From Shackletoniella antarctica (GTDB lineage Bacteria; Cyanobacteriota; Cyanobacteriia; Phormidesmidales; Phormidesmidaceae), in NCBI GenBank assembly GCA_003241845.1, contig QBMN01000032.1, positions 1-32,685 of the forward strand: a stretch of DNA of 32,685 bases, in the 5' to 3' direction. Positions 1 through 32,685 of the stretch are shown here, in pieces. Position 1 is the stretch's first letter. Every line of letters starts with the position of its first letter. The notes below the pieces were generated by a model that saw only the letters and a list, made by a program, of their open reading frames with translations, made no database searches and was not told the DNA's origin. Position numbers and translations under genes: made by a program.

Positions 1-31
1 GCCAGTAGGTTTGGGGCATGGGGGCAACGGT

Positions 32-39
32 GCGATCGC
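32..39. repeat. HIP1 octamer (representative copy)
   Basis: GCGATCGC is the highly iterated palindrome of many cyanobacterial genomes. This is the first copy. More than ten others are scattered through the window, mostly inside genes on both strands, for example near 2129, 4067, 4722, 4798 and 6061. Their density is one reason to call the host a cyanobacterium. No individual function is inferred for this copy. Confidence 0.8.
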
Positions 40-248
40 GATCGGCAAGGATGTCTAGAACTCAGGCGTGGCTCAACGCTCAGAGCCTCAACCCACCAAG
101 GATCGTATCGCCGTATACAACGACCTGGTGTCTTAAGGTTTACTAAAGAGTCGTAGGCAACCTACTTCTATCAGACCCATTTCTACCAGATATTACGCAC
201 CTGTAGCATTTTTGAGCGGTAAGCGCAGTAGACCTTAAGCGCCAATAG

Positions 249-262
249 GTATCGGCGATTAC
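249..262. promoter_or_regulatory. NtcA-type box upstream of the response regulator
   Basis: The sequence matches GTAN8TAC, the core palindrome bound by the nitrogen regulator NtcA. It lies about 195 bp before the likely GTG start of the response regulator. Unlike the two sites at 15.7-16.0 kb, no convincing TAN3T box sits 20-24 nt away on either side, and a 105-bp repeat occupies 300-404 between the box and the gene. It may be a functional site, a remnant, or chance. The rest of bases 1-457 shows no convincing gene. Confidence 0.4.
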
Positions 263-299
263 ATCAGTGAAGAAGATTTTAGACAAATGTTTGTTTCTA

Positions 300-404
300 A
301 TACCAAATCTTGCTTGTCTACCCCTGATTCAACTGGGCGCATGCGATTCGCCCTTACGGTTTGGCCTTTTGGAGAATCGGGGTTATGTGATTCGGATTTG
401 ATAT
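300..404. repeat. 105-bp MITE-like repeat, copy 1
   Basis: The element begins ATACCAAATC and ends GATTTGATAT, which are imperfect 10-bp terminal inverted repeats. Inside are further inverted segments (CCCCTGATTC against GAATCGGGG, and an arm around GGGCG/CGCCC). A second copy in the same orientation lies at 6584-6687. No protein is encoded, so this looks like a non-autonomous mobile element or a dispersed palindromic repeat. It occupies what may be the 5' leader of the response regulator gene. Confidence 0.75.
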
Positions 405-457
405 AAGGTCTAGTTGCAGAAAGTTGTGCCGTCGCAGTGACAAAAGCTGGAGTCGTT

Positions 458-1234
458 GTGAAGACCATTTTGATCATTGAAGACGAGGCTCAAACCCGCA
501 GCATTTTTCTCAAGTGTTTGGAGTTTGAAGGTTTTTATGCGGTGGGGGCCAGCGACGGCACCACTGGCATTGCCCTCGCCCGCCAGCACGCCCCCGACCT
601 GGTGGTCTGCGACATTATGATGCCCGATATGGACGGCTACTCGGTGCTTTCAGCCCTGCGTAAATCGCCCCAGACGGCGCTGATACCGCTGATTTTTCTT
701 ACCGCCAAGGTGACCATGACCGATCTGCGTCGGGGCATGGATCTAGGGGCCGACGACTACCTGACCAAGCCCTGTACCGTAGAGCAGTTTTTGGCCGCTA
801 TCAACAGCCGTCTAGCCCGCCAAGAGCAGCTTTCGCAGCTCTACAGCACAGAGCAGCCGGGGGGCGAGAACCGGCAGCCCCAGACCGGCATTTTCCCCGC
901 CGAACCCAAACTCGCCAGCGTGTTTCGCTTCATTGAGGCCTATTACCGCCAGCCCATCAGTCTGGGGGATGTGGCCCAAGCGGCGGGCTATTCTCCGGCC
1001 TACCTGACCAACCTGGTGCAGTCGCACACCGGGCGCACTGTCAAGCAGTGGATCATTGAGCGGCGAATGACTGAGGCCAAAACTCTGCTAGCCACCACCG
1101 ATCAATCGGTACGCGGCATTGCTGAGTTCTCTGGCTACAGCGATGCGGGCTACTTTGCTCGGCAATTTCGTCAGCTCCACGGGGTTTCTCCTCAGGTCTG
1201 GCGGGAACAATCTGTAGTCAAAGCAACAAACTAA
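458..1234 (+). CDS. Response regulator, receiver plus AraC-type DNA-binding domain
   Basis: This is a cytoplasmic two-component transcription regulator. Residues 1-120 form a receiver domain beginning MKTILIIEDE, with acidic D9/E10, phospho-acceptor D52 (CDIMMPDMDG), T82 and K104. After a short linker, residues of roughly 155-255 form an AraC/XylS-type double helix-turn-helix ending in the family-like GYFARQFRQLHGVSPQVWR. I chose the GTG at 458 because GGAG lies 5 nt upstream and the receiver begins at once. An in-frame GTG at 437 would add seven residues. No histidine kinase is adjacent. Its position 223 bp before the cyanate transporter genes on the same strand suggests, but does not prove, that it controls them. 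An NtcA-like box lies further upstream. Confidence 0.88.
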   Translation: MKTILIIEDEAQTRSIFLKCLEFEGFYAVGASDGTTGIALARQHAPDLVVCDIMMPDMDGYSVLSALRKSPQTALIPLIFLTAKVTMTDLRRGMDLGADDYLTKPCTVEQFLAAINSRLARQEQLSQLYSTEQPGGENRQPQTGIFPAEPKLASVFRFIEAYYRQPISLGDVAQAAGYSPAYLTNLVQSHTGRTVKQWIIERRMTEAKTLLATTDQSVRGIAEFSGYSDAGYFARQFRQLHGVSPQVWREQSVVKATN

Positions 1235-1241
1235 GCCTTAT

Positions 1242-1338
1242 TTTTCAGACTGAAAATTAACTGCTAAAGAAAGTCCTACCATGACCCAAAATTGATCCAA
1301 TGCTATTTGTATTGGAGCCTGGTAGGTTATTAAATAAC
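1242..1338. promoter_or_regulatory. Palindrome-rich leader between regulator and cynA
   Basis: Three symmetric structures lie in the 222-bp gap. TTTTCAG-A-CTGAAAA (1242-1256) directly follows the regulator stop and may act as a weak terminator. A two-part stem pairs CCTACCA (1275-1281) with TGGTAGG (1320-1326), with an inner stem TCCAAT (1296-1301)/ATTGGA (1311-1316). The 13-bp palindrome GTTATTAAATAAC (1326-1338) could be an operator. I found no GTAN8TAC here. Function is inferred only from symmetry and position. Confidence 0.35.
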
Positions 1339-1456
1339 TTGCGTTGATTCAGGTTTGCGACTGGATTTTTTGTAGAAAATTGCTGTTCTCTACTGGTCGT
1401 CAAGCTAGTTTATTCAGTGAGTTAGGAAAGATTTTGTCGCGTTCAACTATCCATCT

Positions 1457-3097
1457 ATGGTTATTTCAGCAGTAGCAAAGTCGCTTAACGACTGGGGCAG
1501 TTTGAGTTGCACATCACCTTCCCTGATGCTGCCGGGTCAGTCCTGTCGCACCTGCGGTGTCGTGCATTTCACCAGCGACCACTCGCAATTTATGGAGAGC
1601 ATGCCCCAGGATCCGGTTGACATGGTCGATGACCTGGTCAAAATGGGTCTCTACAAAACCAACCAGCTGCGCGCCGCCGACACCGTCAACGCCTATGAAC
1701 TGCGCAAGGCACTATTTCTCAAGCGGGTGGGCCGCAACGACCCCCGGCGCGAAAAACTCATTCTCGCCCTGTGCAAACAGGCAGGTGGCCTAGAAAATGC
1801 CTTTGCAGCGGCCTTTGGCCCCCAGGCGGGCCTATTTTTTGCCGACTCGATTCGCAACAGCGGTGCTACTCGCCGCGAGTTTTTGAAGAATATAGCGGTG
1901 GGTGCGGCTCTGGTCACCCTGGCCAGCTGCGCGGGCGGTGGCGAACCAGAGGTAGAGGAACCAGAGGCAGCGGCGGTTGACACCAGCAACCTGGAGAAGA
2001 CCGATATTCAGGTGGGCTTTATTCCGATTACCTGTGCAACGCCGATCATCATGTCGGAGCCGCTGGGCTTCTACGAAAAGTACGGCTTTAACGCCTCGGT
2101 GGTGAAGATGCCGAGCTGGGGCGCGGTGCGCGATTCTGCGATCGCAGGCGAGCTAGACGCTTACCACATGCTTGCCCCCATGCCGATCTCCATGACCCTG
2201 GGCATGGGCGCGGCCCCCTTTGGCGTACGGCTGGCCAGCATTCAAAACATCAACGGCCAGGCGATCACCGTGGCTCAGCGCCACCTGGGCAACGTCAACG
2301 GCCCCGAAGACTTTAAGGGCTTTGTGATCGGCGTACCCTTCCCCTACTCGATGCACAACCTGCTGCTGCGCTACTATCTGGCCTCGGGCGGCCTCGACCC
2401 CGATGTCGACGTGCAGATTCGCCCCGTGCCCCCGCCGGACAGCATCGCCCAGCTGATCTCGGGCGACATCGACGCCATGCTGATGCCCGACCCGTTCAAC
2501 CAGCGGGCCGTATACGAAGGGGCTGGGTACATTCACCTGCTCACCAAAGATTTGTGGGATGGCCACCCCTGCTGCGCCTTCACCGCCAGCGACGACTGGA
2601 TCACCGCCAACCCCAACTCCTTCCGCGCCCTCAACAAGGCGATTATCGAAGCGGCGGCCTACGCCCAAGAACCGGCCAACCGCCCCGAAATTGCTGCCGC
2701 TATCTCTGAGCGGGCCTTCTTAAACCAGCCCGTCGAAGTGGTCGAAGCAGTGCTCACCGGCAACTTTGATGACGGCCAGGGCAACACGCTCTCGGTGCCC
2801 GATCGCATCGGCTTTGACCCCTACCCCTGGCAGAGCTTTGCCAAGTGGATCTCGTCTCAGCTGGTGCGGTGGGAGCTGCTGGGCGAAGACAACACCGCTG
2901 GAACCATTACCGATGCCGAAATCGACGAGCTGGGTTCAGAGGTGTTCTTGACCGACCTGGCCCGAGAGCTATCGCTGGAGCTGGGCGGGCAGCCTCCCTC
3001 TGAGACCGATCGCACCGAGACCCTAGCCTTCGACAACTTTGACCCGGCTGCCCCCGCCGACTACCTCAAGGGACAGATCGACCAGTTTGGCAAGTAG
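1457..3097 (+). CDS. cynA: Cyanate/nitrate-type ABC transporter substrate-binding protein with N-terminal extension
   Basis: This is the probable solute-binding component of a CynABD (cyanate, possibly nitrite) importer. Residues from about 185 to 546 form an NrtA/SsuA-like binding domain (starts near VGFIPITCATPIIMSEPLGFY). Unusually, the Tat motif RREFLK (R139, R140) and lipobox LASC (C158) lie after about 135 residues of other sequence. That extension contains a C30-x2-C33 pair and a helical, charged segment, and I do not recognise it. No start codon lies just before RR, so the extension appears to be translated. Starts at M46 or M49 are possible but do not change this. No clear ribosome-binding site precedes 1457, so the start is uncertain. 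Substrate is inferred from cynB, cynD and cynS downstream. A 10-bp stem-loop separates it from cynB. Confidence 0.82.
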   Translation: MVISAVAKSLNDWGSLSCTSPSLMLPGQSCRTCGVVHFTSDHSQFMESMPQDPVDMVDDLVKMGLYKTNQLRAADTVNAYELRKALFLKRVGRNDPRREKLILALCKQAGGLENAFAAAFGPQAGLFFADSIRNSGATRREFLKNIAVGAALVTLASCAGGGEPEVEEPEAAAVDTSNLEKTDIQVGFIPITCATPIIMSEPLGFYEKYGFNASVVKMPSWGAVRDSAIAGELDAYHMLAPMPISMTLGMGAAPFGVRLASIQNINGQAITVAQRHLGNVNGPEDFKGFVIGVPFPYSMHNLLLRYYLASGGLDPDVDVQIRPVPPPDSIAQLISGDIDAMLMPDPFNQRAVYEGAGYIHLLTKDLWDGHPCCAFTASDDWITANPNSFRALNKAIIEAAAYAQEPANRPEIAAAISERAFLNQPVEVVEAVLTGNFDDGQGNTLSVPDRIGFDPYPWQSFAKWISSQLVRWELLGEDNTAGTITDAEIDELGSEVFLTDLARELSLELGGQPPSETDRTETLAFDNFDPAAPADYLKGQIDQFGK

Positions 3098-3108
3098 GGT
3101 TTTGGTCG

Positions 3109-3141
3109 CTGAGATGGCTCTGAAGTTAAGCGCCATCTCAG
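3109..3141 (+). other. Intercistronic stem-loop between cynA and cynB
   Basis: CTGAGATGGC at 3109-3118 and GCCATCTCAG at 3132-3141 form a perfect 10-bp inverted repeat around a 13-nt loop, starting 12 nt after the cynA stop. No T-run follows, so it is not a typical intrinsic terminator. A hairpin here could protect the 3' end of the cynA message and allow more binding protein than permease to be made, as is common in ABC importer operons. That role is an inference. Confidence 0.5.
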
Positions 3142-3189
3142 GGTAAAGACGGTTTGCTATCGGCGCAGTTTTAAGCAGGTATCTACGTT

Positions 3190-4029
3190 ATGGCGGCAAG
3201 TCACAGCACGCCCGGAATGGTTCAAATAGAGCAATCAGAGCCCCTCTGGCAAAACGAAAATGTGCGCGCATTCGCGCTGTTTATGCTCACCCTGGGCCTG
3301 TTTCTACTGTTTTGGGAAGTAGGGGCCAAGTCAGGCTGGTTTACGCCGGGGGTGCCCACCGCCAGCGAAACCATTAGAGAGTTTTGGTGGTGGGTGACCA
3401 ACCCCTTCTACCGCAACGGCCCTAACGACCTGGGCATCGGCTGGAATTTGCTGGTCAGCCTGCGGCGGGTGGCCATTGGCTACACGTTGGCGTCGGTGGT
3501 GGCGGTGCCCCTGGGCATTTTGATCGGCATTTCGCCAGTAGCTTTTAAGGCGTTTAACCCCTTTGTACAGTTGCTCAAGCCGGTTTCGCCCCTGGCCTGG
3601 CTGCCCCTGGGCCTGTACATCCTGCGCGATTCTGAGCAGACGGGCATTTTCATTATCTTTATTTCCAGCATTTGGCCGACGCTGATCAACACCACCTTTG
3701 GGGTGGCCAACGTCAACCAAGACTATTTAGATGTGTCTAAAACCCTGGGGGCCTCCCGCCTGCGCACCATCGTCAAGGTGATCATTCCGGCGGCGCTGCC
3801 GAATATTGTCTCGGGTCTGCGCATCAGCATGGGCATTGCCTGGCTGGTGATTGTGGCAGCGGAAATGCTTCTGGGTACGGGCCTGGGCTACTTTATCTGG
3901 AATGAGTGGAACAACCTGTCGATTCCGAATATTTTGGTGGCCATTTTCATTATTGGTCTGGTGGGGCTGCTGCTCGATAGCCTGTTTGCTGCCCTAGAGA
4001 AACTTGTTGCGTTTGGTCGAAACTCATGA
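3190..4029 (+). CDS. cynB: Cyanate/nitrate-type ABC transporter permease
   Basis: This is the inner-membrane channel subunit of the cyanate-type importer, of the NrtB/SsuC/TauC permease family. At 279 residues it is normal length. A membrane segment starts near residue 27, and several more follow between about 95 and 270. The EAA-type loop that contacts the ATPase is recognisable around VSKTLGASRLRTIVKVIIPA and is followed by NIVSGLRISMG. An AGG about 10 nt before the ATG may serve as ribosome-binding site. The last codons overlap the next gene through ATGA, so permease and ATPase translation are probably coupled. The family call is firm. The substrate is inferred from the linked cyanase gene. 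Confidence 0.88.
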   Translation: MAASHSTPGMVQIEQSEPLWQNENVRAFALFMLTLGLFLLFWEVGAKSGWFTPGVPTASETIREFWWWVTNPFYRNGPNDLGIGWNLLVSLRRVAIGYTLASVVAVPLGILIGISPVAFKAFNPFVQLLKPVSPLAWLPLGLYILRDSEQTGIFIIFISSIWPTLINTTFGVANVNQDYLDVSKTLGASRLRTIVKVIIPAALPNIVSGLRISMGIAWLVIVAAEMLLGTGLGYFIWNEWNNLSIPNILVAIFIIGLVGLLLDSLFAALEKLVAFGRNS

Positions 4030-4910
4030 ATGTTGCTCCCGTGAATACAGTTGCGCCTACAGAGATGCGATCGCCAACGGCCCAGATGTCGATTCGCAAT
4101 GTGGCCAAGGTCTTCCCTGGCAAAAAAGATCTGTTTAGCAAAGTCACCGGCAAAGCCCGCCGCGATTTTGTCGCTATCCAAGACATCAATCTCGAGATCG
4201 AACCCAATACCTTTGTGTCGATCATCGGCCCCTCGGGCTGCGGCAAATCGACTCTGCTAAATATGATTGCCGGCCTCAGCCCGATCTCTAGCGGCGAAAT
4301 TTTGCTCAACGGTGCTCCCATTACCGGGCCAGGGGCAGACCGAGGCATGGTGTTTCAAAACTACGCCCTGATGCCCTGGATGACGGTGGAAGAAAACCTG
4401 CGGTTTGCGGTGAAGACCGTAGACCCAAAAAGTTCTCAGAAAAAGCGCGATCGCATCATCAAAGAGCACATCCAGCTCGTCGGCCTCACCGGGGCCGAGC
4501 GCAAGCACCCCCACGAGCTATCCGGCGGCATGCGCCAGCGGGTCGGCATCGCCCGAGCGCTGGCCATCAACCCCCAGATTCTGCTGATGGATGAGCCCTT
4601 CGGTGCCCTCGACGCCCTCACCCGAGGCTTCTTGCAAGAAGAGGTCGAGCGCATTTGGGAACAGCAGCGCAAGACCGTGATCATGATTACCCACAGCATC
4701 GAGGAGGCGCTGCTGCTGAGCGATCGCATCGTGATGATGACCCGTGGCCCCGCCGCCCGCATCGACGAAATCTTAGAGGTGCCCTTCCCTCGGCCCCGCG
4801 ATCGCGAGACCATTCAGCAGCACCCCGCCTACCACGCCCTTAAGGCCGAAATGGAAAGCCACCTGTTTCGCGAGACCCGCGCCGTGGAGGCCGCGCGCGC
4901 GGGTGGATGA
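4026..4910 (+). CDS. cynD: Cyanate/nitrate-type ABC transporter ATP-binding protein
   Basis: This is the cytoplasmic ATPase subunit that should pair with the upstream permease. It shows a Walker A GPSGCGKST (68-76), Q-loop Q111, signature LSGGMRQR (165-172), Walker B ILLMDEP (185-191), a D-loop in GALDALTR and switch histidine H223. Its length (294 residues) and single-domain form fit NrtD/CynD rather than the two-domain NrtC. Its ATG overlaps the cynB stop as ATGA. The first 45 residues are slightly longer than in many relatives. Downstream, about 660 bp of palindromic repeats separate it from cynS, so whether one transcript spans both is unknown. Confidence 0.9.
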   Translation: MNVAPVNTVAPTEMRSPTAQMSIRNVAKVFPGKKDLFSKVTGKARRDFVAIQDINLEIEPNTFVSIIGPSGCGKSTLLNMIAGLSPISSGEILLNGAPITGPGADRGMVFQNYALMPWMTVEENLRFAVKTVDPKSSQKKRDRIIKEHIQLVGLTGAERKHPHELSGGMRQRVGIARALAINPQILLMDEPFGALDALTRGFLQEEVERIWEQQRKTVIMITHSIEEALLLSDRIVMMTRGPAARIDEILEVPFPRPRDRETIQQHPAYHALKAEMESHLFRETRAVEAARAGG

Positions 4911-4991
4911 GTAGACAACAACTGTAGGGTGCATAACGCTAAGGCGAGGCTCCGCCAACGCGAAGCAATGCACCGCCGCCCTCACCCCCAA

Positions 4992-5092
4992 CCCCTCTCC
5001 CTAGGGGAGAGGGGAGGTGGAAACCCCCGTAGGGTGGGCATTGCTATTTCACCGCGCTTTTGCACAGCCCCGTAGGGTGGGCACTGCCCACC
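4992..5092. repeat. Composite of two short palindromic repeats
   Basis: A palindrome with arms CCCCTCTCC (4992-5000) and GGGGAGAGGGG (5004-5014) is followed by GGTGGGCACTGCCCACC (5076-5092). The same two modules sit side by side at 15137-15188, and the second also occurs at 17504-17520 with a partial trace at 5441-5452. They behave as dispersed REP-like units. No coding sequence is seen in 4911-5203. Confidence 0.65.
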
Positions 5093-5203
5093 ATGATTTA
5101 GACCACTGACCAGCTACCCCCGATCAATGCCCACAAGTCTCAGCCTTCTCAATCACGGGGTAAGGGAGACAACCGCAGAATGATCCGGTGGGTAGTGCCC
5201 ATC

Positions 5204-5440
5204 CAGCCCTGTCAAGTGGCCAAACTATTCCCGAAACGCCTATAGACTAAGGGATTCCGGCCACAACCACCAGGGAGTGAACTCCCTGGCTCATAGCAAA
5301 AGTCTGCAAAAGCAGACTGGGTAACTCGGCTCCCAATCCTCTTCAGAGGATTTCTGCTTTGAGCCTTGGACGTCTAGTCCTAGGCTCAGCGGCCAATCCG
5401 AGGGATCGCCCCCTAAATCTGCCCCACCTTGACAGGGCTG
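5204..5440 (-). repeat. 237-bp MITE-like element with 12-bp TIRs, copy 1
   Basis: The element is bounded by CAGCCCTGTCAA and TTGACAGGGCTG, perfect 12-bp terminal inverted repeats. It matches 29492-29728 almost base for base in opposite orientation and has the same length. It contains four palindromes in series, including CCAGGGAGTGAACTCCCTGG and AATCCTCTTCAGAGGATT. It has no credible open reading frame. The structure suggests a non-autonomous element whose transcript would fold into a row of hairpins. It lies between cynD and cynS. Confidence 0.82.
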
Positions 5441-5456
5441 GCAGTGCCCACCCTAC

Positions 5457-5529
5457 TAAACCTCATCCAAGTCCAGAAGTGGAGTTCTGCCTGCGGGAAA
5501 ACTCCAGATCCCGATCTGGACTTGGTATA
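5457..5529 (-). repeat. 73-bp palindromic element, copy 1
   Basis: The ends CCAAGTCCAGA and TCTGGACTTGG are inverted repeats, flanked by TAAACCTCAT on one side and TATA on the other. Inside is a conserved segment around GTGGAGTTCTGCCTG. Reverse-orientation copies occur at 30890-30962 (same length) and 32567-32637, with a degenerate relative near 20075-20150. It lies 45 bp before cynS and could affect its promoter region. Confidence 0.72.
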
Positions 5530-5574
5530 GCACCACAAGTTTGACCACCTAGACGTACTCAAGAGGATCTAACC

Positions 5575-6018
5575 ATGACCATTCCCCCCATCACCGAAAA
5601 ACTCCTAGCCGCCAAAAAAGCCGCAGGCCTCAGCTTTGCCGACCTCGAAGCCAAAATCGGCTGCGACGAAGTCTGGATTGCCTCCGTCTTCTATCGCCAG
5701 GCCAGCGCCTCGGTCGAAGAAGCCACCCAAATCATCGAAGCCCTCGGGGCCGACGCTGCCCTCATCGAGGCCCTGACCGATTTCCCCGTCAAAGGTGGGC
5801 TAGACCCCGTCATCCCCACCGACCCGCTGATCTACCGCTTCTACGAGATCATGCAGGTCTACGGCATGCCGATCAAAGCCGTGGTGCATGAAAAATTTGG
5901 CGACGGCATCATGAGCGCCATCGACTTCACCCTCGATGTAGAGAAAGAAGAAGATCCGAAGGGCGATCGCGTCAAGGTGATCATGAACGGCAAATTCCTG
6001 CCCTACAAAAAGTGGTAG
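5575..6018 (+). CDS. cynS: Cyanase (cyanate hydratase)
   Basis: Cyanase converts cyanate and bicarbonate to ammonia and CO2 (through carbamate), giving nitrogen and removing a toxic ion. The 147-residue protein has the N-terminal helical domain (about 1-75) and the catalytic C-terminal domain. The residues equivalent to E. coli R96, E99 and S122 are R88 (in YRFYE), E91 and S114 (in GIMSAIDF), with spacing conserved. The C-terminus GKFLPYKKW is typical. The ATG is preceded by AGAGGA with 7-nt spacing. Cyanases are cytosolic and decameric in the known family. Together with cynABD it makes a complete uptake-and-degradation route. Confidence 0.96.
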
Positions 6019-6116
6019 ACCCCTGTTCCCTGTCCTGACTCACAACTCCTCGGGCTGTTGGCGATCGCTGACAGCCTTTCCTATGCCCTCCCCTACTCAT
6101 CCACCCATCCACCCCT

Positions 6117-6584
6117 ATGCTCACCCCCATCGTGCCGCCGTTTACCCTAGAGACGGCGATCGCCAAAGCCCGCATGGCCGAAGACGCCTGGAACAGACGC
6201 GACCCCGACCGCGTGGCCCTGGCCTACACCGAAGACAGCCACTGGCGTAACCGAACCGAGGTCTTCCAAGGCCGCGAGGCCATTCGCGACTTTCTGCGCC
6301 GCAAGTGGGACAAAGAACTCGACTACCGCCTGGTCAAAGAAGTCTGGGCCTTTGGCGACAACCGCATCGCCGTGCGCTTTCAGTACGAGTGGCACGACGA
6401 CGCAGGTCAGTGGTACCGCGCCTACGGCAACGAAAACTGGGAATTTGACGAGCGTGGCCTGATGCGCCGCCGCGAAGCCAGCATCAATGATCGCCCCATC
6501 GCCACCGAAGATCGCCGCTTTTTCTGGCCCACCTCCGGCCCCCGCCCACAGGATCATCCTGGGCTAATCGACTCGCCAGTATGA
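6117..6584 (+). CDS. NTF2-like protein, DUF1348/SnoaL-like
   Basis: This small soluble alpha+beta cone-fold protein of 155 residues resembles the DUF1348 branch of the NTF2-like superfamily. Recognisable stretches are [20 protein letters not shown] near the N-terminus, [15 protein letters not shown] in the middle, and the strand-rich [24 protein letters not shown]. Family members are often predicted to bind or convert small molecules, but no reaction is assigned here. It lies 98 bp after cynS on the same strand, so it may be co-transcribed. No good ribosome-binding site precedes the ATG. A 105-bp repeat starts at its stop codon. Confidence 0.82.
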
Positions 6585-6687
6585 TATCAAATCCTGCTTG
6601 GGTACCCCCAATTTAATCGGGCGAATACAATTCGCCCCTACGGTTTGGCCTGTTGGGAATCGGGGGCTTGTGATTCAGATTTGGTAT
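6584..6687. repeat. 105-bp MITE-like repeat, copy 2
   Basis: This copy starts ATATCAAATC and ends GATTTGGTAT, and matches 300-404 along its whole length in the same orientation. An internal arm, GGGCGAAT and ATTCGCCC around ACA, is a clean hairpin here. It begins at the stop codon of the NTF2-like gene, so it may act as or near its transcription end. The remaining bases to 6778 show nothing recognisable. Confidence 0.75.
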
Positions 6688-6778
6688 AAGCCCGAGTCCT
6701 GTGTGATCTCCCCCATTTGTAGGAGCAACAGCGCTTGCCCATGCGGGATAGTTGGCTTGAAGCGAAGTAGCCATTAGC

Positions 6779-7012
6779 CTAGACGGCGGGTTTGTCGGGT
6801 AAGTCTTTGACATCATCCACCAAAAGTTCTAGCTCTAGGATGAGCTGCTCGGTTGGCTCAGCCTCGGCGTCGGGCGCTTGATCGACTTCACCCTCTGCTT
6901 CGTCGTCGCGCTCTAGCCAGGAAGAGTCGAAGTGGTGCCAGGGCAGCACTGGCTCGTTGGGTAAGCTCTCGGTCAGCACGGTGATGTTGCTCGCGTCTGG
7001 TTCGGGCAGCAC
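6779..7012 (-). CDS. Small acidic ORF in frame with the upstream transporter (possible detached C-terminal tail)
   Basis: This 77-residue frame starts with GTG and is very acidic in its second half (DDEAEGEVDQAPDAEAEP), ending KDLPDKPAV. It is in exactly the same reading frame as the cotransporter gene that stops at 7049. Only one TAG and twelve further sense codons lie between them. It may therefore be the former C-terminal tail of a longer transporter cut off by a nonsense mutation, a readthrough extension, or a separate small gene. There is no clear ribosome-binding site. I recognise no domain. Confidence 0.3.
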   Translation of the reverse strand: MLPEPDASNITVLTESLPNEPVLPWHHFDSSWLERDDEAEGEVDQAPDAEAEPTEQLILELELLVDDVKDLPDKPAV

Positions 7013-7048
7013 TACTGGCGGGCCGAGTTGGCCTCTGTGGCAGCGGGG

Positions 7049-9274
7049 CTAGCCGTCTTTTTGCAGCACCTCGGCAAACTCCAGCTCCTCAGAGGCCAGC
7101 ACCAAGATCGTTGGCGGCAGCGAGGCGGTGCGCTTTTGCAGATCGAGGTAGTAGTCGGTGAAATTTTCGCCGGGGGTGGCCAGGCCCAAAAACACCAGAT
7201 CGGCGGTCTGAGACGAGGGTTTGAGAATGTCGTCGAAACTGCGATCGCCCGCCACAATCACCCGAGGAATCGCCCCAATGCGCAGGCTTTTGACTATTCC
7301 CTCTAGGTTTTGCTCGGCGGCGGCCTTAGCCTGGTCATTGGGCACCACCAGATTTAAATAGATATCGGCATTGCGCCAGCGATCGCTGGTGCGCAGCAGG
7401 TAGGCCAAAATCAGCATCAGGCCGCCATTGGCCTGGAGACCGCCCCACCAGACATCGATCCGGCGATTGGTGAGCAACCGGCCCTCAAAGGCGGGATAAT
7501 GCTCGGGCTGGCTGCGAAAGATCAGCACATTGCGCCGCGCCTGGTGGCAGGTGGCGATCATCTGGCAGAAGCGATCGCGACTGTTTTCTGCCTCAGTGTC
7601 GCCCAGCAGCACCGTGTTGGGCACCAGCGGGCCAATGCCGTAGGCATCCACCAGCTTTTCCATGCCGCTAAAGGGGTCGGGGGCCGTGACCAGCCGCACA
7701 AAGGCGGCAATGCCCTGGCGCTCAAGGTAGTCCTTGATCGTAGACTCCAGGGCGTCTTGCTGACTGCCGCTGCGCGCCCCTGGGGGCAGTACGCTAGATA
7801 GCGTGATCAGACCTCGGTTGTGGGTCAAATCAACGGCCAAATCGGCGAGGTGGGGCCGCTTGGTCGGCGCGCCAGAAAACACCAGCAGGTGAGGCCGCCA
7901 GTTTTTGGCGTCGGGGGTGGTCTGCATTTGAAACAGGCCGGTGCGCACCAGGGTCATCCACAGACCGTTGCGCAGGTCGCCCCAGGCCCCCTCCATCTCT
8001 CGCCGTTGCAGCCAGAGAAAAATGCCCAGTACGATCACAGCGGCCATCACCGTCGCCACCGCGTTGATCAAAAACATCACCACCAGACAGCCCACCGCCC
8101 CCAGCAGCGACAGGCTCCAGTGCACCTTAAACGTGGGCCGAAAGGACGGGCTCTGCAAAAACGTCTCCAGCCCCGCCGAGACATTCAGCACCAGATAGGT
8201 GGTCAAAAAGAACATGGTCAAGATCGGCGCAATCAGGTTCAGATCGCCAATACCGACCGCCGCTAGGGCAATGCCCAGGGTAAACCACGTACCCATGCGC
8301 GGTTCATCCATCGGGCCATGGCCCCGGCCCAGCCACCGCAGCCGACTGGGCAAAATACCGTCGCGGGCCAGGGCCTGCAACACCCGAGGGGCACCCAAAA
8401 TGCTGCCGATCGCGCTCGACAGCGTCGCCCCCCACACCCCCAGCAAAATCGCGTCGCCCCACAGCGCCATACGCCGCATCACCAGCGGTTCGGCAATCAG
8501 CGTCGCCGGGTCAGCCCACCGCACCAGTAGAAAGGGGATCAGCATGTAGATGACGTAGCCCACGGCGGTTGCCGCTAGGGTGCCCCTGGGAATCGCCCGC
8601 TGGGGTTCTTTCAGGTCGCCCGACATATTGACCCCGGCCATAATGCCCGTCACCGCCGGAAAAAACACCGCCAGCACCGCCCAAAACCCCACCGATCCCG
8701 GAGCCTCTGTCGCGGACAGCACCGTCGGCTCCACCCCCTGGCCCAGCAGCAGCGACCCCAGCGACAGCAAAATCGCCGCCATGATGAAATACTGGGCTTT
8801 AATGGCAATATCCGCCGATTTCAGCGCCAAAATAGCCACCAAAATCGTGGTGATCAGCGCCACCAGGGTCTGAGACAGCGCCGGGAACACCTGCACCAGA
8901 CTTTCGGCAAAACCAATGGTGTAGAGCGCCACCGAAAACGCCTGGGCCAAATACAGCGGAATGCCCACCGCCCCGCCGGTTTCAATGCCCAGGGAGCGGC
9001 TGATCATGTAGTAGGCCCCACCGGCCCGCACCACCTGGTCGGTGGCAATGGCTGAGATCGACAGCCCGGTCAGCAGCGTGATCGCGGTGGAAATGGTGAC
9101 AATCAGCAGGGTTTGCCACAGGCCCACATGGCCCACCACCCAGCCAAAGCGTAGGTACATGATCACCCCCAAAATCGTCAACATCGAGGGGGTAAACACG
9201 CCGCCAAAGGTGCCCAAGCCCTGGGATTCAGTACCTTGGGAGACAATTACGCTGCTGTCGGGCGATTTAGACAT
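7049..9274 (-). CDS. SLC12-family cation:chloride cotransporter-like permease
   Basis: This membrane transporter of the APC superfamily most resembles the cation:chloride cotransporters (Na-K-Cl type). The opening GGVFTPSMLTILGVIMYLRFGWVVGHVGL corresponds to the family's first transmembrane helix. About twelve hydrophobic segments span residues 30-430, and residues from about 440 to 741 form a large soluble domain, as in family members. Coupled ions cannot be read from sequence alone. The ATG is preceded by AGGA with 7-nt spacing. It stands alone between the cyanate module and the nitrilase cluster. The reading frame continues after its TAG stop as an acidic stretch (6779-7012). Confidence 0.87.
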   Translation of the reverse strand: MSKSPDSSVIVSQGTESQGLGTFGGVFTPSMLTILGVIMYLRFGWVVGHVGLWQTLLIVTISTAITLLTGLSISAIATDQVVRAGGAYYMISRSLGIETGGAVGIPLYLAQAFSVALYTIGFAESLVQVFPALSQTLVALITTILVAILALKSADIAIKAQYFIMAAILLSLGSLLLGQGVEPTVLSATEAPGSVGFWAVLAVFFPAVTGIMAGVNMSGDLKEPQRAIPRGTLAATAVGYVIYMLIPFLLVRWADPATLIAEPLVMRRMALWGDAILLGVWGATLSSAIGSILGAPRVLQALARDGILPSRLRWLGRGHGPMDEPRMGTWFTLGIALAAVGIGDLNLIAPILTMFFLTTYLVLNVSAGLETFLQSPSFRPTFKVHWSLSLLGAVGCLVVMFLINAVATVMAAVIVLGIFLWLQRREMEGAWGDLRNGLWMTLVRTGLFQMQTTPDAKNWRPHLLVFSGAPTKRPHLADLAVDLTHNRGLITLSSVLPPGARSGSQQDALESTIKDYLERQGIAAFVRLVTAPDPFSGMEKLVDAYGIGPLVPNTVLLGDTEAENSRDRFCQMIATCHQARRNVLIFRSQPEHYPAFEGRLLTNRRIDVWWGGLQANGGLMLILAYLLRTSDRWRNADIYLNLVVPNDQAKAAAEQNLEGIVKSLRIGAIPRVIVAGDRSFDDILKPSSQTADLVFLGLATPGENFTDYYLDLQKRTASLPPTILVLASEELEFAEVLQKDG

Positions 9275-9439
9275 GGGGTATTCCTAAGCAGTTAGGGGTA
9301 CAATCCGCCACCAGATCGGCGCGGGATATCTAGATAGAATCTGATCGCTGCGCTGGCTTGGATTCAGGGTGGGGCCGTTGCCCATGGGGGTTCAGCCTGC
9401 CCCGGTAGGATTTTAGCCTCGATGAGAGAGGGGCGTAGG

Positions 9440-10660
9440 CTATTTCTTTGAAGCTGCGAAGTTTGCAGGGTTGCGCCCATGGGTTCTGAGCAGGCGTCGA
9501 TAGTGCTGGAGGTGCAGCTCAGCTGAGCGAGACCAGGCGTACTGGGGCAAAACTGCGCGGCTTTGCTCGACTAGCCCCTGGGCGATCGCCGCCTCTAGCA
9601 CCGCTAGCATGGCCTGGGCGATCGCCTCCACCGACCTCGGCTCCACCAGCAGCGCCTGGTCAGGGCTGAGAAACTCGGTAAAGGGCGGCTGGTCGGCGGT
9701 GATGACAGGGAGACCCGATGCGATCGCCTCTAGCACCACCAGCCCCCAGCCCTCTTTGGTAGAAGGGAAGCAAAATGCATCGGCGACGCGATATAGCGCG
9801 GGCAAATCGTCATCGGGGATCACCCCTGGCAGCAGGACAGATTTGCCCATCATTGGCCCGTGCTGTTGCTCTAGCTCTTTCGCCAGCGCCAAGAATTCCT
9901 GGCGATAGGGTTCGTAGTCAAACAGGGTGGCCCCGCCTGCGATCACCAGCTGCGCCTGGGGCTGGTGGGTCAGCACCTGGGCGAAGGCTGCTAACAGGCG
10001 GATAGAATTCTTGCGTGGTTCAATGCCGCCCACGGTGAGAAAGATGGGGGAACCTGTGAGGCCGTAGCGGGCTTTGAGGGCATCTTCTTGACCTGATGGG
10101 GTGGGCGAAAAGCGCTTAAGATCCACGCCGTTGATTACTCTGGGGGCAGCGATGCCGTACTCGTCGCGGAGGGCCGCCTGCCAGCGATCGCTCACGCACA
10201 GACACAAATCTGGGTGGCGAATCGACTGATCTTGGCACTGCCGCAGGTAGATGCTGGCGTAGTCTTCGATGTGGTGGACGGTTCTGACCACGTTGGCCAC
10301 TCGCCCCGCCTGCCTGAGCTGCCCTAGAGCGTTGGCCCCAATGCAGTCTTGGGCGTGGTAAATGTCGCAATTTTCTGCGGGGTGGGCCAAAAAGTAATCG
10401 ACAAATTCTTGAATGCGCTGGCGAATTAGCGCGTCAGTGGCCTGGTCGGGGGCAAGCCCGGTGGGCGGCGGCTGGGCGGGCACCAGCTGCACCCTGGCCG
10501 GAATCGCTCGATCAAAGCCCTGGCCGTCTTTGTCAAGGGCATAAACGCAGACCTGATGCCCCAATTCTGTCAGCGCCGTCGCCAGCTCCAGCGTGTGCAC
10601 TACGCTGCCCCGCAGCTTGGTAGCGTAGGTCAGCAGAGCCACATTTAGGGCAGGGGCCAT
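9440..10660 (-). CDS. MSMEG_0565-type glycosyltransferase (GT4 family)
   Basis: This 406-residue GT-B glycosyltransferase has an N-terminal acceptor domain (ALLTYATKLRGSVVHTLELATALTELGH) and a C-terminal nucleotide-sugar domain with VGGIEPRKNSIRLL and the E-x7-E motif in EGWGLVVLEA. MSMEG_0565-type enzymes are regular members of Nit1 clusters, and position at the end of this cluster supports that subfamily. Donor and acceptor are unknown. Its start overlaps the stop of the preceding Uma2 gene as TAATG, indicating translational coupling and the same operon. It is the last gene of the minus-strand cluster. Confidence 0.85.
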   Translation of the reverse strand: MAPALNVALLTYATKLRGSVVHTLELATALTELGHQVCVYALDKDGQGFDRAIPARVQLVPAQPPPTGLAPDQATDALIRQRIQEFVDYFLAHPAENCDIYHAQDCIGANALGQLRQAGRVANVVRTVHHIEDYASIYLRQCQDQSIRHPDLCLCVSDRWQAALRDEYGIAAPRVINGVDLKRFSPTPSGQEDALKARYGLTGSPIFLTVGGIEPRKNSIRLLAAFAQVLTHQPQAQLVIAGGATLFDYEPYRQEFLALAKELEQQHGPMMGKSVLLPGVIPDDDLPALYRVADAFCFPSTKEGWGLVVLEAIASGLPVITADQPPFTEFLSPDQALLVEPRSVEAIAQAMLAVLEAAIAQGLVEQSRAVLPQYAWSRSAELHLQHYRRLLRTHGRNPANFAASKK

Positions 10661-11214
10661 TAGAGAATTAACCAGCTGAAGATATCAGCGGCAGTGAGCG
10701 ATAGATCAAGGCCTTCAATGACGGGCAGCCGCGCCGCGCCTTCGAAAAACTGTACTCTTTGGTCGGGCCAGACAATCAGCACGGTCTCCTCGGCGGGGTC
10801 AATTAGCCAGCCTAGTTCAGTACCATGCTGGGCACAGTGGAGCAGATTGCTGAGCACTCGAGACTGGCTTTGGTCGGGCGACAAGATCTCGATCGACCAG
10901 TCGGGGGGAAGGTTAAACCGATTGACAATTCGCCCAGACGGCTGGCGAGGAATGCGATGCCAGCGAAAGACCGCTACATCAGGAACCACCGATTGATTGC
11001 CAAAGGTACAGCGCAGTTCTGGAAACGCCACTGCCACAGCGGCTTCTCTAGCCTGCTGATTGACGGTTTCGCAAAGCTGGCCTTGTAATAGGCTGTGTTC
11101 TCCCTGGGGCAGGGGCTTTTGAATAACTTTGCCGTTGATAAATTCTGCGGCGGGTTTGGTCTCAGGGAGGTCTAAAAACTCGTTAAGGGTGAGTAGTTGG
11201 GTGGCAATAGTCAT
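10660..11214 (-). CDS. Uma2-family protein (PD-(D/E)XK nuclease fold)
   Basis: Uma2 proteins are very numerous in cyanobacteria, and their in vivo function is unclear. This 184-residue copy carries the family core: E24 (AAEFINGK), P78-D79 (SVVPDVAV) and E109 (WSIEILSPDQS), the positions expected for a PD-(D/E)XK metal site, followed by GTELGWLIDP. It sits inside the Nit1-type cluster, 48 bp after the AIR-synthase-related gene, and its stop overlaps the glycosyltransferase start. I know of no established role for Uma2 in nitrilase clusters, so it may be a passenger insertion. A second Uma2 gene lies at 26429-27004. Confidence 0.87.
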   Translation of the reverse strand: MTIATQLLTLNEFLDLPETKPAAEFINGKVIQKPLPQGEHSLLQGQLCETVNQQAREAAVAVAFPELRCTFGNQSVVPDVAVFRWHRIPRQPSGRIVNRFNLPPDWSIEILSPDQSQSRVLSNLLHCAQHGTELGWLIDPAEETVLIVWPDQRVQFFEGAARLPVIEGLDLSLTAADIFSWLIL

Positions 11215-11262
11215 CGGCAGCGCCCTCTCAACAAACAGAACCAGCGATCCTCTCTCTCTAGC

Positions 11263-12279
11263 TTATGCAGATTGTGAGTCATTGGGTTGCCTAGGCTGGT
11301 CGCCGCCCCTAAACCCGGTGAGGGATTCGGTGGCGAAGTCCCAAAAGCAGAGGGCGGCATGGCTGAGCTGGAGGGTAAGGGTTTGGCCCTCGGTGATGTT
11401 GCCCACGGGGTGGCACCACAGCCCTCGATTGTGAAACTGGGGCTGAATTTGGGCCACGGCCTCGGGCCGCACGCTGAGCAGGTAGCCGTAGCTGGGGAAG
11501 CTGAGCAGCCAGGGCAGCAGTTCCACGCCGGGCGGGGGGGCGATCGCACCTAGATCCAGCACCGCCCCGCAGCCAGAGGTCTCTATCAGCATCAGCGTTG
11601 TGCCGACAATGCCGCCCATGCTGATGTCTTTGCCGGTGTCGCAGAGGCCCGCCTCGGCGAGCTGGGGCAGCAGTTCTAGGTTGGTGCGGAGGCGATCGCC
11701 ATCCGCCTCCGTCGCCGCATTCCAAAACGGGTACTGGGGGTGCATTTTCCCTGCCATATCGGTGACGTGCAGCAGCACATCCCCCGGCTGAGCGCTGAAG
11801 CTGGTGATCAGCCGGTTGGCCCGGCCCAAAATGGCCACCGACAGCGCCGCGTAGGGGCTGTGGCAGCTGGTGTGCCCCCCCACAATCGGCACGTTGAAGG
11901 CTTGGGAGGCGGCGACCATGCCCTGCCACAGGGGATCAACCAATTCTGGCGACTGGCTCCAGATCGTGTCTACAACTGCGATCGGGCGGCCTCCCATGGC
12001 GTAGATGTCGCTGACGTTGACCATCACGGCGCACCACCCGGCAAACCAGGGGTCGGTGTCCACTAGGGTGGGCCACATGCCCTCGGCGGCCAGCAGCAGG
12101 TAGCCGTCGCCGTCGGGGATGGCGGCGCAGTCATCCCCCAGCAGAATCGGTTCTTGGCTGGCCGACCGGACGTGGGCACCGAGGCGATCCGCCGCTGTTT
12201 GAATGTCTTGCTTGTGGAGAATGCCGAGCGATCGCCGCAGCTCGGCGGCCAGTTCCCGCAGCCTTAGCTCGTCGGTCAT
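11263..12279 (-). CDS. Sll0787-type AIR synthase-related protein
   Basis: This 338-residue protein belongs to the PurM/ThiL/SelD-like ATP-binding superfamily, subfamily Sll0787. The phosphate/metal-binding stretch GDDCAAI begins at residue 48. VMVNVSDIYAMGGRPIAVVDTIW is the typical dimer-core segment, and CDTGKDISMGGIVGT resembles the late ATP-binding motif. Relatives phosphorylate or cyclise small substrates with ATP, but the substrate of the Sll0787 group is unknown. It begins 7 bp after the GNAT gene stop, so the two are tightly linked. In some organisms Nit1 cluster genes of this group occur next to or fused with the GNAT. Confidence 0.88.
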   Translation of the reverse strand: MTDELRLRELAAELRRSLGILHKQDIQTAADRLGAHVRSASQEPILLGDDCAAIPDGDGYLLLAAEGMWPTLVDTDPWFAGWCAVMVNVSDIYAMGGRPIAVVDTIWSQSPELVDPLWQGMVAASQAFNVPIVGGHTSCHSPYAALSVAILGRANRLITSFSAQPGDVLLHVTDMAGKMHPQYPFWNAATEADGDRLRTNLELLPQLAEAGLCDTGKDISMGGIVGTTLMLIETSGCGAVLDLGAIAPPPGVELLPWLLSFPSYGYLLSVRPEAVAQIQPQFHNRGLWCHPVGNITEGQTLTLQLSHAALCFWDFATESLTGFRGGDQPRQPNDSQSA

Positions 12280-12286
12280 AGCGGCA

Positions 12287-12805
12287 TCACGACACCTGCT
12301 GCACCGACCAGGGCAGTTTTGGCCTCCCCTCGTCGCTTGGGGGATAGTGGGCCAGGTCAGCTTCCATCAGGTGGTGGGTGCGATCGCACAGCACCATTTC
12401 CTCCAGCGAGTCCCATTGGAGGCGCTGGAAGAAGCGCACGTTTTGCGCTTGCACGGTGGCAAGAAAGCGATCGCAGCCCCAGGTATTGGCCGTGGTCACG
12501 GCTTTGTGAATTAGCCCCTTGCCGATGCGCCCCACCCGGCGATAGTCGGGGTGTACCCCCAGCCGCCCGCCGTACCAAAGCCGAGACGACTTTTCGTAGA
12601 TCCGCACCACGCCCACCACGCGGTTCTCTGGAGGTGCTTCGTGGTCTGTGGCGACAATGGGGTAGGCGACGCCATCCAGATTATCCGCATCGTCATGGTC
12701 AAATAGCCCCTGTTCTTCGCAGAAAATGGCCTGGCGCAGGGCAAAGTAGCCCTCTAGGTCGAGGGGAGTTTTAGCGAGTTCAAAACTATAGCGGTGGAGT
12801 GCCAT
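12287..12805 (-). CDS. MSMEG_0567/Sll0786-type GNAT N-acetyltransferase
   Basis: This 172-residue GCN5-related acyltransferase of the Nit1 cluster type has an acetyl-CoA pyrophosphate-binding segment RLGVHPDYRRVGRIGKGLI (81-99), which fits the R-x-x-G-x-G/A pattern. The N-terminal FALRQAIFCEEQGLF is characteristic of the nitrogen-starvation subgroup. The acyl acceptor is not known. It lies 6 bp after the radical SAM gene and 7 bp before the AIR-synthase-related gene, so all three are surely co-transcribed. Confidence 0.9.
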   Translation of the reverse strand: MALHRYSFELAKTPLDLEGYFALRQAIFCEEQGLFDHDDADNLDGVAYPIVATDHEAPPENRVVGVVRIYEKSSRLWYGGRLGVHPDYRRVGRIGKGLIHKAVTTANTWGCDRFLATVQAQNVRFFQRLQWDSLEEMVLCDRTHHLMEADLAHYPPSDEGRPKLPWSVQQVS

Positions 12806-12811
12806 GGTCGT

Positions 12812-13900
12812 TTAACTCTCAAACGTAGACAGGGCCGAGCACGCGCCGCACTTGGCGCAGCCCGCTTTCATATCCGCCGAGGCCATGCCCGACTGCTTTA
12901 GCAGCGCCCCCACCCGCTGGTAGAGGGCAAACATAAACTCGCTGCTGGGAGCAGGATGATTTGACAACGGTGTCTCGCCAATGGGCACAAAGGGCACCAC
13001 GAAGGGGTAGACGCCCAGGTTGATCAGGCGATCGCTCGCCTCCACTAGAGTTTCTAAGCTGTCGCCTAGGCCCGCCAGCAGGTAGGTGCTCACCTGACCC
13101 CAGCCAAACACCTGCACCGCCGCCGCAAAGGCTTGGTAGTAAGCCGTCAGCGGTACCTCAGCCTTGCCGGGCATAATTTTGGCCCGCACTTCAGGGTCTA
13201 CCGCCTCCAGGTGCATGCCCAGGCTGTCAATGCCCGCCGCCTTCATGCGCCCAAACCAGGTGAAATCATCCGGCGGTTCGCACTGGGTCTGAATGGGCAG
13301 GTCTGGCACCCGCTGGCGAATGGCGGCGGCGCATTCGGTCAGGTAGGCGGCACCGCGATCGCTCGAATTTGGCGTGCCCGTGGTCATAATCATGTTCGTC
13401 ACCCCATCGAGCCGCACGGCAGCTTCGGCCACCTCCGCGAGCTGCGCCGGGGTTTTGCGGGCAATGGTGCGCCCGGCATCCAGAGATTTCTCAATGGCGC
13501 AAAATTGGCAGGCGGTGGCGGGGTCGCGGTAGCGCATACAGGTCTGCTGCACCGTGGTGGCCAGCACATCGCGCCCGTGCAGCAGAGCAATTTTTGAGTA
13601 GGGAATGCCGTCGGCGGTGGTGAGGCCGTAGAACTTGGGCGGGTTGGGCAGGTCGATGGGGGTGATGGCCTCCCCCGATGCTTCTAGATGCAGCGGGCTA
13701 GCTTCCGTAGCCCTGATGGTGTAGGGAGAGCGGGCAGCGCTATCGGTGTAGACCGGCACCATGACCGTGGTGCCGTCGATGGTGATGGCGCGGTGGTCAG
13801 AGGGGCCTGCGCCGCCCCGCCGTCCTGCGGCCCCTGGGGTCGAGTCTACCAGCCGCAGCCCGTGGGTTTGTAGCTCAGTAATTAGCCGCTGTTTGTTCAT
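12812..13900 (-). CDS. MSMEG_0568-type radical SAM protein
   Basis: This is a probable radical S-adenosylmethionine enzyme of the Nit1 cluster, with unknown reaction. Instead of the usual C-x3-C-x2-C, its cysteines are C121-x9-C131-x2-C134 (TCMRYRDPATACQFCAIEKS), as I recall for this subfamily. A C-terminal C348-x2-C351-x2-C354 set (GCAKCGACSAL) could bind an additional cluster. The middle resembles lipoate/biotin synthase-like barrels (MIMTTGTPNSSDRG; LGMHLEAVDPEV). I chose the ATG at 13900 because family proteins start near MNKQRLITELQ. An in-frame TTG at 13921 with CAGG 6 nt upstream would add seven residues. The gene follows the nitrilase after a 147-bp gap with repeats. Confidence 0.9.
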   Translation of the reverse strand: MNKQRLITELQTHGLRLVDSTPGAAGRRGGAGPSDHRAITIDGTTVMVPVYTDSAARSPYTIRATEASPLHLEASGEAITPIDLPNPPKFYGLTTADGIPYSKIALLHGRDVLATTVQQTCMRYRDPATACQFCAIEKSLDAGRTIARKTPAQLAEVAEAAVRLDGVTNMIMTTGTPNSSDRGAAYLTECAAAIRQRVPDLPIQTQCEPPDDFTWFGRMKAAGIDSLGMHLEAVDPEVRAKIMPGKAEVPLTAYYQAFAAAVQVFGWGQVSTYLLAGLGDSLETLVEASDRLINLGVYPFVVPFVPIGETPLSNHPAPSSEFMFALYQRVGALLKQSGMASADMKAGCAKCGACSALSTFES

Positions 13901-13990
13901 GGCCTGCCGTTCAATACCCAATAAAAACCTGCGTCAATCAGCGCCACCCCTGACGAGCGACCCTTTTACAAAAAAAAATTTGACTTTGAA

Positions 13991-14057
13991 AGAAACCCGG
14001 TTTCTAACTCGCTGCTTGGCAACCCGATGAACTGGGTGACCAAGAAACCGGGTTTTT
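13991..14057. repeat. Paired AGAAACCCGGTTTCT palindromes
   Basis: AGAAACCCGGTTTCT (13991-14005) is palindromic, and a near-copy with CCGGG (about 14043-14057) follows 37 bp later. The two can also pair with each other. A similar pair occurs at 29743-29806. This pair lies between the nitrilase and radical SAM genes of one operon and may weaken or stabilise the transcript there. Confidence 0.6.
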
Positions 14058-14068
14058 GAACCTACACC

Positions 14069-15106
14069 CTAGGTTGCGGGAAGCTCTACTCCGCTGGGAA
14101 AGGGGCTAACGGACTCTGCCTCCACAAGGGAAGCCTGTACTGCCCCATCGGCCAGGGGAGAAACCTCTCTGGCGGCGGGCGTTTCTACCACCGACCAGGG
14201 TTCGGCGTTCACCTTGAGGCGCAGCAGGTCGGGGCGGGCGTAGTGGCCCACCGAGTCCATCATCCGTTTGCGCTTAGTGATTAAAGAGAAGTCGAGATCG
14301 GCGATCGCCAACCCTTCCCCCTCAGTAATCGGCTCGGTCAGCGGCACCCCCTCCGGGCTGATGATGGCGGTGTAGCACCCCCCCGACAGCACCCGATGCA
14401 GATTCTCATCGGGGGTAATTTGCTGCCTTTGCTCTGGGGTCAGCCAGCCCGTGGCGTTGACCACAAAGCAGCCCGACTCCAGCGCGTGGTGGCGCATGGT
14501 GACCTCCATTTGGTCGCCAAAGATCTGCCCCACCATCGACCCCGGAAACTGACCGCAGTGGATCTGCTCGTGCTGGGTCATCAGCGCGTAGCGGGCGAGA
14601 GGGTTGTAATGCTCCCAGCAGGCCAGAGCGCCCACACGCCCCGCCGCCGTTTCCACCACCTTTAACCCAGCCCCATCGCCCTGGCCCCACACCATGCGCT
14701 CGTGGTAGGTGGGGGTAATCTTGCGCCGTTTGAGCACCAGGGTGCCGTCGGCGTCAAAGATCAGCTGGGTGTTGTAGAGGGAACCGGCCTCGCGCTCGTT
14801 GACTCCCAGCACCACCACCATGCCGTAGGACCTCGCCGCTCGGCTCACCGCATCGGTCACCGGCCCCGGCACTACCACCGCCTCTTCGTAGAGCCGCAGG
14901 TGCTCTTTACCCATGAGCACGGGCGGCTGCACAAAGGAAAAGTAGGGGTAGTAGGGAATGAACGTCTCTGGAAAGACAATGAGTTGGACGCCAGATTGGG
15001 CGGCCTGGGCGATGGTTTCTAGCACCTTTTCGGTGGTGCCTTCGCGGCTAAAGAGCACCGGGCTGACTTGCACGGCGGCAGCGCGAACGGTTTTGGTGTA
15101 ATCCAT
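14069..15106 (-). CDS. Nit6803-type nitrilase
   Basis: This carbon-nitrogen hydrolase converts nitriles to carboxylic acid plus ammonia. The catalytic triad is E47 ([11 protein letters not shown]), K129 ([20 protein letters not shown]) and C163 ([11 protein letters not shown]). These equal E53, K135 and C169 of the characterised Synechocystis Nit6803 shifted by six. At 345 residues it is full length. Nit6803-type enzymes form helical oligomers and act on aromatic and aliphatic nitriles, but the native substrate is uncertain. Nit1C clusters containing this enzyme have been linked to growth on cyanide as nitrogen source. It follows the Sll0783-like gene after a 95-bp gap carrying repeats, in the same NtcA-type operon. 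Confidence 0.94.
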
Positions 15107-15136
15107 GGGCTTTGTGGGTGGCAGGCGGAGGGGAAT

Positions 15137-15188
15137 GGTGGGCAGTGCCCACCCTACGGGGCTGTTCCCCTCTCCCTAGGGAGAGGGG
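15137..15188. repeat. Composite palindromic repeat inside the nitrilase operon
   Basis: GGTGGGCAGTGCCCACC (15137-15153) is followed by a palindrome with arms CCCCTCTCCCT and AGGGAGAGGGG (15167-15188). The same pair of modules occurs at 4992-5092. It fills most of the 95-bp gap between the Sll0783-like gene and the nitrilase gene, so a strong hairpin pair would form in the operon mRNA. Confidence 0.65.
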
Positions 15189-15201
15189 CCGAAGGTGAGG
15201 G

Positions 15202-15684
15202 CTACATCGTCCAGGTGTCGAGAATGAAGGCCCCTTCTTTGCGGTGCATGAGCACAATATCAAGCACGTCGAGGGGGCTAATGGGGCGAATGCCGGGGAT
15301 AAGGGAAGGCTCGCCGTGGCCATAGAGCGCCTGGAGGGCAAAGCGACAGGCGTAAATCTTGCAGCCCATCTCTAGCAGCTTGACGACCTGGTTATTCATC
15401 GCCAAGTGACCAGGGAAAGCCTCGTCGCCCAGTTTGGGGAAGCCCCGCTGCACGCCCAGGGTGACGCCAGGGCCGTAGAGCAGCACCGAGGTCTCAAAGC
15501 CCTTGCGAATCAGGCGGGTAGCTTGCAGCAGGTTCACAAGACCAATGGAGCCTTCAAAGGCCACAGTGTGAAAGGTGACGAGGGCTTTTTCGCCCGGCTC
15601 GGCCTGCACATCGGGAAATACTTTTTCTTCGTAATCAACCAGAAAATCTCCAGCCTGGTGGGCTGGCGTAGTTACTTCGGGCAT
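15202..15684 (-). CDS. MSMEG_0572/Sll0783-type nitrogen-starvation response protein
   Basis: This 160-residue protein resembles Synechocystis Sll0783, which is strongly induced by nitrogen starvation and needed for normal polyhydroxybutyrate accumulation. The molecular activity is unknown. The sequence ([66 protein letters not shown]) suggests a DsrE/DsrF-like fold with conserved cysteines near residue 110. The ATG follows a strong GAGGAG with 9-nt spacing. It is the first gene of the minus-strand cluster, transcribed from a promoter with a perfect NtcA site (15744-15785). Confidence 0.91.
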
Positions 15685-15743
15685 GAATTTTAGCTCCTCG
15701 CAAAATTGCTGGCAGCGCTGGATATCTGGCTGCTTATTTCAGC

Positions 15744-15785
15744 ACCTTAGGGGCGATCTTTTAGAGTTCTCGTATCAGCAACTAC
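15744..15785 (-). promoter_or_regulatory. NtcA-activated promoter for the minus-strand nitrilase operon
   Basis: The palindrome GTATCAGCAACTAC (15772-15785) matches GTAN8TAC. Exactly 22 nt away toward the minus-strand gene is TAAGGT (15749 down to 15744), matching TAN3T. This is the standard layout of NtcA-activated promoters, where NtcA replaces the -35 box. The start of transcription should fall near 15737, giving a leader of about 50 nt before the ATG at 15684. Confidence 0.82.
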
Positions 15786-15977
15786 AAACGTTAGAGGTCT
15801 GCCCTAATCAACAGGGGTAGGGGCGGGCCAGCGCTCTTAAACTCTCTAGCCAACGAGTACCCCTGTCGAAAGTGATAGGGGGTAGCGCCCAATTAACCCC
15901 GATCGCATCGGCAAGAGAGCAACAACAGCGCAATCACAGCCCCCCTCCCTCCCACTAGCGCTAGATCAAGGCTTTCG

Positions 15978-16019
15978 GTAGCCGCAGTTACAAGCAGCCC
16001 CAAGACAACGGCCTACGGT
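15978..16019 (+). promoter_or_regulatory. NtcA-activated promoter for the flavoprotein gene
   Basis: GTAGCCGCAGTTAC (15978-15991) matches GTAN8TAC, and TACGGT (16014-16019) matches TAN3T after exactly 22 nt. A transcript would start near 16026, about 40 nt before the ATG at 16066. The arrangement mirrors the minus-strand promoter 190 bp away, so both arms of the cluster should respond to nitrogen limitation together. Confidence 0.82.
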
Positions 16020-16065
16020 ACAAAAAAGCAGACTCGCTCATTTCACACCACTCCCAGGTTTCACT

Positions 16066-17346
16066 ATGGCTATGCACTATGGCGTAATCGTGATCGGCGG
16101 CGGCCAGGCGGGGCTGTCGATCAGTTACTGCCTCAACCGCTTGGGCATTGACCACATGGTCTTTGAGCAGCACCAGATCGCCCACTCCTGGCGCACCAAG
16201 CGATGGGATTCATTTTGCCTGGTCACCCCCAACTGGCAGTGCCAACTGCCCGGCTTTCCCTACCCCGACAATGACCCCGAGGGCTTCATGCCGCGCGACG
16301 CCATTGTGGAGTATATCGAGCGCTACGCCAGCCACTTCAACCCGCCCATCAAGACGGGGGTAAAGGTAGAACAGGTGAAATCTCGCGAAGGTCTTGGGTT
16401 TGAGGTCATTACCGACCAGGGTAGGTTTACCGCCGACCAGGTAGTGGTGGCCACGGGTGGCTACCACACGCCCAAAATTCCTCGCCTAGCGGAGCGGCTA
16501 GCAACCGATGTGGTGCAGCTGCACTCGGCAGAGTACCGCAACCCGGAATCGCTGCCAGAGGGAGCCGTATTGGTGGTAGGGACGGGGCAGTCGGGCTGTC
16601 AGATTGCTGAAGACCTGCACCTGGCGGGCCGCAAGGTACACCTGTGTGTGGGGGGTGCGCCGCGATCGCCCCGGCGCTACCGAGGCAAAGACGTGGTCGA
16701 ATGGCTTGACCAGATGGGCTACTACGACCTGGCGATTGATGACCACCCGCAAAAAGAGACCGTGCGCCATAAGACCAACCACTACGTCACCGGGCGCGGC
16801 GGCGGGCGCGAAATTGACCTGCGCCACTTTGCCGTCCAGGGCATGGGTCTGCACGGTCGGTTGACCGATATTCAAGGCACCCAGCTGACTTTTAGCGCAG
16901 ACCTGAAAAAAAATCTCGACAAAGCCGACGCCGTCGCCGAAAGCATCAAGCGCACCATCGACACCTACATCGAAAAGAACAATATTGACGCGCCCCTGGA
17001 CCCGCCCTACCGCCCCATGTGGGAACCGGAGGCGGTTGACACCGGCATCGACTACCGCAAGGCCAACATCACCTCGGTAATCTGGTGCATTGGCTACGGC
17101 CTCGACTTTAGCTGGGTTGAGCTACCCGTGTTTGATGGCCAGGGCTACCCCGGTCACCGCCGGGGCGTGACCACCGCGCCGGGGCTGTATTTCCTTGGCC
17201 TGCCCTGGCTCTACACCTGGGGGTCGGCCCGATTCTCGGGCATTGCCCGCGACGCAGAGTATTTGGCCGAGCAGGTCGCCGCCCGAGCCGGGGGCAGTCA
17301 TCTCCGTGCACTGCAAACCGTCAATGAGGTGGCGATCGGGTCTTAG
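16066..17346 (+). CDS. MSMEG_0569-type flavin-dependent oxidoreductase
   Basis: This 426-residue protein resembles flavin-containing monooxygenases. An FAD-binding Rossmann motif GGGQAG (11-16) and a second, NAD(P)H-binding GTGQSG (172-177) flank VVVATGGYHTPKIP. Conserved segments SWRTKRWDSFCLVTPNW and LYFLGLPWLYTWGSARFSGI are typical of the subfamily. The substrate is unknown. An oxygen-using step fits models in which the Nit1C cluster oxidises or captures cyanide-derived compounds, but this is inference. The ATG at 16066 has AGG 7 nt upstream. It is the only plus-strand member of the cluster and has its own NtcA-type promoter. The MSMEG_0570-type small protein often found nearby is not visible downstream. 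Confidence 0.92.
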   Translation: MAMHYGVIVIGGGQAGLSISYCLNRLGIDHMVFEQHQIAHSWRTKRWDSFCLVTPNWQCQLPGFPYPDNDPEGFMPRDAIVEYIERYASHFNPPIKTGVKVEQVKSREGLGFEVITDQGRFTADQVVVATGGYHTPKIPRLAERLATDVVQLHSAEYRNPESLPEGAVLVVGTGQSGCQIAEDLHLAGRKVHLCVGGAPRSPRRYRGKDVVEWLDQMGYYDLAIDDHPQKETVRHKTNHYVTGRGGGREIDLRHFAVQGMGLHGRLTDIQGTQLTFSADLKKNLDKADAVAESIKRTIDTYIEKNNIDAPLDPPYRPMWEPEAVDTGIDYRKANITSVIWCIGYGLDFSWVELPVFDGQGYPGHRRGVTTAPGLYFLGLPWLYTWGSARFSGIARDAEYLAEQVAARAGGSHLRALQTVNEVAIGS

Positions 17347-17396
17347 ACCATCTCTAGACTGGTGCATTGCTGCGCTGTTGGCGTTCGCGAAGCGAG

Positions 17397-17664
17397 CTGA
17401 GTCTAGGACTAGAAGTCCAAGGCTCAAAGCCGAAATCCTCTGAAGAGGATTATAAGGTTGACTATTGCAGTCTGCTTTAGCAGAATGGCACTGAATTAAG
17501 GCTGGTGGGCAGTGCCCACCGTACCGCAGATCAAGGCTTCTGGCGATCTGCGAGGGTTAATTTCAGCTTATTTCAGTGACATTCTTATAAGGCTGAATAT
17601 TTCAGTCTGCTAAAGCAGACTTTTGCTATGAGCCAGGGATTTCACTCCTTGGCGGTTGTGGCCG
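17397..17664 (+). repeat. Rearranged copy of the 237-bp element
   Basis: The modules found at 29545-29670 occur here in the same order (the GTCCAAGGCTC arm, AATCCTCTGAAGAGGATT, AGTCTGCTTTAGCAGA, then TTTTGCTATGAGCCAGGGA), but with about 130 bp inserted. The AGTCTGC palindrome and its leading ATAAGG(T/C)TGA are present twice. Terminal repeats are missing. The insert carries GGTGGGCAGTGCCCACC (17504-17520) and arms CGCAGATC/GATCTGCG. The element ends at the stop codon of the DUF2442 gene. No gene is seen in 17347-17664. Confidence 0.7.
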
Positions 17665-17982
17665 CTACGAGCTTTGCAATTGAGGATTTCGGTTTTCGAG
17701 CCACCGTTGCAGCGAGGTTTGACTTTCTCCCGAAGGTTGCCCCAGCAGAATATTCTTCAAGCTAATGTCTTCATCAAGTTCTGGCCAGTGAATGCCTGCT
17801 TGGCTACCGGTTAATCGCCAGTTGTCTCGTTCTGCCGAGGTGCCATGGAGCAGCCGAGGATACCAAGCCAGTGGTACAGCGATAACGCGCCCATCAGACA
17901 GATCGACCGTAAGCAGATCGGCAGAAATAGAAACCTGCAGAATTTCAGGGATGCTGAGGATTTCAACCATTGAAGAAGTCAT
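17665..17982 (-). CDS. DUF2442 domain protein
   Basis: This 105-residue protein has the compact DUF2442 core (ISADLLTVDLSDGRVIAVPLAWYPRLLHG, then WRLTGSQAGIHWPELDEDISLKNIL). Such proteins are small, soluble and usually encoded next to a DUF4160 protein, as here. The pair is often suspected to be a toxin-antitoxin-like module, without firm proof. Its start overlaps the end of the DUF4160 gene by 20 bp (8 bp if M5 is used), showing coupling. The 3' end abuts a repeat element. Confidence 0.88.
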   Translation of the reverse strand: MTSSMVEILSIPEILQVSISADLLTVDLSDGRVIAVPLAWYPRLLHGTSAERDNWRLTGSQAGIHWPELDEDISLKNILLGQPSGESQTSLQRWLENRNPQLQSS

Positions 17983-18199
17983 GCCAAGCCTCCAATAACT
18001 GCTGTTGGTTGTCTTCGGTCAACGTTTGAAGGCGGTTGATCTCGTTAGATGAAAACCCCTTGTTGAACTGGAGCCTCACTGGAGTCAGCCAAAACTTGGC
18101 CTCACTACTGTTGCGCTCAATATGAACGTGGGTTGGCTGATCGCGATCGCCCGCGTAACAGAAAAAACAATAGGGGCCAACGCGAAGTAACGTGGGCAT
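17963..18199 (-). CDS. DUF4160 domain protein
   Basis: This 78-residue protein opens MPTLLRVGPYCFFCYAGDRDQPTHVHIER, a signature of DUF4160, with the conserved THVHI histidines. It is the first gene of a two-gene unit with the overlapping DUF2442 gene. Function is unknown. A toxin-antitoxin-like role has been proposed for such pairs, and their patchy distribution fits accessory genes. Confidence 0.9.
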   Translation of the reverse strand: MPTLLRVGPYCFFCYAGDRDQPTHVHIERNSSEAKFWLTPVRLQFNKGFSSNEINRLQTLTEDNQQQLLEAWHDFFNG

Positions 18200-18258
18200 T
18201 ATGGTCGCAATCCGCTCTCAGACACTTCAATTGTATGCTTGCATCGCCTGAGGATTGA

Positions 18259-19071
18259 TCAAGACTGCCCGAGTTCTTTAGATCTTAGATAGGCAGCCCG
18301 CACCGCCTGCATCAACGCCGATCGCAGCCCGCTCGCCTCCAGGGCAGCAATGCCCGCAATGGTCGTACCGCCGGGGCTGGTGACGCGGTCTTTGAGCATT
18401 GCCGGGTGCAGATCGCCCTGGTGCAGCAGTTCGCCCGTGCCGCGCACGGTGGCGATCGCCAGCTCCAGTGCGATCGCCCGAGGCAACCCCACCGCCACCC
18501 CGCCGTCGGCCAGCGCCTCAACCACCAGGGCAATGTAGCCCGGCCCCGAGCCTGAGAGGGCCGTCACCGCATCCATCTGCGACTCGGGTACTTCGACTAC
18601 GGTGCCCACGCTGGCAAAAATCTTGCGGGCCTGATCTAGCTGGGCAGCGCTCACCGACTCCCCCGCCGCCAAGGCCGTTACCCCGGCCCCCACCGTAGCC
18701 GGGGTATTGGGCATCGCCCGCACCACTGCCCAGGCCGGAAATTCTTGCTCTAGCCGACACAGATCAACCCCTGCCAAAATCGACAGCAGCAGCGGTGCCG
18801 CCTCGCGGTTCGGATGCGCCAGATTCGCCGCCACTGCCGTCAGCAGTTGGGGCTTAATTGCTAATAAAACTATCTCAGCCGCATCAATTACTGACTGATT
18901 TTCTGCGGTGGTCTGCACGCCGTAGGTGTGGTGCAAGACTTCTCGCCGCGCTGCCTGGGGGTCGCTCACGATCACCGCCCCAGGGGAAAAAATTTCCTGA
19001 TCAAGAAGGCGGGCAATGAGAGCTTCTCCCATCATCCCGCCGCCGATAACCCCAAATGTTGCCTCAGGCAT
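18259..19071 (-). CDS. proC: Pyrroline-5-carboxylate reductase
   Basis: This enzyme catalyses the last step of proline synthesis, reducing pyrroline-5-carboxylate with NAD(P)H in the cytosol. The N-terminal Rossmann motif is FGVIGGGMMGEAL. AMPNTPATVGAGVTAL and the C-terminal DAVTALSGSGPGYIALVVEALADGGV and VTSPGGTTIAGIAALE are hallmark segments. I chose the ATG at 19071 because GAGG lies 6 nt upstream. An in-frame TTG at 19086 is less likely. It follows sepF on the same strand, an order seen in cyanobacteria and Gram-positive bacteria. Confidence 0.96.
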   Translation of the reverse strand: MPEATFGVIGGGMMGEALIARLLDQEIFSPGAVIVSDPQAARREVLHHTYGVQTTAENQSVIDAAEIVLLAIKPQLLTAVAANLAHPNREAAPLLLSILAGVDLCRLEQEFPAWAVVRAMPNTPATVGAGVTALAAGESVSAAQLDQARKIFASVGTVVEVPESQMDAVTALSGSGPGYIALVVEALADGGVAVGLPRAIALELAIATVRGTGELLHQGDLHPAMLKDRVTSPGGTTIAGIAALEASGLRSALMQAVRAAYLRSKELGQS

Positions 19072-19190
19072 AGTCATCCTCACCAATAACTCAACCGTTC
19101 GCGGCTGCTAGTGAAGACAATAACCTAAGGTAGCCCCCGGCACTAGACCGGGGGCAGTGATAGTCGCGTGTTAGTTAAGTGTGGACAGCG

Positions 19191-19790
19191 CTAGGCCATG
19201 CGAGCCATTGGCTCGGCACCCCAGGTGGGAGCGGGGGGCATTTGGCCAGGCATGGGCATACCCTGGGGCTGACCCATGAAGATTTCTTCTTCGTACTCGG
19301 TGGGGGTGCTCACCTGCACGCAGTTGGGCGTAAACAGGAAGATGCTTTCGCCGATGCGCTCTTGGTGCCCGTCGATGGCGTAGGTGCCGCCCGCCACGAA
19401 GTCAACGGCGCGCTGAGCCTGGTCAGGATCCATGATGGTGAGGTTGAGCACCACAGACTTGCGCTCGCGCAGAGCCTGAATGGCCTGGGGCATTTCTTCA
19501 AAGGAGCGAGGCTCCATCACCACCACTTCGGAGGTGCCGTTCATGGCACCAGGCATACCAATTACGTTGCTGGCCATCGGGGTCATTCCTGCATCAGTGG
19601 GCATCATACGTTCGCGACGGGGGCGTGCACGCCGCACCTCTTCGGGCTGAGGCTGCACAATGGGCTGGGTGTTCTCTTCTTGGTAGAGGTTTTGGTACTC
19701 CTCTCCATCCATTTCTTCGTATTCGTAGTCGTAGTCTGCTGGGTCGTTTAGGCCAACGAAGTCCCGCAGTTTAGAAAATACATTGCTCAC
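19191..19790 (-). CDS. sepF: Cell division protein SepF
   Basis: SepF binds FtsZ and tethers it to the membrane, and cyanobacteria use it (Cdv2) at the division ring. The 199-residue protein has the N-terminal amphipathic segment [14 protein letters not shown], an acidic tyrosine-rich linker, then the SepF core ([30 protein letters not shown] through [10 protein letters not shown]). The C-terminal tail is rich in M, P and G. It starts with GTG, preceded by GGAG at 8 nt. It lies between pipY and proC, the usual cyanobacterial neighbourhood, although 600 bp separate it from pipY. Confidence 0.95.
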
Positions 19791-20390
19791 AACTTACACT
19801 CCACGATGACTATCACTCAGGTAGGCCGACCCCGTAGCCAGTGGCCGATGGGGAGCTTCATGATTCGGGTTATCCGAGGCCATGATAGCGCCATTTTTCC
19901 ATTTGCAACGGCTGTTGTGAAAATTAATGGGGTTAGCCTGGGGTTATCGGGTAATCAGCACCTCTAGGAGGGCAACTGACCGTCTAAACCTGAATTAAAA
20001 ACCCAGTGGTAGAACGTCACCGAAATGAATCGTTTCTCTCTGAGCTAAAGCAGGCCTAGGTTTCTGCGACCTATCAAGTGCAGCCTGAGATCTGGGGGTT
20101 GCCCCCAGGCAGAACTCCACTGCTGAACCTGAATTAGATTTAATACCCTGTACGCAGAATATTGAGTCCACAGTATACACGAAATCTAAAAAAAGAATAG
20201 TCGATTCATAGTCAGTTAAAAATTTTCCGGATTACTTTTTGAATTGACGCCTGGGATAAAAAATCTATTAGCTCAAGTAGTACCGTCCCAAGGACTCTGG
20301 TGATCGCCTCAATCTCCTACTCCGAGCCGACCCTTGGGTTTAGTTTGAGTTGGTAACTAGCCCAGAAAATTGTCGCCCCCCTTACCCAGA
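19791..20390. other. 600-bp intergenic region with relic repeat
   Basis: No convincing gene is present. The segment near 20075-20150 resembles the 73-bp element in degraded form (GCAGAACTCCACT and flanks). ACCTGAATTA occurs as direct repeats near 19988 and 20129 around it. The AT-rich stretch 20150-20280 could contain the sepF promoter on the minus strand, but I cannot define boxes with confidence. Confidence 0.4.
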
Positions 20391-21077
20391 CTAGGGAGAT
20401 TGGGGCCGAGGGCCAAACAACACCGTGCCCAGGCGCACCATGGTGGCTCCGCAGGCGATCGCCACCTGATAATCTCCCGACATGCCCATCGAAAGCTGGT
20501 CAATGTGCAGGCGGCTCAGCCCTTTCTGGTTAATCGCATCTGCCAGAGACTTGGCCTCGGTGAACAGGCCTTGCACCGTATCTGCAATGACATCTTGGGG
20601 GGGGATGGTCATCAGCCCGCAAATTTTGAGGTGGGCCAGCTGGTCGAACTGGGGCAGCGCAGCCTCTAGCTCAGCGACGTCAATGCCGTACTTGGGCGGG
20701 TCGGGCACTAGCTTGACCTGGAGACAGCACTGGGGAGTTTTCCCTAGCTCTTGGGCCGCTTGGTCGAGGCGCTCAGCTAGCTTGAGACTATCCACCGAGT
20801 GAATCCAGTCGAAGTGTTCGACGGCTTTGCGGGCTTTGTTGGTTTGCAGGTGGCCGATCAGGTGCCAGGTGATGTCGGGCAGGTCGGCGAGGTCGGCCTG
20901 TTTGGCGATCGCCTCCTGCACCCGGCTCTCGCCAAAGTGGCGAATGCCTCGCTCGTAGGCGGCGCGAATGGTCTCTACCGGCAAAAACTTGGTCACCGCC
21001 ACCAGCGTCACCGTGGGGGGAAGCGCCTGGCGAATGACGTCAAATTGCTCGGGCAGGGCGCTGGTGGCAGCGGTCAT
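20391..21077 (-). CDS. pipY: PipY/YggS-family PLP homeostasis protein
   Basis: This single-domain, TIM-barrel-like pyridoxal-phosphate-binding protein of the COG0325 family maintains B6 vitamer and amino/keto acid balance. The PLP lysine is K30 in LVAVTKF. HLIGHLQTNKARKAVEHFDWIHSVDS and LSMGMSGDYQVAIACGATMVRLGTVLFG are characteristic. The 228-residue length is normal. Its ATG overlaps the pipX stop as ATGA, the tight coupling known for pipX-pipY in cyanobacteria, where PipY is functionally tied to nitrogen control. Confidence 0.95.
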   Translation of the reverse strand: MTAATSALPEQFDVIRQALPPTVTLVAVTKFLPVETIRAAYERGIRHFGESRVQEAIAKQADLADLPDITWHLIGHLQTNKARKAVEHFDWIHSVDSLKLAERLDQAAQELGKTPQCCLQVKLVPDPPKYGIDVAELEAALPQFDQLAHLKICGLMTIPPQDVIADTVQGLFTEAKSLADAINQKGLSRLHIDQLSMGMSGDYQVAIACGATMVRLGTVLFGPRPQSP

Positions 21078-21346
21078 TGAAAGGTTTGCTTATAGGTGTG
21101 CTGTAGCCGATCATAGTCGACCTGCTGGCCCGCCCGCCGCAAAATCCGCAGGCGGCTTTCGAGCATGAGTCGGGCATTGCTGCGGCCCAGGGGCTGAAAC
21201 TCTAACCCCTCAACCGGCGACTGAGTGACCAGAAAAAATAGCCTCTGGGCGTACAGCGTGGCGTATAGCTCTTGCCCATCGTCTACCACGCATACTCTGA
21301 AGAGCAGGCCAAAATTTGGGTGATTGAGATAGGTTTCTGTGCTCAT
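21074..21346 (-). CDS. pipX: PipX, PII-interacting NtcA co-activator
   Basis: PipX binds either PII (GlnB) or NtcA. Under nitrogen limitation it stabilises active NtcA-2-oxoglutarate and boosts its target promoters. The 90-residue sequence closely follows the known protein: YLNHPNFGLLFRVCVVDDGQELYATLYAQRLFFLV, with the Tudor-like fold and interface residue Y32, then two C-terminal helices ending QHTYKQTFQ. It is the first gene of the pipX-pipY unit. It lies about 5 kb from the NtcA-type promoters of the nitrilase cluster, so co-activator and probable targets are neighbours. Confidence 0.96.
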   Translation of the reverse strand: MSTETYLNHPNFGLLFRVCVVDDGQELYATLYAQRLFFLVTQSPVEGLEFQPLGRSNARLMLESRLRILRRAGQQVDYDRLQHTYKQTFQ

Positions 21347-21497
21347 TCAAGTATGAAAGAAAAGTGCGTCTTTAGGACAGGATGATAGTTACGTCCGTCA
21401 AGTTCGTCACATGCATTTTAGAACCTGGTGGGCAATCTGCATGCATTCAGAGCCAGGGATAAGAGATTATGCTTAGTTGCTGGGTCTGTTGCGGGTT

Positions 21498-22937
21498 CTA
21501 CCCCAGCCCCAGCGCCAGGAGTTGCGCCCTGGCTTTTTGCAGTGACTCCTGCCATTCTCGCTGCGGGTCGCTGTCGGCTACGATGCCCGCCCCGACTTGC
21601 CCCCAGACCTTAGAGTGGGTCAGTAGACTATCAGTATGCCCCAGCAGCAGAGTCCGAATCAGAATATTGAGATCTAAGTGACCCCGGCGGTCTAAGTAGC
21701 CGCAGGAACCGTAGAACAGGCTGCGGCGCACCGGCTCTAGGGCTTCGATGATTTCCATACAACGCACCTTGGGGCAGCCGGTGATGGTGCCGCCGGGGAA
21801 GACGGCGCGAATTAGATCTATGGCGGTGTGCTGGCGCAGCCTCCCTGAACCGCCCCCTAGCTCCCCCACCACGTTACTCACCAGGTGCATGACATGGCTG
21901 TAGTACTCGACCGTGAGCAGTTCATCCACCTGCACGGTGCCCCACCGGCACACGCGGCCCAGGTCGTTGCGCTCCAGATCGACCAGCATGATGTGCTCGG
22001 CCCGCTCCTTGGGGTTGCTGAGCAGGGCTTGGGCCAGCTCTACATCTTCGGCGGGGGTTGCACCCCGGGGACGGGTGCCGGCGATCGGGCGGGTTTGAGC
22101 CATGCCATCCTGTAGCTTTACCAGCCGCTCGGGCGAACAGCTGATCACGTCGCCCCAGGGAGTGCGCCAGTAGCAGGCAAAGGGGGAGGGGTTAATGGCG
22201 TGCAGCCGACGGTACAGCGCCCAGCTGTGGGCGGTGGTCTCGGTCGAAAACCGCAGCGAAAGGTTGACCTGAAACACATCCCCCGCTTGAATATGCTGCT
22301 TGGCGCGGCGCACCGCCCGCTGGTAGTCTGCCGCCGACATGCCCAGGGTCACAGAGCGGGGATCGCTCTCTGGCTGAGCGATTGGGGCATCTTTTGCAGA
22401 AGGGACACCGAGCCGCTTTTCCATATGGTCCAGCGCGTCTGGGGAAGGAGCGAACAGCCACAGCCGTTGGGTCTGGTGGTCGAGCAGAGCAAAGGTGGCT
22501 GGCTCATACCACAGCGCCACCGGAAAGGGCAGGGGGTCGTCGTTTAGGGTGGGCAGGCGTTCGATCTCCCAGGCCAGATCGTAGCCCAGCCAGCCCAGCC
22601 AGCCGCCGATAAACGGTAGGGTGGCCTCGGCAATTCCGGCGTCTTCGCCGACTAGCCCGAGCTGACTTCCTTCTGCTAAGCGCTCGGCCAGCATGGGCAA
22701 AATGCTCCCTACCGCAGGCGTCCACACCTGTGGAAGATCATCTACCAGGCGGGGCGGGCCAGCGCAAATTGAGTAGCGGCTGTGTACAGCATGGAGTTTT
22801 GCCGCCGCTGGCAGCGGATAGGGACTCTCTAACAGGGCCACCAGGGTGGCGGGGGTAGGGGGCTGCCGCAGCAGATCGCCGTAGAGGGATTGGAAGATGT
22901 CGCTGCCGGTGCGGTGGTTGAGGGGCTGCGATCGCAC
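21498..22937 (-). CDS. Chorismate-binding enzyme, anthranilate synthase I / PabB-like
   Basis: This 479-residue enzyme of the TrpE/PabB family acts on chorismate. It has an N-terminal segment with LLES (35-38), the tryptophan-site motif of TrpE, then RYSICAGPPR. The C-terminal catalytic domain has PIAGTRPRG (from about 284), LVDLERNDLGRVC, SHVMHLVSNV and FPGGTITGCPK. Alanine in PIAGT fits TrpE-type enzymes rather than PabB with a lysine there, but cyanobacteria often hold more than one paralogue, so I leave the symbol open. I chose the GTG at 22937, 20 nt after the CbiQ stop and preceded by AGGG. A longer frame from 23030 would overlap cbiQ. Confidence 0.87.
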   Translation of the reverse strand: MRSQPLNHRTGSDIFQSLYGDLLRQPPTPATLVALLESPYPLPAAAKLHAVHSRYSICAGPPRLVDDLPQVWTPAVGSILPMLAERLAEGSQLGLVGEDAGIAEATLPFIGGWLGWLGYDLAWEIERLPTLNDDPLPFPVALWYEPATFALLDHQTQRLWLFAPSPDALDHMEKRLGVPSAKDAPIAQPESDPRSVTLGMSAADYQRAVRRAKQHIQAGDVFQVNLSLRFSTETTAHSWALYRRLHAINPSPFACYWRTPWGDVISCSPERLVKLQDGMAQTRPIAGTRPRGATPAEDVELAQALLSNPKERAEHIMLVDLERNDLGRVCRWGTVQVDELLTVEYYSHVMHLVSNVVGELGGGSGRLRQHTAIDLIRAVFPGGTITGCPKVRCMEIIEALEPVRRSLFYGSCGYLDRRGHLDLNILIRTLLLGHTDSLLTHSKVWGQVGAGIVADSDPQREWQESLQKARAQLLALGLG

Positions 22938-22957
22938 CCAACCCTGCCGCTGCTGGG

Positions 22958-23872
22958 TCAAATCTCGCCTCCCCAGACCCAGCGCGCCCACCAAAACACC
23001 ACCAGCAGCCCCAGGGCAAACCAGTCCCAAGACCTGAGCACCATCTGGTACCAGCGCACCCGGTGCTCATTGGGGCTGGTGAAGCCGCGCACCTCCATTG
23101 CCGCCGAGATCTGCTCGGCCCGCAGCAGCAGGTTTTGCAGCAGCCGCTCGACCACCGCCAGCCACACCTGGGCCGAGCCGCGAAAGCCCAGCTTCTTCCA
23201 GTTGATGGCGCGGGTCTGCACCGATCGCACCAGATTCTGCACCTCTTCTAGCACCAGGGGAATGAACCGCAGCGATAGGGTCACCGTCAGGGCAATCTCG
23301 GTGACGGGCAAACGAAACCACCGCAGCGGGGCCATCAGGGCCTCTAGGGCCACGGTGATTTCTTCGGGGGCGGTGGTCAGCAGGTAAAGGTTGGTGCCAT
23401 AGATCAGGGTAAACAGCAGCGTGCCAATGCGAATGCCCAGGTTGAGCGATCGCCGCGTCACCGTAATTGGCCCCCAGTCAAACACCTCGTAGCGGTACGA
23501 CGTCGGCTGGGGAAGCTCTGGCAGCACCTCCGGCGGGTCTTCTAGGGTGGCCATATCGGCCGGGGTTGGCAGCCGGGGCGTCTGCGACACCTCCAGCCCG
23601 TCGGGCATGACAAACGTAAGCAGCATCACCACGCTGCTCAGCACCACCAGCCAGCCCATCTGCTGCCGCCACACCCGCAACGGGATCAGCGCCGCCAGCG
23701 TCAGCAGCACCAGCAGCGCCACCAGCCCAAGTCGCCAGTAGGCATTGGCCAAGATCGGCGTCACCAAAATGCTCATCAGCCAGGCCATCTTGACCCTAGG
23801 GTCAAGCCGATGCAGCCAGGTCACCGGCTGCTCCAGATAAAGGCCAATGGGAAGAGAGCGAAGAAGATCCAT
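22958..23872 (-). CDS. CbiQ/EcfT-family ECF transporter transmembrane protein
   Basis: This membrane T-component of energy-coupling factor transporters links substrate-binding S proteins to ATPases. The protein has the N-terminal HRLDPRVKMAW motif (21-31), several membrane helices, and the cytoplasmic coupling helix motif SAAMEVRGFT (256-265) with a paired VQTRAI upstream. A proline/acid-rich insert (about 92-130) separates helices. The N-terminus begins at the ATG at 23872. No S or ATPase gene is nearby, so the vitamin or metal is unknown. It is followed by the TrpE/PabB-like gene after 20 nt. Confidence 0.88.
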   Translation of the reverse strand: MDLLRSLPIGLYLEQPVTWLHRLDPRVKMAWLMSILVTPILANAYWRLGLVALLVLLTLAALIPLRVWRQQMGWLVVLSSVVMLLTFVMPDGLEVSQTPRLPTPADMATLEDPPEVLPELPQPTSYRYEVFDWGPITVTRRSLNLGIRIGTLLFTLIYGTNLYLLTTAPEEITVALEALMAPLRWFRLPVTEIALTVTLSLRFIPLVLEEVQNLVRSVQTRAINWKKLGFRGSAQVWLAVVERLLQNLLLRAEQISAAMEVRGFTSPNEHRVRWYQMVLRSWDWFALGLLVVFWWARWVWGGEI

Positions 23873-23921
23873 CGTATCGGTCTATGGGGTCAAGGGCTGA
23901 GTTATTGATGCTGCTATCGTC

Positions 23922-24272
23922 TCACAGGGGAAGGTAATAAATTTGACCATCCAGATCCTTTGGCATACCACACTCCAGAATCATGAAAAGATCTTCTATA
24001 ACCCTCCCGATTGGCGCATTTGTAGGAATCTCAATCACCCATGGCATAGCGAGGTTTTCGGCTAGCCTTTCATAGGCATAGCGGGTGATCGTAGCAACAT
24101 CATGGGTGAGCAAAATACGTCCCTCAGCAGCAGCCCATTCAAGCACAATAGGATCGTCTTCTCCTGATAACCCAACATCTTGGACTCGGACAATGTCAAT
24201 ATCTGGATTACGGCGCAACAAGCCTCGGATGATGGTGTTGTCTAAATTTTCATCAGCCAGCAACTTGATCAT
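23922..24272 (-). CDS. DUF5615 PIN-like protein (putative toxin)
   Basis: This 116-residue protein starts MIKLLADENLD, typical of DUF5615 PIN-like proteins, with D7 and E8 as likely metal ligands and a second acidic site in LLTHDVAT. It follows a DUF433 gene with a 2-bp gap, the usual order for this type of putative toxin-antitoxin pair. Nuclease activity is predicted from the fold and not shown. Composition is lower in GC than the neighbours, which suits an accessory gene. Confidence 0.88.
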   Translation of the reverse strand: MIKLLADENLDNTIIRGLLRRNPDIDIVRVQDVGLSGEDDPIVLEWAAAEGRILLTHDVATITRYAYERLAENLAMPWVIEIPTNAPIGRVIEDLFMILECGMPKDLDGQIYYLPL

Positions 24273-24274
24273 GC

Positions 24275-24604
24275 TTACTGCTCTACTGGTCGGGAAAGCA
24301 GACGATCCCGCAAACCCTGTGGGTCAAAACGAGATTGATTCACCCGGCGGGCTGCTTGCGCTTGTTGCTGCCGCTGCTGAAGATAGACTTCTACATCCTC
24401 TTGATGGTTGAGATAGAAGGCAATGGAGGCATAAACATCGCCCAGCTTTAAGGATGGATAGCGATAGACAATTTCTTCTGCGGTTGCTCCTTGCTTAAAT
24501 ACAGCAACCAGAGTATCTAAAGTTACCCGTGTTCCCCCAACTGTCACTACACCATCAGGATTGACAGTTAAAGGAGCAGGTTCGGCCAAGATTGCAAGAG
24601 TCAT
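24275..24604 (-). CDS. DUF433 protein (putative antitoxin)
   Basis: This 109-residue protein contains the DUF433 helical core VVTVGGTRVTLDTLVAVFKQGATAEEIVYRYPSLKLGDVYASIAFYLNHQEDVEVYL (about 20-75), a winged-helix-like domain, followed by a Q/R-rich tail. It is encoded directly before the DUF5615 gene. By analogy with such pairs it may bind and neutralise the PIN-like partner and repress the operon. No operator was identified. Confidence 0.88.
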   Translation of the reverse strand: MTLAILAEPAPLTVNPDGVVTVGGTRVTLDTLVAVFKQGATAEEIVYRYPSLKLGDVYASIAFYLNHQEDVEVYLQQRQQQAQAARRVNQSRFDPQGLRDRLLSRPVEQ

Positions 24605-24666
24605 CTTTCAGAATTTTCTATCCAAACAGCATCAATAAGGCTTATGGGGTACAGGGAATAAATGGC

Positions 24667-24897
24667 TCATAGCTTGAGCAGACGCCTGACCTGAGCTAGG
24701 GCGTCTGCGCCTGGAATGGGTTGAACAGAACCATCTCGCACGTCATCGTGGCGGCGCTTTGCCTCAGCAACCCACGCGGCTTGAACAGCCGGATCAGTGT
24801 CAAACTCTAAGCTGTCCACCAGCTGGTCTGCGAGGAGCGCCCTCGCAGCACTCGGCAACGCCAGTATTTCCTGTGTAAGTTGCTCAATTGACCGCAT
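24667..24897 (-). CDS. RelB-like addiction module antitoxin
   Basis: This 76-residue protein resembles the short addiction-module proteins of the RelB/ParD-like type (MRSIEQLTQEILALPSAARALLADQLVDSLE, then AWVAEAKRRHDDVRDGSVQPIPGADALAQVRR). I chose the ATG at 24897, which has GAGGG just upstream and matches family starts. A longer frame from 24981 would overlap the end of der. No ParE/RelE toxin gene follows, so it appears to be an orphan antitoxin, encoded 20 bp after der. Confidence 0.82.
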   Translation of the reverse strand: MRSIEQLTQEILALPSAARALLADQLVDSLEFDTDPAVQAAWVAEAKRRHDDVRDGSVQPIPGADALAQVRRLLKL

Positions 24898-24917
24898 AAG
24901 CCCTCTGAAATTCGGCG

Positions 24918-26279
24918 TTATACCTTCGTCGCCCGGTTGGGGTTGTTGCGCTCTAGATCGCGCATCGCCTTGCCCCGCCAAAAAATGCGAATCGGCGTGC
25001 CCTCAAAGCCCAGGTTCTCGCGAAACTGGCGCTCCACATAGCGGCGGTAGTTGTCTTTGAGCAGGTGGGGATCGTTGACAAACAGCGTGAACGAGGGCGG
25101 GCGCACGGTGACCTGAGTGCCGTAGTAAATGCGGCCCTGGCGACCCTGGCGGGTGGTGGGCGGTGTGTGCCACTTCACCGCGTCTTCGAGCACTTCGTTG
25201 ACCACGGAGGTGCTGACCCGGCGACGGTGCTGCTCTACCGCGTGATCGACCAGCTCTAGAATCTTGGGCACCCGCTGGCCCGTTTTGGCGCTGACAAAGA
25301 TGCGCTTGGCCCAGTCGAGGAAGTTGAGCCGAGCAGAAATTTGGTGGTCAAAGTCGTAGATGGTGTGGCTGTCTTTTTCCACCGCGTCCCACTTGTTGAC
25401 GACGATGACGCAGGCGCGACCGTCTTCTTCGATGCGGCCCGCCAGCTTTTGGTCTTGTTCGGTGACGCCGTCGAGGGCGTCGATCACCAGCAGCACCACG
25501 TCGGCCCGGCGAATGGCCTTAAAGGCGCGGTTGATGCCAAAAAATTCTGGGCCGTACTCGACACTCTTCTTCTTGCGAATGCCGGCGGTGTCGATCAAGC
25601 GGTAGACCTTCTCGCCGTGCTGCACCTGCATGTCGATCGCATCCCTGGTCGTGCCCGAAATCGGGCTGACAATGGCGCGGGTTTCGCCCACAAAGGCATT
25701 TAGTAAACTCGACTTGCCCACGTTGGGCCGCCCCACAATGGCGACCTTGATCTCTTCTGTCTCTGCTTGCTCAACGGTTTCGGGCAGAAACTCCACCAGG
25801 GCATCGAGCAGCTCCCCCGTGCCGTTGCCGTGGATGCCGGAGACGGCGTAGGGCTCGCCCAGCCCCAGCTCCCAAAACTGCGCCGCCTGCACCAGGCCAT
25901 TGTCAAGCGATTCGCACTTGTTCACCGCTAGCAGTACCGGCACCGACTGCTGACGCAGCCAGCTAGCAATTTCTCGGTCAGACTCGGTGGGGCCGGTTTT
26001 GCCATCGACTACCAGCACCGCCGCGCTGGATTCGGTGAGCGCCAGCTGGGCCTGTTCGCGAATGTAGGGCAAAAACTCGGTGTCATCGTCGAACACCAGG
26101 CCGCCGGTGTCGACCACCAGGTAGTCGCGATCGCGCCAAAAGGCGGACTGGTAGGTGCGATCGCGCGTCACCCCCGGCTGGTCGTAGACGATCGCGTCTT
26201 GGGCCCCGGCCAGGCGGTTCACCAGGGTAGATTTGCCCACATTTGGGCGTCCGATAACCGCAACAATTGGCAGAGACAT
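24918..26279 (-). CDS. der: Ribosome assembly GTPase Der (EngA)
   Basis: This essential GTPase for 50S ribosome maturation is 453 residues long with two tandem G domains. Each shows a P-loop [10 protein letters not shown] (10-18 and about 181), switch/G3 DTGG and DTAG, and G4 NKCE and NKWD. The C-terminal KH-like domain ends near [16 protein letters not shown] chose the ATG at 26279, with AAAGG 8 nt upstream and [17 protein letters not shown] following at once. A frame extending to 26327 is unlikely. In Synechococcus, EngA has been reported to interact with PipX, encoded 3.6 kb away here. Confidence 0.97.
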
Positions 26280-26428
26280 GGCTTGGGCCTTTAGGCAGAG
26301 GAATGATTCGGCAGACCTGGAAGCCACACATTGCCAGCCGCCCAGATCATCAATGAGAAAATCTTCTCAATCTTTCCATTGTAGTCAAGAGATCACGGTC
26401 TGGGGAGCCGAGGTGAGCAAAGGTTGAC

Positions 26429-27004
26429 CTACAGCAGGCGGCTGAGACTCAGCAAAAAGCCAGGAAGAACGGCTTCTCCAGACAGCGAACTAGGATTTGC
26501 CAAAATTTCGATGGGTTGCTCTGGACGGTAAACCTCCACCTGTTTGTCTTGGGGGTTAATCAACCAGCCCAGGCGCACACCGTTGTCGATATATTCCCGC
26601 ATTTTGGTCTGGAGTGTGGTCAGGCTGTCGGTTTCAGAGCGCAGCTCGATGACAAAATCGGGCGCAATGGGCAGAAACCTGCGCCGCTGCTCTGGCGTTA
26701 GGGCATCCCAGCGAGATTGCTCGACCCAGGCGGCATCGGGGGAGCGATCGGCTCCATTCGGCAGTTTGAAGCCAGAAGATGGGCTGAAAACAACCCCCAA
26801 ATCACTTTGCCGATTCCAGCTCACCAGCTCAAAGGTGAGATCTGCTTCACGTTTGCCGCCCTCGCCGCCGACTGGGGACATGACAATTAGCTCTCCACTG
26901 GCGGTGCGCTCAAACCGGACATCAGAGTTTCGCTGGCAGAGCTGAAAAAATGCCTCATCGGTCAGCGCCAGGGAGGGGGGAAAGGTAAGGGTAATGGCTG
27001 TCAT
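26429..27004 (-). CDS. Uma2-family protein (second copy)
   Basis: This 191-residue member of the Uma2 family has the PD-(D/E)XK-type residues E32 (FERTASGELIVMSP), P89-D90 (RSPDAAWV) and E120 (FVIELRSETDS), followed by NGVRLGWLINPQDKQVEVYRP. It is only distantly similar to the copy in the nitrilase cluster and stands alone between der and the CSP41b-like gene. Biological function is unknown. Confidence 0.9.
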   Translation of the reverse strand: MTAITLTFPPSLALTDEAFFQLCQRNSDVRFERTASGELIVMSPVGGEGGKREADLTFELVSWNRQSDLGVVFSPSSGFKLPNGADRSPDAAWVEQSRWDALTPEQRRRFLPIAPDFVIELRSETDSLTTLQTKMREYIDNGVRLGWLINPQDKQVEVYRPEQPIEILANPSSLSGEAVLPGFLLSLSRLL

Positions 27005-27178
27005 GGGCGTAGCCTCAGTGATTGATCAAGGCCCCTGTCTGTAGTCTACCTCTTGGCTTTGACCGGCTGTAGGAGGAGTTAAGACTACTCCTAGAAGCAA
27101 ATCTATGTAAGTCAGACTCAACAATAGTGAATATTGCCCACTCTGCACGGACGCCACAGGCCAAACATCAGAGGGGGG

Positions 27179-28111
27179 TTATGCCGCTAGGATTTTGTCG
27201 TCTAGGGCAAAATCGACTTTCGCTTTGTCGGCCCCGGAGGCCTGGTAGTCGTTCTGGAAAGAATCCTTCAGCCCCGCCACCAGGTCGTAGGTGGGTGCCC
27301 AGCCCAGCTCGGCCTGGGCCTTATCAACGGCTGTAAAGAAATGCTGCACCCGCATGGGGAAGGCCTTGGCCTTGCCAAAGTCGAAGGCTTTGGGGTCGTA
27401 GTGGACGATCTTGAGATTGTTAGCGTCTTTTCCGGCGGCTAGGGCGCAGGCGCGGGCCAGCCCGTCGAAGGTGACGGCCTTTTCGCCAGAGATATTATAA
27501 ATCTGGCTGATCGCAGTTTCGTTTCCCAGTACCGCCGCCATCGCTGTCGCCAGGTCATGCACATGGCCCAGCTGGGTCAGATGCATGCCGTTGCCGGGGA
27601 TGGGAATGGGGCGATCGCGCACCACCCGGTCAAAGAACCAGGCTTCGAGCGGGTTGTAGTTCTGCGGGCCGTAAATATAGACCGGGCGCACGGAGGTAAA
27701 GGGCACCCCCTGGGCTTGCAAATAGGCTTCGGTTTCAAACTTGCCCCGGTGGCGGCTTTTAGGGTCTACCGCATCGCCTTCGATGTGGGGCATCTGGTCA
27801 GACTTGAGGTAAACCCCGGCGGAGCTGACGTAAACAAAGTGCTGAAGCTGGCCGCCAAAGAGCTCGATCAGGGGCTGGGTGTCGCTCAGCTCGCGCCCGT
27901 TGTTGTCGAAGATGGCGTCGAAGGCTTCGCCCGCCAGCTGGGTTTTGAGGCTGTCGGGGTTGGTGCGATCGCCCACAATGGTCGGCACCCCGGCCACTGG
28001 GGCAGGGTGATTGCCCCGGTTAAACAGCACCACCTCGTGGCCCTGCTCGATCAGCAATTTCGTTAAATAGACCCCAATAAACCGGGTGCCACCCATGACC
28101 AGTACGCGCAT
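27179..28111 (-). CDS. CSP41b-like NAD-dependent epimerase/dehydratase family protein
   Basis: This extended short-chain-dehydrogenase-type protein has the nucleotide motif GGTRFIG near the N-terminus, FVYVSSAGVYL, and the GPQNYNPLEAWFFDRVVRDRPIPIPGNG stretch that strongly recalls the chloroplast stem-loop RNA-binding protein CSP41b and its cyanobacterial homologues. The plant protein acts on RNA in chloroplasts, and the cyanobacterial role is less clear. I chose the ATG at 28111, as GGAG lies about 6 nt upstream and MRVLVMGGTRFIG follows. A frame to 28135 would add eight residues. It is a single-gene unit. Confidence 0.9.
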   Translation of the reverse strand: MRVLVMGGTRFIGVYLTKLLIEQGHEVVLFNRGNHPAPVAGVPTIVGDRTNPDSLKTQLAGEAFDAIFDNNGRELSDTQPLIELFGGQLQHFVYVSSAGVYLKSDQMPHIEGDAVDPKSRHRGKFETEAYLQAQGVPFTSVRPVYIYGPQNYNPLEAWFFDRVVRDRPIPIPGNGMHLTQLGHVHDLATAMAAVLGNETAISQIYNISGEKAVTFDGLARACALAAGKDANNLKIVHYDPKAFDFGKAKAFPMRVQHFFTAVDKAQAELGWAPTYDLVAGLKDSFQNDYQASGADKAKVDFALDDKILAA

Positions 28112-28382
28112 TGCCATCTCCTTGTCTCTCATCAACGTCTCTCATCAACAGCCGTGCTAACCAGCGTCTCCAAGACTGACTGCAAAGCCCGCTGAACTTA
28201 ATGTCTGTATATTAAGCTGCGCCGATCCCCAAAAATCTCCTGAAGAATCAAGGATTGTGGGGCCTAAACCCGTTAAGCAAACCAGTAGATCATCGTCTAG
28301 ACCTTACGCCAAGGGGGAGAACCCGCCTAAAATGTGATGAGTTGAGCATTGGCCTCAGCATCCTATTCGAGATTGTCGTCAC

Positions 28383-29477
28383 ATGCGTGAGCTGGACAAC
28401 GCCTACCGAATTCTAGATCTAGAGCCTGGTGCCTCTCTGGAGGCTATCAACCAGGCCTATAAGGATCTGGTGTTTGTCTGGCACCCAGACCGCATGCCCC
28501 AGGACAATGAGCGGCTGTACCAAAAAGCCCAAGAAAAAATCAAAGCGCTGAATCACGCGCGCGATTTGCTGCGATCGCACAACCGCAGTGACAGCACCAG
28601 CTCTGCCAGCAGCCGCTACGGCACCCCCAGCAGCTACCGACCAGCGGCCAGCTACGGCAGCGCCGACTACCGCTCCACCTACAGCAGCGGCTACAACAGC
28701 AACGGCTACGGCAGCGATCGCTCCCAAGATGCCGACAGCAATGGCGAGTCAAAAGCGGCCTCAAACAATCGCTACTACCGCTACCAGCGCAGCGCCTACT
28801 ACGGCAGTGGCCAAAGCGACGGCTCCGCCAGCACGTCTGGCAGCACGTCTGGCAGCACGTCTGGCAGCACGTCTGGCACCGCATCCGGCAGCAACGGTCA
28901 GTCACAAACCTACCGCCAGCGCCGCGATGCCGCCGCCGGGGTGGGGGGAGACAAAGGCTCATCTAACGACAGCGCCAGCACCCAGGCCAAGTCTGGCACC
29001 AACGGCCAATCGTCTGCCAGGCAGGCCAGCGCCAACCCCGCCAACGACTCCTATAACAGCTACAACGCCCACACCCGCAACGGGGCCGCCAGCACCCACC
29101 GCTCGCGCCAAAGCCCCGACCTCAGCGGCACCGACATGCGCGGGGCCAACCTGCGCGAAAAAGATTTTGGGGGCCGCAACCTCAGCGAGGCCAACCTCAG
29201 CGGCGCTGACCTCAGCGATGCGTTTTTGCACAAGGTCAACCTCAACCGGGCCAACCTCAGCAAGGCCAAGCTGTTTCGCGCCAACCTGCTGCAAGCCGAC
29301 CTCAGCCACGCCAACCTGCGAGAGGCCGACCTGATTGGGGCCGACTTCAGCGGCGCTGACCTCAGCGGGGCCGACCTCAGCGGGGCTAAGGTGGCCGTTG
29401 GGGGCCGCACCATGGTCAAGCTCACCGGCACCATTCTCACCGGGGCGATCATGCCCGACGGCTCCATCCACGATTAA
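28383..29477 (+). CDS. J-domain and pentapeptide-repeat fusion protein
   Basis: Residues 1-65 form a DnaJ-type J domain with the HPD motif at 34-36 (H34, P35, D36), which would stimulate Hsp70 ATPase. Residues of about 66-240 are a low-complexity linker rich in S, Y, N, G and A, including tandem STSG repeats. From about 245 to 340 come A(N/D)L-type pentapeptide repeats that fold as a right-handed quadrilateral helix. There is no signal peptide. Such fusions occur in cyanobacteria, and the client is unknown. The ATG at 28383 is directly followed by the J domain. Confidence 0.9.
   Translation: MRELDNAYRILDLEPGASLEAINQAYKDLVFVWHPDRMPQDNERLYQKAQEKIKALNHARDLLRSHNRSDSTSSASSRYGTPSSYRPAASYGSADYRSTYSSGYNSNGYGSDRSQDADSNGESKAASNNRYYRYQRSAYYGSGQSDGSASTSGSTSGSTSGSTSGTASGSNGQSQTYRQRRDAAAGVGGDKGSSNDSASTQAKSGTNGQSSARQASANPANDSYNSYNAHTRNGAASTHRSRQSPDLSGTDMRGANLREKDFGGRNLSEANLSGADLSDAFLHKVNLNRANLSKAKLFRANLLQADLSHANLREADLIGADFSGADLSGADLSGAKVAVGGRTMVKLTGTILTGAIMPDGSIHD
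28829..28876 (+). repeat. Four 12-bp tandem repeats within the linker
   Basis: CAGCACGTCTGG is repeated perfectly four times and codes for the tandem STSG units in the linker of the J-domain protein. Perfect identity at the DNA level suggests recent slippage or a length-variable site. The unit is a multiple of three, so changes in copy number keep the reading frame. Confidence 0.9.
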
Positions 29478-29491
29478 TTGCCATCGTCAAC

Positions 29492-29728
29492 CAGCCCTGT
29501 CAAGGTTGGGCGGATTGAGGGGGCGAACCCTCGGATTGGCCGCTGAGCCTTGGACTAGAAGTCCAAGGCTCAAAGCTGAAATCCTCTGAAGAGGATTGGG
29601 AGCCGAGTTCCCCAGTCTGCTTTAGCAGACTTTTGCTATGAGCCAGGGAGTTCACTCCCTGGTGGTTGTGGCCGGAGTCCCTAGCCTATAGGCGTTTCGG
29701 GAACAGTTTGGTCACATTGACAGGGCTG
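29492..29728 (+). repeat. 237-bp MITE-like element with 12-bp TIRs, copy 2
   Basis: Bounded by CAGCCCTGTCAA (29492-29503) and TTGACAGGGCTG (29717-29728), it is nearly identical to 5204-5440 in reverse orientation. Palindromes in order are one with 11-bp arms ending GTCCAAGGCTC (29545-29571), AATCCTCTGAAGAGGATT (29580-29597), AGTCTGCTTTAGCAGACT (29614-29631) and CCAGGGAGTTCACTCCCTGG (29643-29662). It begins 15 bp after the stop of the J-domain gene. Confidence 0.83.
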
Positions 29729-29742
29729 CCCATCATCAACCT

Positions 29743-29806
29743 AGAAACTGGGTTTCTGAACCGGCCAGATAAGCCACAGCATTAGCCCTCAATAAACCCG
29801 GTTTCT
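29743..29806. repeat. Paired AAACCCGGTTTCT palindromes
   Basis: AGAAACTGGGTTTCT (29743-29757) and AAACCCGGTTTCT (29794-29806) repeat the motif pair of 13991-14057 with similar spacing. They lie 21 bp after the end of the HtpX-like gene and could act as a 3' hairpin for it, although no T-run is present. Confidence 0.55.
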
Positions 29807-29826
29807 CTGGCTGGGCGAAGGATTTT

Positions 29827-30729
29827 CTAGGCGCTGGGGCTCAGCGTCTGGGTAACGGGGGCCGCTGCGCTGGCTTTTTCGGCCATGTCCTGTAAGCGCT
29901 GAATGCGGTCTTCGGTGGAGGGGTGGGTCATAAACAGCGTCATCAGCCCTTCCTTGGAAAGGGGGTTGACGATGAACAGCGGCGCAAAGGCGGGGTTACC
30001 GTGAATGGGAATCTTTTGGCCGGTGGCTTCGAGGGTTTCGAGCGCCCGCACCAGGGCCAGGGGGTTGCCGGTGATCTCGGCGGCCCCGGCATCGGCGGCG
30101 TACTCCCGCGTGCGCGAAATGGCCATGCGAATCAGCCCAGCGGCCAGGGGGCCTACAACCAGCAAAAACAAAATGGCGAAAGGGTTATTGCCCCGCCGTC
30201 CCACCCGCGCCACCGGAAAGTACAGCGCCCCCAGGGTGAGAATGCGGCCCAGGTAGGTGAGCGACCCGGCCAGGGTGCCCGCCACCGCCTGGGTGAGGGT
30301 GTCTCGGTTGCGCACGTGGGTGAGTTCGTGGGCGATCACGGCGTCGAGTTCATCGGCGGGCAGCAGGTCAAGGATGCCTTTGGTCAGCGCGATCGCAGCA
30401 TGCTGGGGGTCTCGCCCGGTGGCAAAGGCATTGGGCGACTCGGAGGGCACCAGGTAGAGGGCTGGGGTGGGTAGGTCGGCGCGATCGCACAGTTTTTCCA
30501 GACGCGCGTACAGCTCTGGGGCCTGATCGCGGGGGGTAGGCTGAGCCTTAAACGCCGCCAGTGCCGCCTTATCAGAGTAATACCATGAGCCAAAGCTGCT
30601 CAGCGCCGCAAAGCCCAGCCCGTAGACCAGCCCCGTTTCATCGCCCACCAGCAAGTAGCCCGCCAGCACAATCAGCCCGCTGAGCAACGCCAGCAGCGCC
30701 AAGGTTCTGAACAGATTCATCCCAGCCAT
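29827..30729 (-). CDS. HtpX-like M48 family zinc metalloprotease
   Basis: This integral-membrane peptidase is involved in membrane protein quality control. Two N-terminal hydrophobic helices (LALLALLSGLIVLAGYLLVG and GLVYGLGFAALSSFGSWYY) precede the zinc motif HELTH in VIAHELTHVRNRD. Another membrane pair follows, then a downstream glutamate in RTREYAADAGAAEITGN completes the site. PSESPNAFATGRDP and MTHPSTEDRIQRL are family segments. I chose the ATG at 30729 (MAGMNLFRTL), with GAGGG 5 nt upstream. Starts at 30720 (ATG) or 30741 (TTG) are possible. Confidence 0.92.
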   Translation of the reverse strand: MAGMNLFRTLALLALLSGLIVLAGYLLVGDETGLVYGLGFAALSSFGSWYYSDKAALAAFKAQPTPRDQAPELYARLEKLCDRADLPTPALYLVPSESPNAFATGRDPQHAAIALTKGILDLLPADELDAVIAHELTHVRNRDTLTQAVAGTLAGSLTYLGRILTLGALYFPVARVGRRGNNPFAILFLLVVGPLAAGLIRMAISRTREYAADAGAAEITGNPLALVRALETLEATGQKIPIHGNPAFAPLFIVNPLSKEGLMTLFMTHPSTEDRIQRLQDMAEKASAAAPVTQTLSPSA

Positions 30730-30889
30730 AGATACCCTCAAGCTCCGGTGTTTGCTCTATAGCATCCCAGAGGTGACCGCTGCTAAGGTCTACCCCAGGA
30801 GGGAAAAGTGAGACCAACCGATCTACCGTTCGCCAATTTGCTGTCGCCACAGGGCCTAGTACAAATAGAATTCCATACACTCATGCTGC

Positions 30890-30962
30890 TATACCAAGTC
30901 CAACTCGGGATCTGTAGTTTTCCCACAGGCAGAACTCCACTTCTGGACTTGGATGAGGTTTA
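30890..30962 (+). repeat. 73-bp palindromic element, copy 2
   Basis: It runs from TATACCAAGTCC to GGACTTGGATGAGGTTTA and is a reverse-orientation match of 5457-5529 with identical length. It lies just after the end of the pheS gene (stop at 30994). No gene or pheT partner is present in 30742-30993. Confidence 0.75.
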
Positions 30963-30993
30963 TTCGACCGGGCAGGATTACTGGCCTAGGTTT

Positions 30994-32463
30994 TTATAGT
31001 CGAATGTCGGGGCCGATCAGGTCGGAGAGTTTTTCGACGCCGTAGAGCAGCATGGCGATGCGCTCTAGGCCAAGACCCCAGGCGACGGTGGCTTTTTCGC
31101 CGCAGCCCAGCGGCTCCAGCATTTCTTGGCGAAACAGGCCCGAGTTGCCGACTTCAATGTAGCGATCGCTTGGCGAATGGTAGGCAAACACCTCCAGCGA
31201 CGGCTCGGTGTAGGGGTTATAGGTGGGTTTAAACTTGAGATCTTTGAAGCCCAGGCGCTCGTAAAAATAGGTGAGGTAGCCCATCAGGGTGCGCACGCTG
31301 AGCAGCTCGCCCACCACCACGCCCTCGATCTGGTGAAACTCGGCCAGGTGGGTGCGATCGACGGTTTCGTTGCGAAATACCCGGTCAATGGAGAAATACT
31401 TGCCGCCTTGGCCCTGGAGCTGGTGCAGGCGGCGGGCGGTGGAAGTCGTGGTGTGGGCACGCAAAATGGCGCGGCTGGCTTCGGCCTCGGTCCACTGACC
31501 GCCGTAGTTGGCTTCGTGGACTTGCTTGACCCGCTGCACCAGGGCCGCATCCTCCGGCAGGGGCAGGGTTTGGGGGTTGGCCAGGTAAAAGGTGTCTTGC
31601 ACCTCGCGGGCGGGGTGATCTTGGGGGGTAAACAGCGCGTCAAAGTTCCAAAAGGCCGACTCCACCATGTAGCCCGACATTTCGTCAAAACCCATGTTGA
31701 GAAAAATATCGCGGATGCGCTGAATGCACTGGGTGAGAATGGTGGGCCGCCCGTAGGCTAGGTCGGGCACCTCGGCGTGAATGTCGTAGGGCTTGAGGTC
31801 GACCTGCCGCCACTGGCCCGACAAAATCAGCTCGCTGGTGAGGCTGGTGACCACATCGCCCAGCTCCAGGCTTTGCAGGGCGGGCAGCACGGTGAGGCTG
31901 TAGTCTGCCTCGACTCGGCTGGTAATGTAGCCCTGCTGTTGCAGCCATTCTAGGGATGAGGCTGTGCCCTCTGCTAAGACCTCACCCGCTGAAATCGCCG
32001 CAAATACTGCCTGCCGTTTCTGGTAGGCCCTCAGCACCGATGACTTCAGCACCGCCACCCCGCCCTCGCCATCCCCATCCACCAGATCGACCGCCTGCTC
32101 GCGCCGCAGGGCACCGTAGTTGAGGCTAAAGGCGGAGCCCAGCTCGGCTTGCAGAGTGGCGCGACTGGCAAAGTTTTCGGTGTCAGCATCGCCCACCCCC
32201 TGCAACAGCCGATCGGCCAGCGGAAACCCCGGCAAAACCCCGTCTAGCACCTCGCCCTTGGCGGTCAGTGCCCAGGTCTGCTGACTGTGCTCTTGCCGCT
32301 GCACGTAGCCGTCAAGGGCACCGCTGCGCAAAAAGCCGTTGATAAAGTTGAAGTCAAACCCGGCCTGGGCACAGAGCGATCGCAGACTCTCTACCCTGGG
32401 CTGCCCCTGCAAGAGTTCTACAAACTGCCGCTGTTTGCCCGTGAGCTGAAGCAGATTGAGCAT
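30994..32463 (-). CDS. pheS: Phenylalanine-tRNA ligase alpha subunit, archaeal/eukaryotic type
   Basis: This class II aminoacyl-tRNA synthetase subunit is 489 residues, far longer than the usual bacterial PheS (about 330-340). The catalytic part matches the archaeal/eukaryotic form: ESAFWNFDALFTPQDHPAREVQDTFYL, KYFSIDRVFRNETVDRTHLAEFHQIEGVV (motif 2), YNPYTEPSLEVF, IEVGNSGLFRQEM and GLGLERIAMLLYG (motif 3). The first 200 residues contain winged-helix-like segments, as in that form. I chose the ATG at 32463 (MLNLLQLTGKQRQF); a TTG at 32529 is less likely. No beta-subunit gene is adjacent. It may be a transferred second copy or the cell's only alpha subunit. Confidence 0.9.
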   Translation of the reverse strand: MLNLLQLTGKQRQFVELLQGQPRVESLRSLCAQAGFDFNFINGFLRSGALDGYVQRQEHSQQTWALTAKGEVLDGVLPGFPLADRLLQGVGDADTENFASRATLQAELGSAFSLNYGALRREQAVDLVDGDGEGGVAVLKSSVLRAYQKRQAVFAAISAGEVLAEGTASSLEWLQQQGYITSRVEADYSLTVLPALQSLELGDVVTSLTSELILSGQWRQVDLKPYDIHAEVPDLAYGRPTILTQCIQRIRDIFLNMGFDEMSGYMVESAFWNFDALFTPQDHPAREVQDTFYLANPQTLPLPEDAALVQRVKQVHEANYGGQWTEAEASRAILRAHTTTSTARRLHQLQGQGGKYFSIDRVFRNETVDRTHLAEFHQIEGVVVGELLSVRTLMGYLTYFYERLGFKDLKFKPTYNPYTEPSLEVFAYHSPSDRYIEVGNSGLFRQEMLEPLGCGEKATVAWGLGLERIAMLLYGVEKLSDLIGPDIRL

Positions 32464-32566
32464 AGCCAAGCCCCAAACATGTTCTTTAAAGACAGATCCC
32501 AAAACCTCTAACAGCCTACCAATCTTCAACAGTTCCCAAGGGTGAGGATTGATGAAAAGATAGGTG

Positions 32567-32637
32567 CAGCAAGTCTAGATCGAGATCCGGCGTTGTCCCA
32601 CAGACAGCAATCCACGTCTGGACTTGGATGAGGTTTA
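32567..32637 (+). repeat. 73-bp palindromic element, copy 3
   Basis: It is a more diverged copy of the 30890-30962 element in the same orientation. It keeps CGAGATCC, GTCCCACAGACAGCAATCCAC and the conserved end TCTGGACTTGGATGAGGTTTA. It lies upstream of pheS and ahead of a possible next gene on the plus strand. The two copies therefore flank pheS as direct repeats. Confidence 0.62.
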
Positions 32638-32657
32638 AAATTGCAAAGGCTCTCCCC

Positions 32658-32685
32658 ATGACCGAAGACCCCTCCTCCCCAGAAC
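32658..32685 (+). CDS. Possible start of a gene running out of the window
   Basis: ATG at 32658 opens a frame (MTEDPSSPE) that runs to the window end, with AAAGG 8 nt upstream as a good ribosome-binding site. Nine codons are too few to identify a family, so it is reported as a partial, tentative gene. Confidence 0.35.

Follow-up and report, generated by a model that had tools for sequence, protein, structure and literature searches.

Outward-facing NtcA-type promoters with additional conserved dyads in a Nit1C cluster of the cyanobacterium Shackletoniella antarctica point to a second regulator

The DNA analyzed here, called the window in the following, is a stretch of 32,685 nucleotides from Shackletoniella antarctica. 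Proteins encoded in its central part scored above the cut-offs of seven NCBIfam models, and on the basis of this gene content the genes are assigned to a Nit1C (nitrile/cyanide assimilation) cluster (Table 1). A minus-strand arm, which starts with the gene of the Sll0783 family protein (sll0783), and a plus-strand arm, which starts with a flavoprotein gene, diverge from an intergenic region of 381 bp. The Uma2 family gene within the cluster is probably an accessory insertion. A search for viral relatives of Sll0783 gave 61 pattern matches, none of which was confirmed. As a separate observation, among 20 other 20-kb regions compared a Uma2 gene occupied the same position in one (L195).

Table 1. 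Genes of the Nit1C cluster and sequence elements of the intergenic region (window coordinates).
Feature	Position	Strand	Remarks
MSMEG_0565 family glycosyltransferase (TIGR04047)	9440..10660	-	
Uma2 family protein (PF05685)	10660..11214	-	flanked by the glycosyltransferase and AIR synthase-like genes
sll0787 family AIR synthase-like protein (TIGR04049)	11263..12279	-	
MSMEG_0567/Sll0786 family N-acetyltransferase (GNAT; TIGR04045)	12287..12805	-	
MSMEG_0568 family radical SAM protein (TIGR04043)	12812..13921	-	
Nit6803 family nitrilase (TIGR04048)	14069..15106	-	
MSMEG_0572/Sll0783 family nitrogen starvation response protein (TIGR04044)	15202..15684	-	first gene of the minus arm
TAN3T -10 box TAAGGT, operon side	15744..15749	-	22 nt from NtcA box
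NtcA-type box, sll0783/nitrilase operon side	15772..15785	-	GTAGTTGCTGATAC on the minus strand
O2 dyad, operon side	15798..15815	-	CCTGTTGATTAGGGCAGA; 12 bp upstream of NtcA box; 2/12 mismatches
O1, central dyad common to both arms	15862..15879	.	CCTGTCGAAAGTGATAGG; 76 bp to operon-side box, 98 bp to flavoprotein-side box
O2 dyad, flavoprotein side	15948..15965	+	CCTCCCACTAGCGCTAGA; 12 bp upstream of NtcA box; 3/12 mismatches
NtcA-type box, flavoprotein side	15978..15991	+	GTAGCCGCAGTTAC
TAN3T -10 box TACGGT, flavoprotein side	16014..16019	+	22 nt from NtcA box
MSMEG_0569 family flavin-dependent oxidoreductase (TIGR04046)	16066..17346	+	starts the plus arm

In canonical NtcA-activated promoters a GTAN8TAC site is combined with a TAN3T -10 box, and the centre of the site lies at -41.5 (PMC3898017). 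A first-pass annotation of this DNA had placed two such promoters in the intergenic region, facing outward and each with a gap of 22 nt between the two boxes. Direct reading of the sequence confirmed all box coordinates, both gaps and the orientation. The operon-side NtcA box reads GTATCAGCAACTAC on the plus strand (15772-15785), where the -10 box appears as ACCTTA (15744-15749) and is separated from it by the 22 nt of positions 15750-15771; on the flavoprotein side the gap of 22 nt extends from 15992 to 16013. The GTAN8TAC core is perfect in both promoters, as in class II sites, and TAN3T at N22 on both sides corresponds to a box centre at about -41.5 according to the definition in PMC3898017. 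The same annotation had called the boxes perfect palindromes, which is true of the GTA/TAC cores and not of the N8 stretches. Judged from this layout, transcripts are predicted to start near 15737 on the operon side and near 16026 on the flavoprotein side. A gene for NtcA is present in the genome (G000:C110:9100-9678; 385.5 bits compared to a cut-off of 244.95). Two further perfect GTAN8TAC cores, 144 bp apart, are located at positions 105-118 and 249-262 of the window and lack a TAN3T box at N22.

The GTAN8TAC core by itself is weak evidence. It occurs five times in the window, which is mildly unusual (shuffle mean 1.77; five or more in 5 of 100 shuffles). The full pattern GTAN8TAC-N22-TAN3T matched 15 times in the genome of 4.71 Mb, compared to 6 matches of a reversed-pattern control. 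Within the window its sole matches are the two promoters described above. When the 381-bp intergenic region was shuffled 20,000 times with dinucleotides preserved, an outward-facing pair of full patterns never arose, and 17 shuffles contained at least one full pattern. As far as sequence can tell, the two promoters of the window are very likely real NtcA promoters.

The sll0783 gene was detected in 22 of 38 relatives searched, the own genome counted. The flavoprotein gene was divergent in 18 of the 22 loci read, and in 16 of these 18 both boxes were perfect and combined with a gap of N22 or N23. In the two exceptions mismatches affected the cores (L024, one core with one mismatch; L027, both cores). 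In a larger sample, 18 of the 20 divergent loci of the same genus, the window included, had two perfect boxes at N22/23; the remaining locus of this genus (G019) is co-directional and has one box. Across the class, 54 divergent loci had complete intergenic regions, and 31 of them carried both perfect boxes. In a separate set of named loci, a perfect box facing sll0783 with TAN3T at N20-24 was found in 32 of 53 cyanobacterial loci. A perfect NtcA core was missing from 26 of 27 loci classed as non-cyanobacterial by their record titles, of which up to 500 nt were read. The exception, L071, is a contig of a metagenome-assembled genome labelled Tatlockia and has a Nit1C promoter of the cyanobacterial type that includes an NtcA box; this contig is probably mis-binned. 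Divergent picocyanobacterial loci showed neither boxes nor dyads at the stringencies used, which included an unrelaxed NtcA motif. Divergent loci of the Synechococcus/Cyanobium type (L080, L082, L091, L100, L113, L114, L116 and L117) had neither GTAN8TAC with TAN3T nor the O1 dyad described below. In loci such as L049 and L054-L056 the flavoprotein gene precedes sll0783 by 61-189 bp in the same direction, and no box toward sll0783 was found.

When upstream regions were aligned on the NtcA box, two further elements came to light, O1 and O2. O2 is an 18-bp dyad, CCTRTC-N6-GAYAGR, for which up to 3 of 12 mismatches were allowed. Upstream regions were read for 150 of the 153 genomes with sll0783 (G275, G294 and G303 were left out), some of them short (G117, 85 nt; G158, 263 nt; G214, 353 nt). 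Of the sll0783-facing promoters, 105 combined a perfect box with N22/23; O2 lay at a gap of exactly 12 bp in 95 of these, and 39 of 43 genera had at least one match. On the second side, 25 of 36 flavoprotein-facing promoters and 7 of 11 genera showed the same arrangement. The genus-weighted frequencies at gap 12 were 0.89 (43 genera, sll0783 side) and 0.61 (11 genera, flavoprotein side). The background median over gaps 0-139 was 0 and the neighbouring spacings were near zero; the next-highest values on the sll0783 side, at gaps 75 and 76 (0.33 and 0.30), are those of O1. None of 8 other GTAN8TAC-N22-TAN3T sites read in the own genome was accompanied by O2 (6-10 of 12 mismatches). Since the dyad patterns were learnt from the same loci, matches there arise partly by construction. 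Consequently, the weight of the O2 evidence lies in the single exact spacing, its recurrence on the second side and the controls, and not in the number of matches.

O1 is the only CCTRTC-N6-GAYAGG site of the own genome. Of 73 gaps between it and the NtcA box on the sll0783 side, 63 measured 75-77 bp, and the others were 54, 64, 74, 89, 96, 97 (three times) and 98 (twice). On the flavoprotein side the gaps include 57, 68, 80, 87, 98, 107, 120, 122, 144 and 153. The best-fit period was 10.5-11 on both sides, with a phasing R of 0.73-0.79 for the distinct gaps on the sll0783 side and a weaker 0.56-0.58 on the flavoprotein side, each based on few independent values. Because the values are few and the gaps 89, 80, 122 and 144 fit the period poorly, helical phasing of O1 is suggestive only. 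The position of O1 was kept whether the flavoprotein gene was divergent or co-directional. In close relatives (L009-L025) the six-base centre of O1 reads ACTTTC or its reverse complement GAAAGT, as if it had been flipped.

The loose pattern CCTRTC-N6-GAYAGG was considered as a genome-wide marker and dropped: it had at least one site in 149 of 291 genomes of the class, and the reversed control was also frequent. On account of this low specificity a tight pattern was used instead. It matched 31 sites, distributed over 30 of 388 genomes, compared to 5 sites for the reversed control; by its letters it misses the Nodosilinea-type loop. Of the 30 tight-dyad loci read (the site G042:C24 lies outside these), 25 contained sll0783, four (L149, L150, L156 and L161) the flavoprotein gene only, and L163 neither of them. 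A Nit1C gene was present at 29 of the 30.

One conserved neighbour with a GAF domain and a helix-turn-helix (HTH) recurred in 9 of 20 Nit1C regions of 20 kb. This candidate regulator of about 480 amino acids scored above the gathering thresholds for GAF and GerE (LuxR-type HTH) in all six homologues scanned, and its HTH matches solved domains of the LuxR/NarL type. We refer to it as the GAF-LuxR protein. In the own genome the gene is located on another contig (G000:C177, L228:1684-3189; match at G000:C177:1735-3189 with 621 bits), and its product aligns to positions 7-477 of the 477 model positions; the Pfam domain calls come from the homologues. In a sample of 388 genomes drawn evenly from the class, 126 of the 153 genomes with sll0783 encoded the GAF-LuxR protein, as did 13 of the 235 without it. 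Presence was scored at about 240 bits or more on at most four candidates per genome, so absences are soft. The association also held within families (Cochran-Mantel-Haenszel p = 9.5e-24 for four large families, tables tallied by hand). The two genes lay at most 10 kb apart in 41 genomes. In the same genus, four genomes without sll0783 also lacked the GAF-LuxR protein, and of 21 genomes with sll0783 only G019 lacked it; here the regulator gene adjoins the cluster only in G015.

Carriage of the regulator was also compared with the promoter elements. Both perfect boxes were present in 29 of 36 divergent loci with complete intergenic regions from GAF-LuxR carriers and in 2 of 18 from other genomes, the latter belonging largely to one picocyanobacterial family. 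The module O2-N12-NtcA-TAN3T, with at most one mismatch in the NtcA site, occurred in 106 of 124 carriers and 4 of 26 non-carriers; among 3,000 shuffled upstream regions it appeared once. Scored by genus majority, 45 genera had both regulator and module, 11 the regulator only, 2 the module only and 11 neither. Carriage and site match imperfectly: the module is missing from 18 of 124 carriers and present in 4 of 26 non-carriers. O1 was also present in some non-carriers (G019 and G133). LuxR-type proteins bind dyads of about this size with CCT-type half-sites (lux box). The size and half-sites of O1 and O2 thus suit a LuxR-class protein, which we regard as a lead only. Searches of open-licence papers yielded no description of O1/O2 and none of a GAF-LuxR protein acting on Nit1C. 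In Synechocystis, Sll0782 is listed among ammonium-repressed regulators (PMC10094980), and sll0782 is described in PMC5318462 as a helix-turn-helix gene without known function. The neighbouring gene number suggests that sll0782 may be the orthologue of the candidate regulator.

Upstream of the regulator gene itself, a GTAN8TAC core was found within 450 nt in 21 of 30 homologous loci, the own locus excluded, and in 19 of these 21 the core precedes the estimated start by 18-28 nt. With the own locus counted, 1 of 31 loci had a perfect box combined with TAN3T at N20-24 in the scanned sequence, and 4 had one when a mismatch was allowed. No NtcA core was found in the 450 nt before the assumed start of the own copy. 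Judging by these upstream sequences, the regulator gene may be under NtcA control in other loci. In L198-L227 such cores often have, in place of TAN3T, a conserved CTCAAT at about 22 nt downstream.

The first-pass annotation had taken the symmetry of the two NtcA boxes as a sign that both arms are induced together under nitrogen limitation. Sequence, genome content and conservation agree with the NtcA layout and with coordination of the two arms; the symmetry itself comprises more than two NtcA promoters. A second dyad at a fixed 12 bp and a third dyad common to both sides suggest that control probably does not rest with NtcA alone. The intergenic region likely contains two conserved composite promoters, each with the order O2-12-NtcA-22-(-10) and with O1 in common, and a second factor very probably acts at O1 and O2. 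Co-occurrence and gene adjacency make the GAF-LuxR protein a reasonably good candidate for this factor. Taken as a whole, an outward-facing pair of composite promoters under NtcA and a dedicated second regulator is probably the best explanation of the locus.

In such an arrangement NtcA together with 2-oxoglutarate would bind each GTAN8TAC site as a class II activator and recruit RNA polymerase to the TAN3T box. The second, dedicated regulator would occupy both O2 dyads and the central O1 and would contact NtcA or the polymerase on the same face of the DNA. O1 and O2 are presumably bound by one protein, and we infer that this protein activates rather than represses. Both arms would then be expressed jointly under nitrogen shortage, provided that a second signal is present. 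We slightly favour a switch with two keys, in which NtcA would report nitrogen shortage and the GAF-LuxR protein a second cue via O2/O1, perhaps cyanide, nitrile or redox state, with a possible feed-forward from NtcA to the regulator in many species.

Four other explanations were weighed. O1 and O2 could serve a different regulator, either a global factor or a member of some other HTH family, while the GAF-LuxR protein co-occurs through the shared pathway. Association is not binding, the gene lies away from the cluster in this genus except in G015, and the carriers without the module also fit this possibility. It nevertheless appears unlikely, as the GAF-LuxR protein is the sole recurrent GAF+HTH neighbour in the 20-kb loci, and the near confinement of exact-match dyads to Nit1C argues against a global factor. 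Two plain, independent class II promoters would be sufficient for the NtcA layout taken alone, which fits canonical activated promoters (PMC3898017), and the dyads would then be incidental and retained through recent common descent. This is clearly improbable in view of the single exact spacing that O2 keeps on either side, of its presence in 39 of 43 genera, with neighbouring spacings near zero, and of O1 being kept in divergent and co-directional arrangements alike. A bidirectional terminator or other hairpin at O1 would account for its near-perfect inverted repeat, for a loop found in both orientations and for its location after the flavoprotein gene in co-directional loci. This reading was rejected as very improbable: the distance of O1 is fixed to the NtcA box and not to the stop codon, its position is independent of the orientation of the flavoprotein gene, and between divergent arms it precedes both promoters, where no terminator should be needed. 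Finally, GTAN8TAC is common and the genome-wide control indicates that many full patterns are chance matches, but the shuffled intergenic regions and the conservation of both boxes with their spacing make it hardly credible that the boxes arose by chance and that the cluster lies outside NtcA control.

We therefore retain the pair of composite promoters, probably served by NtcA and a dedicated second regulator. The trigger and the function of cyanobacterial Nit1C are unsettled, and a composite operator with a candidate sensor regulator makes the missing signal testable. The locus also offers a clean example of a putative pathway regulator site fixed at one exact spacing from NtcA.

The genes of the window cluster are orthologous to those of the Synechocystis sll0783-sll0787-ssl1464 operon (Nit1C). 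In that organism the sll0783-ssl1464 operon is reported to be suppressed by ammonium (PMC10094980) and Sll0783 to be increased in nitrogen starvation, in a study in which its function could not be pinned down (PMC3901256). Nit1C has also been reported in an Antarctic cyanobacterium (PMC9716671). In Pseudomonas, a pathway regulator gene likewise stands beside the same enzyme cluster, and its product NitA is a Fis-family, sigma54-dependent regulator (PMC11049912). Unlike NitA, the cyanobacterial candidate combines GAF with a LuxR-type HTH and is paired with NtcA boxes. With canonical class II promoters of the glnA, nirA, urtA and ntcB type the window shares GTAN8TAC, TAN3T and the -41.5 spacing; it differs from them in that its promoters are paired outward, each with O2 at 12 bp upstream and with O1 in common. 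The promoter of nitrate assimilation is activated by the global regulator NtcA at -41.5 and by the pathway-specific activator NtcB upstream. By analogy, the same logic of two activators is proposed for the Nit1C promoters of the window, with the difference that NtcB is a LysR-type protein with another site, unlike the GAF-LuxR candidate.
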